DNA of 64,000 nucleotides from Brumimicrobium oceani (GTDB lineage: Bacteria; Bacteroidota; Bacteroidia; Flavobacteriales_D; Crocinitomicaceae), in NCBI RefSeq assembly GCF_003143775.1, contig NZ_QFRJ01000001.1, positions 558,001 to 622,000 on the forward strand, written 5' to 3'. The stretch's first letter is position 1; each line of letters starts with the position of its first letter. This document shows, in pieces, positions 1 through 64,000 of this stretch. The notes below the pieces were generated by a model, which made no database searches, was not told the origin of the DNA, and saw only the letters and a program-made list of their open reading frames with translations. The position numbers and the translations under genes were made by a program.

Positions 1-430
1 CGGGGTAATAGATAAGATTCTCTAATGAAAGCCTTTTAATCCAATCAAATAACTTTTCATTTTCAAATAAAAGCTTTGAATCCCCACCAAAAGAAAACTG
101 TTTTTTATTATTCATCAAAAGTAACATTACGATTTTATCGTGGCTAAATACTTCTATTACTAATCTTGTATCCATATAATCTTTCATATAGACCAAATCA
201 TTGAATTCAATATTAGTAAATTGCTCAAGAATTAACAAAGAGTCCTTTATAATACATAAATAAACAAATTCTTTGTCAAAATGCTTTACATCATACTCAT
301 CCAAATATATGATTGGGTCAACGATATTCAAAGGAATATAAGTAATTTTGATACTGTCTAATTTAAGACAAATATTCTGCCCAAAAGTATTAAAACTAAT
401 AACAAATAAAATTAAACACAATGTTTTCAT
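1..430 (-). CDS. Secreted protein of unknown function, cut by window edge
   Basis: An open frame on the minus strand begins with ATG at 430-428 and stays open for 143 codons until it leaves the window at base 1, so the C-terminus is missing. The first 18 residues (MKTLCLILFVISFNTFGQ) form a classical signal peptide ending in the FGQ/FSQ-type cleavage site common in Flavobacteriales. The mature part is rich in Asp, Lys, Ile and aromatic residues with no motif I recognise. It is probably periplasmic or outer-membrane associated. The gene to the right (1038) encodes another secreted protein of unknown function, so this end of the window may belong to a larger accessory patch. Confidence 0.7.
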   Translation of the reverse strand, partial: MKTLCLILFVISFNTFGQNICLKLDSIKITYIPLNIVDPIIYLDEYDVKHFDKEFVYLCIIKDSLLILEQFTNIEFNDLVYMKDYMDTRLVIEVFSHDKIVMLLLMNNKKQFSFGGDSKLLFENEKLFDWIKRLSLENLIYYP

Positions 431-672
431 GATATGATTATTAAACAGTATTATAAGTAACTTGGATTTCTTCATTTAGTTGATTCCAGAACTTCATTTT
501 GATAACTTCCTTCCTATAGAATTTCACCATTTTTATAAGTATTTAAAACCTTACTTTTTTGCTCTTTTAGACCTGCCAGATGGAATAGTTAAAGCAAAAT
601 CTAGCAGTAGTATGGATTCATCTTGTGATTGACTGAATCAAAACGAATTATTTCTTAAAGATAGAAATCTTT

Positions 673-966
673 TTAAAATCTAACCACCACTAGGTTATAA
701 TTCAATTGCGTGTTCTGTGAAGAAGTATGGCAGTGTTCTTCTACCTCCCAACTTGAGGTCGCAAATTGCGACTTCAAGTATTCCCATTCTTTTTCATTAA
801 GCTGGAACCTAAAATCTTCTGGAAAACGCATGTCGTTGCGTTTAACTTGTTCATTCAAACGTTTTGTTTCTACTTGATAAAGTTCCGCTAAATCGCTATC
901 CAACATTACTTTTACTTCTCTTATCACAAAGATTTTACTTGCAATTATTTCTTCCGGTAAATTCAA
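673..966 (-). pseudogene. ORF6N-domain (KilA-N-like) protein, frameshifted remnant
   Basis: The first 73 residues match the ORF6N domain typical of phage and mobile-element DNA-binding proteins: MLDSDLAELY, then ETKRLNEQVKRN, then RFPEDFRFQL. After Trp73 (codon 750-748) the frame gives unrelated residues to a stop at 673. Read one base over from that point, the sequence gives GGRRTLPYFFTEHAIEL and then a stop at 697-695. This resembles the usual family continuation (SSWGGRR..PYAFTEQG). A single lost G in the TGGGGAGG run would explain the shift. Even with that repaired, the protein would stop at about 90 residues, whereas family members are usually 150-300, so the gene is also truncated. Function is presumably lost. 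Confidence 0.8.
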
Positions 967-1037
967 TTCAGTTTCTTTTAGATATTTGAAATGGAATAAA
1001 ACCTTGTCAATTTAAATTATAAACATTAGTTTTAACT

Positions 1038-1772
1038 ATGTCAAGAACATTAATAGTAATAACAATCTTTATACACTCATTTATTATTTTTGGTCAGAAT
1101 AATTATGATTTATTCGGTCCTGATGAAACTGATGAGTTTAGAGGTACATTTTATTCTAATTTTTTTGGAGCAAATATTCAATCCGTTTCAACATCTTTAA
1201 ATACCTATTATGCTACAAGAAAGTATGAAGGAAAAAAACTGAACAAACCAGTACGATATTATTTACATGGAGAGCTTTCCAACGAATTATGTGGTGTTAA
1301 ATTTAAGTATGAATTAATTGAAACGGAAGAGCCTAAAAATCTTAAGTTAGTAAAAAAATACCATTTACATGTGCTAAACTTCAGTGAATACGAAGATTAT
1401 TTTCAGATTGACTCTTTCAATTATTATATGAAAGTTGACTCAATTGAGGCTTTTGAAGACTTAGTTAATCTAGATATCCAAATATCTTCAAAAGATAAGG
1501 AGAATGAGATAGGAATTTATTTTCATTCGAAATCTGGTGATTACTATATTAAATCCGAAAGATACTGTGTTCGAGTAAAAACTAAGGTCAAATTCCGTTT
1601 AAAAGGAAAAGGAAAACTGTTTTTAAGAAGATATAATTATGATATTGATAAAAGCGAACTTTGTAAGGAATTATTGGAGTACATTAACTTTGTTGATGAA
1701 CCTTACGATATTGATTATGGAAATGTAACAGCACCGGATGTTAATCGGTATGATTTATATGAGTTGGAATAA
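1038..1772 (+). CDS. Secreted protein of unknown function
   Basis: This is a 244-residue protein with an N-terminal signal peptide (about residues 1-20, ending IFGQ). The mature part is rich in Tyr, Lys and Glu and looks beta-rich, for example the VRVKTKVKFRLKGKGKLFLRR stretch near residues 178-198. No domain, lipobox or T9SS sorting tail is visible. The ATG at 1038 is the only start that gives a full signal peptide. It is probably exported to the periplasm or outer membrane. It lies alone between the ORF6N remnant and the HAD phosphatase. I do not recognise the family. Confidence 0.75.
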   Translation: MSRTLIVITIFIHSFIIFGQNNYDLFGPDETDEFRGTFYSNFFGANIQSVSTSLNTYYATRKYEGKKLNKPVRYYLHGELSNELCGVKFKYELIETEEPKNLKLVKKYHLHVLNFSEYEDYFQIDSFNYYMKVDSIEAFEDLVNLDIQISSKDKENEIGIYFHSKSGDYYIKSERYCVRVKTKVKFRLKGKGKLFLRRYNYDIDKSELCKELLEYINFVDEPYDIDYGNVTAPDVNRYDLYELE

Positions 1773-1906
1773 TTCTGATTTTATAGGTCTAAAGCACTAC
1801 TAAATTCAACTCCAAAATCACTATATCCTAAATTAAACTCACTAATTCAAACCTTTAAATCACCCTCTACCCCAATAAATCTATATCTTTACACAAAAAA
1901 AACACA

Positions 1907-2578
1907 GTGAATTTTACAAACAAAGAACTAATCATTTTCGATTTTGATGGAACGCTTATTAATAGTATTCCCGATTTGACATCTGCTTTAAATGTGATGT
2001 TGGCGCATTATAATTTGACCACCCTAACCATTGAGCAAGTCACTCCTTTCATTGGAAACGGAGCAAAACCGCTTGTTAAAAGAGCACTAGAAGCTTCCTT
2101 GCAAAGTGAAAACTTAGGCGTAATTGATTTTAATGAAGCTTTCGATGTTTATTTATCGGCGTATACAGAAATAACTTGTAAAGATACTTTCTTGTATCCT
2201 GGCGTGAAAAGCACTCTGGAATACCTAAATGAAAAAGGCTACAAACTAGCAATTTGCACCAATAAACCTTTTGAATTTATAGCGCCCATTTTAGAAACCC
2301 TTCAAATTAAAGGGCTCTTTAAAAAATGGATTGGAGAAAATTCTTTGCCTCAAAAAAAACCAAATGAACTCCCGCTTGTTCATTTAGCTAAGGAACTAGA
2401 TTCAACAATTGAAAAAACGGTTATGGTCGGAGATTCCAAAAACGATATCCTTGCTGCACAAAACGCCAAAATGGAAAGTATTGGTGTAAGCTACGGATAT
2501 AATTATTTCGAGGATATTTCTGATTACAACCCAACAGTAGTTGTTGATAATTTTGAGGATTTACAAAGCTATTTTTAA
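1907..2578 (+). CDS. HAD-family phosphatase, phosphoglycolate phosphatase-like
   Basis: This 223-residue HAD-superfamily hydrolase has all four motifs: DFDGT with nucleophile Asp12 and acid/base Asp14, the CTNK motif near 117-120, Lys150/151, and GDSKND at 175-180 for magnesium. The helical cap between motifs I and II and the overall length fit the Gph/PGP subfamily, which removes phosphate from 2-phosphoglycolate, but related members act on other small phosphoesters, so the substrate is not fixed. The start is GTG at 1907; no ATG nearby keeps motif I. The FAD oxidoreductase gene begins two bases after the stop, so the two are probably co-transcribed. Confidence 0.85.
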   Translation: MNFTNKELIIFDFDGTLINSIPDLTSALNVMLAHYNLTTLTIEQVTPFIGNGAKPLVKRALEASLQSENLGVIDFNEAFDVYLSAYTEITCKDTFLYPGVKSTLEYLNEKGYKLAICTNKPFEFIAPILETLQIKGLFKKWIGENSLPQKKPNELPLVHLAKELDSTIEKTVMVGDSKNDILAAQNAKMESIGVSYGYNYFEDISDYNPTVVVDNFEDLQSYF

Positions 2579-2579
2579 A

Positions 2580-4064
2580 ATGAACAAAATTTACAATGTA
2601 GGTGTAATTGGTGGAGGAGTTTCGGGTGTTGTAACATCCTTGGAACTTGGTAAATATGGAATCGATAATGTACTTTTCGAACAAGAAAATAGTGTTGTCA
2701 ATGGTCCGCCTTTCTGCCATTTGCACGCGGGGGGAAATCTTTATCCTGATATTTCAGATGAACAATGCCGAATTTTAATGAAGCAATCCATTGAAATGGC
2801 GCGTTTATTTCCGCAATCTATCGACGAAAGGCCTACTTTTATTAGCATTCCGAAGTCACAGAAATACAGCGTAGAAAATATTCAGAGCCGGTTGGATATG
2901 TTGGTGGACTATTATAAGTCGTTAATCGCTGAAGACTCACGCAATGAAATACTTGGCAATCCAGATGAATATTACAAAACCTACACAGAAGAAGATTTGA
3001 AGCGTTTATCTGGAAACGAAAGTGTTAAAAATCCAAGTACACCAGATCAATGGCTCACCAATGCCATTAGTCTTGTAGACTATACTCAGCTCAAAACGCC
3101 AATTATTATCGTTCAGGAGTATGGATGGAACATGTTTAGACTGGGAGCTCAAGCACAATTGGCCTTGGAAAAAGCAGAAAATTGTACGCTTAAAACAAAT
3201 ACCCAAGTTACAGAAGTAAAAGACTTCCGCAATCAGAACTTAGACTACAATTGGGAAATTCATACAGAAACTGAAGTTTACAAAGTCAAGTACTTGGTGA
3301 ATTCATGTGGATTTGAAACTGGGAAAATTGATGATTCCCTTCACATAAAATCAGATAGATTAATCGAGTTTAAAGCGGCCTATGTATCCAAATGGCAACC
3401 CATTGATGGATTGATTCCTGAACTCATATTCCATGGCGAGCGCGGAACTCCTGGAGGAATGGTACAACTGACTCCTTATTGTCAGGATTATTATCAAATT
3501 CATGGAATGACAGAGCAAATTACTCTTTTTAAAGGAGGGTTGATCAAATCTAAGGAAGACAAAGCGCAACCACAATTCAACGATGACATTGACAACAAAC
3601 TCTTCAGAGGATGGAAAAAGGCCGATATTGACTCCAGAACTGAAAGTGCTATTGAAGGCGTATCAAAATACCTTCCTGCTTTTAAATCGGCCACAGTTGG
3701 AGGTCCGCCTCTTTTCGGAGCACAGCAAATTCCCGGTGATGATGCCACTTTGAGGGTTGGAGAAGTGAGTTTTCCCGACACCACCTATGCAAGAAGCGAA
3801 ATTGTGAAGGCTTCCTCTGCTTTGACTGTTGCCAATCAAATTATAGATAAAATTCAAGAGGAGAAAATTATTTCTGTCATCGAAAACAGATCAACAGATA
3901 ACGCCATTCTTGATTCCATTCGTAAGAAAGAAATCGATGTTTTGGCAGCAGAACTCACCCAAGAGCGAGGTTACCCTCAAGCGTTATCCAGACTATTAAT
4001 AGATCGTAGAGAAGCTGATGTAACAAAAGAACATCAGCCAGAATTAGAATTACAACTGCATTAA
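2580..4064 (+). CDS. FAD-dependent oxidoreductase
   Basis: The protein has 494 residues from ATG 2580, which lies directly after the phosphatase stop. A longer in-frame start at 2541 would overlap that gene and puts 13 unlikely residues before the FAD fold. The N-terminus carries the dinucleotide-binding motif (VGVIGGGVSG, about residues 6-15) followed by Glu at the end of the second strand (LFEQE). A second conserved patch occurs near HLHAGGNLYPDIS, and the C-terminal third has a GGPPLFGA patch with a further FAD-contact-like region. The overall shape is that of a DAO/malate:quinone-oxidoreductase-like flavoprotein. No signal peptide or membrane segment is seen. The substrate cannot be read from the sequence. 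Confidence 0.8.
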   Translation: MNKIYNVGVIGGGVSGVVTSLELGKYGIDNVLFEQENSVVNGPPFCHLHAGGNLYPDISDEQCRILMKQSIEMARLFPQSIDERPTFISIPKSQKYSVENIQSRLDMLVDYYKSLIAEDSRNEILGNPDEYYKTYTEEDLKRLSGNESVKNPSTPDQWLTNAISLVDYTQLKTPIIIVQEYGWNMFRLGAQAQLALEKAENCTLKTNTQVTEVKDFRNQNLDYNWEIHTETEVYKVKYLVNSCGFETGKIDDSLHIKSDRLIEFKAAYVSKWQPIDGLIPELIFHGERGTPGGMVQLTPYCQDYYQIHGMTEQITLFKGGLIKSKEDKAQPQFNDDIDNKLFRGWKKADIDSRTESAIEGVSKYLPAFKSATVGGPPLFGAQQIPGDDATLRVGEVSFPDTTYARSEIVKASSALTVANQIIDKIQEEKIISVIENRSTDNAILDSIRKKEIDVLAAELTQERGYPQALSRLLIDRREADVTKEHQPELELQLH

Positions 4065-4114
4065 AAACTCAAATACGAGCTGCATTAATCTTAGCCTAAG
4101 CCTTTTTATTTTTT

Positions 4115-4235
4115 GGGGCTGCCTCATTCAATTCTTTAACAGGAATAACACCATTAAAAAAGTGTGCCTAAAGAATTGAATGGGTCGGGTTATCCGCTAT
4201 ATCTCTGACTTAAGCGTCAGAGGATGCCGCTGCTA
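4115..4235. repeat. Structured repeat-like element with two hairpins
   Basis: This non-coding block contains a perfect 14-base inverted repeat (CATTCAATTCTTTA at 4125-4138 and its complement at 4169-4182, 30-base loop). It is followed by a CGGGTTATCCGCTATATCT tract, a 7-base hairpin (CTCTGAC 4203-4209 with GTCAGAG 4216-4222) and then GATGCCGCTGCTACCCCTCA. I recall blocks of this shape (GGGCT..., inverted repeat, ATCCGCT...hairpin...GATGCCGCTGCTACCCCT) scattered between genes in Flavobacteriia, but that is memory and not checked. It could be a non-autonomous mobile element or a folded RNA. Confidence 0.5.
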
Positions 4236-4300
4236 CCCCTCAGCCGAAGTTTGCTGTTGAGAAAATGTTCTCCTTCCAATTCTAAATTTAATTCTTGTCA

Positions 4301-4330
4301 GGAACTCTACCAGCAGTTCAATAAATTACA
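4301..4330 (+). repeat. Short dispersed repeat, copy 1 (30 bases)
   Basis: The 30 bases beginning GGAACTCTACCAGCAGTTCA differ at only two positions from 41375-41404. A looser version (GGAAGTTTACCAGCTGTTTAA) occurs near 7002-7022. In the other two places it precedes a longer shared repeat; here only this head is present and the downstream sequence differs. The stretch 4331-4510 that follows shows no gene, hairpin or other feature I can support. Confidence 0.6.
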
Positions 4331-4510
4331 GGAACAAGCTTTAAACTCGCATAATGTAAAAGCCAATTTTCTTCCCTACGCAGAAAATTACGGGAATAAA
4401 CCGTAACTAATTCCTCGAAAAATAAATCACTAAGATTTTTTAATTCTCCAAAGAATGACAAGGTGAATAGTTCTTGGAGCAAAAAACAGTGTTTGATTCC
4501 AACTGATCCT

Positions 4511-4682
4511 TAATTAGTGTCTGGACGGAAACACATCAAAATTAAAAATATTTCTTTTTGCGAAAGTTCCCTTTATTTTTAATCGCCTGATGCTAAGGCA
4601 TCACCTCATAAAAATAAATTCAACTCTCATCAAAAATAATCTATTTTATAAAATCCGTCTGTTTCCGACCAACCACTAATTA
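4511..4682. mobile_element. MITE-like element with 23-base imperfect terminal inverted repeats
   Basis: Bases 4511-4533 (TAATTAGTGTCTGGACGGAA and three more) and 4660-4682 are inverted repeats matching at 20 of 23 positions. They enclose about 126 bases that are very AT-rich and have internal complementarity (ATTAAAAATA near 4543, TATTTTTAAT near 4572). There is no open frame of useful size. A short internally deleted element with such termini fits a miniature inverted-repeat transposable element or a remnant of an IS whose transposase is elsewhere. A target-site duplication is not clear. The 120 bases to the next start contain only an AT-rich leader. Confidence 0.55.
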
Positions 4683-4806
4683 GTGGTAGTATTGTGAAAA
4701 CACTTAGCTGTGCAATAAATTAAATGTGAAAAATACGCAGCAATAAGCAATTAAGTTGATATTTGTACTAAAATGTGCAGAACATTATCTCTCAAAAAAC
4801 TACGCC

Positions 4807-5829
4807 ATGAAATTTGTAATAATACTTCTTTTATTCACTTCTACCCTAGCCTCCCATGCTCAAAACAAGGTTCAGCTTGAACAGATCCAGACTTTGGGAA
4901 GACATAATTTGATTCCCATGTTTGGCGAACCTTATATTGAGAGAGGTTCAGAATACATTGAGGCTGATAATGAGTTTCTTGGAACGATAGACAGCGATTT
5001 TGATTCTCGCACTACTGCTGCTGCAAAATTTGTGCATTTAGGATTTGATTATTTTTATAAATTAGATTTAAGAACTGCAATGAAAAGATTTAATCAAGCT
5101 TGGTTAATTGACTCAGAAAATGCAGGTTCATTTTTTGGTTTTTGGCTTGTGCACAATGTTTTAGACAACGATTCTGTTCTGAGTAATTATTTTGACCTTG
5201 CTTCTATTCAGCACAATCACGATTTTAATGCAGAGAAGTATTACAAACTAGGCAAAGATCTAGACAAAGAGAAGTACTATGAAAACCTTGCTTTGCATTA
5301 TGCCTGTAGTTCGTTTCCAGAATTCGGCAAAGCAGATAAAGCCCTTCAAAGTTGTTTAACATTGTTAGACCTAGATCAAAAGGACACCTTAGCACTACAA
5401 AACCTGGTATATGTGCATAGGGAAATGCAAGAATGGGACAAAGCCTTGAGCGTTCTCAGACAAAGTCTACAATACCGAAAAGATGTGGCGTTCGTTTATA
5501 ATGACATCGCATGGACTTTTCAAGAAATGAATAAGCTGGATTCCGCTGAAGCAAACTATTTAAAAGCCATAGGCAAAAGTGAGATAAATTACTTTATGCC
5601 AAGGATTAACTACTGCGTTTTGATGGAAATGGTGAATAAATGCAGTGATGCAATTCCCGTGATTGAGAACTGCATTAATGCTATTCCAAAAGAAGGTTTT
5701 TTTCACTTTATGAAAGGTCGACTCCTGTTGTGTTCAAACCAAGAGAACGAAGCAATAAAGGCATTAAAGAAAGCAAAAAAGCTGGGTAGTGAAGAAGCTG
5801 CAATTCTATTGTTGGAAATAAAAAACTAG
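4807..5829 (+). CDS. Secreted TPR-repeat protein
   Basis: The protein has 340 residues when started at ATG 4807, which gives a clean signal peptide (MKFVIILLLFTSTLASHAQ); the in-frame start at 4756 would bury it behind 17 residues. Helical tetratricopeptide-like repeats are visible from about residue 75 onward: ALQNLVYVHREMQEWDKALS, then VYNDIAWTFQEMNKLDSAEA, and a last one near the C-terminus (FMKGRLLLCSNQENEAIKAL). Such repeats form protein-binding scaffolds; this one would act in the periplasm or at the outer membrane. No enzyme domain is seen. The neighbours give no pathway. Confidence 0.75.
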   Translation: MKFVIILLLFTSTLASHAQNKVQLEQIQTLGRHNLIPMFGEPYIERGSEYIEADNEFLGTIDSDFDSRTTAAAKFVHLGFDYFYKLDLRTAMKRFNQAWLIDSENAGSFFGFWLVHNVLDNDSVLSNYFDLASIQHNHDFNAEKYYKLGKDLDKEKYYENLALHYACSSFPEFGKADKALQSCLTLLDLDQKDTLALQNLVYVHREMQEWDKALSVLRQSLQYRKDVAFVYNDIAWTFQEMNKLDSAEANYLKAIGKSEINYFMPRINYCVLMEMVNKCSDAIPVIENCINAIPKEGFFHFMKGRLLLCSNQENEAIKALKKAKKLGSEEAAILLLEIKN

Positions 5830-5972
5830 CGTAAAATAGGCCTACAACCATTCCGATCGCTTTCTTAAATTGGGTTCACAATAAAACCAATCTTTGTTCG
5901 TTTTCAAATTTAACCCTATATTAACATTCAGGTGGTGACTTTTGCTCTGAACTCACTTAAAAAATTTAAAAA

Positions 5973-6881
5973 ATGAAAAGAATAAACTGCTTACTTCTTC
6001 TTTCCTTGATTTCATCGTCTTTAATCTCTTTTGGTCAAGAAAGCCCTGAGACACCCGTTAAAAGAATCAAAATTTCAGATTTCATACTCTACAGCGGATT
6101 ATCATTTGAACGCACGAATCTTGGTTCGTTTAATGATTTTAGAGAATTAGCTCCAGAATCAGAATTATTACAAAATGATATGTCGCTGATAAATCAAAAT
6201 CAGGGCTACTCCTATTTGAGTAATGGAAGTTTTTCTGTGTTATTAGGAATACAATTCAGCGATAAAAACAAAACAAGGTACAAAGTTAATCCGCTCCTCA
6301 GACTGGGACTCACCTACTCATCCGGTTCGCGTTTAAGCACTTATAACTATGGAGAAGAACGCACTCCATTCGATACCTTAACATCCTCAGAAACTGGAAA
6401 TGAAACTTACATTGATTCTGTATATGCCGAGCGTTATTCCATGAATTACAATTCAGAACAGATTTTACTCAATGCCTCATTAATCTTTAGAACAGACCAT
6501 GAAGCAAGATGGTCTTTATTCAGTGGAATCGGTTTTACTGCTGGAGTTTCTATAAATTCATCAACCGGCATACATTATTTTTCTGAAGATTGGAAAGAAG
6601 AGCAAAGCACTAATGAGTTTTCTGTAAACAATCAACCGCGAGACATAAACATAATAGATGACGAATATGAAAATTTTGAGAACAAAACAAATTATGGATT
6701 TTCAGCCTATATTCCTATTGGTGTTGATTTTAGAATAGGAAACAAAAAAGAGTTTTGGAAAAAAGCACACTTGTTTTATGAGGTTCAGCCTACTTTAAAT
6801 GTGTACACCATTCCAGAGCTAGGAACATTCAACAGTGTAAACTTCCGACATGGAATTGGAGTTAGAATTAATTTTAATTAA
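5973..6881 (+). CDS. Probable outer-membrane beta-barrel protein
   Basis: This 302-residue protein has a signal peptide (residues 1-21, ending ISFGQ) followed by alternating hydrophobic/polar strands typical of small outer-membrane barrels, for example NPLLRLGLTYSSG, RWSLFSGIGFTAGVSI and the final VNFRHGIGVRINFN. The protein ends in an aromatic-rich strand and Phe-Asn, as many barrels do. It resembles other porin-like OmpW/OMP_b-brl proteins of Bacteroidota only in shape. The ATG at 5973 is supported by the signal peptide. It may be co-expressed with the TPR gene upstream, although the gap is 143 bases. Confidence 0.65.
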   Translation: MKRINCLLLLSLISSSLISFGQESPETPVKRIKISDFILYSGLSFERTNLGSFNDFRELAPESELLQNDMSLINQNQGYSYLSNGSFSVLLGIQFSDKNKTRYKVNPLLRLGLTYSSGSRLSTYNYGEERTPFDTLTSSETGNETYIDSVYAERYSMNYNSEQILLNASLIFRTDHEARWSLFSGIGFTAGVSINSSTGIHYFSEDWKEEQSTNEFSVNNQPRDINIIDDEYENFENKTNYGFSAYIPIGVDFRIGNKKEFWKKAHLFYEVQPTLNVYTIPELGTFNSVNFRHGIGVRINFN

Positions 6882-7001
6882 AATGTCTTTTGAATTTATA
6901 AAAACCTTAAATGTAAAGCACTTCATGTTTAAAAGAAACCTTCGAAAATGGCTCAAAAAGGGCTGTTTTCGAAGATTTTTTATGAAAATAAATGTTTATC
7001 C

Positions 7002-7326
7002 GGAAGTTTACCAGCTGTTTAAAAAAGTACTCTCTTTTAACTTGGCAAGATCCTTCCATAGTTGAAAATCATAATTTACAACTATGGTCAGGATGACACT
7101 TGTGGGCGTTGAGAGGCAAGCGAGAGGAAGAAAGCAAAAGCGCTAGAGCGCTTTTGCTTTCTTCCTCTCGCTTGAAATATGACCTTCCCCAATGTCATCC
7201 TGATGTGAATTTCTTTTTTCAACTGATTGTAAATAGAAATTTGCGAAGGATTTTGTCAGTTAACCGCTTAATCACATTATTGATAGATTAGATATATTTA
7301 CTCCTAAGTATCGGGTAAGCATTTAG
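7002..7326 (+). repeat. Dispersed repeat, copy 2, interrupted by an insertion
   Basis: Bases about 7002-7069 and 7235-7326 align with the uninterrupted copy at 41375-41545. The shared parts include a GCAAGATCCTTC arm (7045-7056), GTTGAAAAT (7061-7069), AGAAATTTGCGAAGGATTTTGTC (7235-7257) and ACCGCTTAATCACAT. In the 41.4 kb copy GTTGAAAAT runs straight into AGAAATTTGCG; here 165 extra bases (7070-7234) separate them. The arms around the join (GCAAGATCCTTC and GAAGGATTTTGTC) are an inverted repeat, so the intact element would fold as a hairpin. The 130 bases after it, to 7460, show nothing beyond AT-rich leader sequence. Confidence 0.7.
7070..7234. mobile_element. 165-base palindromic insertion nested in the dispersed repeat
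   Basis: This segment is absent from the otherwise alignable copy at 41.4 kb. AAAT lies on both sides of it (7066-7069 and 7231-7234), as a 4-base target duplication would. Inside are nested inverted repeats: ATTTACAA (7074-7081) with TTGTAAAT (7227-7234), TCAGGATGACA (7088-7098) with TGTCATCCTGA (7193-7203), and a central perfect 28-base palindrome (7117-7144 with 7147-7174, two-base centre). It encodes no plausible protein; open frames across it are by-products of the palindrome. It is best described as a small non-autonomous insertion. Confidence 0.65.
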
Positions 7327-7460
7327 AATAATTAAAACTCAGAATAAATACATGGAAAATGTAATAGCCCGTTTCAATTTTCATAAATCCTTCCATCAGC
7401 TATTAAAGTTTCATCAGACCTCAAATAATCAACAAGAATGCAATCATTTTTTAGTATTTT

Positions 7461-8633
7461 GTGAGTTCATTACTATATCCAAATAAAAACTTGAAAAACA
7501 CGATTGCTTTCATACTTGTTCTGCTGATTAGCTTTTCTCTAGCTTCTCAAACCGCTACGAATTTAACCCATCTTGAAACTCCAACTTTAGACGAAACATC
7601 TGGATTACTTTTCTACAACAATAAGCTCATTAGCTTTAATGATAGCGGAAATGAAGCTGAACTGTATGAGATCGACATTATTTCTGGAGCAATTGTTAGA
7701 ACCATTATCATTAACAATGCTACGAATATTGATTGGGAAGATATCGCCCAAGACTCAAGCTACATCTACATTGGAGATTTTGGTAATAATGCCGGAAATA
7801 GAACCAATTTAAAGATTCATAGAATTTCAAAAGAAGATTTCGATGAAATGGATAATTCTGCCACAGCTGAAACTATCTCTTTTTCTTATCTCGATCAAAT
7901 TGATTTTACTCCGCAGTACAACAATACAAATTGGGATGCTGAAGGAATGATTGTTTACAAAGGAAGGCTAATGATTTTTTCTAAAAACTGGACAGATAAT
8001 ACGGTCAATGTTTATTCTATTCCCAAAACGATTGGTAGTCATATCGCTGAATTCGAAAGTAGTTTCAATACAAATGGTTTAATTACCGGAGCAGATATTT
8101 CTCCCGATGAAAGTCAAATTTATCTTTGCGGATACAGTACAACTCAAGCTCCATTCCTATACACTATAAATGACATTCCAGTACAAAGTTTTGATATTTT
8201 CTCTGGAAAAATCTCCGATAAAATTGCGAACATAACTCCTTATGGAAATCAAATCGAAGGAATCGCTGTTTATGACACCACCCCTACACTGTCATTCTTG
8301 TATCTTTCAAATGAAAAACTTTCCACCTCTAATGGAACAAATCCAATTGTTTTTCCTGCGAAATTATGGTCAATAGAAGTAGAAAAAACACCATTGAATC
8401 TAACTTCAAATAACATTGAGAATTCAATTAACATTCATCCAAATCCTCTTAATACACATTTAAAGCTGAGTACAATAGTTGAGAAAGTGATTATTTATGA
8501 TGCTTTTGGAAATGTAATTTCTAAACATTTCTCTGTTGATGAAATTCAATTAAACATGCTTAAAAAAGGAGTTTATTTTGCACATATCTATCACAATGAT
8601 GTCATTCAGATTAAAAAATTGATAAAGAATTAA
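7461..8633 (+). CDS. Secreted protein with T9SS C-terminal sorting domain
   Basis: The protein has 390 residues from GTG 7461. An in-frame TTG at 7491 would give a neater signal peptide (MKNTIAFILVLLISFSLASQ) and may be the true start. The centre looks like a beta-propeller or lactonase-like fold (repeated blades such as LLFYNNKLISFNDSGNEAELYEID and DWEDIAQDSSYIYIGDFGNN). The last 75 residues carry the type A T9SS sorting signature: IHPNPLNTHLKL, then VIIYDAFGNVI, then LKKGVYFAHIY and a basic tail IKKLIKN. It is therefore exported by the type IX system and released or anchored at the surface. The ligand or activity is unknown. Confidence 0.8.
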   Translation: MSSLLYPNKNLKNTIAFILVLLISFSLASQTATNLTHLETPTLDETSGLLFYNNKLISFNDSGNEAELYEIDIISGAIVRTIIINNATNIDWEDIAQDSSYIYIGDFGNNAGNRTNLKIHRISKEDFDEMDNSATAETISFSYLDQIDFTPQYNNTNWDAEGMIVYKGRLMIFSKNWTDNTVNVYSIPKTIGSHIAEFESSFNTNGLITGADISPDESQIYLCGYSTTQAPFLYTINDIPVQSFDIFSGKISDKIANITPYGNQIEGIAVYDTTPTLSFLYLSNEKLSTSNGTNPIVFPAKLWSIEVEKTPLNLTSNNIENSINIHPNPLNTHLKLSTIVEKVIIYDAFGNVISKHFSVDEIQLNMLKKGVYFAHIYHNDVIQIKKLIKN

Positions 8634-8896
8634 CGCTCATACAAGATTCTCCCTTTTCTGCGATTCCTTTACCTGAAACACCAACCATCACAAAAATCCA
8701 TTGATTTTCTGCAATAAACAGAAACTAGAAATTGTTCTTTCAAAATGAAATGAATTTGTATTTTCAACATTTTGAGTTTCTCAGAGATCTGAATCAAAAT
8801 TCTGATAACTGTTACTATTTTCAATCTTATTTTTACTAAATTAGCGAAAGTGTCAGCAAACGGCAGCAAGAAATCATAGAATATAAAACCAACAAT

Positions 8897-10363
8897 ATGA
8901 AAGAAGAAGAAAAGAAAAAACTTACCTCAGTTTCAGGAAGACCAATAGCAGAAAATCAGAATGTTAAAACTGCTGGTAAAAGAGGACCAATGCTGATAGA
9001 AGATTATTGGTATTTGGAAAAATTAGCGCATTTTGATAGAGAGGTTATTCCAGAAAGAAGAATGCATGCCAAGGGTTCTGGTGCTTTCGGAACTTTTACA
9101 GTAACTCACGACATTACGAAATATACAAAAGCCAAAATTTTCTCTGAAATTGGTAAGAAAACAGAAATGTTTGCTCGTTTCTCTACAGTGGCTGGAGAAA
9201 GAGGTGCTGCTGATGCGGAAAGAGACATCAGAGGATTTGCTCTGAAATTTTATACCGAAGAAGGAAACTGGGATTTAGCAGGGAACAATACACCTGTCTT
9301 CTTTTTAAAAGATCCTTATAAATTCCCAGATTTAAATAAAGCGGTAAAACGTGATCCAAAAACAAATTTAAGGTGTCCAAATCACAATTGGGATTATTGG
9401 TCATTGCTTCCAGAGGCTTTGCATCAGGTAACAATTACGATGAGTGATAGAGGAATTCCAAAGTCTTACAGACACATGAATGGGTATGGAAGTCATACTT
9501 TTAGCTTTTTGGATGAAAACAATAAAAGAAGCTGGGTTAAATTCCATTTCAAAACTGCGCAAGGAATTGAAAACATTACCGATCAAGAAGCTGAAGCACT
9601 TGTTGGAAAAGACAGAGAAAGTAACCAACGTGATTTATTTGAAGCCATTGAGCAAGGAAATTTCCCAAAATGGCACTTGAAAGTTCAAATTATGCCAGAG
9701 GAAGACGCCAAAGATTATAGATTTAATCCTTTTGATTTAACGAAAGTTTGGCCACATTCTGATTATCCTTTACACGATGTTGGTGAGTTTGAATTGAACA
9801 GAAACCCAGAAAACTATTTCGCGGATGTTGAACAAGCTGCATTTAATCCGGCAAACGTTGTTCCTGGAATTGGTTTTTCGCCAGACAGAATGCTACAAGG
9901 TCGGTTGTTCTCTTATGGAGACGCTCAACGTTACAGATTAGGTGTAAATCATTACCAAATCCCAGTAAACAAGCCGCAATGCCCATTCCATAATCCACAC
10001 AGAGATGGAGCAATGCGCGTTGATGGAAACGAAGGTTCAACAATTCATTACGAACCCAACAGCTACGGACAATGGTCTGAAAGTAAGCAATTTGCTGAAC
10101 CTGCTTCACCGCTAGAAGGAGATGCTTTCCACTACGATCACCGAGAAGATGATGATTATTACACACAACCTGGAAATTTATTCAGAATTATGTCGCCAGA
10201 ACAGCAACAAGTTTTGTTTGAAAATACAGCTAGGAATATTACAAGTGCTGAAGAATTCATCCAAAAAAGACACATTGGAAATTGCTACAAAGCAGATCCA
10301 GCTTATGGAGAAGGCGTAGCTAAAGCCCTAAATATCGATATTAAAGATGTTGATGTGAGTTAG
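8897..10363 (+). CDS. katA: Heme catalase, small-subunit (clade 3) type
   Basis: This 488-residue catalase decomposes hydrogen peroxide to water and oxygen. Active-site residues are present: His57 in [11 protein letters not shown], Asn130 in [11 protein letters not shown], and the proximal heme ligand Tyr340 in [14 protein letters not shown]. The [13 protein letters not shown] stretch near 94-106 is the usual distal-side signature. The length matches the short clade 3 enzymes and there is no C-terminal flavodoxin-like domain. No signal peptide is seen, so it is cytoplasmic. The gene stands alone with 263 bases in front of it and a strong terminator behind it. No clear OxyR or PerR site could be recognised upstream. 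Confidence 0.95.
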
Positions 10364-10384
10364 ATTTTAAAACTTATGTTTTTT

Positions 10385-10419
10385 AAACTCCGTTCAGTTT
10401 TGGACGGAGTTTTTTTTAT
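10385..10419 (+). terminator. Rho-independent terminator of katA
   Basis: The stem AACTCCGT (10386-10393) pairs with ACGGAGTT (10404-10411) around a 10-base loop and is followed by a run of eight T residues. It starts 22 bases after the catalase stop codon. Confidence 0.85.
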
Positions 10420-10429
10420 TGATCCAACA

Positions 10430-10480
10430 AAAAAAAGGGTGGAATCAAACTTCTCTACTAGATTCGTTTAATTCCACCCC
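10430..10480 (-). terminator. Terminator of the leftward efflux operon
   Basis: The inverted repeat GGGTGGAAT (10437-10445) / ATTCCACCC (10471-10479) is bordered on its left by A residues, which read as a T-run on the minus strand. It lies between the convergent katA and ABC permease genes and would end transcription of the latter. Confidence 0.7.
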
Positions 10481-10543
10481 ACTCAAGGAACAGTTTTCTT
10501 GAATTATTAAAACTTATAATTGTTCCTCAAAACCTTTTATATT

Positions 10544-11728
10544 TTACGATTCAATAAGCGCACTACTCTTTTTTGCTTTCTTATTGAATAAATAGATTTT
10601 CAATTGCAATAAAACAAGCATTGCAGCAAATGCCACCAAAGTAATCAAAGTCAACATTCCTATTTCTGATTGAATAGACGACATATCACCACCATAAAAG
10701 GCTACTTTTCTAAATCCTTCTAGGAATTGTGTCAATGGAATAAACTGCGCAATATTTGTAATCGCTGCAGGAATTGCCATTGTTGGCCAAGTAAATCCAC
10801 TCAAAATAAATGCTGGAGTAGAAATTACCATCAATAATTCAGTTGCTTTTAATTGATTTGGTATTGCAATCGAAAACAACATCCCAATTGCCATCGATGC
10901 TAAAGTTAACAAGGCAGCTAAGGCCATCATTGGTACATTAAATATCGAAACATCCGCATTAAAGAAAGGCAAGAAAAAGCTAATTCCGAACCACATAATT
11001 GGTAACATTAATAAAAACGGCGTTGCTTTTAAGAATATGTGGTACAATGAGTTCTTACTGTAACTCACTAGTTTTCCAAAATACCCATCTTCAAAATCTC
11101 GTGCAAAAACCAAAGCCATCGCTAAAAAGATGATTTGTTGCATTATTCCAGCCAGTAAACCAGGCAACATAAAAGTGACGTAGTTTCCAGTAGAATTGTA
11201 CAATTTATTAAAGTTAATCTTGAAACTTTCGTAAGAAGTCATTGCTTGATCTGTATGCATTCCTTGTTTTTTCAAGCCTTCTATCTCTATTCCTGCGTTC
11301 AGCGTCATCAAAACAGATTGAATGTTTTTACTCGCCGTATTGGCATTCAATATATTCGCCATGTTTAAATCTACATGAACTTCTGGACGTTTTTTCTGTA
11401 ATAATTGTGCTTCAAAATCACTAGGTAATGTTATAACAGCAGCGTATTGTTCAGTTGGCATTTCTGCAATGATGTTTCCAGCAGAAAAACGAACGTCTTT
11501 AACCAATAAGCCTTCGTTGTCGTGAAAAGCATCGATGAATTTATCAGACATCGGACTCCTGTCTTGATCAACGATAACAATTGGTAAATCCACTACTTTG
11601 GCTTGTTGGTAAACATATCCAAACAAGAACCCGTAAAGTACTGGCGCTCCAAAGAAAATGGCCATTAAAACACTGTTTGAAAAAATACGCTTAAACTCTA
11701 TTCGGAGTAATTCTATGAATTTTTTCAT
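10544..11728 (-). CDS. ABC-2 type transporter permease (efflux)
   Basis: This 394-residue permease has one N-terminal membrane helix (about residues 18-38, LMAIFFGAPVLYGFLFGYVY), a soluble extracytoplasmic domain (about 45-175, containing the IVIVDQDRSP motif) and five to six helices in the C-terminal half. This is the ABC2_membrane_3/YhhJ-YbhR layout of drug- or lipid-export permeases. It follows the HlyD gene by five bases and is the last gene of the tolC-hlyD-permease operon. No ATP-binding subunit and no second permease is encoded next to it, so it must borrow an ATPase or the operon is incomplete. The substrate is unknown. Confidence 0.85.
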   Translation of the reverse strand: MKKFIELLRIEFKRIFSNSVLMAIFFGAPVLYGFLFGYVYQQAKVVDLPIVIVDQDRSPMSDKFIDAFHDNEGLLVKDVRFSAGNIIAEMPTEQYAAVITLPSDFEAQLLQKKRPEVHVDLNMANILNANTASKNIQSVLMTLNAGIEIEGLKKQGMHTDQAMTSYESFKINFNKLYNSTGNYVTFMLPGLLAGIMQQIIFLAMALVFARDFEDGYFGKLVSYSKNSLYHIFLKATPFLLMLPIMWFGISFFLPFFNADVSIFNVPMMALAALLTLASMAIGMLFSIAIPNQLKATELLMVISTPAFILSGFTWPTMAIPAAITNIAQFIPLTQFLEGFRKVAFYGGDMSSIQSEIGMLTLITLVAFAAMLVLLQLKIYLFNKKAKKSSALIES

Positions 11729-11733
11729 GGCTT

Positions 11734-12696
11734 TTATTGTTTAATCAAAACTGTACTGTTTAAGTAAAATGATTGCTCATCCACTTTTCCAACAGGAACA
11801 ATTTTTAGTTCATAAATAGACTCATCCAATTCATACAAAGGCGCTGTACTTGTGATGTCAGCATAATGTGCCAATTGTTTTATCGCAACAACCTTCCCTT
11901 TGTAATCTTCTTTTGTGTAAGGATTTGTCAACGTTAATTCTTGATTTACTTTAAAATCGTAAATCTTAGATTCAGGAATAGTAAAACGAAAATATACACT
12001 GCTTCTTTTGTAAGCGTTAAACATTGTATATCCAGGTGTCAACAACTCCCCTTCTTTTAAACTGATTGTTTCAATCGACATATCGGCTGGCGCAATCAAG
12101 TATTTTTCATTCGATGCAACTGTAACTTCTTCTTTTGCTCCTAAAGCACGATCTAATTGACCTTTTGCTTGACTAATTTGCTCAGAACGTGCACCTTTTT
12201 TTACTTCTTGTTGCTTGGCTTCAACGGCATCAACTTGAGCTTTAGCCATCGCTAATTTCATTTTCACTTCGTCAAATTGTTGTTGACTCACCAAAGAATC
12301 TTGGTACATTCCCTCCAAGCGATTAAAAGATTCTTGTGCGAAATCTAACTGTGCTTGTGCAGATTTTAGTTTTTGATCTACTTGACTCAATTGCTCAGTT
12401 GTTGCTCCGTTAAACGCCATATCCAATTGACCTTCAGCAGCCATTATTGCTCCTTCGGCTTGCATCATTTTGGCTAAAACTTCTGGTACATCAATGAATG
12501 CCAATGTATCGCCTTTCATTACTTGTTGTCCTTCTTCAACATATATTTTAGCAACTCTACCCGCCAATTTTCCGCTTACAGCAATAGTTTCAAATTTTAC
12601 TTTCCCTCTGTTTGGCGTAATTTTATCCTTGGTTGAACATGAGCTAGCGCTAAATATAACGATGCTGCTCATGATGATTATTTTAATTGTTTTCAT
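11734..12696 (-). CDS. HlyD-family periplasmic adaptor (membrane fusion lipoprotein)
   Basis: This 320-residue protein starts with a lipoprotein signal (MKTIKIIIMSSIVIFSASSC; predicted lipidated Cys20). It has the adaptor order: a lipoyl/barrel half near residues 35-75 (GKLAGRVAKIYVEEGQQVMKGD), a long coiled-coil hairpin (about 75-185, rich in Gln, Ala, Lys and Glu), the second lipoyl half, and a beta-barrel toward the C-terminus. Such proteins bridge an inner-membrane transporter to a TolC channel. The neighbours supply both partners. Unlike the E. coli YbhG/YhiI proteins it is anchored by lipid. Confidence 0.85.
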   Translation of the reverse strand: MKTIKIIIMSSIVIFSASSCSTKDKITPNRGKVKFETIAVSGKLAGRVAKIYVEEGQQVMKGDTLAFIDVPEVLAKMMQAEGAIMAAEGQLDMAFNGATTEQLSQVDQKLKSAQAQLDFAQESFNRLEGMYQDSLVSQQQFDEVKMKLAMAKAQVDAVEAKQQEVKKGARSEQISQAKGQLDRALGAKEEVTVASNEKYLIAPADMSIETISLKEGELLTPGYTMFNAYKRSSVYFRFTIPESKIYDFKVNQELTLTNPYTKEDYKGKVVAIKQLAHYADITSTAPLYELDESIYELKIVPVGKVDEQSFYLNSTVLIKQ

Positions 12697-12720
12697 TTTT
12701 TCTCTCTTTAATGGTTATGA

Positions 12721-14094
12721 TTAATAGTTTAAAACTCCTTTTGCATGAAGCAATTCTGTGTTTGCTTTTCGTTGATTAAAAACAGCCTCTTGATATTTGA
12801 AATTGGTCTTTTCTAAGGCTGTTAAAGCATCTAAAACATCATTGATTGACGCCAAATTACTTTTGTATTGCTTGTTCACCATATCGTAAGTGTCCTGAGC
12901 CAATTCTACCTCCTTCTCAACTATTTTAAGCGACTGAATTTTAGATTCATAATTCAATTGTGCATTAATTACACTTAATGCAATCATTTCCTCGGCTTCC
13001 TCAATTCTTTCGCGGTATTTTAAACTTTCAAGTTCTGTTTTCTTTGCTTTTATGCGAGATTGATTTCCGTCGAATATATTCCACTTTACACCTACGCCAA
13101 CATACCATTTCGGATCTAGAAGCGATAATCCTTCATCTAAAAATTCATAATGTCCTTTCAGCGCTACTTTAGGAATAAAATTACTTTTCTCCATTTTCGA
13201 CTTGTAAAGTGTTGCTTGTTCTGCTGCCTCTAGCGCTTTGATTTCGTTTCTCTTTTCAAGTTCGGACTTGTTACTAATTCCGCTCATTTGAAGTTTTGGA
13301 GTCATCAATTTCAAGCGTTCTTTGTCTTCCCCTGTCAATTGATGTAATTGTTCAATTAATAGAATCTTGTTGTGCTGAAAATCAAGCTTCTTACCTTCTA
13401 GTTGTTGTTGCGCTAATTCAACTTTTTTTCTGCCAATCGGAGTAGCCAAACCGTTCTGAATTGCTTTTTTCACGAAGTTATCTTGCTCCATTAAATACTC
13501 TTCAGAAGTGACCAACACCTTTTCAGAGGCATTTACCAAAGCCAATTGATCGTAAGCTGTAATAATTTGAATTGCGATTTTATCTTTTTCAGCCAATCCT
13601 AAATAATTCAAAGAAGAAGCCTTATGTTTACTCGCTTTTATTGCATTTGTAGCCTCCATTCCGCTAAATAAAACCCAATCCACATCAACAGAAGATTTTA
13701 AAATGTTTTTGTCCTGCAGATTTGGAGCGTCTCTTAATTCAATTCCTTCTGGAAATGGCATATTAAATGGCAATCCAACAGCTTCTTTGATCAATAACTT
13801 TTGGGTTGACATTAAAAGTTCTTGTGTTTCCTGATCGAATGTTAAGTCGTCATTTAAACGTGTAAAACTTCCGTTCAAAGTTACCTTAGGAATAAAAGTA
13901 GATTTAGCTAATCGCTGATCTAACGCTGCTTGCTCCTCATTAATGTCGTTGATTTTTACCGTTTGACTTTTGTTTAGTCCTTTGCTGATCAGTTCTTGGA
14001 GATAAGGATCCAAATCTTGTGAAAAGCCAGAAAACGAAACAAGCCCAATAAAAGGAACAAGCACTAGGCTTTTTAATAATTGATTTACTTGCAT
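12721..14094 (-). CDS. TolC-family outer-membrane efflux protein
   Basis: This 457-residue protein has a signal peptide (residues 1-25, ending VSFSGFSQ) and two long alpha-helical repeats typical of TolC channels. Each contains the recurring pattern around NINDINEEQAALDQRLAKSTFIPKV and KSKMEKSNFIPKVALKGHYE, with Pro-Lys-Val turns leading to the beta-barrel strands. The C-terminal helix (VFNQRKANTELLHAKGVLNY) ends the protein. It is first in the efflux operon, 24 bases ahead of hlyD. It would form the trimeric exit duct. An Fnr-type palindrome lies 55 bases upstream of its start codon. Confidence 0.88.
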   Translation of the reverse strand: MQVNQLLKSLVLVPFIGLVSFSGFSQDLDPYLQELISKGLNKSQTVKINDINEEQAALDQRLAKSTFIPKVTLNGSFTRLNDDLTFDQETQELLMSTQKLLIKEAVGLPFNMPFPEGIELRDAPNLQDKNILKSSVDVDWVLFSGMEATNAIKASKHKASSLNYLGLAEKDKIAIQIITAYDQLALVNASEKVLVTSEEYLMEQDNFVKKAIQNGLATPIGRKKVELAQQQLEGKKLDFQHNKILLIEQLHQLTGEDKERLKLMTPKLQMSGISNKSELEKRNEIKALEAAEQATLYKSKMEKSNFIPKVALKGHYEFLDEGLSLLDPKWYVGVGVKWNIFDGNQSRIKAKKTELESLKYRERIEEAEEMIALSVINAQLNYESKIQSLKIVEKEVELAQDTYDMVNKQYKSNLASINDVLDALTALEKTNFKYQEAVFNQRKANTELLHAKGVLNY

Positions 14095-14148
14095 TGTTTT
14101 AGTTTTAATAATTCAATGCAAATATCTAGAGATAGAATACCTATTCCT

Positions 14149-14162
14149 TTGACATAAATCAA
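14149..14162. promoter_or_regulatory. Fnr/Crp-type operator upstream of the efflux operon
   Basis: The 14 bases TTGACATAAATCAA match the Fnr-type consensus TTGAT-N4-ATCAA at nine of ten fixed positions. The site lies 55 bases upstream of the tolC start and 102 bases beyond the stop codon of a Crp/Fnr-family gene, which suggests that regulator, or another of its family, acts here. This is inference from position and pattern. Confidence 0.45.
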
Positions 14163-14204
14163 AAACTAAAAACCACTAAAATTTTTAACAGATTTTGTAT
14201 CCCT

Positions 14205-14242
14205 AACCTCTCCCTAAAAACTCTCCCTAGAAACCTCTCCCC
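14205..14242. repeat. Three tandem 12-13 base repeats
   Basis: Units AACCTCTCCCTA, AAAACTCTCCCTA and GAAACCTCTCCCC follow one another between the Crp-like gene and tolC. A 12-base palindrome GCGCTTAAGCGC follows directly at 14243-14254. The purpose is unknown; slippage during replication is the simplest origin. Confidence 0.6.
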
Positions 14243-14263
14243 GCGCTTAAGCGCCAAAGCGCT

Positions 14264-14821
14264 TTAACGTCTTATCCGACTTAAAGTTTCCTGTGTCATT
14301 CCAAGATAAGAAGCAATATGTCCAAGTGCCACACGGTGAGAAATATCAGGAAATTCTTCTAACATATATTCGTAACGTTCTTTTGCCGTTTGAAACTGTA
14401 TTGCGTTGAGTTTATTCACCACTTTGGTTAACATTTCAATAGAAACCTGTCTACCAAAGTGTTCCATTTTGTGGTATTTAGAAAACAACTCATCCATTTT
14501 ACTTTTCGAAATCGAATACACTACAGAATCTTCTATAATTTCTAAATAATAAAGGCTAGGCGTTTGTTGAAAAAAACTGTCTACGCTAGACATAAACTTT
14601 CCCGACCCAAAAAACCATTGCGTTACCTCCTTACCATCTTTTTTTAAAAAATAACTTCTCCCAATTCCACTCTCTATAAAATAGAGCGTTTTACATATCT
14701 CACCTTGCTCAATTAGCATTGTGTTTTTAGAAAACTTCTTCTTTTCGAAACAAGATAAAATATCTCCCAATTCTGCTGAATCAAATGGAACAATGGAAGT
14801 TAGGAAGTCAGAAATGTTCAT
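14264..14821 (-). CDS. Crp/Fnr-family transcriptional regulator
   Basis: This 185-residue regulator has a cyclic-nucleotide-binding-like beta-roll (about residues 10-120, with the IEQGEICKTLYFIESG signature) and ends with the helix-turn-helix (GHIASYLGMTQETLSRIRR), without any tail after the recognition helix. It is slightly shorter than usual family members of 190-230 residues, but the HTH is complete. Cys residues are not arranged as in the iron-sulphur Fnr proteins, so the signal is not oxygen by that route. It reads in the same direction as the tolC-hlyD-permease operon 170 bases downstream, and may control it. Confidence 0.85.
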   Translation of the reverse strand: MNISDFLTSIVPFDSAELGDILSCFEKKKFSKNTMLIEQGEICKTLYFIESGIGRSYFLKKDGKEVTQWFFGSGKFMSSVDSFFQQTPSLYYLEIIEDSVVYSISKSKMDELFSKYHKMEHFGRQVSIEMLTKVVNKLNAIQFQTAKERYEYMLEEFPDISHRVALGHIASYLGMTQETLSRIRR

Positions 14822-15013
14822 AAAATGATAAGATTATAGAGATTAAAAAGAAAAGCCTCAAATATAGTAAAAGCCAATGAAAACATGTGAATTATTGATT
14901 TTTTGCAGTTTTAGATAAAAAACAATTAGGCATTCTCCTAAATAACATAAAAACAAGCCATGATAATTTAAGTCTATCCCTGGCTATTCACATTAAAGAA
15001 AAAATAATAGCGC

Positions 15014-15577
15014 TTATACCTTGTTCAGATGTCTCAAATCAAACTCCGGCTTGGCACCTTGAATAGTTGAGAAGAAATTTATAAACTTCTTAATGTCCGC
15101 CTCTTCGTTTCCGGAAGGATAAATAGGATCTCCCACCACCACTTCTCTATTTTTAAAATCAAAACCGATTAAAACAATTGGAATGTTTGCTGTTTTTGCA
15201 ATGTGGTAAAAGCCTGTTTTAAGTTTATCTACTCGTTTTCGCGTTCCTTCGGGAGAAACACCTACAAAAAAACGTTCATTTTCTTCATAATATTTGGCTA
15301 CCTGCTCCACTACTCCAAGCTTTGCTTTTCTATCGACTGGAATTCCTCCCATATTTTTTAGAATCTTACCAAATGGACCTTCAAACAACTCTTTCTTGCC
15401 CATAAATTTGGCATCTTTTATTCCCATTTTTGATCGGGCCGCAAAGCCCACAAGAATATCTACCCAACTGGTATGTGGTGCAATAACTAAAATTGCTTTT
15501 TTTAAATCAGCTGGGAGTGCACCTGCCATTTTCCAACTATAAATTTTCCAGTAAAGCTTTGAGAGTAGTGTTAACAT
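15014..15577 (-). CDS. 1-acyl-glycerol-3-phosphate acyltransferase-like protein
   Basis: This 187-residue PlsC-like acyltransferase has the catalytic HX4D motif as HTSWVD (His35-Asp40), an acceptor-binding GIPVDRK patch near 78-84 and the SPEGTRKR block near 108-115. It is shorter than PlsC (about 240 residues) and lacks a strong N-terminal membrane helix, which resembles the small lysophospholipid-acyltransferase-like proteins of Bacteroidota. It would acylate a glycerolipid or lipid-A-like acceptor at the inner membrane. It is transcribed away from the BatA-like gene. The acceptor is not known. Confidence 0.8.
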   Translation of the reverse strand: MLTLLSKLYWKIYSWKMAGALPADLKKAILVIAPHTSWVDILVGFAARSKMGIKDAKFMGKKELFEGPFGKILKNMGGIPVDRKAKLGVVEQVAKYYEENERFFVGVSPEGTRKRVDKLKTGFYHIAKTANIPIVLIGFDFKNREVVVGDPIYPSGNEEADIKKFINFFSTIQGAKPEFDLRHLNKV

Positions 15578-15764
15578 GTTAGATTTTTATTTTCAACGTG
15601 GATCACAGCATTCGAGTTTGATGACGTGTAAATATATTACAATTCTGTTAAATCACACCTATTCTAAACAGGTATTATAGAATAGCTTTACTGAGTTTGA
15701 ATTTTGGAAAAATAAATTCTGCTAAACCACAAACAAACCACTGAATTCTATTAATTTTGAAAGG

Positions 15765-17804
15765 ATGAATTTTGTTTACCCAAATATCCTCTATTTACTG
15801 TTATTGCTAATCATCCCGATTATCATTCACTTGTTCAATTTTAGACGATACAAAAAGTTATATTTCTCCAGTTTACAGTTTATTAAAAAAGTTGAAAAAG
15901 AAACCAATGCAACAAAAAACTTAAGACATTATCTCGTTTTAGCTTGTCGAATGTTAGCTTTCGCAGCATTAATTTTGGCTTTTGCTCAACCTTACATTCC
16001 AACATCAACACAATCTAAATCTTACGAAAACCTTATCCCTATTTATTTGGATAACTCCTACTCAATGTCTGCTAAAGGAAGTAATGGTGATTTATTGAAT
16101 CAAGCCAAAACCACAGTGCAACAAATTGCAGATGCTTATCCTAAAGGTCAGCGCTATATTTTAGTAAGCAATGCACTTGCGGGAACGGAACACAGAATAA
16201 TTACTCGTTCTGAATTGGAAGATAAGTTGGCAGACATTAGTCTTTCCCCAATTTCTAGAAAAATCACAAATCCATTGGAGAGTATTAAAGAGTATTTAAG
16301 CTCAATTGCTTACTCAGGGAATTTGCATTATTATGTGATTTCTGATTTTCAAAATCAAGATTTACAAGATACAGATGCACGGATAGATACTACAGCGCAA
16401 TATTCATTTCTTCAGCTTGAACCACAAATCAAACGTAATTTGTATATAGATTCTATATGGTTTGACCAGCCTTTTCAGCGTGTTAACATGAATAATTCAC
16501 TGAATATTCGCGTTCACAATACAGGAAATGAGAAATTAACTAACATTGAGCTCCTCTTAAATGTTGGTGGAAATAGACGCCAATCACTGATTGATTTAGA
16601 ACCGAATAACAACACTGTTGTTAAAATGAATTACACCGACAAATCTTCAGGAACAAAAGTAGGAACAGTAGAAGTTATAGACCAAAATTTATATTTCGAC
16701 AACAGTTTTCACTTCGCTTACAATGTTGAAGAATCTATAAATGTCTTGGTCATAAACGATGAAAATTCAACTTCATTTCCAGCACTGGTATATGCCACAG
16801 ATGATTTTTACACTGTTCAGGAAAGCCTCGTTGGACAATTAAAAAGTAATGAATTAAATGAGGCCAGTCTTATTGTATTGAATGAAATCAACGCTATTTC
16901 TTCAGGACTTCAAACTCAATTAAATCAACTAGCTGCCAATGGAGTACATATTTTAATCATTCCGTCTCCAAATTTTGAAGCAAAGTCTTACAATAATTTG
17001 ATGAGCTCATTTCAACTACCACTATACCGCGAGACTTCCGCCCAAGAAATTAGAATTGGGAAAATTTCATCTGAGCTAAGTTTTTTCACAGGCATGTTCG
17101 ATGAGAACGTAGACAATATCAGAATGCCACCATTAAAAAAATACATCAGCTCTTCCATTTATAATAATAGCAACTATAACTTATTGATTCAATACGAGAA
17201 TGCTATGCCCCTTATGGTTGAACAAGCAAACGGGAAAAACGTCTACGCGCTCTACTCTGCCATTCATCCTGATTTCAATAATTTTGGTAAATCAGCATTG
17301 TTTTCATCTTTACTTTTAAGAGTCGGTGAAAGAAGTCAGGACCAATTGCCATTATCGCTAACAATTGGTTCATCTGATAGCTACAGAATGAGAATGCCCA
17401 AGAACAAAGAAAGCGCTGTACTTTTAAAGCAAGAGGAGATAGAATTTATTCCTGAAATGACTCAAAACACAGGATTTACATCAATTTCCGTGCGCAATGC
17501 CATTAATAATCAATCCATAAAAGATGGGGTCTACACGATTTTAAATGGTGAGCAAGAGCTCAGCAAGTTAGCTTTAAACTACAATCGTTATGAATCCGAA
17601 ATGAATTACGCCACTGAAAATGAAATAACAAGCTTTTTTAAAAATTTAGATGTTAAAAATATAAACACAAAAGGAATTTCAACCCTTACAGATATTCAGC
17701 AATTAACACTTGAAAAACACAGTGAATTTTGGAGAATTCTCTTAATTTTGGCGCTAACGTTTTTTCTTTTAGAAATGCTCATACTCATCTTTTGGAAAGT
17801 ATAA
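15765..17804 (+). CDS. BatA-like membrane protein (aerotolerance regulator N-terminal domain)
   Basis: This 679-residue inner-membrane protein opens with the BatA N-terminal domain: a helix at residues 5-23, the basic loop NFRRYKKLYFSSLQFIKKVE and a second helix near 56-74. A von Willebrand A-like domain follows, with DNSYSM near residues 91-96 in the position of the metal-binding DxSxS motif. Next comes a long extracytoplasmic beta-rich region. A last helix lies just before the C-terminus (about 655-677). Family members sit with MoxR/BatB-E in other bacteria, but none are here. It begins a three-gene rightward operon; the next gene starts one base after its stop. Role unknown. Confidence 0.85.
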   Translation: MNFVYPNILYLLLLLIIPIIIHLFNFRRYKKLYFSSLQFIKKVEKETNATKNLRHYLVLACRMLAFAALILAFAQPYIPTSTQSKSYENLIPIYLDNSYSMSAKGSNGDLLNQAKTTVQQIADAYPKGQRYILVSNALAGTEHRIITRSELEDKLADISLSPISRKITNPLESIKEYLSSIAYSGNLHYYVISDFQNQDLQDTDARIDTTAQYSFLQLEPQIKRNLYIDSIWFDQPFQRVNMNNSLNIRVHNTGNEKLTNIELLLNVGGNRRQSLIDLEPNNNTVVKMNYTDKSSGTKVGTVEVIDQNLYFDNSFHFAYNVEESINVLVINDENSTSFPALVYATDDFYTVQESLVGQLKSNELNEASLIVLNEINAISSGLQTQLNQLAANGVHILIIPSPNFEAKSYNNLMSSFQLPLYRETSAQEIRIGKISSELSFFTGMFDENVDNIRMPPLKKYISSSIYNNSNYNLLIQYENAMPLMVEQANGKNVYALYSAIHPDFNNFGKSALFSSLLLRVGERSQDQLPLSLTIGSSDSYRMRMPKNKESAVLLKQEEIEFIPEMTQNTGFTSISVRNAINNQSIKDGVYTILNGEQELSKLALNYNRYESEMNYATENEITSFFKNLDVKNINTKGISTLTDIQQLTLEKHSEFWRILLILALTFFLLEMLILIFWKV

Positions 17805-17805
17805 A

Positions 17806-19068
17806 ATGAAGATATTACTTAAACAAGCAACTATTTTAGACAAGGCTTCTGCTTATTTCAATCAGCAAAAGGACATTCTAATTGTCGATGGAAAAATCTC
17901 CAAAATTGCAGATTCAATAAGGGATGAAGAAGCACAAGAAATTTCTAGTAATGAACTTTATGTATCCCAGAGTTGGGTAGATTTAAAAGCAGATTTCTGC
18001 GATCCCGGATTCGAATACAACGAAGATATTCAAACAGGTCTTGCAGCCGCCGCAGATGGAGGATTCGGACATGTTTTCGTTGTTCCTACCACATCGCCAA
18101 TAGTAGACAGTAAAGGACAGGTCAATTACCTAAAGGCCGAGAGCGCTAAGCATATTTCTGATTTGTACCCGCTCGGTGCAATTACAAAATCTGCAAAAGG
18201 AGATAGTCTTGCAGAAATGTACGACATGTATAAGGTAGGAGTTCGTCTTTTTACTGATAACACCCATTTTATTTCTGCTGGAATTTTATTTAGAGCATTA
18301 CTCTACGTTAAAAATTTCGGTGGGAAAATAATTTCCTTTCCGCAAAACGAATCCATAAGTGAAGGTGGTCAAGTAAACGAAGGAACAGCATCTTTAAAGA
18401 CAGGATTAAAAGCTATTCCTGCAATTGGTGAACAAATTCAAGTACAAAGAGATTTAAGTTTATTGGAATATACGGATGGTGAATTACATTTCTCAGGTAT
18501 ATCTTCCGCAGCATCACTAAGATTAATTAAGGAAGCTAAAGCAAAAGGGGCTAAAGTAACTTGTGATGTTCACTTACATCAGTTGTTATTTACGGAACTA
18601 GATACTTTAGATTATGACACCAACCATAAAGTTTTCCCACCTTATCGCAGAGAAGAAGACAGAATTGCACTTTGGAATGGAATAAAAGATGGCACAGTTG
18701 ATACTATTGTCTCAAACCATCAACCGAAAACTGTAGAGGAAAAAGATATTGAGTTTGATAATGCTGAATTTGGAAGCATTACTTTACAAACTTTTTATGC
18801 TTCTTTAGTTGACAAAAACCTAGCTGATCAAGCAGATTTTATTGATAAAATTTCGGTTCAACCACGAAAAATTGCTAATTTTAGTCTAGATACAAGCATA
18901 AAAGAAAATAATTTCGCTGATTTAACTCTTTTCGATCCCACAATAGAATGGGTGTTTGACAAGGAATCAAATCTTTCGAAAAGTGAAAACTCACCTTACT
19001 TTGGCAAAAATATGAAAGGTAAAGCTATCGGAATTATCAAAAACAATACACAAACATTTAACAACTAG
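17806..19068 (+). CDS. Dihydroorotase homologue lacking metal ligands (probable pseudo-enzyme)
   Basis: The 420-residue protein follows the PyrC type I dihydroorotase fold from end to end, including the conserved GGFGHV..PTTSP region and a C-terminal DLTLFDP...NSPYFGK block. The metal site is gone: the usual HxH of the VDxHxHxRxPG signature reads Lys61-Ala-Asp63 with Cys65 for the substrate Arg. The DHCED histidine is replaced within SFPQNE, the HxxHxS histidine by Gly in HFSGIS, and the catalytic Asp of TDHAPH by Asn in SNHQPK. Hydrolysis or ring closure of carbamoyl aspartate is therefore unlikely. Non-catalytic PyrC' proteins support aspartate transcarbamoylase in some bacteria; whether this one does is unknown. 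It lies between the BatA-like and methyltransferase genes. Confidence 0.85.
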   Translation: MKILLKQATILDKASAYFNQQKDILIVDGKISKIADSIRDEEAQEISSNELYVSQSWVDLKADFCDPGFEYNEDIQTGLAAAADGGFGHVFVVPTTSPIVDSKGQVNYLKAESAKHISDLYPLGAITKSAKGDSLAEMYDMYKVGVRLFTDNTHFISAGILFRALLYVKNFGGKIISFPQNESISEGGQVNEGTASLKTGLKAIPAIGEQIQVQRDLSLLEYTDGELHFSGISSAASLRLIKEAKAKGAKVTCDVHLHQLLFTELDTLDYDTNHKVFPPYRREEDRIALWNGIKDGTVDTIVSNHQPKTVEEKDIEFDNAEFGSITLQTFYASLVDKNLADQADFIDKISVQPRKIANFSLDTSIKENNFADLTLFDPTIEWVFDKESNLSKSENSPYFGKNMKGKAIGIIKNNTQTFNN

Positions 19069-19073
19069 ATCAC

Positions 19074-19640
19074 TTGGACAAGAAGAAAGACAATTTTCTG
19101 AAGGAATTTTTTAAAGAACGAAAAACAGTCGGTGCTATTCGCCCGAGCTCTAAGTCATTGGCCAACAAAATGTTGAAAAATGTTGACTTTAAAAATTCAA
19201 ATGTAATTGTTGAATTTGGTCCGGGAACGGGGGTTTTCACAAGGCGCATCATTGAGGAAATGAACGCTGAAGCGAGTTTGTATGTTTTTGAGTTACATGG
19301 TCCATTTTTTGAAAAACTTATGGAACAGTATAAAAATGATAGCAGAGTAAAAGTGATTAATGATAGCGCTGCAAATGTGAGGAAATATTTGGAGGAAGAC
19401 AATAAAGATTATGCTGATGTCATCATTTCATCTCTTCCACTTACTAACTTTGATCAAAAGTTAACCATGCGTATTTTAAAATCGGCAGAAATAGCGCTTA
19501 AAACAGAAGGGCAATATATACAGTTTCAGTATTCCTTAAATGCCAGAAAACTATTAAATAAAATCTTTAATTCTATTTCTATCCAGTTCACTGCAAACAA
19601 CTTGCCTCCTGCTTTTGTATACACGTGCAAAAAAAAATAA
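19074..19640 (+). CDS. Small class I SAM-dependent methyltransferase
   Basis: This 188-residue protein has motif I VEFGPGTGVFTR (about residues 43-54) for S-adenosylmethionine, an acidic end to the next strand (YVFELH) and a SSLPLTNF motif near 114-121 in the position of the NPPY-like motif IV. The arrangement resembles phospholipid N-methyltransferases and the KsgA-like rRNA dimethylase group; the substrate could be a phospholipid or other small molecule. The only start that includes the N-terminal helix is TTG at 19074, five bases after the previous stop; the next ATG is about 30 codons inside. It probably belongs to the BatA operon. Confidence 0.75.
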   Translation: MDKKKDNFLKEFFKERKTVGAIRPSSKSLANKMLKNVDFKNSNVIVEFGPGTGVFTRRIIEEMNAEASLYVFELHGPFFEKLMEQYKNDSRVKVINDSAANVRKYLEEDNKDYADVIISSLPLTNFDQKLTMRILKSAEIALKTEGQYIQFQYSLNARKLLNKIFNSISIQFTANNLPPAFVYTCKKK

Positions 19641-19660
19641 GTCCAATTTCTTGGACTTAT
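19637..19660. terminator. Hairpin overlapping the methyltransferase stop codon
   Basis: ATAAGTCCAA (19637-19646) and TTGGACTTAT (19651-19660) form a perfect 10-base stem with a TTTC loop. The TAA stop is within the left arm. A run of eight A residues precedes it and only CTTTA follows, so it looks like a terminator for the opposite strand although no leftward gene ends here. It may still end the BatA operon. Confidence 0.45.
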
Positions 19661-20018
19661 CTTTAAGCTTTCATTAGTAGTAGTGTTAATACTTGCAATC
19701 AAGACGTACATCGATTTGTTAAGGTTGCTTAAAAATTGATAATTATTTTCATTAATTTAACAGGTCTAAACTAACACATTGACCAACTGCACGTTAAAAA
19801 TGATAATTTTTTATAAAAAATCTGTGTCATCATCACATTGTGCCCCATACAGTCAAATACTCATTCATACCTGTTGACATTAAGGATTACTATATTTTTA
19901 CCAACTATAAATAGGTATTTCATATTTGACAACCATTTCATTTTTCACCTTACAATTCTTGAGCAGATTTGAGCAAGCAACAAATTATTTTTTCTGATAA
20001 TTTATTCATAATTTTCCG
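19661..20018. other. Intergenic region upstream of the universal stress gene
   Basis: These roughly 360 bases are AT-rich and have no reading frame with coding character and no strong hairpin. A half-site TTGAT lies in the ATTGATAATTATTTT stretch near 19735-19749, but its second half does not match an Fnr palindrome. The region probably holds the leader and promoter of the next gene. Confidence 0.4.
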
Positions 20019-20026
20019 TATATTTG
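20019..20026 (+). promoter_or_regulatory. Bacteroidota -7 promoter element (universal stress gene)
   Basis: TATATTTG fits the Bacteroidota consensus TAnnTTTG exactly and lies 23 bases before the ATG at 20050. The -33 TTTG element is not convincing. Confidence 0.4.
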
Positions 20027-20049
20027 GTTAACACAAATTTTGAAAACCT

Positions 20050-20859
20050 ATGAGCGCTAATTTATTCGTTGTACCACATGATTTTACAAGCGTTGGAGAC
20101 GCTGCTTTGCAATATGCTTTGTTTTTAGCACAACCCAGAAACACTTCCATTTTACTACTTCATATTATTAGCAGTAAAACTAAGGAAACCAAAGCTTTAG
20201 GTAAATTAAATAAAGTAATTTCTGAGCTAAAAAATGTGCAAGAAGGCATAACTATTGAAGCTAAAGTTGTTGAAGGTAGTATATTTGAAGACATTTCAGA
20301 AATAGCGAAGGAAAACAATGCCCGTTTAATAATCATGGGAACCCACGGCGCCAAAGGAATGCAAAAGCTTTTCGGTTCTTACGCCATGAAAGTTGTAAGT
20401 AACTCTTCTGTTCCTTTTCTAGTTGTACAAGATGGCGTGGAGCGAAAAACACTAAATAATATTGTTGTACCTATTTCCACTTCTAAAGAAAGCTTGCAAA
20501 TTATTCATTTTGCTGGAGAAATCGCCAAAACATTTGAGAGTAAAATACATGTTATTGCCGAACACCAATCTGATCAAAGATTATCGCAGCAATTAAAGGT
20601 AAGGATTTCTTTGGTAAAGAATCAATTCGAAGAAAAAGGCATTGATGCTGAGGTTCATATTTTGAAGGAGAAAAAAGCATTTCATATGGTGGTTGTAGAA
20701 TATGCCAAGGCCAACCATTGCGACATGATTGCGGTTTCGCACCACTCTGCTAGCTTATTCTCTCAGTTTGAAAAATACACACAGAACTTGATTACGAATG
20801 AAGGTAATTTTCCTTGTTTAATTGTTAATGCTAAGTTACTATCAAAACTGTATTACTAA
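20050..20859 (+). CDS. Universal stress protein with two UspA domains
   Basis: This 269-residue protein has two tandem Usp domains (about residues 1-130 and 137-265). The first has the ATP-binding pattern GTHGAKGMQKLFGSYAMKVV near 97-116; the second has lost the Gly-rich loop and reads AVSHHSASLFSQFEKY. Such double-domain proteins respond to starvation or redox stress in Bacteroidota, but the molecular target is not known. The cytoplasm is its likely site. The CvfB-like gene follows after 37 bases and may share a transcript. Confidence 0.85.
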   Translation: MSANLFVVPHDFTSVGDAALQYALFLAQPRNTSILLLHIISSKTKETKALGKLNKVISELKNVQEGITIEAKVVEGSIFEDISEIAKENNARLIIMGTHGAKGMQKLFGSYAMKVVSNSSVPFLVVQDGVERKTLNNIVVPISTSKESLQIIHFAGEIAKTFESKIHVIAEHQSDQRLSQQLKVRISLVKNQFEEKGIDAEVHILKEKKAFHMVVVEYAKANHCDMIAVSHHSASLFSQFEKYTQNLITNEGNFPCLIVNAKLLSKLYY

Positions 20860-20896
20860 AAAAGTTAGGTTAACTTTGCAGGAGTAAAAATTGATT

Positions 20897-21727
20897 ATGG
20901 TTTATATAGGAGAATACGCAGACTTAAGAATTGACCGTTTCACAAGTGTTGGAGCATATTTAGAAGATGATGAGGGATTTGAGGTTTTATTACCCAATAA
21001 ATACCTCACAAATGACATGGAGGAAAATCAAATTGTTAATGTTTACATCTATAATGACTCCGAAGATAGACCTGTCGCGACTACCGAAACTCCGAAAATA
21101 GAACTCAATGATTTTGCTTTCTTAAAGGTAAAGGCCATAAGTAATTTTGGAGCCTTCCTTGATTGGGGATTAGAAAAAGACTTACTTGTTCCTTTTAAAG
21201 AACAAACTGCCAAAATGGTTGAAGAGGGGGTTTACCTCATTCGCCTATATAGAGATGAGCAAACCAATAGGTTAGTAGGCTCTGCAAGAATCAACAGATA
21301 TTTAGAAAATGAAGTTACTGATTTAGAAGCTGGTGATGAAGTTGATTTATTCATCGCAGAAATTTCAGATTTAGGAAGAAAAGTAATTGTGAATGAAAAA
21401 TATAGTGGTCTTATTTTTAAAGATCGCTTGGTTAGACCTCTTAGAAACGGGGAGCGCACAAAAGGATTTGTTGAATTTATTCGCGAAGATGGGAAAATAG
21501 ATATCTCGTTAGTTCCAATAGGTTTAGAGAAATTTGACGAATTTTCTGAGCAACTTCTCACCTACCTCAAAGAAAATGGTGGCGTGAGCACTGTAACTGA
21601 TAAATCAAGTCCAGATTTAATTAGAACCGAATTGGGAATGAGTAAAAAATCTTTTAAAAAAGCGGTTGGAAACTTATATAAAAACAAAAAGATTAAACTT
21701 AACGATACTTCAATAGAGCTCGTTTAA
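20897..21727 (+). CDS. CvfB-like S1 RNA-binding protein
   Basis: The protein has 276 residues from ATG 20897; a TTG two codons earlier is possible but less likely. It carries S1-type RNA-binding folds in series: a first near residues 1-60, a second near 70-135 (LKVKAISNFGAFLDWGLEKDLLVP) and a third near 150-210. The C-terminal 60 residues form a winged-helix-like end (LIRTELGMSKKSFKKAVGNLYKNKKI). This is the domain order of CvfB/YitL proteins, which affect RNA metabolism and virulence factor expression in Firmicutes. The cellular role in Bacteroidota is not established. Confidence 0.85.
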   Translation: MVYIGEYADLRIDRFTSVGAYLEDDEGFEVLLPNKYLTNDMEENQIVNVYIYNDSEDRPVATTETPKIELNDFAFLKVKAISNFGAFLDWGLEKDLLVPFKEQTAKMVEEGVYLIRLYRDEQTNRLVGSARINRYLENEVTDLEAGDEVDLFIAEISDLGRKVIVNEKYSGLIFKDRLVRPLRNGERTKGFVEFIREDGKIDISLVPIGLEKFDEFSEQLLTYLKENGGVSTVTDKSSPDLIRTELGMSKKSFKKAVGNLYKNKKIKLNDTSIELV

Positions 21728-21970
21728 AGATCATTTGGGATTTTTCAATAGTTTAAGAACAAGTTGAAACGGTCACAAGTAACTTACGTTTTGAGGTGAT
21801 ATCAAAATCACACTCCATGAAATAATCTATTTAGCTACAAAGAGAATTCAAGATTAAGGTGTTTAACCTTATTTCGGGATTTGCTGAAATACGCAATTCG
21901 CAATGAGTGAAATTTTCATGAGTTTAAATCTTAGTTCATAAACCTTAGCAAAGTAATTTAGTTAGAATTA

Positions 21971-22010
21971 AAAAAGCCGTACTCTTTCGAATACGGCTTT
22001 ACTTTTTTTT
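21971..22010. terminator. Bidirectional terminator between cvfB-like gene and gyrB
   Basis: AAAGCCGTA (21973-21981) pairs with TACGGCTTT (21992-22000) around ten bases, with A residues on the left and a T run on the right, so it can serve both convergent genes. The 240 bases to its left after the cvfB-like stop hold no other recognisable feature. Confidence 0.8.
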
Positions 22011-22035
22011 AAAATATCCAATGTAATCCTAAAAT

Positions 22036-24012
<1,977 letters not shown>

Positions 24013-24054
24013 TTAAAAATGTAATCCTGTATCTCTTAAAAATTGAGACACCTA

Positions 24055-24062
24055 CAAATATA
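24055..24062 (-). promoter_or_regulatory. -7 promoter element of gyrB
   Basis: On the minus strand the sequence reads TATATTTG, an exact TAnnTTTG match, 57 bases upstream of the gyrB start. No good -33 TTTG partner lies at the usual distance. Confidence 0.4.
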
Positions 24063-24260
24063 CGAAATTAAGGACGATTAACGGCCTTGGAACAAAGGTT
24101 TTTCAACGGGGTTATCAACAATTTAGGGCTTAAAAAGTTTAAAAGTAATTTGAAGTTAAACAATACCTTAAATTCAAAAATAATTCATAAAGAATGGCAT
24201 GCGCAAGAGCTTGCTGCAGCCACAATTATGATAAAATTTATCTTGGCCTAATCTAAAAAA

Positions 24261-25643
24261 CTAAATCACTTCTTTTTTGTAGTGGTCATCCCAATCCTTC
24301 ACAGAGGGATCACCAAGTTTACCCACAGACTTAGCAATTAGCATTGAAACAGATGCATCCCCGGTAACGTTCACAGTGGTTCTTAACATATCCAAAGGTC
24401 TGTCAATTGCGAAAATCAACGCTAAACCTGCCTCTGGAATTCCAGCCTGTGCCAGTACTATAACCAACATTACCATTCCCGCTCCTGGAACTGCTGCCGA
24501 ACCGATACTTGCTAAAGTAGCCGTGACTATAATGCCGAGTTGAGCATATAGGTCTAAGTCCATTCCAAATGCTTGAGCGATAAAGATAGCAGCTACTGCT
24601 TGATAAAGACTAGTTCCATCCATATTAATTGTGGCTCCAATAGGCAAAACAAAACTGGTAACTTCCTCTTTAACTCCCAAGTGCTCCTCTACTCTTTCCA
24701 TGGTTACTGGAAGTGTTGCCGCGGAAGAACTGGTACTAAAAGCCAATAATTGTGCGGGTGAAATTCCATTTAAAAAGAACTTAGGCGATCTTTTAGTGAA
24801 AATCCATACCAACATTACATACACTAAAATCATCAGTAACAATCCAATGACCACACTGATGGCGTACCACAACAAGGCCACGAATAAGTCTTGACTTGGA
24901 GATTCCACCACAAGTCCTGCCATTAAAGCAAAAACCCCAATTGGAGCAACAAGCATTATGAGGTCAATAAGTTTTAAAATGACTTCATTAAATCCATCGA
25001 AAAAAGCTTTAACTGGAGCAGATTTATCTACTGGAATTAAAATTAGTCCTACTCCAAAAAATATGGCAAATACGATTACCTGAAGCATATTGCCATTATC
25101 CGTTGCTGCCGAAAAAATATTGTCTGGAATTAGGTCTTCTAAAGCCCTCAAAGGTCCGCTTTCTTTCTGTTCTTCTGCGCTCGAGATTCGTTTTCCAGCT
25201 TCTCCACTGTAATTTTCGATTAAATTCTCCCTGGTTTCTTCAGTAATTGTTTTTCCAGGTTGAACAAGGTTTACAATTAACAATCCAATTGAAACTGCGA
25301 TAATCGTTGTAGCCAAATAGGTTAAAATGGTTCTCAACCCCATTTTTGACAACTTAGAAATGTCTTTTAAATCAGAAACTCCTTTTATCAATGATCCTAG
25401 GATTAACGGAACTGCAATTAATTTTAAGGCATTAATAAACATGTTTCCAAAAGGCTTCACCCAATTGCGCACAAACAATTCTGCATTTGAAATTGGAAAC
25501 TCTTCACCCTTAACTTTAACGCTTGTCATAGAGGCTCCCCAAGAAGTACTCAATAAAATCAAACTAAATAAAACCCCTAACCCCATTCCGATTAGGATTT
25601 TCCAATGCAAAGCAAGTTTCTTTTTTTTGGTTTCTTTCGACAT
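24261..25643 (-). CDS. Dicarboxylate/amino acid:cation symporter
   Basis: This 460-residue member of the DAACS (GltP/GltT/DctA) family has eight transmembrane helices and two re-entrant loops. The signature serine-rich hairpin reads FSTSSSAATLPVTM near 297-310 and the helix 7 motif reads NMDGTSLYQAVAAIF near 332-346. A long hydrophilic loop near 130-170 is typical of Bacteroidota members. It takes up dicarboxylates, glutamate or aspartate with protons or sodium; the precise substrate cannot be told. It starts three bases after aroC ends, as the third gene of a leftward operon. Confidence 0.9.
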   Translation of the reverse strand: MSKETKKKKLALHWKILIGMGLGVLFSLILLSTSWGASMTSVKVKGEEFPISNAELFVRNWVKPFGNMFINALKLIAVPLILGSLIKGVSDLKDISKLSKMGLRTILTYLATTIIAVSIGLLIVNLVQPGKTITEETRENLIENYSGEAGKRISSAEEQKESGPLRALEDLIPDNIFSAATDNGNMLQVIVFAIFFGVGLILIPVDKSAPVKAFFDGFNEVILKLIDLIMLVAPIGVFALMAGLVVESPSQDLFVALLWYAISVVIGLLLMILVYVMLVWIFTKRSPKFFLNGISPAQLLAFSTSSSAATLPVTMERVEEHLGVKEEVTSFVLPIGATINMDGTSLYQAVAAIFIAQAFGMDLDLYAQLGIIVTATLASIGSAAVPGAGMVMLVIVLAQAGIPEAGLALIFAIDRPLDMLRTTVNVTGDASVSMLIAKSVGKLGDPSVKDWDDHYKKEVI

Positions 25644-25646
25644 ATT

Positions 25647-26714
25647 TTAAATTTGTGTCATTTTGTTGCGTAAATAGTGATCTAACAAGGTGATGGCCGC
25701 CATAGCTTCAACGATAGGTACAGCTCTTGGAACAACACAAGGATCATGGCGTCCTTTACCTTCTACTTTCACTCTTTCCATTTTAGAATTCACCGATTCT
25801 TGGTCAAGCATTATCGTTGCAACGGGTTTGAAGGCTACACTGAAATATATGGGATTACCATTTGAAATTCCTCCTTGAATTCCGCCGCTGTGATTTGTTG
25901 CAGTTAAACCATCACTTTGTATAATGTCATTGTGCTGACTCCCTTTCATTTCAACTCCAGCAAATCCAGACCCATATTCGAATCCTTTTACTGCATTAAT
26001 TGAAAGCATTGCCTTTCCTAAATCGGCATGCAACTTATCGAAAACAGGTAAACCTAGACCAAAGGGAACTCCAGTGATTCTAGTGAATACAACGCCGCCA
26101 ATGGTATCTCCCTCTTTACGAATGGCTTTAATATAATCAATCATGCGTTCTGCCATTTGAGGATGGGGACAACGGACAATATTTTCTTCTTTTGGCAAAG
26201 AAATCTGGGTTAAGTCGCCCTCTAGCTTTAATTTTCCTACTTGGGACACGAAGGAGTTTACTTCGATTCCTAAAAATTTCAAAAACTGCTTAGCGATTGC
26301 TCCAGCCACTACCCTGCTCGCGGTTTCACGTGCACTAGAACGCCCTCCTCCTCGGTAATCTCTATAACCATACTTTTTATCGTAGGTAAAATCGGCATGT
26401 GAAGGGCGGTAAATCTCTTTTATGTGACTGTAATCTTTAGACTTTTGATTTTCATTTTCAATTACAAATCCTATTGGTGAACCGGTTGTTTTTCCTTCAA
26501 ATATTCCTGAAAGAAAACGCACAGAATCGGACTCTTTGCGCTGCGTAACAATTGCTGATTGTCCAGGTTTTCGGCGGTCTAACTCCAATTGAACGGCCTC
26601 TAAATTTAAGTTGAAATTAGAAGGAACACCATCTATTACACCACCAATGGCCTCTCCATGAGATTCGCCAAAGGTGGTTAATTTGAATGTATGTCCAATT
26701 GAATTGCCCGCCAT
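25647..26714 (-). CDS. aroC: Chorismate synthase
   Basis: This 355-residue enzyme makes chorismate from EPSP with reduced FMN, the last step of the shikimate pathway. The three signatures are present: [16 protein letters not shown] near 16-31, [15 protein letters not shown] near 101-115, [19 protein letters not shown] near 120-138 and a terminal [17 protein letters not shown]. It lies between the phosphohexomutase (one base after its stop) and the symporter gene, indicating one transcript, though no metabolic link is obvious. No FMN reductase is encoded nearby. Confidence 0.97.
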
Positions 26715-26715
26715 T

Positions 26716-28128
26716 TTACTTTTTAAGTAAAGTATCTTCTGTTGCTTTTAAAATAACACGAACTTCATCTAAATCAATAGCCTCAGCATAAACCCTCAAT
26801 ACAGGTTCTGTTCCTGAAGGTCGAATCATTACCCAACTATCATTGGGCAGAAAGAATTTAAATCCGTCTATTGTTTCAACGCTTTGTACTTCATATTTAC
26901 CAAAAGAAGCGTAGGCATTGTTTTCACAATTGCTGATGATTTCTTGTTTCAATTCCTCACTGATGTGCAAGTCGCTTCTTTCAAATTTAAATGCGCCTAC
27001 TATTTCATATACTTCATCAATTAAAGAGGCTAATGATTTTCCTGATTTCGCCATGAATTCCCAGATAATCATTCCCATCCATATTCCATCACGTTCAGGG
27101 ATGTGTCCTTTAGTGGCAATTCCACCTGATTCTTCACCTCCTAAAAGTACATCTTCGTCAATCATAATTCCTGCGATGTGCTTGAAGCCTATTTTCACGG
27201 TTTGATGATCTAATCCATAATGTTTACACATTTTCGCAATCTTCGGTGAACAGCTAAATGCTGTAACTACCTTTCCAGTCATTCCTTTATATTTCACCAT
27301 ATAGTGAATCAAAAGAAGTATAATATGGTGAGAATCTATAAATTCTCCATCTTTACCGTAAAGACCTATCCTATCAGCATCTCCATCAGTAGCCAAAGCT
27401 GCGTCGATGTTTCCATCCGCTTTTATGAAGGCTTCTAATTCCTTTAAATTCTTTGCAATTGGTTCTGGCGCTTGCCCCATAAATCCTGGGTTGTGCTCAC
27501 AGTGCAGCATAGACATTTCAGGAAACAATGGTTTGAGTACATTCTGTCCAGATCCATACATTGCATCGAAAGCCAATCTTAATCCAGAATTCTTGATTGC
27601 TTCTACATCGAAGCTTTCTTTAACTGCATCTATATACGTTGTTTCTAAATCAACTTTGATTAATCTTTTATCTGCAATTGCTTGATCTAAATCTGCCGAT
27701 AAAATTTCAGCATCCACAGTGTCAGGAATTAAGTCTTCTACTTCTTGAATTTTATCTGGTAAAAGTGGGCCTCCAAAATTTGACTTCAGTTTGTACCCTC
27801 CATAAGAAGGTGGATTGTGAGAGGCTGTTAGCACTACCCCAATATTTGCGCCGTATTGCTTTGTTCCCATAGACACCATTGGTGTAGAAACAAATCCATC
27901 TGCATAATACACCTTGATTCCATGATGTAAATACACTTTTATGGCAGTTTCCATAAATAGTCTACCGTTAAAACGACAGTCGTGACCAATAACTATTGTT
28001 GGTTCGTCTGATTGTTTTTTCACCCATTTAGCGGTTCCTTCAGCAACACGTGCTATGTTTCTTACTGTATAAGTATCTCCGATTACTGCTCTCCAGCCAT
28101 CAGTTCCAAATTTTATTTTATCTATCAT
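26716..28128 (-). CDS. Phosphoglucomutase/phosphomannomutase family protein
   Basis: The protein has 470 residues from ATG 28128. A longer in-frame start at 28191 adds 21 residues that no family member needs. It belongs to the alpha-D-phosphohexomutase superfamily and interconverts hexose 1- and 6-phosphates. The phosphoserine loop is TASHNP with Ser103, the metal loop is DGDADR near 243-248, the sugar-binding loop is GEESGG near 331-336 and the phosphate loop is RPSGTEP near the C-terminus. Whether it acts on glucose or mannose phosphate is not decided. It is the first gene of the operon with aroC and the symporter. Confidence 0.9.
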
Positions 28129-28250
28129 CAAATTTATTTTTATGTGATTAGGAATGCTAAAATAATAATGTTTGGTCAAATCTAAGGCCATATGAGAAAT
28201 AATACTTTAAAATCATTGGAAATGGTGGGGTTGGTTTGGTTTGACTTTTA

Positions 28251-28475
28251 TTTTCTCCCGTTGATTTTCTCAGATTTCGTGGATCTTTTTGGTGGGCGCT
28301 TCGCTTCTTTTTCTCCCGCGGATTTTCGCTGATTTCGTAGATCTTTTGGGGGTCGCTTCGCTTCTTTTTCTCACGCGGATTTCGGTGATTTCACAGATCT
28401 TTTTGGGGTCGCTTCGCTTCTTTTTCTCCCGTTGATTTCGGTGATTTTGTAGATGTTTTTCGGAGGTGCTATGGT
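28251..28475. repeat. Tandem repeat, about four copies of 56-58 bases
   Basis: Units start at 28251, 28309, 28366 and 28422, each opening with TTTTCTCCCG or TTTTCTCACG, continuing with a GATTT(T)CG-GATTT-AGATCTTTTTGG core and ending in CGCTTCGCTTC. Copies differ by a few substitutions. The last copy decays near 28475. It lies between the start of the phosphohexomutase gene and the end of the AsmA-like gene. It has no open frame and is unlike the flanking sequence in composition. Similar GATTTCG/AGATTT tracts are common in Bacteroidota intergenic regions. Confidence 0.75.
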
Positions 28476-28511
28476 CTTGTTTTTTCTTCGGGTTTTCTTG
28501 GGTTTATATTA

Positions 28512-28545
28512 ACAAAAAAAGGAAAGCTTTCACCTTCCTTTTCTT
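28512..28545 (-). terminator. Terminator of the AsmA-like gene
   Basis: On the minus strand AAAGGAA and TTCCTTT form a 7-base stem followed by T residues, located 20-50 bases after the AsmA-like stop codon. Confidence 0.55.
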
Positions 28546-28561
28546 CATTTGTTCTATTGTT

Positions 28562-31456
28562 TTACAAATTATTAGCCCTTTCTCTTGCTTTGCGCATTAC
28601 ATCGTCAGCCTTTGTGTTGGCTTCGTTTTCTATTTTCTTTGCTGCTTCTTCTGCTTTTTCTTTTAGTTTTTTCCCTGCAATTTCTGCTGCTTTTTTCTTC
28701 AAAGGATTTGCCCCTGCTTCTTCCATCAGTTTTAGAGCTCCATTATCTGCCTCTTCCCTGGTTTTATTGGCCAACTTTTTACCTTCTGCTTTTATATTAT
28801 CTGCTTGTTTCTGCGCAGCATCTAACAATTCTTGCTTCTTTTTCTCGAGTTCAGCTTTGGCTTCATTCACCTTGTCATCTACAATTCCTTTGATGCTGTC
28901 TTTTGCTTTATCAACAGTTTCATCGATTAAATCTTTTACACCACTTTTAACGTCTCCTCCAAGTTCCATCAATTTCTCCTTCATGTTGGTTTTCACTTTT
29001 GGATCTTGAATTGTGTTGGTTAGGAAAGCGGTAACAGGAATATTAGCAGGTAATTCTTTCATTTTAAAACCTGGAATTTTCTTTGCTTGTTCAATCGCTT
29101 GTTCTGCAATTTTCAGTACATCTCCTGGAATTTCTTCTTTCGGGATATTCATTTTCAATTCATAATCGATTTCTTGTAAGAAAGAAGTTGTTCCGCCTAC
29201 AGTGGTTGTGATTTCTCCCATCTTAATATCAAATGGTTTAACTTTCACCTTACCTTCGGAAAATTCAAATGTAGCCCTAAGATTGTCGAGAGTTTGCTGC
29301 TTTAACTTTGGAATTTTAATCGTTTCTGCTAATTTTTCCAATGGCTCGAAACCTGAAATTACTACTTTGTTGGAGAAGAACGATCCATTCCCCATCAAGG
29401 TCTCAAATACAGGCTCGAAAGACGGCTTCAAACTGGTTGTCATTGAAAAGTCAGATGAAATTTTACCAGAAGTATATTTCGCAACTGGAGCTAACTTATC
29501 AATGGTTATAAAATTCTTCGTTAATTCCTGAATGTCTAAGTCCTTAATACTGTAACTAAATTCTGCTTTTGGAACGGCTTTATTTTGGGTGTTGTACTTT
29601 CCATTTAATCCAACTCTTCCGCCTAATGCTTGCATGCTTACATCTTGTAAAACAGCTTCTTCATTTCTCAGAATGACCTTACCTGATAAGGCATTAATAT
29701 CCATTCCATCATATTTAATTTTATTCACTGTCGAATTGAGAACGAAGTCAATTTTCTTAGGAACGAGAATTGGCTCCACTTCGCTCTCAGTAGTATTGGC
29801 CTCTGTTGCTTCATCAGTTGTGGTTGTTTCATCTGTAGTTGAGGTAGGCGGCATAATCTCATCAATATCCAATAAATCGGAATGGTAATTAAAAACTCCT
29901 TGTAAATCTCCTTCATTAAATAAATAGCCAATATAATTTTTCACTTCACCGTTTAAAGAGAAATCACTTTTCCCCATTGTTGCTTTCAAATTGGCTAATT
30001 TTAATTGTTGCGGAGAAAATTCAAACAATAAATCTTGAATATCAACCGGAGCAGGTAAATCAGCGGATGCGTAATGAAAACCTTTTAAATTTAGTGTTCC
30101 CGTAGCATTAAATTGGTCGTATTCCTCTTTTTCAATAGTAGACATCCTTCCCTCTAAAGAAATGTCTGAAGTTAGCTTCCCTGTATATTTTTCACCTTCA
30201 CCCATTGGATAAACCTGATCTAAGGTTTTTAAATCAATATCTGCATGAATCTTAGACTTCAAATAAGGATCTGTCATAGGATTTTTCATGTAGAAATTGG
30301 CGTCAATTGAATTTCCAACGAAAGTCGCTTTAAATTGATCAACATCTACAGTAGCTTTGTCTAATTCTGTTCCTCCTGGGAATTTAGATCCTCCCACAAT
30401 ATTGATGTTATCGATTGAGGCGGGCATATCAGGATAAACAATCGAAGCATTATTTACTTTTGCGGCAACATCCCAAGCAGGGTAATTTACATCATCGTAT
30501 TTTCCTTTTACAAAAGCATCTAAACTTAAAGAACCATTAGCAACCATGCTTTCGTAGCCTGTATAGTAAAATGCAGGAATTAAAGAAAGTAAATCTTTGA
30601 AACTGGTATTATCAGCTTTTAATTTCAAATCCATTTCATCATAGCCTTTAAACATTTCATAGAATCCGTCAAAAGATAATTTCAAAGCATTTAGTTGAAG
30701 TTCGTTTTCTTTCAAAGTAAATTTATCACTTCCCTCTTTAAATTCCATCAGAATATTCATCACCAAATCAGTCTTTACTTCCGATAGATAAGTCGCACCA
30801 CTCATTTTATATGTGAGCTCATCAATTTTCGTTTTCGTTTCGAAATCTATAACATCCGCTGTCATATCTCCAGAACCGGAATGATTGAGGTTTTTAATTT
30901 CTGCAAACATCTTTCCTAAACGGTCGTCGTATTTAATATTTCCGTCTTTGATTTCATAATATTCTAATGCAAATTTGAAAGGTGAAGAGGTAGTGTCAAT
31001 TTCCTCCTCTACCATTTCTTCGGAAGTTTTCATGATATCGTAATTGGCTATACCTGTCTCTAAAACTTTCACATGAATATTTGGCTGAATCAAGCTCACC
31101 GAACGAACAGCAATGTCATCCATATTAATGACACTCCAGAAATCAAGTTTGGCTTCAAAACTTTTCATGTCAACCAATTTCACTCCATCAAATTCATTTC
31201 GACCTGTTACGGAAACATTTTCAAATGCTAGGGTCATTTTAGGAAATGAAGAGAAAATCGTTAAGTCAAAATCTCCCACTGCAATATCTGCTTTCAACAT
31301 TTTGTTGGCTTCTTTTAAGGCCAGTTCCTTTATATCATCTTTAAAGAAAATTGGGATTAGGACGATGGCGATAACTAATAAGAGAAATGTAATTCCTATA
31401 ATTTGGAGAATTCTTTTACCTATAGATTTCTTCTTTTTATCTTTATTTGTTGACAT
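28562..31456 (-). CDS. AsmA-family envelope protein
   Basis: This 964-residue protein has one N-terminal membrane anchor (about residues 16-38, LQIIGITFLLLVIAIVLIPI) after a Lys-rich tip, then a long beta-rich AsmA/TamB-like body that should lie in the periplasm. The C-terminal AsmA_2-type domain is near residues 570-800 (NGSFFSNKVVISGFEPLEKL region). The last 140 residues are different: an almost unbroken Lys/Glu/Ala-rich amphipathic helix. AsmA-like proteins move phospholipids between the two membranes or limit their flow. It has its own terminator and no operon partner. The high-lysine tail generates long meaningless frames on the other strand. Confidence 0.88.
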   Translation of the reverse strand: MSTNKDKKKKSIGKRILQIIGITFLLLVIAIVLIPIFFKDDIKELALKEANKMLKADIAVGDFDLTIFSSFPKMTLAFENVSVTGRNEFDGVKLVDMKSFEAKLDFWSVINMDDIAVRSVSLIQPNIHVKVLETGIANYDIMKTSEEMVEEEIDTTSSPFKFALEYYEIKDGNIKYDDRLGKMFAEIKNLNHSGSGDMTADVIDFETKTKIDELTYKMSGATYLSEVKTDLVMNILMEFKEGSDKFTLKENELQLNALKLSFDGFYEMFKGYDEMDLKLKADNTSFKDLLSLIPAFYYTGYESMVANGSLSLDAFVKGKYDDVNYPAWDVAAKVNNASIVYPDMPASIDNINIVGGSKFPGGTELDKATVDVDQFKATFVGNSIDANFYMKNPMTDPYLKSKIHADIDLKTLDQVYPMGEGEKYTGKLTSDISLEGRMSTIEKEEYDQFNATGTLNLKGFHYASADLPAPVDIQDLLFEFSPQQLKLANLKATMGKSDFSLNGEVKNYIGYLFNEGDLQGVFNYHSDLLDIDEIMPPTSTTDETTTTDEATEANTTESEVEPILVPKKIDFVLNSTVNKIKYDGMDINALSGKVILRNEEAVLQDVSMQALGGRVGLNGKYNTQNKAVPKAEFSYSIKDLDIQELTKNFITIDKLAPVAKYTSGKISSDFSMTTSLKPSFEPVFETLMGNGSFFSNKVVISGFEPLEKLAETIKIPKLKQQTLDNLRATFEFSEGKVKVKPFDIKMGEITTTVGGTTSFLQEIDYELKMNIPKEEIPGDVLKIAEQAIEQAKKIPGFKMKELPANIPVTAFLTNTIQDPKVKTNMKEKLMELGGDVKSGVKDLIDETVDKAKDSIKGIVDDKVNEAKAELEKKKQELLDAAQKQADNIKAEGKKLANKTREEADNGALKLMEEAGANPLKKKAAEIAGKKLKEKAEEAAKKIENEANTKADDVMRKARERANNL

Positions 31457-31555
31457 AAAACGGTTTTGAGGGTATTTAATTTTAAAATTTTCCTTTAATT
31501 AGCTAAATATAAGCTAAATTTCCATTTACTAATTCCCAAGATTTATTAAAATATC

Positions 31556-32290
31556 ATGAAATATATTATAACAATCTCTTTATTAACGCTTAGCGCTTTT
31601 GGATATTCCCAAATCATTACAAACAATGAAACGATTGAGGACAAGGAAAAAGTTGTCACCAAAAAAGTAGTAAAACCAAAAACGGGAACGGAACTTTATT
31701 TTGGGATTAGTCCTTCGTATACCTATCGCACACTAGATGTTAATGACGGAATTTTTGCACAACCTTTAAATTATCGTGAGGAAGAAATTGGTGAATGGAC
31801 AACAGGATTTAATGCGGGGGTTAGGACAAGAATAGCAAAAGATTTAAAATTAGAAATCGGTGTGGGCTATGCAAGTAATAGAGAATCTTATGAGTTTAGA
31901 ACAGCGGATTCCGTTTTCAGCTATATAAACACCTACCGTCACATCTCCTTCCCTATGCGCATTGCTTATAGTTATGGTAATGAAATCTCGTTTTATGGAG
32001 GAGTCGGTGTAATTCCCAAAGCGTTTTTAGGGATGAAAAATGAATTAACTACCTTAGATATAAACAATAACGAATCCACTGTTGAAACTATTGAATCTGA
32101 AAAATTCAACTTCTTTTTAATTGATGCAGTAGCTACCATTGGAACACAAATAAAACTTTCGGACCACTATGGTTTTTACGCAATGCTAGAAGGACGCAGA
32201 CAATTAACAAACAACTATGATTCACAATCTGCTTATGTAAGAAAAGCTTTTGCGTTGGGCTTTAATGTTGGGATTGAGATTTATTTTTAG
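31556..32290 (+). CDS. Outer-membrane beta-barrel protein
   Basis: This 244-residue protein has a signal peptide (MKYIITISLLTLSAFGYSQ) and a barrel-like pattern of alternating strands, starting with TELYFGISPSYTYRTL and ending with AFALGFNVGIEIYF, whose terminal Phe is usual for barrel proteins. The length and strand number fit an eight-strand OmpX/OmpA-like or OMP_b-brl domain. No peptidoglycan-binding domain follows. The gene is divergent from the AsmA-like gene with only 99 bases between them, which may mean shared regulation. The ligand is unknown. Confidence 0.7.
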   Translation: MKYIITISLLTLSAFGYSQIITNNETIEDKEKVVTKKVVKPKTGTELYFGISPSYTYRTLDVNDGIFAQPLNYREEEIGEWTTGFNAGVRTRIAKDLKLEIGVGYASNRESYEFRTADSVFSYINTYRHISFPMRIAYSYGNEISFYGGVGVIPKAFLGMKNELTTLDINNNESTVETIESEKFNFFLIDAVATIGTQIKLSDHYGFYAMLEGRRQLTNNYDSQSAYVRKAFALGFNVGIEIYF

Positions 32291-32332
32291 GGGATGTTGA
32301 TCGGATGATTTAATGCTTATTGTGTTACTGTT

Positions 32333-32431
32333 AGATGACTTGAAAAACTCAATGAATTATTTGAATTACCAATTGGTAATTCTGTTAAGCGTAAAAAAAT
32401 TGGTAGTGAATGGATTCCTGTAAAAAATTAA
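32333..32431 (+). other. Possible remnant of a gene; 20-base palindrome
   Basis: The +2 frame reads LEKLNELFELPIGNSVKRKK then IGSEWIPVKN and a stop near 32429-32431, which has coding character but no start codon and a stop just before it. Bases 32363-32382 (GAATTACCAATTGGTAATTC) are a perfect palindrome. It could be the tail of a lost gene; nothing else supports it. Confidence 0.3.
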
Positions 32432-32516
32432 GTCAAGGTAGATTTATCCATTCAAAAATCTGATATTCGCAGAACAAACGCTTAGAAAACGAGAAAAACA
32501 GCATAATTATTCACCA

Positions 32517-33539
32517 ATGAAAAAAACAGCATACTTTTTTATAATTACAATTTCTATTGTCTTTATTTTAGTTGTAGGAAAAACCATTCTTATTCCTTTT
32601 GTTTTTGCTTTGTTACTTTGGTTCATTGTTCGTTCTATTCGAGAATTTCTAAATAAAATTAGTTTTGTAAATCGCTTTTTTCCGCTGTGGTTAAAAAACC
32701 TCATTCCATCGGTCTTTCTTCTGGGGATTTTTCTGCTTATTTCCAGAATGCTCATGGTAAATATCAATACTTTGACAAAGTCATACTCCTCCTACGAGGG
32801 AAATGTGCAGGTTTTGATTACTCAACTAAATGATTTTTTTGATATCAACATGCTTGAGTATGTAAAGTCAGGAAGTGTTGATTTCAACTTTCTAAACCTA
32901 CTTCAAAAAATCGTTGAATCGTTGACCGGATTAGTAAGCAATGCTTTTATTATCATACTCTACGCTTCCTTCATTTTACTGGAGGAAACCTATTTCATTA
33001 GCAAATTAAAAATCATATTTTCTCGTGAGAGTCATTTTAGGCAATTATCTAAAGTGATGCGTGAAATTGATACATCTGTGACCAAGTATATGGGACTAAA
33101 AACTTTTGTTAGTATAATTACTGGTACCGCTAGTTATTTAGCTTTGTATTTTATAGGTGTTGATGCCCCCCTATTTTGGGCCTTTCTCATCTTTCTTTTA
33201 AACTTTATTCCTACAATTGGATCATTAATTGCCACACTTTTTCCTGTGTTTTTCTGCTTACTCCAGTTTGGTGATTTTACAAAAGGATTTTTGGTTTTGG
33301 GAATAGTTGGTGGAATTCAAGTTTTAGTGGGAAATATCCTTGAGCCAAGATTAGCGGGTAATACGCTTAATATAAGTCCTTTTGTTGCCATTTTCGCCCT
33401 TTCTATTTGGGGAGCAATTTGGGGAATTACCGGAATGTTTCTAAGTGTACCCATCACTGTAATTATGGTAATTATTTTCTCTCATTTCCCTTCTACCAAA
33501 GCCATCTCAATTATGCTGTCGGAGAAAGGGAGGATTTGA
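32517..33539 (+). CDS. AI-2E family transporter (PerM/YdiK-like permease)
   Basis: This 340-residue membrane protein has about eight transmembrane segments: two at the N-terminus (residues 5-40), one at 58-78, a cytoplasmic or periplasmic loop at 85-135, then a cluster near 138-155 and 195-320. The PxPLFWAFLIFLLNFIPTIGSLIA-type stretch (residues 217-240) and the late PRLAGNTLNISPFVAIFAL motif are the family signature. The best-known member exports AI-2; others are sodium/proton antiporters or have unknown cargo, so the name does not fix the substrate. It stands alone. Confidence 0.85.
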   Translation: MKKTAYFFIITISIVFILVVGKTILIPFVFALLLWFIVRSIREFLNKISFVNRFFPLWLKNLIPSVFLLGIFLLISRMLMVNINTLTKSYSSYEGNVQVLITQLNDFFDINMLEYVKSGSVDFNFLNLLQKIVESLTGLVSNAFIIILYASFILLEETYFISKLKIIFSRESHFRQLSKVMREIDTSVTKYMGLKTFVSIITGTASYLALYFIGVDAPLFWAFLIFLLNFIPTIGSLIATLFPVFFCLLQFGDFTKGFLVLGIVGGIQVLVGNILEPRLAGNTLNISPFVAIFALSIWGAIWGITGMFLSVPITVIMVIIFSHFPSTKAISIMLSEKGRI

Positions 33540-33581
33540 TTTTACAAAAAATGTCATAATCAAAATCAATGATTAGCAATA

Positions 33582-33680
33582 ATGAAAACATTTAGAACAA
33601 TTGTAGCATTTATTCAGGCATTAATTATAGTTTTCAGTTTTGTATCACAAGGGTTTGCATTTCACAATGTCCACTTTTGA
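33582..33680 (+). CDS. Possible 32-residue hydrophobic peptide
   Basis: An ATG at 33582 opens a 32-codon frame whose product has a Lys/Arg start (MKTFRTIVAF), a hydrophobic core (IQALIIVFSFV) and a SQGFAF end, like a bare signal peptide. It stops at 33678-33680, just before the convergent M61 peptidase gene. It may be a small membrane peptide or the surviving start of a deleted secreted protein. Confidence 0.25.
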   Translation: MKTFRTIVAFIQALIIVFSFVSQGFAFHNVHF

Positions 33681-33690
33681 AAAAGTTAAT

Positions 33691-35400
33691 CTAAACTCTT
33701 CTCCACCCATCAAAAGCATAGCTTTGTTCTTTGCTCATATTCGAAACTTGTTTTATAAAATAACGCTCATAATAAACCGTATCAGAAGTAGCCAAGTGTA
33801 TTTTCACCAAAACTCCTTTTCTATTCACTAAAATCTCCTTTTTATCATTTCTGAAGTATTTTGCCCAACGATCTGCATTCGTATTAACCGAAACTCCATT
33901 GATTGATATTAATTTATCGCCTATCATTGCACCAGCTAAATCCAAAGCACCACTTGGATAAAGGGCGGTAATTACCGTTTCATTATTCATTTCCATGATT
34001 TTCGCTCCTAAATAAGCTCCAAAATCACTTTCTACTGGTTCTGAGTGATATTTTAATCCAATCGTTTCTAAACATTCTTTTAGAAGTGAAGTGTAAGATT
34101 TCGTTCCATTAATATAATCATCAAAATACCACTGCATGGAAACACCAGTCACCTTTTCAATCTCACTTTGGTAGTCTTTTTCAGTAATTCCAACTCCTTT
34201 GTCACCAAAATTGAGGTACATGCTTTTCATTACATCATCTAGATTTTTTTCATTGTTGGTAAATTTCAACAAGTGAATATCAAGAATAAAAGCCAACAAA
34301 CAACCTTCCGTATAAATAGAAACTTTTCTTCCTGGAGCCCCAGCTACATAACCATCTAGCCAAGTATCAAAAGATGAATCTGCCACAGAGTAATTGTATC
34401 TCCCGAAATTATCCATGTGCTTTTGGATTTGTTTATTCATTTCAAGCAAATACTGCTCTAAATTAAAAACGCCACCTTTATACAACATTAAATCTCCCAT
34501 GTAGGTTGTTACCCCTTCTGCGATATAACCCAATTTCGAGTAATTTTCCTTTTTGAAATCATAAGGCATCATTTCACTTGGACGAATAGATTTCACATTC
34601 CAAGTATGATATAATTCATGCGAACTTACCCCCAACAACTCTTTATAGAGTTCCTCAAACACGGCATAACTCGGTCCTAGCGTGATTACCGTAGACTTTG
34701 AGTGTTCCACACCATGATAAGTTTGATAAGGTAAAATTTGAATTAAGTAATGATATTCGTCCGTAGGAAATTTGGAAAAAGCTTTAATTTGAGCTTCTGT
34801 ATAAGCGATAAAATCCTTTTCTAATCGTTTCCAATCTGGTTTTATAAGGCCATTAAACCACACATAAAAAGTTGTACCTTGAACTTCAAAACTTGTTTTT
34901 TGTAATCCCGCTGAACAAATAAATGGACTGTCAACCAATTCATCGTAGTTTGCTGCTGTAAAAACCTTATTCTCCACTTTTAATGAGTGAGCTACTTCCC
35001 AAGAATCGGGAATATTTAGCTGAACTTCAATTGGGTCGTTATAAACTTCATCAGTAAACAAGCAACAGTTTACAGGATTTACGTACAGTTGAGTAGCGTC
35101 GAGAAATGTTGAACCCGCATTTAAATCTGTTGCATAATAACTGTATTTAATTGTAATACTTTCACAAGCTTCAGTTTGAACTATCCAAGTATTTTTATTT
35201 GTCTTTTGATAATCTAAAGCGGAACCATCTCCATTAAAAATCTGAAAATGATTCACATTCTTTGCGAAATCTCCTAATTCGTATCTACCCGGTCGCCAAG
35301 CTGGAAAATAAACTGTTGTTTCCTTTCCTGTAACCTTTATTTCTGCTGTAATTTGAATGTATTGTTGTTGCGGAGATTTTATATCGAAAGTGAATTTCAT
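33691..35400 (-). CDS. M61-family aminopeptidase with PDZ domain
   Basis: The protein has 569 residues from ATG 35400; a farther in-frame start at 35454 adds 18 residues with no family support. It has an N-terminal beta-sandwich (to about residue 165), a thermolysin-like catalytic domain with HELYH (His261-Glu262-His265) in the M61 consensus HExxHxWN, and a third zinc ligand likely Glu295 in AEGVTTYM. A PDZ domain lies near residues 470-545 (GAYLGAKIMEMNNETVITAL). M61 members cleave Gly or other small residues from peptide N-termini. No signal peptide is seen with this start, so the location is uncertain. It is followed by no terminator I can see. Confidence 0.85.
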   Translation of the reverse strand: MKFTFDIKSPQQQYIQITAEIKVTGKETTVYFPAWRPGRYELGDFAKNVNHFQIFNGDGSALDYQKTNKNTWIVQTEACESITIKYSYYATDLNAGSTFLDATQLYVNPVNCCLFTDEVYNDPIEVQLNIPDSWEVAHSLKVENKVFTAANYDELVDSPFICSAGLQKTSFEVQGTTFYVWFNGLIKPDWKRLEKDFIAYTEAQIKAFSKFPTDEYHYLIQILPYQTYHGVEHSKSTVITLGPSYAVFEELYKELLGVSSHELYHTWNVKSIRPSEMMPYDFKKENYSKLGYIAEGVTTYMGDLMLYKGGVFNLEQYLLEMNKQIQKHMDNFGRYNYSVADSSFDTWLDGYVAGAPGRKVSIYTEGCLLAFILDIHLLKFTNNEKNLDDVMKSMYLNFGDKGVGITEKDYQSEIEKVTGVSMQWYFDDYINGTKSYTSLLKECLETIGLKYHSEPVESDFGAYLGAKIMEMNNETVITALYPSGALDLAGAMIGDKLISINGVSVNTNADRWAKYFRNDKKEILVNRKGVLVKIHLATSDTVYYERYFIKQVSNMSKEQSYAFDGWRRV

Positions 35401-35545
35401 GGATATTTTGTTTTTTGATAAAGTTAAAAATAATTTGAGCTTCGGCTTGGCCAATCTTCCAAATAATTTTTGAAACCCTTTCTATTTGTTTTTATCAAAA
35501 CAATAGTGCAATTTAGTAAGTACATATAAAATCCTATTTTTAATC

Positions 35546-35788
35546 ATGAATAGCTTCAGCATAAAAATATTAGAAAAAGATTCAAAAGCAATCGCACTTA
35601 TTAATTACCTCAAAACTTTAGATTTTGTTGAAGTGGTTGAAGAGAAAGATTGGTGGGATGACCTTGGAATTGAAAACAAAGCTTCTATTGATAGAGGTTT
35701 GGATGATCTTAACAACAGCAACATCCATAAAGATCAAGATGTTCGAAACGCAATCAAGAAAAGGATTTTAAATGCAGAGACGAAATGA
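35546..35788 (+). CDS. Antitoxin of a RelE/ParE-type toxin-antitoxin pair
   Basis: This 80-residue acidic protein ends with the helix SIDRGLDDLNNSNIHKDQDV and the block AIKKRI, which is the usual shape of Bacteroidota type II antitoxins whose tail wraps a RelE/ParE toxin. The N-terminal half (KILEKDSKAIALINYLKTLDFVEVVEE) is helical with no clear DNA-binding motif, as in several short antitoxins. Its stop codon overlaps the start of the toxin gene by four bases (ATGA), which points to translational coupling. The toxin is interrupted, so this may be an orphan. Confidence 0.7.
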   Translation: MNSFSIKILEKDSKAIALINYLKTLDFVEVVEEKDWWDDLGIENKASIDRGLDDLNNSNIHKDQDVRNAIKKRILNAETK

Positions 35789-36063
35789 TTGTTTGGTCAG
35801 ATGAATCAAAATTAGCCTATGAACACATCATCGATGACATTTTAGAAAAATGGAATATCGAAGTTGCATTCAAATTTGAGGAACTAACAAATAATTTGCT
35901 AGATAGGCTAATCCTAAATAATCGCCTTTGACCTGTAAGCAAATATAGAGGCCTTCGAAAGTGTGTAATTCATAAGAATGTTTCTTTAATATATAGAATC
36001 AAGCAATCCAATATTGAAATAGTCACCCTAATTTTTAATAAAGACGACCATAAGTTTTACTAG
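35785..36063 (+). pseudogene. RelE/ParE-family toxin gene with in-frame TGA
   Basis: The frame from ATG 35785 runs for 92 codons to TAG 36061-36063 except for one TGA at codon 49 (35929-35931). The product would begin MIVWSDESKLAYEHIIDDIL and after the TGA continue PVSKYRGLRKCVIHKNVSLI and then IYRIKQSNIEIVTLIFNKDD. That second part is the conserved core of RelE/ParE toxins (SK..LRKC..HKNVSLIY.....EIV). In related toxins the residue before PxSK is often Cys, so a TGT or TGC to TGA change is the likely cause. The toxin is thus presumably inactive unless the stop is read through. Confidence 0.75.
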
Positions 36064-36169
36064 GAAGCATATTTCCTTTTCCATCTATCCAAAAATTACA
36101 AGCCATTTCCCTATTATTAAGCATAAATCATTAAATTCGCACTACGAAAAAATTGAAAAATCTAAGAAT

Positions 36170-37561
36170 ATGAGTTACGATATTATTGTTGTTGGTAGTG
36201 GACCAGGAGGTTATGTTACGGCTATCCGTGCTTCACAGTTAGGATTGAAGACTGCTGTAGTTGAAAAAGAATCACTTGGTGGAGTTTGTTTGAACTGGGG
36301 TTGTATCCCAACAAAAGCTTTATTGAAGAGTGCGAACGTTTTTGATTATTTAAATCATTCGGAAGATTACGGAATTACTGTAAAAGACGCTAAAGCTGAT
36401 TTTGGTAAAATCATCAAAAGAAGTCGTGACGTTGCGGATGGAATGAGTAAAGGTGTTCAATTCTTGATGAAAAAGAACAAAATTGACGTAATCAACGGAA
36501 CAGGTAAAGTTATCGCTGGTAAAAAAGTTGAAGTTACTGATGCTGATAGTAAAAAGGAAACTTATGCTGCTGCAAAAGGTATAATTATCGCAACCGGAGC
36601 GCGTTCTCGTCAATTGCCAAATCTTCCACAAGACGGTAAAAACATTATCGGATATAGAGAAGCAATGACTTTAGAAAAACAACCAAAGAAAATGGTAGTT
36701 GTTGGTTCTGGAGCTATTGGAATTGAATTTGCATATTTCTACAACTCTCTTGGAACGGACGTTACAGTTGTTGAATTCCAAGACAATATCGTTCCTGTTG
36801 AAGACAAAGATGTTTCTAAAGAATTGGCGAAAAGCTTGAAGAAACAAGGTATTAAAGTAATGACAAGCTCTTCTGTTGAGAAAGTTGACGTTAAAGGTGG
36901 AACTTGCAAAGTAAATATCAAAACTAAAAAAGGAGAAGAAAACATCGAATGTGATGTTGTTTTATCTGCTGTTGGAATTGAAGCAAACATTGAAAACATC
37001 GGATTAGAAGATGTTGGAATTGCAACTGACAAAGGTAAAATCATGGTAAATGACTTCTACCAAACAAATATCCCAGGTTATTTTGCTATCGGTGACTGTG
37101 TTCCTGGACAAGCATTGGCTCACGTAGCAAGTGCAGAAGGAATTTTGTGTGTTGAGAAAATCGCTGGACACAACCCAGAGCCTTTAGATTATAACAATAT
37201 CCCAGGTTGTACTTATGCTTCACCAGAAATTGCATCTGTTGGTTATACTGAAGAGCAAGCAAAAGAAGCTGGTTACGAATTAAAAATTGGTAAATTCCCA
37301 TTCTCTGCATCTGGAAAAGCAAGTGCTGCCGGAGCAAAAGAAGGTTTTGTAAAATTAATTTTTGATGCTAAATATGGAGAGTTACTAGGTGGTCACATGA
37401 TCGGAATGAACGTAACGGAAATGGTTGCTGAATTAGTAGCGGTTAGAAAACTAGAAACAACTGGAGAAGAATTGATTAAAACAGTTCACCCTCACCCAAC
37501 TATGTCTGAAGCGGTTATGGAAGCAGCGGCTGCAGCATATGGAGAGGTTATCCATTTGTAA
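36170..37561 (+). CDS. lpdA: Dihydrolipoyl dehydrogenase
   Basis: This 463-residue flavoprotein reoxidises the lipoyl groups of 2-oxoacid dehydrogenase or glycine cleavage complexes with NAD. FAD binds at GSGPGGY (residues 9-15), the redox disulphide is Cys40/Cys45 in GGVCLNWGCIPT, NAD binds at VVGSGAIGIEFA near 178-189, and the dimer-interface catalytic motif is HPHPTMSE with His440/442 and Glu447. The gene is not beside an E1 or E2 gene. It has a strong bias for A- and T-ending codons, as a highly expressed gene in this genome might. The stop codon is next to a long palindrome. Confidence 0.95.
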   Translation: MSYDIIVVGSGPGGYVTAIRASQLGLKTAVVEKESLGGVCLNWGCIPTKALLKSANVFDYLNHSEDYGITVKDAKADFGKIIKRSRDVADGMSKGVQFLMKKNKIDVINGTGKVIAGKKVEVTDADSKKETYAAAKGIIIATGARSRQLPNLPQDGKNIIGYREAMTLEKQPKKMVVVGSGAIGIEFAYFYNSLGTDVTVVEFQDNIVPVEDKDVSKELAKSLKKQGIKVMTSSSVEKVDVKGGTCKVNIKTKKGEENIECDVVLSAVGIEANIENIGLEDVGIATDKGKIMVNDFYQTNIPGYFAIGDCVPGQALAHVASAEGILCVEKIAGHNPEPLDYNNIPGCTYASPEIASVGYTEEQAKEAGYELKIGKFPFSASGKASAAGAKEGFVKLIFDAKYGELLGGHMIGMNVTEMVAELVAVRKLETTGEELIKTVHPHPTMSEAVMEAAAAAYGEVIHL

Positions 37562-37621
37562 ATATTTTTATTTAATGTAGGCAAGCCCTATTAGGGCATG
37601 CCTACATTAAATAAAAATATT
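37561..37621. repeat. 61-base near-perfect palindrome at the lpdA stop
   Basis: Arms of 30 bases (37561-37590 and 37592-37621) around one central T match except at one position. The core GTAGGCAAGCCCTATTAGGG is repeated in opposite orientation at 37745-37776. The left arm begins at the last base of the lpdA stop codon. Confidence 0.8.
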
Positions 37622-37633
37622 TAAACAAAAACA

Positions 37634-37670
37634 TTAAAAAACGGGAAACATTGATGTTTCCCGTTTTTTG
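37634..37670. terminator. Bidirectional terminator between lpdA and the nuclease gene
   Basis: ACGGGAAACA (37641-37650) and TGTTTCCCGT (37655-37664) form a perfect 10-base stem with a TTGA loop, with A residues before it and T residues after it. It can stop transcription from both convergent genes. Confidence 0.85.
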
Positions 37671-37703
37671 ATTTTAAAGATATATGTGAATTGTGGTTTT
37701 TGG

Positions 37704-37745
37704 ATGGCAGGGTGTTGTGGTTTTGAATGGCAGGGTGTTGTGGTA
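37704..37745 (+). repeat. Two tandem copies of a 23-base repeat
   Basis: The unit ATGGCAGGGTGTTGTGGTTT starts at 37704 and again at 37727, differing in the last few bases. It lies between the terminator and the second palindromic element. Confidence 0.7.
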
Positions 37746-37779
37746 ATGTAGGCATGCCCTAATAGGGCAAGCCTACGGT
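37745..37779. repeat. Second copy of the palindromic element
   Basis: AATGTAGGCATGCCCTAATA followed by GGGCAAGCCTAC is the same core as at 37570-37612 in reverse orientation. It overlaps the stop codon (37773-37775) of the convergent nuclease gene. Confidence 0.7.
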
Positions 37780-39485
37780 ACCACAAACCTGTTCCCCATC
37801 CAAACGCCTTCAATTTTCATCATCACAAGGTATGTGCCTGTTTTCAGATTGGAAATATTCAATTTATATAAATTATCCTTTACTTTTAGATAATTCACAT
37901 TCATTTCTCTTCCTGTGATAGCCAGAACTTTAATCGCTTGAATTACTTTATCTGTATTTACTGTTAATTTTTCACTGGCTGGATTTGGAAATAATTTCAG
38001 TTTATAATTTTCATTAAATTCTGATGTCAGTCCCACTATTCCTCCAACTTCTGGGTTTATTACCAATTCACAACCATTCGCATCGGTAATTGTGATTTCA
38101 TAAATTCCTTTACATAAATCTGTTGCTGCTGAACTTGTATTTGATGGTATATCCGTCCACTCGAAGGTGTAAGGTCCTACTCCACCATCGACCAAAAGTT
38201 GAATGCTTCCCTCACAATTTCCTGAATTGTCTGGTGAAATAAATGTATTGTAAACCATTGGGTCTGGCTCTGTAATATTGATGCAGTAATCATCCACCTC
38301 ACCTAAAGCATCTGTTACCGTAACGCAATAAGTTCCTACACTTAAATTGCTCGCTGTTTGTGTAGTTTGATTATTAGCATTTGCATCCCACTGAAAAGTG
38401 TAGGGTGCCTGACCTAAATTAGGTGTAATAGTTGCCGTTCCGTCATTTCCAGCATTACAAGAAACGTTATTTTGACTAGGAACCAAGGCCAATCCGTTAC
38501 TTGTTGGGTAAGTAACATCTACCTTTAATTCTACTGGCAGGTGATCCGACATATAATATAATGCGCGAACAACACTTGTAGGATACATGCTGTTTGAACC
38601 AGAAATTAAACTTGAATTGTAGTGATTTCCATCATTTCCAACTGCTCTGTAACTTCCTGTTTGATATTGAACATTATCATTATTGTTCATTACATTTTGC
38701 GAAACTAAAATTTGATCAAATCTATCATCCATTCCTCCTTTTGAACCACAATCAAAATTAGCACTTGTTCGAGTTGATTGCGTGTGATGAATTGCATAAG
38801 TACCACTATTGTTCCAATTTCCAGGCGTATTGATAGGGTCTTTCATCGCAAATGAACCTGATATCATGTTTTGATAACCGTCATCATTCGAACTGTAAAC
38901 ATTCATGTCTCCACAGAAAAACACATTTCTATCCGTTGGACGATTGGCCATATAATTCATCAAAATCTGGGTCTGAGCATCTCTTTGTGCCTCGCTAGAA
39001 TTAGAATTTCCTGCTTTTAAATGCATCATGTACACCTCAATAAAAGTTGTATCGAAAAACACTGCTAAACTGGGGTCGTTTAAATACAAAACATAATGAT
39101 CAATTTCGCGAGGAGAACTCTGAACCACATGTTGACTTTTAAGCGTTAATTTATTCGAGTTATAAAACATAGCGTTATGTAAATAACCGTTTCCATTGAA
39201 GTTAGCAGCTATATAATTCGTGTTTCCATTCGCATTAAGTGCATCATTTAAAACCGCATCAACTCCCGCTTGAGTTTGCACTTCACAAGCTACAAAAATG
39301 TCTGGTTGAAGATAATCTGTAATTTTCTTTAATGTATCCGCCCTATTAGGTACAACTGTATTGTTTCCACAATCATTCCTCCCATCTGGGAAATTTAAAA
39401 GGTTATAAGAAATAATGGATAAAGTCTCATCTTGTGCAGAAACAAAAGACGAAAGCGCGATAAAAAGGATAAATATATATTTCAT
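37773..39485 (-). CDS. Secreted endonuclease/exonuclease/phosphatase-family nuclease with T9SS tail
   Basis: This 570-residue protein has a signal peptide (residues 1-17, ending SSFVSAQ). The EEP domain covers about 20-330: SYNLLNFPDGR near 26-36, the metal-site Glu in VACEVQT, FCGDMN near 191-196 and the catalytic MSDHLPVEL near 312-320. SprB-type immunoglobulin-like repeats follow (SCNAGNDGTATITPNLGQAP near 342-361 and a second after 420). The last 85 residues have the T9SS type A sorting tail (FNENYKLKLFPNPASEKLTV onward, ending GNRFVVP). It is secreted by T9SS and may degrade extracellular DNA or act as a phosphodiesterase. Confidence 0.85.
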   Translation of the reverse strand: MKYIFILFIALSSFVSAQDETLSIISYNLLNFPDGRNDCGNNTVVPNRADTLKKITDYLQPDIFVACEVQTQAGVDAVLNDALNANGNTNYIAANFNGNGYLHNAMFYNSNKLTLKSQHVVQSSPREIDHYVLYLNDPSLAVFFDTTFIEVYMMHLKAGNSNSSEAQRDAQTQILMNYMANRPTDRNVFFCGDMNVYSSNDDGYQNMISGSFAMKDPINTPGNWNNSGTYAIHHTQSTRTSANFDCGSKGGMDDRFDQILVSQNVMNNNDNVQYQTGSYRAVGNDGNHYNSSLISGSNSMYPTSVVRALYYMSDHLPVELKVDVTYPTSNGLALVPSQNNVSCNAGNDGTATITPNLGQAPYTFQWDANANNQTTQTASNLSVGTYCVTVTDALGEVDDYCINITEPDPMVYNTFISPDNSGNCEGSIQLLVDGGVGPYTFEWTDIPSNTSSAATDLCKGIYEITITDANGCELVINPEVGGIVGLTSEFNENYKLKLFPNPASEKLTVNTDKVIQAIKVLAITGREMNVNYLKVKDNLYKLNISNLKTGTYLVMMKIEGVWMGNRFVVP

Positions 39486-39605
39486 TCCGCGAAAATAACC
39501 AAATTCAATGTCAGTAGGTGGATCCTTACATTAGAAAAACATTAAGATTTATTTATGCGTGATTATGGATGTTTGAATGGTAGAAAATTCAATTATAATA
39601 AAAGA

Positions 39606-39953
39606 TTACCCAAAACGATAAATTGTATTCTCCAACACCCAATACATTATACTGATGGATACATCAAAAAACACATACAGAATTAAAATAGAATCAATAA
39701 TTTCATTTGCATTAAAGTATTTACCTTTTAAATGCCTTTTGTAACAAAAGTAATATAGAAGTATTCCTGAGAGTGAAAATAAAGCAGGTATAAAATAGAT
39801 AATGTTTTCTAGACTCCCAAAATCAGAATATTGCTGTCCGAATGAATCTTTAAGAAATTCAATTCCATAAAACGTATCATAGAAGCCTATAGACCGCAAT
39901 AAAATGGAGAATAGAAAAAGAGTAATTACTAGAATTTTAAGTTTTAAATCCAT
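39606..39953 (-). CDS. Small membrane protein of unknown function
   Basis: This 115-residue protein has three predicted transmembrane helices: about residues 6-24 (KILVITLFLFSILLRSIG), 50-70 (IIYFIPALFSLSGILLYYFC) and 88-107 (ILILYVFFDVSISIMYWVL). Between the second and third is a basic KRHLKGKYF loop, probably cytoplasmic. No motif is recognised. It starts 33 bases after the lipocalin stop and may share its transcript. Confidence 0.55.
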   Translation of the reverse strand: MDLKLKILVITLFLFSILLRSIGFYDTFYGIEFLKDSFGQQYSDFGSLENIIYFIPALFSLSGILLYYFCYKRHLKGKYFNANEIIDSILILYVFFDVSISIMYWVLENTIYRFG

Positions 39954-39986
39954 ATCTTTATTACGTTGATAATTAACGACTTAATA

Positions 39987-40508
39987 TTAACCATTAGAAT
40001 CGTGTTCTACCCAAATCATATTCTCAGTTTCATAACCAATTTCTTGTGCTTTTTTAATGTACTTCTGTTTAATTTCATCTGGAATAGTTGGAGTTCTTGA
40101 CAATATCCAAAGGTATTTTAAACTTTCACCGGCCACTAAAGCATATTTATAATCATCGTCTAATTCAATAACGTTATATCCAGAATAAAACGGTCCGAAG
40201 AAGGAAACTTTTAACATCGCTGTTTGCGGATCTTCAACAAACTTCGCCTTCCCTTCTGCTGATGTCCATTCTTTTTTAACGTAATTATATCCTTTGTTCA
40301 CTACCTTAATTTTGCCATTATCCATTTTCGAATATTCAGCTGTTGTATTATTAAGGTTTTTCTCAAAACGAAAATCGAATCGCGCTATTTCATACCATTT
40401 CCCAAGGTACTTATCCGCGTCAAATTCTTTCACTGCTTCTGCCTTTTTAGGAATTGTTGCACAACTAAAAAGACCAAATATTAATAACGCTAAACTCACT
40501 TTTTTCAT
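39987..40508 (-). CDS. blc: Bacterial lipocalin (outer-membrane lipoprotein Blc)
   Basis: This 173-residue lipoprotein has a signal ending in the lipobox LFSC (Cys16) and a lipocalin barrel. The signature GxW motif is YLGKWYEIARFDFRFEK near residues 34-50, followed by TAEYS, WKTSAEGKAKF-like strands, GYNVIELDDDYKYALVAG and the WILSRTPTIPD motif near 133-143. Blc binds lysophospholipids or fatty acids at the outer membrane and is often stress-induced. It is transcribed leftward ahead of the small membrane protein. Confidence 0.9.
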   Translation of the reverse strand: MKKVSLALLIFGLFSCATIPKKAEAVKEFDADKYLGKWYEIARFDFRFEKNLNNTTAEYSKMDNGKIKVVNKGYNYVKKEWTSAEGKAKFVEDPQTAMLKVSFFGPFYSGYNVIELDDDYKYALVAGESLKYLWILSRTPTIPDEIKQKYIKKAQEIGYETENMIWVEHDSNG

Positions 40509-40755
40509 GATGTATAATTTTTAAATTCGCTTTATATAAATCTACCAATTTCTTCCACGTAATTCGTAATAATTTCATTAAAATTAGTGAAATAAAGTGT
40601 CGATAAAAGTGCATAAGCTCCTCAACTTTATATTTTGTTGCCATATTTTAACGCTAAGGTGTTGAATACTTATTTAAATTTGAAATCTATTAATTAACTA
40701 TATTTTAACCGAACTATTTTGAAAGTTAAAATCTTTATCGAATAAAAAATATGCC

Positions 40756-41364
40756 ATGAGAAAATTGAAAATTATTTCTGTGAGTCTACTTTCCTTGTTT
40801 TTTGTTTCAGGATTAAACTCACTCAACGCACAAGTACTGAGCAAAGGGGACTTTTTGTTTGATGCTTACATAGGATCACCTAAAATTTACGAACTAAGCA
40901 ATAGAAATGCAATTAAAAGATTTGAAAGAGAAGATGGCTATATGAAATTTAGCGGATTTCAAGCTATTGGAATTAGATCAGAATATATGATAAACAATAG
41001 AGTTGGTCTTGGTTTAGACGCGAGCTACTCCGATTATAAGGTTTCTACGCTAAGTTTTGGTGAACCCAAACAAACCGAATACCAAACGCTTGCAGGAATG
41101 GTGACTTTCAATTATCATTTCCTTAAGAACTCGAAAAAGTTTGATTTACATGGGATACTAGGCATTGGTGCAGCAATTCGCACATCAACAGAAATCACCT
41201 ATATCCCAAGGTATCAAGAAAATGACAATATATTTAATCACAATTTAGCAGTAAAATTAGGACTTGGTGCTAGATACTTTATCACTGACAAAATTGGAGT
41301 AAATCTTTCTGTTGGCTATGGTGAAGGTCCGTTCCTTAATGGAGGAATTTCAATTAAATTTTAA
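40756..41364 (+). CDS. Outer-membrane beta-barrel protein
   Basis: This 202-residue protein has a signal peptide (residues 1-25, ending LNSLNAQ) and eight or so amphipathic strands (NNRVGLGLDASYSDYKV, KFDLHGILGIGAAIRT, KIGVNLSVGYGEG and the terminal GGISIKF). It is the size of an OmpW/OmpX-like barrel. The last residue is Phe. It differs in sequence from the barrels at 5973 and 31556. Nothing shows the substrate or partner. Confidence 0.7.
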   Translation: MRKLKIISVSLLSLFFVSGLNSLNAQVLSKGDFLFDAYIGSPKIYELSNRNAIKRFEREDGYMKFSGFQAIGIRSEYMINNRVGLGLDASYSDYKVSTLSFGEPKQTEYQTLAGMVTFNYHFLKNSKKFDLHGILGIGAAIRTSTEITYIPRYQENDNIFNHNLAVKLGLGARYFITDKIGVNLSVGYGEGPFLNGGISIKF

Positions 41365-41374
41365 ACGCTTCTCG

Positions 41375-41545
41375 GGAACTTTACCAGCAGTTTAATAAAT
41401 TACAATAGAAAACGGTTTTCTCTTAAATTTGACAAGATCCTTCCATTGTTGAAAATAGAAATTTGCGAAGGATCTTGTCGGTTCACCGCTTAATCACATA
41501 ATTGATTAGATGTATTTACTGGTAAAGTATCGGATAGGCATTAAG
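41375..41545 (+). repeat. Dispersed repeat, copy 3 (uninterrupted)
   Basis: This copy starts GGAACTTTACCAGCAGTTTA and contains a perfect 13-base inverted repeat (GACAAGATCCTTC 41431-41443, GAAGGATCTTGTC 41467-41479) and an ACCGCTTAATCACATAATTG tail. It matches the interrupted copy at 7002-7326 without the 165-base insertion, and its first 30 bases match 4301-4330. It begins just after the beta-barrel gene stop. The 230 bases from 41546 to the CLC leader are AT-rich with no feature I can support. Confidence 0.7.
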
Positions 41546-41779
41546 TTTTAATATATTATTACAAAGGCAAAACAAACACTTAATCTCTATCAACAAATCA
41601 CTTTATCAATATATGATTTTGTAGAAATTCTAATGATAGCCGAGTTTTACAAGATGACTTGATTTAAATAGAATATTGGGATTAGGAATTCCGAAGCTCA
41701 TTTTTTAAAGACTAAAACATCCTTTACTCTTTAAGTAAATGATTACTTTTACCGAATCCAATTTTAAAAGTCATTTGAG

Positions 41780-41886
41780 GTGAGGTTAAAAAGTAGAAGA
41801 AAACTCGTTAATTATCTTAATATTCTTGACCAACCTATAAAGTTTAATCCTTTTCTATTTAGTCGTACTTTTTTCTGTGGGCCTTA
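41780..41886 (+). other. Frameshifted 5' end of the CLC channel gene
   Basis: A GTG at 41780 opens a frame reading MRLKSRRKLVNYLNILDQPI and then KFNPFLF. The next frame over continues LVVLFSVGLIG (41859-41891), and the third frame continues LMGGLIAGIYW into the main reading frame. Together these give the first cytoplasmic stretch and helix B of a CLC protein, but need two single-base shifts about 35 bases apart. Either the gene is decayed at its 5' end or the assembly has errors here. Confidence 0.55.
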
Positions 41887-43053
41887 TTGGGATTGATGGG
41901 CGGACTAATTGCAGGTATTTATTGGATTGTTTTAGAAGTGGTTGTTCATTTCCTCGGGCAATTTGACGGCTGGTTAGTCATCCCTACAATGACAATTTCG
42001 GGCCTATTGGCTGGGATTATTATTCATATTATTGGAGATCCAGGTGAAATATCTTTGATTGTCAATAATATTCGATTCAACAAGGGAAAACTAGATCCCA
42101 AACGAAATCCTTCAATGATTTTATCTTCACTTTTATGTGTTGGCTCTGGTGGAAGCTTGGGTCCAGAGGCTCCCTTAGTACAAGTTACTGGTTCAACAGG
42201 AACATGGATGGGAAAACTATTTCGATTGAAAGGCGAAGAATTGCGTTCTATGAGTATCGCAGGAATGGCAGCAGGATTTACCGCTTTATTTGGCGCTCCA
42301 CTTGGAGGAAGTTTATTCGCCTTAGAAATTTTACATCATAAACATGTCGTTCAATATTACAAAGCCATCACTCCTGCCCTGGTTTCTAGTTTATTCAGCT
42401 ACGTTGTTTTTGCATTGGTTATAAGTCTGGGCTTAGGTGCACTTTGGCATGTTCCAGTTTATGAATACGAAGGAATGTTTGATTTTGGATTAGCGGTTCT
42501 CTATGGAATTATTGCTGCGGCTGTTGGCTGGTTTTTTATTTACCTCACAAAAAGTTTCAAAAAGATATTCGAATGGAAAACTATGCCTATTTATATTAAA
42601 ATGATGATTGGTGGAGTAATCTTAGGGCTTATCTCATACGCTTTTCCTATCACAAGATATTTTAGTCATTATGAAGTAAACGAACTTTTAACAACTCAAT
42701 ATACCTTATGGATGTTGATTGCTATTTTATTCTTTAAAATAATGGCTATTTCAATTACTGTTACCTCTGGGTGGAGAGGTGGATTTATTATTCCACTGTT
42801 TTTTGTTGGAGCTACAATTGGACTTATTATCTCCGAAATATTTCCAGATATTAATGCTTCTTTAGCAATAATCTGTAGTATGGCTGCGATAAATTCAACT
42901 GTAACAAGAACGCCAATGAGTACAACAATTCTTGTGGCAACTTTAACCGGTTTTACTTATTTAACTCCAATACTTTTTGCTAGTTTAACTGGTTATTTCT
43001 TAGCTCCTAAGCTACCGTTTATTGCCTCACAGTTAAGAGAAGAAAAGGAGTAA
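41887..43053 (+). CDS. CLC-type chloride channel/transporter, N-terminus frameshifted
   Basis: The open frame has 388 residues from TTG 41887, but this cuts helix B in two; see the preceding entry. The body has the CLC layout with ten or more helices. The selectivity signature is GSGGSLGPEAPLVQ near residues 91-104, a variant of GxxxGxEGPxxQ with Glu shifted after Pro, as in a known CLC subgroup. It also has GAPLGGSLFALE near 137-148 and the late GWRGGFIIPLFFVGA near 299-313. It would carry chloride or fluoride across the inner membrane. It may be non-functional if the shift is real. Confidence 0.8.
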   Translation: MGLMGGLIAGIYWIVLEVVVHFLGQFDGWLVIPTMTISGLLAGIIIHIIGDPGEISLIVNNIRFNKGKLDPKRNPSMILSSLLCVGSGGSLGPEAPLVQVTGSTGTWMGKLFRLKGEELRSMSIAGMAAGFTALFGAPLGGSLFALEILHHKHVVQYYKAITPALVSSLFSYVVFALVISLGLGALWHVPVYEYEGMFDFGLAVLYGIIAAAVGWFFIYLTKSFKKIFEWKTMPIYIKMMIGGVILGLISYAFPITRYFSHYEVNELLTTQYTLWMLIAILFFKIMAISITVTSGWRGGFIIPLFFVGATIGLIISEIFPDINASLAIICSMAAINSTVTRTPMSTTILVATLTGFTYLTPILFASLTGYFLAPKLPFIASQLREEKE

Positions 43054-43087
43054 TTCGCAAAGAAAAAATTAAAATCCGTAGCTAAAT

Positions 43088-43960
43088 CTAATTAACTTTC
43101 GCTACCTGAACATCGTAGAAAATATCTTCTCCTGGCTTCACCATTTCAATTAATCCTTCGTTTCCGTAAGCTTCTTTTGCTGGAATGTAAATCATTAATC
43201 TATCACCCTCTCTAGCAGTAAGCAAGGCTTTGTGTAATCCTGGAACAATATTTCCATCGCCAATAACAAACTCAAAGGGCATTCCTGTTTGATAACTGTT
43301 GTCGTATCTTGGTTTACTTTCAGAACTTACAAAGTAGTTGATCAACACCTTATCCCCTTTTTGTATTGAATCTCCAGGTGATTTTAGCTCGTCATATTTC
43401 CAAATCTTTACACCATCTACTTCCGTAGTTGGCTTAAATTTCTTTACAATACGCATAGAAAGAATATTATTGGCATTTGGTGGAACTAATCCTTTGATTC
43501 CTAATTTTCCTCTTGCGTATTTTGAAGGTAGAAAAATATCTACATCGTCACCTACACGTAATTCTTGCATTGCAATATCCCAACCAGAAGTCTGTTGATT
43601 CCAACCTACTAAAAATGGTATACTGGGTTTTTTCACTTTGTGATTCCCATCATAAACAGTTCCATCTTCCAGTTTCGCTCTATAATCAATCATTACAACT
43701 TCGCCCTTTTGAAGCTTTTCACCTTTTCCTTTTTTGAAATAGGTGATCTTTACTCCATTTTTCAATTTTAAAGTATCGCTGGCCTTATCTATGACAATTT
43801 CTTTTGGTTTTGAGAGTGTATCCGAAATTTCCTCAAGATTTTCTACTGAATCACTGCTCTCCTTTTGTAATTCATCATTTTCAGTTGAAGTTTTAACTCC
43901 TTCAATTTCACATGAAGCAAATCCAAAACTTAATACTATAAAAATCAATAAAAATCGCAT
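43088..43960 (-). CDS. FKBP-type peptidyl-prolyl isomerase lipoprotein, two domains
   Basis: This 290-residue lipoprotein has lipobox FASC (Cys17) and two FKBP domains. The first is near residues 70-165 (GEVVMIDYRAKLEDGTVYDG) and the second near 190-288 (GDKVLINYFVSSESKPRYDN, then FVIGDGNIVPGLHKAL and RLMIYIPAKEAYGNEG). FKBP domains catalyse proline cis-trans isomerisation; the second keeps the core motif better. It is the last gene of the prmC operon and begins one base after the stop of the preceding FKBP gene. It probably helps fold exported proteins in the periplasm. Confidence 0.85.
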   Translation of the reverse strand: MRFLLIFIVLSFGFASCEIEGVKTSTENDELQKESSDSVENLEEISDTLSKPKEIVIDKASDTLKLKNGVKITYFKKGKGEKLQKGEVVMIDYRAKLEDGTVYDGNHKVKKPSIPFLVGWNQQTSGWDIAMQELRVGDDVDIFLPSKYARGKLGIKGLVPPNANNILSMRIVKKFKPTTEVDGVKIWKYDELKSPGDSIQKGDKVLINYFVSSESKPRYDNSYQTGMPFEFVIGDGNIVPGLHKALLTAREGDRLMIYIPAKEAYGNEGLIEMVKPGEDIFYDVQVAKVN

Positions 43961-43961
43961 A

Positions 43962-44483
43962 CTAATATATTTTAACTAATTCTAAATCAACAACCAAAAC
44001 CTGTAATGGCGGAATTTTTTTAAAGTCACCAAGTAAGCCATGCCCTATATGACTTGGAATAATTAATTTCGCTTTATCACCCTCAGAGAGATACTTAATT
44101 CCTTCCATTACCCCTGTTTCGATATCAGATTTGTCCACTTTAAAAGTACTTAACTCTTTATCTTCAGTTTTATAAAGTAAAGAATCATTCAACATTTTAA
44201 TTTCGAATTTCACATCAACTTTATCTCCTGCTTCTGCAGTCGGCCCTTCTTTATCTTCATAAATCCAGTAGCGCAAGCCAGATCCTGTTGATTTCATTTC
44301 CCAATTTTCACGCCGAGATAAATATAAGCGAATATTGATTTCATCCTCTCTGGTGAACTGCTCATTCATTTTTGTAGAATGCTCCACCGACCATTCAGGC
44401 TCTGGTGGAAGTTCCTTAGCTTTATCTTCGCATGAAAAAAGTAGTCCAAAAAAACTACTAAATAAAATGAATCTTTTAACCAT
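43962..44483 (-). CDS. GldI-like FKBP peptidyl-prolyl isomerase lipoprotein
   Basis: This 173-residue lipoprotein (lipobox LFSC, Cys18) has one FKBP domain near residues 85-172 (GDKVDVKFEIKMLNDSLLYK, then GVMEGIKYLSEGDKAKLIIP). Its length and order, with a charged 60-residue linker before the domain, resemble gliding motility protein GldI of Flavobacterium, which is needed for folding of surface components. Whether this organism glides is not shown. It lies between the NrnA-like gene (6 bases) and a second FKBP gene (1 base). Confidence 0.75.
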   Translation of the reverse strand: MVKRFILFSSFFGLLFSCEDKAKELPPEPEWSVEHSTKMNEQFTREDEINIRLYLSRRENWEMKSTGSGLRYWIYEDKEGPTAEAGDKVDVKFEIKMLNDSLLYKTEDKELSTFKVDKSDIETGVMEGIKYLSEGDKAKLIIPSHIGHGLLGDFKKIPPLQVLVVDLELVKIY

Positions 44484-44489
44484 TGGTTT

Positions 44490-45500
44490 TTAATTAAATT
44501 CGGGCAACACACTTTTAATTTTAGCAATTGCTTCTTCCATGTTTCCATCCCATCGTCCACCCGATGCATTCGCATGACCACCTCCATTAAAGTAGGTGTT
44601 GGCCATCACATTAACGGGGTTATTTTGTCCTTTCGAACGAAAAGAAATTTTAATTATTCCATCACCTTCAGTCAAAAATATAGATTTTTTTATTCCTGTT
44701 ATAGATAAACCAACATTTACAAGTCCTTCTGTGTCACCTTTCACATAGTTAAACTGTTCTAGTTCAGACTTATCCAAAGAAATAATAGCAGTTTTAAACT
44801 CATCCAAAATTTCCATTTTTTCGTTAATGGCATAACTTCTTAAGCGCAATTTTTCGAAAGTATTGGTATCAAAAACAGCTTCATGGATTTTATAAGGTTG
44901 GACTCCTCCACGCATTAATTGTGCAATTACCTCATGGGTATGCGCCGTAACACTTGGAAAACGAAATGAACCACTATCTGTCATAATTCCACAATACAAG
45001 GGCTCTCCTATATTTACATCTAGAAGATTTGAGTTCCCCATAGCTTCAATAAAGTCAACGATTAATTGTGCTGTTGAACAAGAAGAAGTTTCCGAAAACA
45101 ACAAATCAAACTCATCGCTTGGATCCAAATGATGATCAATCATGATTTTAAAAGCAGCACTTTCAATCATCATGTCTTTCATTACTCCTACACGACTCAT
45201 TGCGTTAAAATCTAAACAGAAAATTACATCTGCGGTTGATACATGTTCAGAAACCTCCTCTAAGCGCGTTTCCGCATCGATAATTTGGTCAATTCCTGTC
45301 ATCCATTCTAGGAAATATGGCGCAGGATCAGGATGACAAACTTTTACATCATACCCCAACTTTGTTAAAAAATGAAATAATCCCAAAGAACTTCCTATGG
45401 AATCTCCATCTGGGGATTTATGTGCAACAATTACTATCTTTTTTGAAGAATTTAGAACTTCTTTTACTCTAGCAATTCCTTGCTCATTAAATGTATGCAT
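44490..45500 (-). CDS. DHH-family phosphoesterase, NrnA-like
   Basis: This 336-residue protein has the DHH motifs: HKSPDGDSIGSSL near residues 27-39 with Asp31/Asp33, CLDFNAMSRVG near 95-105, IDHHLDP near 120-126 and the DHHA1 block GGGHANASGGRW near 309-320. This is the pattern of NrnA, which degrades short RNA oligonucleotides and removes phosphate from pAp. It replaces Orn in organisms that lack it. It lies in the leftward operon between dapA and the GldI-like gene. Confidence 0.9.
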   Translation of the reverse strand: MHTFNEQGIARVKEVLNSSKKIVIVAHKSPDGDSIGSSLGLFHFLTKLGYDVKVCHPDPAPYFLEWMTGIDQIIDAETRLEEVSEHVSTADVIFCLDFNAMSRVGVMKDMMIESAAFKIMIDHHLDPSDEFDLLFSETSSCSTAQLIVDFIEAMGNSNLLDVNIGEPLYCGIMTDSGSFRFPSVTAHTHEVIAQLMRGGVQPYKIHEAVFDTNTFEKLRLRSYAINEKMEILDEFKTAIISLDKSELEQFNYVKGDTEGLVNVGLSITGIKKSIFLTEGDGIIKISFRSKGQNNPVNVMANTYFNGGGHANASGGRWDGNMEEAIAKIKSVLPEFN

Positions 45501-45515
45501 ATAATTATATTTAAA

Positions 45516-46388
45516 CTACTTAATTAAGTCTAACTGACTTTTCATTTTTGATTTTAATTCTTCGCTAATTGTGGTTAAAGGCAAACGAACGGTTTCGGTC
45601 CCAATTCCAATCAATTCTAGGCAGAATTTTATTCCTGATGGATTTCCTTCGGCAAAAAAGGAATCTGTAATATCTAAAACATCAAAGTGGTGCTTTCTTG
45701 CGGTAACTAAATCTCCTGTAAAACCAGCATTGATCATTGTAGAAAATTGCTTTGGTAATGCATTGGCAACAACAGAAATAACCCCATGTCCACCCATTGC
45801 AACCAATGGCATTGTTAGTGCATCTTCGCCTGACAACACAGCAAAATCTTCTGGTGCATTTTTCAAAATTTGCATTACTTGCTCTAAATTTCCAGAAGCT
45901 TCTTTAATACCAACTATGGTTTCAACTTTTGAAAGTTCTAAAGTTGTTTCTGCCGTCATATTACTCGCTGTTCTTCCAGGAACATTATATAATATAATTG
46001 GCTTTTTTGACACTTCTGCAATTGCCTTAAAATGAGCTATTATACCACGTTGACTTGGTTTGTTATAATGTGGAGAAGCACTTAAGAATCCATCTACACC
46101 TTCATGGTCAAAGTTCTTAATTTCTTCAACTAAAGCAGCTGTATTATTGTCTGCCATTCCCAATAAAATCGGCAACTTTCCGTTGTTTTCGTCAATAACA
46201 GTAGCCAAAACAAAATTCTTCTCGTCTGCTGTTAGCGTAGCAGTTTCCCCAGTTGTTCCTTGCACGACTAAAAAATCTGTTCCATTTTCAATTTGAAAAC
46301 TAACTAGTTTTCGCAAAGCTATTTCATCAACACTTCCATCTGTTTTGAATGGTGTTACAAGTGCTACACCCGTTCCTTTAAACTGCAT
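45516..46388 (-). CDS. dapA: 4-hydroxy-tetrahydrodipicolinate synthase
   Basis: This 290-residue TIM-barrel aldolase condenses pyruvate and aspartate semialdehyde, the first committed step to lysine and diaminopimelate. The Schiff-base Lys is 162 in VGIKEASGN, the catalytic Tyr is 134 in LYNVPGRT, and Thr45/46 lie in GTTGETA. The length and motifs match DapA rather than the sialate or dihydrodipicolinate relatives. It begins one base into the stop codon of the preceding gene (TAATG), so expression is probably coupled. Lysine feedback residues were not examined. Confidence 0.95.
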   Translation of the reverse strand: MQFKGTGVALVTPFKTDGSVDEIALRKLVSFQIENGTDFLVVQGTTGETATLTADEKNFVLATVIDENNGKLPILLGMADNNTAALVEEIKNFDHEGVDGFLSASPHYNKPSQRGIIAHFKAIAEVSKKPIILYNVPGRTASNMTAETTLELSKVETIVGIKEASGNLEQVMQILKNAPEDFAVLSGEDALTMPLVAMGGHGVISVVANALPKQFSTMINAGFTGDLVTARKHHFDVLDITDSFFAEGNPSGIKFCLELIGIGTETVRLPLTTISEELKSKMKSQLDLIK

Positions 46389-46825
46389 TATAATTGTATT
46401 TTAATTAAATAATTATTTATCTGTTTGAACAACTTACCTTCCGACAAACTTGAATCACTGAATGACAAATCAAATTTACTTAAAGTTTCTTGCTCCATTC
46501 CCACACTTATTAATTTAGAATGCTTTAAAACCGATTTTAATAAAGAATTATCTTTCTCCATTGCAACAATCAAAACACCTTTTGAAGTACTTAAAACTTC
46601 TGTCAATTTAGGTGTTTTGATCTTTCCAAAGAGATTAAAATCCTTCTTGGAAAGATAATAAACTTGTTCAATCTGAGGTAATTCAGCTATGCTTTTTGGT
46701 TGATTTACAGTTAGTAAATAATAAAATGATTCCGCACTAGATATGTTTCTCTCAACATTATTCTTTAGCTGTTGAAATTCCTTTTCACTTTTCCATTCCG
46801 AAATTATAATGATTCTTTTTTTCAT
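46388..46825 (-). CDS. Conserved small protein of unknown function (DUF6913-like)
   Basis: This 145-residue protein sits between ligA (7 bases) and dapA (1-base overlap). It contains no membrane helix and no enzyme motif. Pieces such as LFGKIKTPKL near 65-74 and LIVAMEKDNSLLKSVLKHSK near 84-103 resemble a family found at this place beside ligA/dapA in Flavobacteriia that I recall as DUF6913; that name is from memory. The conserved gene order suggests it is a real gene, but its function is unknown. Confidence 0.7.
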   Translation of the reverse strand: MKKRIIIISEWKSEKEFQQLKNNVERNISSAESFYYLLTVNQPKSIAELPQIEQVYYLSKKDFNLFGKIKTPKLTEVLSTSKGVLIVAMEKDNSLLKSVLKHSKLISVGMEQETLSKFDLSFSDSSLSEGKLFKQINNYLIKIQL

Positions 46826-46832
46826 TATTCAT

Positions 46833-48848
<2,016 letters not shown>

Positions 48849-49697
48849 TTAAAATTGTGCGTGAATCATTCTATCCTTACCCTGTAAATCTTGGCGAATT
48901 TCAATTTGATTGAATCCATAAGATTTCAAAACAGCTTCTACATCTTTCGCCATTTCTTCATGTACTTCAAAAAACAAACTTCCCTTTGGTACTAAATGAT
49001 CTCGCGCATAAAGAGAAATCGCTTTGTAATACAAAAGTGGATTATTGTTGGGGACAAACAAAGCAGATTCCGGCTCAAAATCTAACACGTGATCTTTCAT
49101 TTGCTCTTTATTGTCTAAGGGTATATAAGGAGGATTGGAAACAATTAAATCCCATTTATAATGGGAGTAATCATGTAGTTTTAGTGCATTGGCAAAATCA
49201 AATTGAACGTTTATTTTAAGCTGAATCGCATTTTCATTGGCCAAATCTAAGGCATTTTGAATAACATCTACTCCAAACACATTGCTCTTTGAAATAGCTG
49301 ATTTTAAAGACAATGCAATACAACCAGAGCCTGTACCCACATCCAAAATTTTTGGACTCCTACCTTGCCATGTGTCCACTATCCAATTTACCAATTCCTC
49401 AGTTTCCGGTCTCGGAATTAAGGCCCTACGATCTGTTATTAAATCTAAACCGTAAAAATGAGTCCAACCCAACACGTATTGAACTGGTTTACCTTTATTG
49501 ATTTGAATAATCGAGTTTTCCAACTTCTCTTCAACTCCCTGAGGTATAGTACTGTCTTTATTCAGTAAAATTTCCGAGGCATCATATTGCATGTAATGCA
49601 TTAAGAACATTTTGGCAATTTGCTTTTTCTCCCTCTCTGTAAATATATCATTTAGCTTCTCACTAAAATGACCTATCATTTCATTTACGGTGCACAT
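48849..49697 (-). CDS. prmC: Peptide chain release factor N5-glutamine methyltransferase
   Basis: This 282-residue enzyme methylates the Gln of the GGQ motif in release factors RF1 and RF2. It has an N-terminal helical domain, the RALIPRPETEELV motif near residues 91-103, the SAM motif ILDVGTGSGCIALSL near 116-130 and the glutamine-binding NPPY in IVSNPPYIPLD near 186-196. It is first in the seven-gene leftward operon. The divergent transketolase gene begins 109 bases away. Confidence 0.93.
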   Translation of the reverse strand: MCTVNEMIGHFSEKLNDIFTEREKKQIAKMFLMHYMQYDASEILLNKDSTIPQGVEEKLENSIIQINKGKPVQYVLGWTHFYGLDLITDRRALIPRPETEELVNWIVDTWQGRSPKILDVGTGSGCIALSLKSAISKSNVFGVDVIQNALDLANENAIQLKINVQFDFANALKLHDYSHYKWDLIVSNPPYIPLDNKEQMKDHVLDFEPESALFVPNNNPLLYYKAISLYARDHLVPKGSLFFEVHEEMAKDVEAVLKSYGFNQIEIRQDLQGKDRMIHAQF

Positions 49698-49768
49698 TAT
49701 AATCCTATTTTGTGTAAAAGTAGTAATAAATTAAGGGCTATTTCCACTTAGATATTCTAAATTAAGTC

Positions 49769-49776
49769 TAGATTTG
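49769..49776 (+). promoter_or_regulatory. -7 promoter element of the transketolase operon
   Basis: TAGATTTG is an exact TAnnTTTG match 30 bases before the start of the transketolase N-terminal gene. The -33 element is not clear. Confidence 0.4.
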
Positions 49777-49806
49777 TAAAACAAAATAATTTGTTACAAA
49801 TAAGCT

Positions 49807-50649
49807 ATGGATATTAAAACTATGGAGCAATACGCTTCACAAACAAGAAGAGATATTGTAAGAATGGTAGCAGCCGTAAACTCTGGTCACCCAGGTGGCT
49901 CTTTAGGTTGTGCCGACTTTTTTACTGTTATGTATCACAAAATCTTAAAACAAGATCCTAAAAATTTCACCATGGATGGTGAAGGTGAAGATTTATTCTT
50001 CCTTTCTAATGGACACATTTCTCCAGTTTGGTATAGTACTTTGGCCCGTGCAAATTACTTCCCAGTTTCAGAATTAGCCACTTTCAGAAAATTGAATTCT
50101 CGCTTGCAAGGACATCCAAGTGTAGACCATGACTTACCAGGAATCCGAGCTGCATCAGGTTCTTTAGGTCAGGGACTTTCAATGGGGATTGGTGCTGCAG
50201 AAACAAAAAAACTGAATGGAGATGATAGATTCGTTTATGTTTTAATGGGTGATGGTGAATTGCAAGAAGGACAGATTTGGGAAGCTGCTATGTACGCAGC
50301 TGCTAAAAACGTTGATAATATAATTGCTTCTGTAGATTATAACGGACGACAAATTGATGGTGATGTAGAGGATGTTCTTTCACTTGGAAACTTGAAACAG
50401 AAATGGCAAGCTTTTGGTTGGGAAACACTTGAAGTTGATGGTCATAACATGGAAGAAATGATTTCTACTTACGAAAAAGCACAAGAATTATCTGGAAAAG
50501 GAAAGCCTGTTATGGTTTTACTGAAAACAGAAATGGGTCAAGGAGTTGATTATATGATGGGAACTCACAAATGGCATGGAGCTGCTCCAAATGCAGAACA
50601 ATTAGAAAGTGCATTAAATCAACTAGAAGAAACTTTAGGCGATTACTAG
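49807..50649 (+). CDS. Transketolase, N-terminal (thiamine diphosphate-binding) subunit
   Basis: This 280-residue protein is the PP-binding half of a split transketolase, which moves two-carbon units in the non-oxidative pentose phosphate pathway. It has SGHPGGSLG near residues 26-34 and the diphosphate motif GDGELQEGQIWEA near 147-159 with the conserved Asn in DYNGRQIDG. The pyrimidine-binding half is encoded at 52035. A second gene for a vWA protein lies between the two halves. Split transketolases are common in Bacteroidota and some Firmicutes; the intervening gene is less usual. Confidence 0.93.
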   Translation: MDIKTMEQYASQTRRDIVRMVAAVNSGHPGGSLGCADFFTVMYHKILKQDPKNFTMDGEGEDLFFLSNGHISPVWYSTLARANYFPVSELATFRKLNSRLQGHPSVDHDLPGIRAASGSLGQGLSMGIGAAETKKLNGDDRFVYVLMGDGELQEGQIWEAAMYAAAKNVDNIIASVDYNGRQIDGDVEDVLSLGNLKQKWQAFGWETLEVDGHNMEEMISTYEKAQELSGKGKPVMVLLKTEMGQGVDYMMGTHKWHGAAPNAEQLESALNQLEETLGDY

Positions 50650-50682
50650 ACTAATAAAACATCAGTTGAAAAAAGTGAAAGA

Positions 50683-52035
50683 ATGAAAAAGTTAATCATT
50701 GCGTTATTTATAACTCTTGCTGGATTTAGTTATGCACAAGAAGAATTAACGCGTGTACTTTTTGTTCTTGACGCTTCTAATTCAATGAATAAAAAATGGG
50801 GGAAAGAAGCCAGATTTGTCACAGCAAAACGAATTCTCTCTAACTCGGTAGATAGTCTTCGAGGAATTCCAAATTTGGAAATCGCCTTACGCGTTTATGG
50901 TCACCAATCCCCTATCACTGCAAATTATCAAGATTGTGCAGATACCAAACTAGAAGTGCCTTTTGCAAAAAACAATCATCAACAAGTTCTGAATAAAATC
51001 AAGACCATTCGTGCCAAAGGAACCACTCCAATTGCAAGATCTCTTGAACAGGCAGCTGATGATTTTCCAAATAAAAGCTCTAGAAATGTAATCATTTTAA
51101 TTACAGATGGAATTGAAGCTTGTGATGATGAACCTTGTGTGATTGCAGATAAATTACGGGCAAAAGGCATAACAATTAGTCCTTTTGTGATTGGTTTAGG
51201 AATGGATATGTCTTATCTCTCTCACTTTGATTGCTACGGAAACTATAAATCTGCCGAAGATCCAATGGCTTTTGAAGCAGTTTTGAAGAATGTAGTAAAC
51301 AAAGCACTCGTAAATACAACGGTACAAATCAACTTGAATACAATAGATGGAAAACCGTTGGAGACAGATATTACCATGTTTTTGTATGAGGCAGGAACCA
51401 AGAACTTAAAGTACACTTATATGCATACTCTAAATGAGGAGAAACTGCCAGATACTTTAGTTTTAGATCCCAGTATTCAATACGATTTAATTGCAAAAAC
51501 ACTTCCTCCACAAGTAAAGAAAGGAATTAAAATTCAACGCAACACCCACAATACAATAGAATTACCAACTCCTCAAGGTCAGATTAAAGTTGAATTTAAT
51601 CAGCCCTCGCGATATGATTTCGTTGATGCTCGCATAATGCAGAAAGGAAAAACCACTACATTAAACGTTCAAAAACTGAATACCACTCAGGACTATATTG
51701 TGGGAGATTATGAAATAGAAATACTTACATTACCCCGCAGATACGCTAGTGTAAAGGTCAATCAAAGCAGGCTACAAACAATATCTTTGGATGCACCAGG
51801 AGTGGTGAACTTCTCTGCTTACAAAATTGTGACCGCCCAAGTATTCGAAATCAAGAAGAACAATGAATTAGAATGGGTTTGTGACTTATTAGAAAACACC
51901 TTAAACAACACCTTCATCCTTCAACCGGGGAAGTACAAAGTTGTCTACAGACAAAAAGAATTGAAATCTACCAGCTATTCTAAACAAAAAGATTTTAACG
52001 TATATTCGAACAAAACAGTAACGATAAATTTATAA
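50683..52035 (+). CDS. Secreted von Willebrand factor A-domain protein
   Basis: This 450-residue protein has a signal peptide ([19 protein letters not shown]) and a vWA domain near residues 22-205. The metal-ion-dependent adhesion site is DASNS (Asp30, Ser32, Ser34) with the Thr in [15 protein letters not shown] near 115 and the Asp in [10 protein letters not shown]. The rest is a series of beta-rich modules to the C-terminus with no T9SS tail or membrane helix. It begins 33 bases after the first transketolase gene, and its stop codon overlaps the start of the second (TAATG). This places a surface or periplasmic protein in a core metabolic operon; its function is unknown. Confidence 0.85.
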
Positions 52036-52991
52036 TGGAAAAGAAAATCACAATTTTAGGCGAAAAAGACACACGTTCAGGCTTTGGAGAAGGCTTGCAC
52101 GAATTGGGTAAATCTCATCCAAATGTAGTGGCATTGTGTGCAGATTTAACTGGCTCTTTAAAAATGAATGCTTTTGAAGATGATTTCTCGGATCGTTTCT
52201 TCCAAGTAGGTATCTCTGAAGCCAATATGATCAGTATGGCTGCAGGAATGACAATTGGCGGAAAAATTCCTTTTACTGGAACATTCGCTAATTTTTCTAC
52301 AGGAAGAGTTTATGATCAAATACGTCAATCTGTCGCTTATTCTGGAAAGAATGTAAAAATTTGTGCTTCTCACGCTGGATTAACGCTAGGAGAAGATGGA
52401 GCAACTCATCAAATTTTGGAGGACATCGGAATGATGAAAATGATGCCGAATATGACTGTTATTGTTCCTGCTGATTTCAATCAAACTAAACAAGCAACAA
52501 AAGCAATTGCAGACTTAGATGGACCTGTTTATCTTCGCTTTGGACGTCCAAAAGTGCCTATTTTTGTTGCTGATGATGCAGAATTTGTAATTGGTAAAGC
52601 AGATACCATTTTTGAAGGAAAAGATGTTTCAATTATCGCTTGTGGCCATATGGTTTACAAAGCAATTGAAGCTGCTCAAGAACTAGCAAAAGAAGGAATC
52701 GATGCTGAAGTGATTAATATGCACACGATAAAACCTTTAGATGAAAAAGCAATTTTAGCATCTGCTCAGAAAACCGGTTGCGTGGTGACCGCTGAAGAGC
52801 ACATGATTAACGGCGGATTAGGTGATGCTGTAGCACAAGTTTTAAGCAGAAATAATCCTACTCCTCAAGAATTTGTTGGTGTTAATGACACTTTCGGTGA
52901 AAGTGGAACTCCAAATGAATTAATGACCAAATACAACATTGATACTGCGGATGTGATTAAAGCAGCAAAAAAAGCAATTTCACGTAAATAA
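52035..52991 (+). CDS. Transketolase, C-terminal (pyrimidine-binding) subunit
   Basis: This 318-residue protein has the pyrimidine-binding domain with the catalytic Glu in [18 protein letters not shown] near residues 56-73, [14 protein letters not shown] near 113-126, and the C-terminal transketolase domain ([20 protein letters not shown] near 251-270). With the subunit at 49807 it makes a full enzyme. It overlaps the vWA stop codon by one base, which argues for translational coupling. A terminator follows after 12 bases. Confidence 0.93.
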
Positions 52992-53003
52992 TATTTGATT
53001 TCT

Positions 53004-53045
53004 AACAGTTCTTTGGAATAGGATTCTAGAGAACTGTTTTCTTCA
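53004..53045 (+). terminator. Terminator of the transketolase operon
   Basis: AACAGTTCT (53004-53012) pairs with AGAACTGTT (53030-53038) around a 17-base loop and is followed by a pyrimidine-rich TTCTTC tail. Confidence 0.6.
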
Positions 53046-53104
53046 CCTACTCCTCTTCTACTTGCATCCATAATTCTACTTTTTCGAAATAATTTTAATT
53101 TCTA

Positions 53105-54298
53105 ATGAAAGCATCTTTAACCAAAGCTGAAAAATTTAAACAACTTCAGGGACAAACCAGTCCTTTTCCTTTTTTAATAGATGTAGATTATGCCAAAGGA
53201 AGCTATATCTATGATAAATCAGGGAAATCTTATTTAGACATGATTGCAGGAGTTGCTGTTAATAATATTGGCCATAATCACCCAGAAGTTGTCGAAGCTT
53301 TAAAAGCGCAAATTGACAGACATTTACATGTAATGGTTTACGGCGAATTTATTCAAGATGCACCATTAGAAATGGCGGAGAAACTAACAGCACTACTACC
53401 CAATTCTTTAAATGCCGTTTATTCCGTTAACTCGGGAACAGAAGCCAACGAGGCGGCAATCAAACTGGCTAAACGGGTTACCGGAAGAAAAGAGATTATT
53501 TCTTGTTTTGGCGCTTATCACGGAAGTACTAATGGAAGTTTAAGCTTATCGAGTAAGGAAATTAAGAAAAAGCCTTTTGAACCTCTTTTACCAGAAATTA
53601 ATTTTATTGAGCACAACTCCATTGTAGATTTAGAGAAAATAACAGAAAAAACAGCTGGTGTTTTTATTGAAACTATTCAGGGAGATGCTGGAGTGAGACA
53701 AGCTTCAACAGAATATTTAAAAGCACTAAGAAATAGATGTGATGAAACTGGAGCACAACTCATTTACGATGAAATTCAATGCGGAATGGGAAGATCAGGA
53801 AAAAACTTCGCTTTTGAACATTCTGGAGTTGTTCCAGATATTTTAACATTGGGAAAAGCATTAGGAGGTGGAATGCCAATTGGAGCATTAGTTAGCAGTC
53901 AAGAAAAACTTGATTTATTTAGCCACGACCCTATTTTAGGACACATCACTACATTTGGTGGACACCCAGTTGTTTGTGCTGCGGCTGCAGCGGGATTGAA
54001 AGTTTTGTCTGAAATTGATTATGATGAAGTTGAAAAAATAGGTAAATTCATTGAAGATGAACTACTTAAACATAATCTCGTTAAAGAAATTCGAAGAGTG
54101 GGAATGATGTTTGCCATTGATATGGAAAACGCAGAAATTGTGAACAAAATCGTTATGGGATGCATGGAAAAGGGTTTAATCTCTTTTTGGTTTTTGTCGC
54201 ACCCTGATAGTTTTAGATTGAGTCCTCCCTTGACATTGAATTGGGAAGAAGCGAAAAAGGCAGTTGAGATAATCAATGAAGCAATCAATGAGATTTAA
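53105..54298 (+). CDS. Class III aminotransferase, acetylornithine/ornithine-type
   Basis: This 397-residue PLP enzyme has the class III signature YDEIQCGMGRSGKNFAFEHS near residues 221-240 and the Schiff-base Lys251 in TLGKALGGGMPIGA. SVNSGTEANEAAIKLAKR near 107-124 binds the phosphate. The acceptor could be acetylornithine, ornithine, succinylornithine or a beta-amino acid; family trees would be needed to choose, and no arginine genes lie nearby. It is soluble. It follows the transketolase terminator and probably has its own promoter. Confidence 0.88.
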   Translation: MKASLTKAEKFKQLQGQTSPFPFLIDVDYAKGSYIYDKSGKSYLDMIAGVAVNNIGHNHPEVVEALKAQIDRHLHVMVYGEFIQDAPLEMAEKLTALLPNSLNAVYSVNSGTEANEAAIKLAKRVTGRKEIISCFGAYHGSTNGSLSLSSKEIKKKPFEPLLPEINFIEHNSIVDLEKITEKTAGVFIETIQGDAGVRQASTEYLKALRNRCDETGAQLIYDEIQCGMGRSGKNFAFEHSGVVPDILTLGKALGGGMPIGALVSSQEKLDLFSHDPILGHITTFGGHPVVCAAAAAGLKVLSEIDYDEVEKIGKFIEDELLKHNLVKEIRRVGMMFAIDMENAEIVNKIVMGCMEKGLISFWFLSHPDSFRLSPPLTLNWEEAKKAVEIINEAINEI

Positions 54299-54524
54299 AA
54301 ATTTATATCAGGCCGACAAATCCAGTTTATCCGGTAAAAATTCACAGATCCCTCCGATATTTTTTACTAAGCTGTACAGCTTTTGTTGATTACTATTTTT
54401 TCATTATCCTATAAAGTAAAGACCCAAGATAAATCTGCTTCACGACATTAACTTGAGCAATTTTCTCTATTTCATGTTTGCTTTTCGGCGTTACGTTATG
54501 AAACTCTTTTTTTCCTCATCTTTT

Positions 54525-55217
54525 CTACGCTAATAATTTCGAGTCATGCACCAAAATAGAATTTCTTTCCAAGTGAATTAGTCCCGCTTGTTTGAATTCG
54601 TTCAATATAGTAGTTACCTTCTGACGTGAAATTCCAGTTAAACTTGCGATCTCTTGATGTGTCAAATTGTGTTTTATCAGCGTTTCATATCCTACGGGTT
54701 TCCCAATATCTTCTGCCATTTCTTTAATAAAATCTATGACTCTATTTCTAGATTTTTTCAGCATTACAGACTCCAATCTATTATCTAGTCTACGATAGTC
54801 TGTTAACATATTTTTGACCAACCTCTGATAAACTCGCTGATTTCTTACACTTATACTTTTGAATTCTGCTGTAGGGATAGAATACACAATGGTATTTTTA
54901 TCCATCACCTTGGCAGAATCAGTATGATTGACAAACAAAGTAGAATCTATTGCAGCATGCTCTCCATAATAGTCACCATCATTCAAAATACGCTTGATAC
55001 TTTCTTTTTCTGAATCAGAATGTTTAATTATTTTTACCCTACCACTATTAACAAAGAATACATTATCCATTGGGTCTCCTTGACGAAATAGAAAATCATT
55101 TTTAGCATATTGATTTACTTCAAAAAGACTCTGTAGCGACTTTTTTTGATCAGAGGAAAGTCCCCTAAATAATTCATTATTATCAATAAACCAGAGTTTT
55201 GCGTTTTTATTAATCAT
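54525..55217 (-). CDS. Crp/Fnr-family transcriptional regulator
   Basis: This 230-residue protein has a cNMP-binding beta-roll (residues 15-130, with FLFRQGDPMDNVFFVNSGRV) and a Crp-type winged helix near 150-220 (HNLTHQEIASLTGISRQKVT). Unlike the 185-residue regulator at 14.3 kb it has a wing after the recognition helix. No cluster of N-terminal Cys is present. The gene has a long untranslated region before it, as its upstream neighbour is 800 bases away. Its targets cannot be seen in the window, unless it uses the palindrome at 14149. Confidence 0.88.
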   Translation of the reverse strand: MINKNAKLWFIDNNELFRGLSSDQKKSLQSLFEVNQYAKNDFLFRQGDPMDNVFFVNSGRVKIIKHSDSEKESIKRILNDGDYYGEHAAIDSTLFVNHTDSAKVMDKNTIVYSIPTAEFKSISVRNQRVYQRLVKNMLTDYRRLDNRLESVMLKKSRNRVIDFIKEMAEDIGKPVGYETLIKHNLTHQEIASLTGISRQKVTTILNEFKQAGLIHLERNSILVHDSKLLA

Positions 55218-55970
55218 GTTGTCGGTGTTTTATATCAACTAATATAATGAGTGAAATTAATTACATACAAAACAATAACTTATAAAAAAGGTTCATTGAT
55301 AGCAGACCAAATCTTAAAAAAAATTAAATAAATTGATAAAACAGTTAATCAAATAGCCTGTCATTCTAAATAAGCAGTACTAAATATTTGAAATGCATAA
55401 AAGTAAAATAGCGCTATCCATATAAGTCCTAGATTGTAAAAGACATTTTTCTTACCTACAAAATTGAAAAATTCAGTTTGATGATCAAATCACTGCCTTC
55501 CGATGTTCAACTAGAATAAATTATAATGATCCTTCGGAAAAATTTTTATTTTCTGAGGGAAGGATTCCTTCTATTTCACCTATTAGCAATAGTTCTTTAT
55601 AAGAAAAGTCAAATAGGATTGAACAAAAGTACTTATTTCGATCTAATTAGGCAGTTGTCCTATAAAATATACTTTTGAGTAGTTTTAGCAGTATGTAGCT
55701 CTCGCTCATTGAGCAAGTTTGGAATAAATAGCGGATAATTTCTTAAAAGTCCTCTAAGTGTTTAAAAGGCTAATCCTTCAATAATAACAATTCACATCTC
55801 TATTTCTGAAGGTCTCAAAAAATAACAGGTCAACAAAAATAATCTCTCGAGTTTATCTATCGACTGAAAATGCCAGTTTTATGGTTTTCACTTTTTATGA
55901 AACTTAGAAATTAAAATGAATCCTATATACCCATCATGATGACAGTCACAAAATTTTGTTCATTAAACAA
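55218..55970. other. Long intergenic gap upstream of the Crp/Fnr gene
   Basis: About 750 bases hold no open frame with coding character. Small features are an 11-base palindrome TTGATGATCAA (55478-55488), GAAGGATTCCTTC (near 55560-55572) and TTGAT...ATCAA halves ten bases apart near 55331-55350, none with Fnr spacing. It is as AT-rich as the rest of the non-coding sequence. A small RNA or a long leader cannot be excluded. Confidence 0.5.
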
Positions 55971-56000
55971 AAAAAGCTGCTACCTAAGTAACAGCTTTTT
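55971..56000. terminator. Bidirectional terminator after the TPR gene
   Basis: AAAAAGCTG (55971-55979) pairs with CAGCTTTTT (55992-56000); the stem extends inward with one mismatch. It lies 18 bases beyond the TPR gene stop codon and has T residues on the minus strand side. Confidence 0.8.
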
Positions 56001-56018
56001 CACAATACAATTCACAAC

Positions 56019-57236
56019 TTATTTTCCTTCAGCTGCAGCGGCATCGGCGCGTTTCTTATACTCTATTGCTTTCTCAGTATTTCCAGCATTTCTATGTACC
56101 TGAAACAATACATTTAATACGCCGGAGTTATTAGGGTCTTGCTTAATGTAAATTTCCAATGGTGCTATTGCGTTTTTATACATTTCTTGACTTCTTGCAC
56201 TTACCTTGTCATAATCAGGATTATTGAAATCCATCTGACTTGCAGTAGTTTTTAGTTTTTCACCTCTTCCTAAATAAAGAACACCTAGGTTATATGCAGC
56301 TTCTGCATATTCAGGGTCAATCTTGATTGCACGCTGTAGGTTGCTTTCCGCCTTAGCATACAACTCCTCTACTTCATCAGATTTTGCTTGGTAACCTTCG
56401 TCTGTAATTTCCATCGCAGCAAAATCTGCATAGGATTTATCTGCGGCAGTTAAATAAATTGAACCCATGTTAGAGAACAACACTTTATTGTTTGGAGATG
56501 ACTTTGCTGCAGCATCAAAATACGCTTCGGCCTTGGCAAGATCGTCATTATCCAGGGCAATATTAACACCTGCTATAGCTAAATCTTCACTTTCAGGAAA
56601 CATTTCAAGTGCTCCAGAAATAAATTCCATCGCTTTTTCCGGCTCACCAGACTTACTCAACGTATCGATGTAGTTTCTTGCAGCAATAATTGCATTGGTT
56701 CTCATAGCTTCACGCTCCTCCTGAATATTCGCAATTTGCTTCACTTGATATGCCCCAGCAAATCCTGCGTAGGCCATCTGATATTTTTTCTGTTTAAACA
56801 TCATTTCACCAACAGAAACAGCTTGACCTACTTTGCGGTTGAAGAATAAATCAACATCAGACTTGTAACGTCTTTTGCTCTCTGTATGCTTGATAGACTG
56901 CTCAATAACATCCAAAATAGAGTCATTTTTGTACACTTCTAAATCTTCAGCTGATGTCAACCCAGCCATTTCAACCAAGCTATAATTAATTACAGCATTG
57001 TAATAATTTGCTTTTGGATCTGTCTTTGTAGATTCATCAGTCATTGCCGGATCAATGTACTTTTTTGCTTCCAACAAATAAGATTTAGCTTTAGTTAAAT
57101 CTTGCTTTTGAAAAGCAGGCTCATATTTTTGAAACTCAAGTGCAGCAGAAACAACGTTGCTATTTTGTGAAAATCCTTGAACACCAACAAAAAGTGATGC
57201 ACAAACGATTCCTAAATTTACTTTATTCAATTTCAT
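56019..57236 (-). CDS. Secreted TPR-repeat protein downstream of gyrA
   Basis: This 405-residue protein has a signal peptide (residues 1-24, ending VQGFSQ) and tetratricopeptide repeats along most of its length: near 200-235 (AMEFISGALEMFPESEDLAI), 235-265, and the canonical one near 304-330 (ESNLQRAIKIDPEYAEAAYNLGVLYLGRG). A final repeat lies near 365-400. It starts 18 bases after the gyrA stop and probably shares its transcript, as I recall for other Flavobacteriia. It probably acts as a periplasmic or outer-membrane scaffold. No enzyme motif is seen. Confidence 0.85.
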   Translation of the reverse strand: MKLNKVNLGIVCASLFVGVQGFSQNSNVVSAALEFQKYEPAFQKQDLTKAKSYLLEAKKYIDPAMTDESTKTDPKANYYNAVINYSLVEMAGLTSAEDLEVYKNDSILDVIEQSIKHTESKRRYKSDVDLFFNRKVGQAVSVGEMMFKQKKYQMAYAGFAGAYQVKQIANIQEEREAMRTNAIIAARNYIDTLSKSGEPEKAMEFISGALEMFPESEDLAIAGVNIALDNDDLAKAEAYFDAAAKSSPNNKVLFSNMGSIYLTAADKSYADFAAMEITDEGYQAKSDEVEELYAKAESNLQRAIKIDPEYAEAAYNLGVLYLGRGEKLKTTASQMDFNNPDYDKVSARSQEMYKNAIAPLEIYIKQDPNNSGVLNVLFQVHRNAGNTEKAIEYKKRADAAAAEGK

Positions 57237-57254
57237 TTTGTCTGTTTTTTATTT

Positions 57255-59843
57255 TTATTCCTCTGTAGTATCATTTTCTGTGCCATTCTCATCGGATTCA
57301 TCAGGTGTATCATTGGCATTATCGTCAGAACCTACTACTTCTTCATCAATAACTTCTTCTTCCAACTCCTCTACTTCGTCTTCTTTAGGAACTTTTGCTA
57401 CAGCTGCAATTTCACCACCTTTAGAAAGGTTGATTACCCTAACACCTTGTGCTGCACGTCCCATCACACGAATTTGATCTACTCTTGAACGAATAGTAAT
57501 TCCACGTTTAGTAATGATCATTAAATCATCTTCGTCTGTTACATTATTAATGGCAATTAAATTACCTGTCTTTTCCGTAACAGAAAGTGTCTTAACTCCT
57601 TTACCTCCGCGATTCGTTACACGATAGATTGGATCTCCAGTTTCTGGATCATTAAAGAATGAACGCTTACCATAGCCGTTTTCAGAAACCACTAAAATAC
57701 TGTTTTCGCTATCTGGCTCTAAACATATCATTCCAATTACTTCATCATCTGAAGTACTCATTGTAACACCTTTCACTCCAATTGAGTTTCTTCCCACTGT
57801 TCTAACAGTTGACTCATTGAAACGAATAGCATAACCAGATTTTTTGGCCAAAATAATTTCCTGTGAACCGTTGGTCAACTTAGCACTCAACAACTCATCA
57901 CCTTCATTAATATTAATGGCATTAATTCCATTTGATCGAGGTCTAGAATATGCTTCCAATTTTGTTTTCTTGATTATACCCTTCTTAGTACACATAACAA
58001 TAAAGTTATTGTCTACGTATTCTTCGTCAGTTAAATCTTGAACGTTAATGTAAGCTTTAATCTTATCATCTTGTTCTATATTAATCAAGTTTTGGATTGC
58101 TCTTCCTTTAGAGGTTTTACTTCCTTCTGGAACTTCAAATACACGCATCCAGAAACATTTACCTTTTTCGGTAAATACCATTAAGTAGTTGTGATTTGTT
58201 GCAACAAAAATTGTCTCTAAGAAATCTTTATCTCTTGTTGTTGAGCCTTTAGAACCCGTTCCTCCTCTATTTTGAACCTTGTACTCACTTAGACTTGTAC
58301 GTTTAATATAACCTGCATGAGAAATAGTCACAACAACTTCGTCATCTGGTATTAAATCCTCAATTCTCATTTCTGAAGCAGAGAACTCAATAGTTGAGCG
58401 ACGATCATCACCGTATTTTTCACGAATATATTCTAGTTCCTCCTTAATAATAGCCATTCTACGAGATTCATTGGCCAAAATGTCTTTAAGGTCTTCAATG
58501 GTTAACATTAATTCAGCGTATTCCGCTCTTAGTTTATCCTGTTCAAGTCCTGTTAACTGTCTCAATCGCATTTCTACAATTGCACGAGACTGAAGCTCTG
58601 ACAATTCAAAACGTTTGATTAAGTTTTCTCTTGCTTCGTCAGGACTACTTGATGCGCGGATGATTTTTATAACTTCATCGATGTTATCAGATGCTATAAT
58701 TAATCCCTCCAATAAATGCGCTCTCTCTTCAGCTTTTCGTAATTCGTATTTTGTTCTTCGAACGATAACTTCATGACGGAAATCAACGAACTTAGCGATC
58801 ATCTCTTTCAAGTTCAACAACTCCGGCCTTCCATCAACCAAACAAATGTTATTAACTGAAAACGAAGTCTGTAACGCAGTATACTTAAACAACTTATTTA
58901 AGACCACATTAGGAATAGCATCTCTTTTCAATTCATAAACTACACGCAGTCCGTTACGGTCAGATTCATCTCGAATATCAGTAATACCCTCGATTTTACC
59001 TTCATTCACCATGTCTGCGGTCTTCTTAATCATGTCCGCTTTGTTCACCTGGTAAGGAATTTCACTAACCACAATATGCTCGCGACCATGTTTATTCTCC
59101 TCTATAATGGCTTTCGCTCGAATAACAATTCGACCTTTTCCAGTTTCAAATGCAGATTTCACACCGTCATAACCATAAATTATACCACCTGTAGGGAAGT
59201 CGGGTGCAGTGATATACTTCATTAAGCCATCCACTTCAATCTCTTTGTCCTCGACATAAGCAATTGTCCCATTGATTACCTCTGTTAGGTTATGAGGTGC
59301 CATATTTGTTGCCATACCCACAGCGATACCACTAGCTCCATTAATCAAGAGGTTAGGTACTTTTGTTGGTAAAACCGTTGGCTCTGTTAAACTATCGTCG
59401 AAATTAGGAATGAAATCGACTGTTTCTTTGTCGAGATCGCCTAACATTTCTTCAGATATTTTCCTTAATCGCGCCTCGGTATATCGCATCGCAGCTGGAC
59501 TATCACCATCCATTGAGCCAAAGTTACCCTGTCCATCCACTAAAGGATAACGTAATGACCAATATTGCGCCATACGAACCATAGTATCATAAACAGAACT
59601 ATCACCATGAGGGTGGTACTTACCAAGTACCTCACCAACGATTCTCGCTGACTTTTTATGTGCTTTATTGGAGTAAACTCCTAAGTCTTGCATTCCGTAG
59701 AGTACACGTCTATGTACTGGTTTAAATCCATCACGTACATCTGGAAGAGCACGCGAAACAATAACTGACATTGAGTAATCAATGTAAGCGGATTTCATTT
59801 CATCTTCGATGTTAATCTTAATGATTCTTTCTCCTTCTGCCAT
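57255..59843 (-). CDS. gyrA: DNA gyrase subunit A
   Basis: This 862-residue subunit breaks and rejoins DNA with Tyr121 ([10 protein letters not shown]). The quinolone-resistance region reads [20 protein letters not shown] (residues 74-93) with Ser82 and Asp86 at the positions that matter in E. coli (83 and 87), both of the sensitive type. The C-terminal six-blade beta-pinwheel has the GyrA box [10 protein letters not shown] near 530-539, in place of QRRGGKG. The last 45 residues are very acidic (Asp/Glu/Asn-rich), a tail common in GyrA. The clpC gene is divergent, with 223 bases between them. Confidence 0.97.
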
Positions 59844-60001
59844 CTTGTCATTTAATTTATTACTGCACGAATGTTGCGTGCGTTTAGAATGCCCGAAAAT
59901 AAGGATTTAAATCAAGTTAGGGGTTATGGTTTTCATAAATTATAAACAAAAATCTGTGAATAATTGTGAAGAACTTAAACCATTATCTTGTTTATTCGTT
60001 T

Positions 60002-60009
60002 TATTTTTG
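60002..60009 (+). promoter_or_regulatory. -7 promoter element of clpC
   Basis: TATTTTTG is an exact TAnnTTTG match 57 bases upstream of the favoured clpC start codon. No good -33 element lies at the usual spacing. Confidence 0.3.
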
Positions 60010-60066
60010 AATGTGTTGTTTTTGGGATAGGATAACAACACAAAATTTATGTATATTCGTAAAACT

Positions 60067-62619
60067 ATGGAAGCAAAATTTTCGCCAAGAGTAAAAGACG
60101 TTATCAATTTCAGTCGTGAGGAAGCCCTTCGATTGGGAAATGATTATATCGGCGTCGAACACCTATTACTTGGCCTAATTCGTGAAGGAGAAGGCTTGGG
60201 CATTCGTGTTTTAAAAGAGTTTAATCTAGACTTAGAACAAATTCGATATCAAATAGAATCGTACCTTAATAAGTCCGCAAATAATTCAGCAAAAGACTTA
60301 ACTAACATACCCTTAGTAAAGCAAGCTGAAAAAGTATTGAAAATAACCTATTTAGAAGCAAAGTTATTTAAAAGTCCAGTAATTGGAACAGAGCATTTAT
60401 TGTTGTCCATTCTAAAAGATGAAAACAATGTTGCATGTAGAACTTTGAATAGATATGGAGTAATTTATGACAACATTAAAGATGAAATTGAAGCTATGTT
60501 AGAAGAAAATAATCCAAGAGCTGAGTTCCCAGGGACCGGTGATGGCGGCGGTGATGCCGGCTTTGCTGGAGGATCTGGACCAACTGGAGGAGCTAGAAAA
60601 GCAGGTGATACCAAATCAAAAACACCTGTGCTTGATAATTTTGGTAGGGATTTAACAAAACTCGCCGAAAATGATCAATTAGACCCTATTGTGGGCCGAG
60701 AAAAAGAAATAGAACGTGTGAGTCAAATCTTATCTCGAAGGAAAAAGAACAATCCTATTCTTATAGGAGAGCCTGGAGTAGGTAAAAGTGCAATTGCAGA
60801 GGGATTGGCCTTAAGAATTGTGCAACGAAAAGTTTCGCGCGTATTATTCGACAAAAGAATTGTGTCGTTAGATTTAGCTTCCCTTGTAGCAGGGACTAAA
60901 TACCGTGGTCAGTTTGAAGAGCGCATGAAAGCCGTGATGGCTGAAATCGAAAAAAATAGAGATGTAATTCTATTTATTGATGAAATTCATACGATTGTTG
61001 GTGCCGGTGGAGCAAGCGGATCTTTGGATGCCTCCAATATGTTCAAACCAGCTTTGGCAAGAGGCGAATTGCAAGCAATTGGAGCAACTACACTGGATGA
61101 ATATCGTCAGCACATTGAAAAAGATGGAGCTTTAGAAAGAAGGTTCCAAAAGGTTTTAGTGGAGCCAACTACTGCGGAGGAAACCATTGAAATATTAAAT
61201 AACATTAAGGAGCGTTACGAAGACCACCACAGCGTTACCTATACACCAGAAGCGATAAAAGCTTGTGTATCTTTAACGGACCGATATATTTCTGACCGCC
61301 ATTTACCAGACAAAGCCATCGATGCTTTAGATGAAGTTGGTTCTCGTGTACACTTAACCAACATCAATGTTCCTAAACAAATCATCGATATCGAAGGTAA
61401 AATTGAAGAAATTAAAGAAAAGAAGAATGACGTAATCAAGTCTCAGCAATATGAAAAGGCTGCAGAATTACGTGATTCGGAAAAGAAACTTCAAGATGAA
61501 TTAGAAGAAGAAAAACTAAAATGGGAAGAGGATACTAAAAACCACAAGGTCACTGTAACAGAAGAAAACGTGGCTGATGTTGTTGCCATGATGACTGGAA
61601 TTCCAGTTCAGCGAATTGCAGAAAAAGAAAGCGGTAAGCTGGCAAAAATGTACGAAGAAGTACGTAGTAAGATAATCGGTCAAGATGAAGCTGTTGCCAA
61701 GGTGGTTAAAGCCATTCAAAGAAACCGAGCAGGACTTAAAGATCCAAACAAACCTATAGGTTCGTTTTTCTTCTTAGGACCAACAGGAGTGGGTAAAACT
61801 TTGTTAACGAAAGTTTTAGCAAAACAAATGTTTGATTCTGAGGAAGCGCTTATCCGTGTAGATATGTCAGAATATATGGAGAAATTCTCCATCTCAAGGT
61901 TAGTTGGAGCACCTCCAGGATATGTAGGTTATGAAGAAGGTGGTCAACTCACAGAAAAAGTGAGAAGAAAGCCCTACTCCATCATCCTATTAGATGAAAT
62001 TGAAAAAGCGCATCCTGATGTTTTCAATATTTTACTTCAAGCATTAGATGAAGGACACATGACGGATGGTCTGGGTCGTAAAATTGATTTTAAAAACACA
62101 ATTATCATCATGACTTCGAATATCGGAGCTCGCCAACTACAAGATTTTGGTACTGGTGTTGGTTTTGGTACTGCAGCACGTTTGTCCTCAACGGAAGATG
62201 ATCAAAAATCAGTAATTCAAAGCGCATTACGCAAGGCATTTTCTCCAGAATTCTTGAATCGTGTGGATGATTTGATTTTATTTAAATCACTTGAAAGAGA
62301 AGATATTCATAAGATTATTGATTTAGAACTGATTCACTTATATAAGAGAATCAATAATTTAGGATACAACATTGAGTTAAATAAAGACGCTAAAGACTTT
62401 ATTGTGGATAAAGGATACGATGCAAAATTTGGGGCTAGGCCTTTAAGCAGAGCAATTCAGAAATACATTGAAGATCCATTAGCAGAACAAATCATCAACG
62501 CTTCAATTAAAGAAGGCGACACCATCAAAATGTCTTTAAATGAGGAAAAGGATGGTCTGTCAACTGAAGTGATTGAGGGAGAAAAGAAGGTGAATGATTC
62601 GAAGGAAGACGAAAAGTGA
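60067..62619 (+). CDS. clpC: ATP-dependent Clp protease ATP-binding subunit ClpC
   Basis: The protein has 850 residues from ATG 60067; an in-frame ATG at 60049 adds six residues, but family members start [13 protein letters not shown]. Two Clp-N repeats occupy residues 1-145, then a Gly-rich linker ([17 protein letters not shown]), AAA-1 with Walker [10 protein letters not shown] near 235 and Walker B LFIDEIH, a UVR/middle coiled coil near 440-485, and AAA-2 with Walker A GPTGVGKT near 571. The protein ends in a charged tail. It unfolds substrates for ClpP and is a general stress chaperone. Stress sites (CtsR) are not expected in this phylum. Confidence 0.95.
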
Positions 62620-62638
62620 TTTTTATAATTAGACTAAT

Positions 62639-62670
62639 AAAGGGAGTGTTCAAATGCTCCCTTTTTTTTA
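62639..62670 (+). terminator. Terminator of clpC
   Basis: AAAGGGAG (62639-62646) pairs with CTCCCTTT (62657-62664) around a 10-base loop and is followed by T residues. An ATG inside this hairpin opens the next reading frame but is too early to be its start. Confidence 0.85.
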
Positions 62671-62680
62671 TTTTAACGGC

Positions 62681-63559
62681 ATGAAAAATATATCCATACT
62701 TTTAATATTTACTGCTTTAATCAGCAATTATTACGCTCAGGTGAATCCAAATTTAGTTCACATTCCTCACGAAGTTTTTGTAAACGATGGGATTACTAGT
62801 TTTGATAAAATTCTTTCTCAGGATGAAACTATTGAAGAAAAAGTTAAGATTCTGCACAGTTATAATGAGCTCGGACATGACTTAACTATACAGACCAATA
62901 GTTTTGAGGAATATTGGAGCAGATACAAATCACTTTGGTTTTACATCACTCTAAAACAAGGTGAGCAACCATTTCTTTTATTTAAAGGCTTGAAAAACGA
63001 TTTGGACGAAAGAGAATACGTTGAAATATTCAATATTGAAAAGCAGAGAAATCAGCGCTCCCTTTTTAGCGATGTTGGGAGATTACTAGCATACAAACTT
63101 CATCCAAAAACGAATGAAGTGATTCTATATATTCATAAATACCCTTGCTGTAAAAGCGCGAGTCACAATGTGTACCGTATTAGAAAAGTTCAGGACAACT
63201 TAAAAGTAAGCGATAGGTTTTTTGTAGGTAGAGATTCTGGAGATATGGTAGGTCCATTTTTCCCAGAAAAGGTATCATTCTCCGACAAGTACCACACACT
63301 TGATGAAAAGACAGCACTGCGCTGGTCACCTGCGGTTGTAAGTGAAAATGCTTTCGAAGATTGGACAGAAAGCAACCTAATGGTTCATTATGAAAAAGGT
63401 GCAGTATACCAAATCCTCCACGAGAAAAACAACTGGCAATTTGTTGTTTTCTTTAACGGAATAGCCGAAGAACAAAGCATGGTATTGAATTATACAAATT
63501 TTAAGAATAAAGGAGTTTATGGATGGATTCAGGTGGTGAATACGACTAAGCATTTGTGA
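62681..63559 (+). CDS. Secreted protein of unknown function
   Basis: The protein has 292 residues from ATG 62681, giving a clean signal peptide (MKNISILLIFTALISNYYAQ). An upstream in-frame ATG at 62654 lies in the clpC terminator and would spoil it. The mature part is mixed alpha/beta with Trp-rich segments (LGHDLTIQTNSFEEYWSRYK and LRWSPAVVSENAFEDWTESN) and a single CC pair (YPCCKSASHNVY). No lipobox, T9SS tail or domain is recognised. It may be periplasmic. Confidence 0.7.
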   Translation: MKNISILLIFTALISNYYAQVNPNLVHIPHEVFVNDGITSFDKILSQDETIEEKVKILHSYNELGHDLTIQTNSFEEYWSRYKSLWFYITLKQGEQPFLLFKGLKNDLDEREYVEIFNIEKQRNQRSLFSDVGRLLAYKLHPKTNEVILYIHKYPCCKSASHNVYRIRKVQDNLKVSDRFFVGRDSGDMVGPFFPEKVSFSDKYHTLDEKTALRWSPAVVSENAFEDWTESNLMVHYEKGAVYQILHEKNNWQFVVFFNGIAEEQSMVLNYTNFKNKGVYGWIQVVNTTKHL

Positions 63560-64000
63560 TTCAGATTGCAGATTCCCCCTACTGTTGTATAGGAATTATC
63601 TTTCATCTGATTTTGGGTCAGTAAACGATTTACTAGAATTACCTTACTTTATTTTGATCTTTTGAATGAGTTTATAAACTCTTCATTGAAGAGAATTTAT
63701 AACGGATTAAGGAAGTAGTATAGAAAATGAATACTGCTTTCTTAAACTGCCCCCATTATAACCTGAAAGAAGGTCAAAGCCCTAGGATAAAAAAGATGAT
63801 AATCCATAGTGAACAATAAAGAGACCATCATTCATAAAGGTTAATTGAATTTGAATAGAACAACGACAAGTTGATATAAGAATCACAATTTTATTTATCA
63901 GAGCGTATAGCTAAGTTCTTTTCTAAAATAGAATTGAATAATCAATTTATCTACAAAACACTGAAAATTGGTAATTCTTAATTTTCCCATCCACTCCAAC
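63560..64000. other. Non-coding end of window
   Basis: No open frame with coding character is present. A 14-base palindrome GAGTTTATAAACTC lies at 63668-63681. I see nothing else in it; a gene starting beyond the window edge may use it as a leader. Confidence 0.4.

Follow-up and report, generated by a model that had tools for sequence, protein, structure and literature searches.

The class A1 complex of Aquifex aeolicus (PDB 3d6n, 4bjh), in which a dihydroorotase (DHOase) and aspartate transcarbamoylase (ATCase, PyrB) form a dodecamer, contains a DHOase subunit that binds zinc and is active within the complex (PMC3880350). In the class A2 enzymes of Pseudomonas, PyrB occurs without PyrI and its partner is an inactive DHOase homolog, pDHO (PyrC'), which is reported to be needed for ATCase activity (PMC7053772); the same paper describes a DHOase fold devoid of zinc ligands beside ATCase in fungal CAD (ura2, Chaetomium), where it is a domain of a eukaryotic fusion protein. 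Class B ATCases carry the regulatory subunit PyrI. Pseudomonas also encodes a separate, active PyrC, and its pDHO gene typically adjoins pyrB, an adjacency that forms no part of the biochemical definition of class A2.

The stretch of DNA analyzed here (the window) comprises 64,000 nucleotides from Brumimicrobium oceani, a bacterium of the class Bacteroidia and phylum Bacteroidota. An open reading frame at 17806..19068 on the forward strand encodes a 420-residue type-I DHOase homolog that is predicted to be non-catalytic, and for whose product we coin the name PyrX. The Aquifex DHOase is its closest solved relative in sequence and fold, although PyrX, unlike that enzyme, is expected neither to bind zinc nor to be active. 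Pseudomonas pDHO resembles it as a dead DHOase homolog accompanied by PyrB without PyrI, but PyrX comes from a different phylum and is encoded mostly with a BatA gene rather than with pyrB; the fungal domain is likened to it by description only. PyrI, which belongs to an unrelated protein family, possibly occupies the same structural slot. On the basis of sequence comparison and analogy, we consider it probable (roughly 0.7) that PyrX is a non-catalytic DHOase subunit that retains the ancestral job of binding PyrB. No title or abstract among the literature matches listed, from a collection with few subscription papers, concerned a pseudo-DHOase in this phylum.

Metal site, selection and predicted fold of PyrX

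The homology of PyrX to DHOases spans its full length (TIGR00857, 284.1 bits against a cut-off of 279.05; Aquifex DHOase, E 3e-73). First-shell metal positions in the Aquifex enzyme are His61, His63, Asp153, His180, His232 and Asp305 (PMC3880350), and PyrX has Lys61, Asp63, Asp151, Phe178, Gly231 and Asn304 in their place, so that five of the six are replaced. The remnant of the HxHxR metal and substrate motif (17986..18000, forward strand) supplies Lys61, Asp63 and Cys65, the last at the position of the substrate arginine (Arg65). The statement in the earlier note that all of the metal residues are replaced is therefore slightly too strong, since Asp151 (18256..18258, forward strand), the equivalent of Aquifex Asp153, survives. 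PyrX nevertheless does not carry the set of metal-binding residues by which an active DHOase is recognized. Lys61, Cys65, Asp66, Pro67 and Gly68 are invariant in a ten-row alignment (A1).

Comparison with three Brumimicrobium homologs gave dN/dS values of 0.05-0.06 and with a fourth a value of 0.08, all at nearly saturated synonymous sites; for a fifth, saturation left no value to report. PyrX is under purifying selection and is maintained, as the earlier note had supposed, and is neither a decaying gene nor a chance reading frame. Sequencing error and gene decay were rejected because, in addition to the low dN/dS, all 11 of the named loci nearest the window have lost ligands, in differing sets (L010 retains His63 and L010-L015 retain Asp305), and 97 of the 98 genomes read from the window's class hold a degenerate copy.

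An AlphaFold model built on a 17-row alignment (pLDDT 84.5; an earlier attempt with ten rows was poor, at 50.8) predicts that the DHOase fold is kept, which bears out the earlier suggestion of a preserved fold and length. The best PDB match of the model is the Aquifex DHOase bound to ATCase (3d6n, TM 0.89), and that the best relative by both sequence and structure should be a protein that forms a dodecamer with ATCase favors a PyrB-binding role. By inferred placement, residues 184-210 (18355..18435, forward strand) surround the counterpart of Aquifex loop A, which is described as disordered in the free protein and as becoming ordered upon complex formation with ATCase (PMC3880350); residues 185-201 of PyrX are predicted with low confidence. 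Within this segment, Glu192, Gly200, Pro205 and Glu209 are 95-100% conserved among 98 non-redundant PyrX sequences, but, being 86-100% conserved in 21 intact DHOases as well, they are not specific to PyrX, and the segment may, by analogy, contact ATCase. Relative to intact DHOases, conservation in PyrX has dropped most at the metal motifs and has held or risen in some other segments, as a retained binding function would suggest.

Ancestry and distribution

Outside the window's class, 22 of 25 copies are intact, and within it a single genome read (G071) has all six ligands and, in support of an ancestral association with PyrB, carries pyrB immediately upstream. As judged from these comparisons, loss of the six-ligand site dates to the shared ancestor of all class copies read except that of G071, and further ligands were lost separately; the vacated positions are filled by many different residues across the class. 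By the same evidence PyrX belongs to the type-I DHOases, and its intact relatives within the phylum lie directly behind pyrB in several lineages (of 19 phylum loci outside the class, 7 have pyrB immediately upstream, and L042 and L049 add two), which again favors PyrB as the partner. The pyrR gene adjoins pyrB in the window's genome and in all seven of the intact DHOase-adjacent phylum loci that were checked for it, and is not beside pyrB in two degenerate loci of family f10 or in G071. At most of the class loci read, the PyrX gene follows a BatA gene with pyrR-pyrB elsewhere, and at none of 40 does PyrB lie within three genes of PyrX, which counts against the proposed partnership. The steps envisaged are an intact partner encoded in the pyr operon, loss of its metal site and relocation of the gene away from the operon. 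The apparent ancestors of PyrX are intact DHOases from within the phylum, and its origin is putatively separate from that of Pseudomonas pDHO.

An apparent absence of PyrX from family f66 and part of f54 was rejected, since broader searches found diverged copies. Matches in G268, G318 and G324 (E 1e-39 to 1e-49) were taken for other amidohydrolases because their frames carry an HVHINEPG-type motif (L201, L198, L195), a 418-codon frame two genes from pyrB in f73 is not PyrX, and a fragment in G327 proved to be PyrC. In f73, frames some 350 codons long match PyrX weakly at the N-terminal end (E 1e-6 to 1e-7). Contig ends would explain the absence of PyrX from G318 and G196.

Aspartate transcarbamoylase as the candidate partner

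The question of whether an intact PyrC is encoded elsewhere, raised by the earlier note, is answered by a predicted enzyme on another contig (C30; NF006688, 734 bits against a cut-off of 535). The window's genome has PyrB on contig C9, not adjacent to PyrX on C1, and PyrI was not found in it. Four sequence-level features of a class A2 non-catalytic subunit are accordingly present, namely a full-length fold, lost metal and substrate residues, PyrC encoded elsewhere and PyrB without PyrI, and the best reading, by analogy, is that PyrX would be a relocated ATCase subunit like Pseudomonas pDHO.

Sensitive searches of 247 class genomes found PyrX in 221, PyrI in 12, neither in 14 and both in none. 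Among PyrB-bearing genomes, PyrX is present in 218 of 226 that lack PyrI versus 0 of 12 that have it (Fisher 2e-15); where PyrI is absent, PyrX occurs in 218 of 226 genomes with PyrB versus 3 of 9 without (p 1e-6). These p values are nominal since the genomes are related. Both contrasts support PyrB as the partner, as does genus g15 (f9), in which G071 has PyrB and the DHOase, G268 has neither, and both have BatA. In a tree of 88 PyrB sequences, those from PyrX genomes, f66 apart, fall within a single 50-leaf clade (support 0.75, and 0.98 for 46 leaves) to which G071 is sister, and the PyrI-type, f5 and f73 sequences fall outside it, a pattern that also speaks for the association. Against it stand f66, where a very diverged PyrX accompanies a PyrB outside the main clade; G318, G324 and G327, whose PyrBs lie inside the clade and where PyrX was not found; f5 and f73, in which PyrB is present and neither PyrX nor PyrI was found; and G133, G242 and G287, which have PyrX with no PyrB over 1e-40, possibly owing to assembly gaps.

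By analogy with Aquifex and Pseudomonas, PyrX dimers would hold a pair of PyrB trimers together as a dodecamer and would stabilize or switch on PyrB, filling the place taken by PyrI in other members of the class. If so, most of the class would run the committed step of pyrimidine synthesis with a dead-enzyme subunit, and the Pseudomonas-type arrangement would have arisen a second time, apparently independently, with the steps visible; one phylum would then also allow three kinds of ATCase partner, intact DHOase, dead DHOase and PyrI, to be compared in nature. Automatic annotation would label PyrX a dihydroorotase, given that the dead protein passes TIGR00857 and the intact PyrC just misses it (278.2 bits).

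The BatA-like neighbor and the methyltransferase

The three reading frames and the gaps of 1 and 5 bases that separate them are as the earlier note described. Upstream of PyrX lies a 679-residue BatA-like inner-membrane protein (15765..17804, forward strand) with an N-terminal double-anchor domain (PF07584, TIGR02226; PF07584 at 74.1 bits against a cut-off of 25.9). Pfam makes no vWA call for it, a DxSxS stretch being visible by eye in the translation, and none of the seven window proteins scanned matched a MoxR family. At 30 of the 40 class loci BatA directly precedes PyrX, with a median spacing of 6.5 bases, a pairing that extends well beyond the window's family. This widespread neighbor poses a testable question, and its membership in a functional unit with PyrX is uncertain.

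In an unlikely alternative, PyrX would have been co-opted to serve the BatA-like protein as a soluble partner or regulator, with an envelope or stress role apart from pyrimidines. Of 26 genomes with PyrX that were examined for BatA, 25 have it (in G335 it was not found), compared with 11 of 27 that lack PyrX. Over 27 genomes (G195, G335 and G187, each missing a gene, were excluded), pairwise distances correlate best for PyrX-BatA (rho 0.69; PyrX-PyrR 0.56, PyrX-PyrB 0.50), and partial correlations are 0.62 for PyrX-BatA given PyrB and 0.35 for PyrX-PyrB given BatA. This covariation leans to BatA and does not favor PyrB, and a BatA role is retained as a rival for that reason. Such a role leaves unexplained, however, the mutual exclusion of PyrX and PyrI and the PyrB clade, and the pairing is missing at 10 of the 40 loci. 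BatA also persists without PyrX in eight genomes that have PyrI or no PyrB over 1e-40 (G150, G183, G209, G268, G298, G232, G256 and G317); among the genomes in which BatA survives, five have neither PyrX nor PyrB. Because BatA is kept in such genomes and the presence of PyrX follows the type of ATCase, the earlier proposal of envelope or stress biology rather than pyrimidine synthesis is not supported.

PyrX might instead bridge the two proteins, holding PyrB and docking the complex at the membrane on the BatA-like protein. Both associations exist and two partners could be compatible, but the BatA pairing is absent from a quarter of the loci, and we regard this arrangement as improbable. Equally improbable is a class-wide reading in which a pseudo-DHOase ties ATCase to the BatA-like protein, so that the inner membrane would be the site of assembly, or the seat of control, of the committed pyrimidine step. 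Residual DHOase or other amidohydrolase activity at an unusual metal-free or single-metal site is very improbable, even though class homologs G152 and G156 keep His61, His63, Asp153 and Asp305 and alanine at both beta-site histidines leaves the Aquifex enzyme unharmed (PMC3880350), as the window protein has one of six ligands and no substrate arginine, and the ligand positions vary so widely across the class.

Downstream of the putative PyrB partner lies a 188-residue small methyltransferase (19074..19640, forward strand), distantly like the OlsG/PmtA lipid N-methyltransferases; its scores (NF041658, 103.8 against 350; NF045881, 78.8 against 250) fall below the cut-offs for ornithine-lipid or phospholipid N-methyltransferases. 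It follows PyrX at just 2 of the 40 class loci, both from the window's family, so that of the trio originally proposed the BatA-PyrX order holds widely and the methyltransferase, dropped as a conserved third member, probably stands outside the functional unit. A promoter and terminator scan gave 22 promoter-like sites against 18.6 expected and a single terminator-like site, which lies on the reverse strand.

A degenerate dihydroorotase behind a BatA-like gene

Three forward-strand genes lie together in the window, encoding a BatA-like double-anchor membrane protein (15765-17804; PF07584), the dihydroorotase (DHOase) homologue PyrX (17806-19068) in the middle and a small methyltransferase with a distant likeness to OlsG/PmtA (19074-19640); the tight spacing claimed in the earlier note is borne out, only 1 and 5 bases separating the genes. 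Five Brumimicrobium loci encode proteins 70-87% identical to PyrX, which places the window genome close to Brumimicrobium. The same note had all metal ligands replaced; on alignment to Aquifex DHOase, with the ligands given in its structural description (PMC3880350), this holds for five of the six first-shell positions (Lys61, Asp63, Phe178, Gly231 and Asn304) but not for Asp151, which is kept, and a Cys occupies the substrate-arginine position. The fold is, as proposed, preserved in the AlphaFold prediction (pLDDT 84.5, pTM 0.88, from 17 alignment rows), and dN/dS is 0.05-0.08 in the four computable comparisons, with synonymous sites near saturation. The top two PDB matches of the model (Foldseek) are Aquifex DHOase in its complex with aspartate transcarbamoylase (ATCase; TM 0.89-0.90); the structures of Aquifex DHOase without its partner reach a lower value on query length (0.78), to which loops left unresolved in the chains contribute. 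An intact-type PyrC, whose presence elsewhere had been left to be checked, is found on contig C30 (PRK09236 type), and PyrB lies on contig C9, adjoining PyrR. In this PyrC (L022, 3413-4774) Gln replaces the first metal histidine (QVH), a change common to several relatives.

Degenerate copies across the class and phylum

The pseudo-DHOase is real and class-wide in our sample, and it is prone to mis-annotation; a search of a limited literature collection brought up no paper on it. Among the genomes fetched for ligand scoring, which were no random draw, no more than four of six ligands survive in 97 of the 98 class genomes with a sequence read (G166 and G303, both among the 97, have broken or cut-off copies with some positions unreadable), the exception being G071, whereas all six are kept in 22 of 25 genomes sampled elsewhere in the phylum. 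The degenerate class copies form one clade (support 0.974) with the named loci L005-L015 and a single copy that does not belong to the class (L142), and parsimony over the DHOase tree needs three changes of state. Since the lost positions are filled by different residues in different lineages, and G152 and G156 retain His61, His63, Asp153 and Asp305, 'metal-less' is true of the window protein but not of every relative. At two loci from another class of the phylum (L130 in G006 and L143 in G001, family f10), a degenerate DHOase gene shares 4 bases with pyrB and offers a case of an inactive subunit encoded in one operon with ATCase. A named Omnitrophota MAG (L016, 2393-3703) has a homologue with RAHLC for HxHxR and four of six ligands; it overlaps the end of pyrB and is probably another separate pseudo-DHOase.

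Occurrence of PyrX, PyrI and PyrB types

In 247 class genomes, initial matches numbered 209 for PyrX (cut-off E 1e-35), 238 for PyrB (1e-40) and 12 for the regulatory subunit PyrI. The 38 PyrX-negatives comprised 20 listed by the search and 18 from comparing handle lists, none of the latter having a PyrX match better than 1e-35 on renewed search; more sensitive searches of the negatives recovered diverged PyrX in 12 more (eight of f66, three of f54, and G133). The final totals are 221 genomes with PyrX, 12 with PyrI, none with both and 14 with neither. PyrX occurs in 218 of 226 genomes with PyrB and without PyrI, in 0 of 12 with PyrI, which represent six families and so few independent events, and in 3 of 9 without PyrB; PyrI was not found in a phylum sample of 118 genomes. 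Among the 14 with neither, six have no PyrB over 1e-40, G318 and G196 have BatA at a contig end, just where PyrX would come next, G324 and G327 are unexplained, and G012 (f5) and three f73 genomes have PyrB with neither partner found. Frames of about 350 codons in f73 (G169:C6, G198:C248, G223:C244) give weak N-terminal matches to a broad PyrX profile (E 1e-6 to 1e-7). The diverged PyrX of G133 (L266, f46) directly follows BatA, and no PyrB was found in this genome, either because the assembly has a gap or because the genome is a true exception.

A tree of 88 PyrBs contains one clade of 50 leaves (support 0.75; 46 leaves at 0.98), made up of those read from PyrX genomes, f66 apart, and those of G318, G324 and G327. 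Adding the PyrB of G071 as sister gives 51 leaves (0.94), and DHOase-adjacent PyrBs branch next, with weak support (0.54); PyrI-linked, f5, f66 and f73 PyrBs lie outside, as does a second, PyrI-type-like PyrB of G246. Identity to the window genome's PyrB is 64-86% in PyrX genomes outside f66 and f54 and 33-37% for nine PyrI-linked PyrBs. Family f66 cuts both ways, its PyrB lying outside the clade, yet with a PyrX of its own. Two f44 loci (L148, G246:C52; L154, G196:C75) carry PyrI-type-like PyrBs 33-36% identical to that of the window genome, possibly through contamination or transfer; PyrI was found in neither genome, and the customary PyrB and PyrX are present in G246 as well. The f5 PyrB (two genomes) is 41-45% identical, and in G012 (L275) it clusters with a lyase-family gene and a second carbamoyltransferase-like ORF.

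BatA or ATCase as the possible partner of PyrX

The overall BatA-PyrX association is real. In a gene-order sample of 40 class loci from 38 families, with G071 left out, BatA lies directly upstream of PyrX in 30, at a median gap of 6.5 bases, and PyrB within three genes of it in 0; the proposed trio is not supported as a unit, the methyltransferase following PyrX in 2 of 40, both from the window's family. By length and place, PyrX is flanked by ORFs of 574-687 and 184-188 codons in the 11 loci L005-L015, and homology of the third gene is demonstrated in L023, L084 and L085. The sequence distances of PyrX follow those of BatA more closely (correlation 0.69) than those of PyrR (0.56) or PyrB (0.50), which counts against ATCase as the partner; linkage and slow PyrB evolution may be the cause. 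A BatA search of 53 genomes gave 25 positives among the 26 that have PyrX and 11 among the 27 that lack it, and the retention of BatA in five genomes with no PyrB over 1e-40 (G150, G183, G209, G268, G298) and three with PyrI (G232, G256, G317) indicates that BatA does not need PyrX.

We favor PyrX as a non-catalytic partner of ATCase, at a probability of roughly 0.7. In the rest of the phylum PyrB lies directly upstream of DHOase in 7 of 19 loci, with two more at L042 and L049, and of the 40 class PyrX genomes fetched for PyrB, 39 have pyrR close to pyrB and in the same orientation, the contig of the remaining one ending 52 bases from PyrB; the simplest history suggested by gene order would take pyrR-pyrB-DHOase to pyrR-pyrB with a relocated PyrX. 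The respective papers describe ATCase ordering loop A of Aquifex DHOase and making it active (PMC3880350), and Pseudomonas PyrB requiring its dead DHOase (pDHO) to form active trimers (PMC7053772). PyrX is of a kind known from Pseudomonas, but apparently of separate origin and in a new genomic home. Comparison of 98 PyrX with 21 intact DHOases shows that conservation falls in the metal motifs (0.84 to 0.59 for residues 61-75, 0.77 to 0.57 for 301-315), holds at residues 196-210 (0.70 to 0.71) and rises at 136-150 (0.59 to 0.67), the pattern that a binding subunit, with ATCase as its putative contact, would be expected to display.
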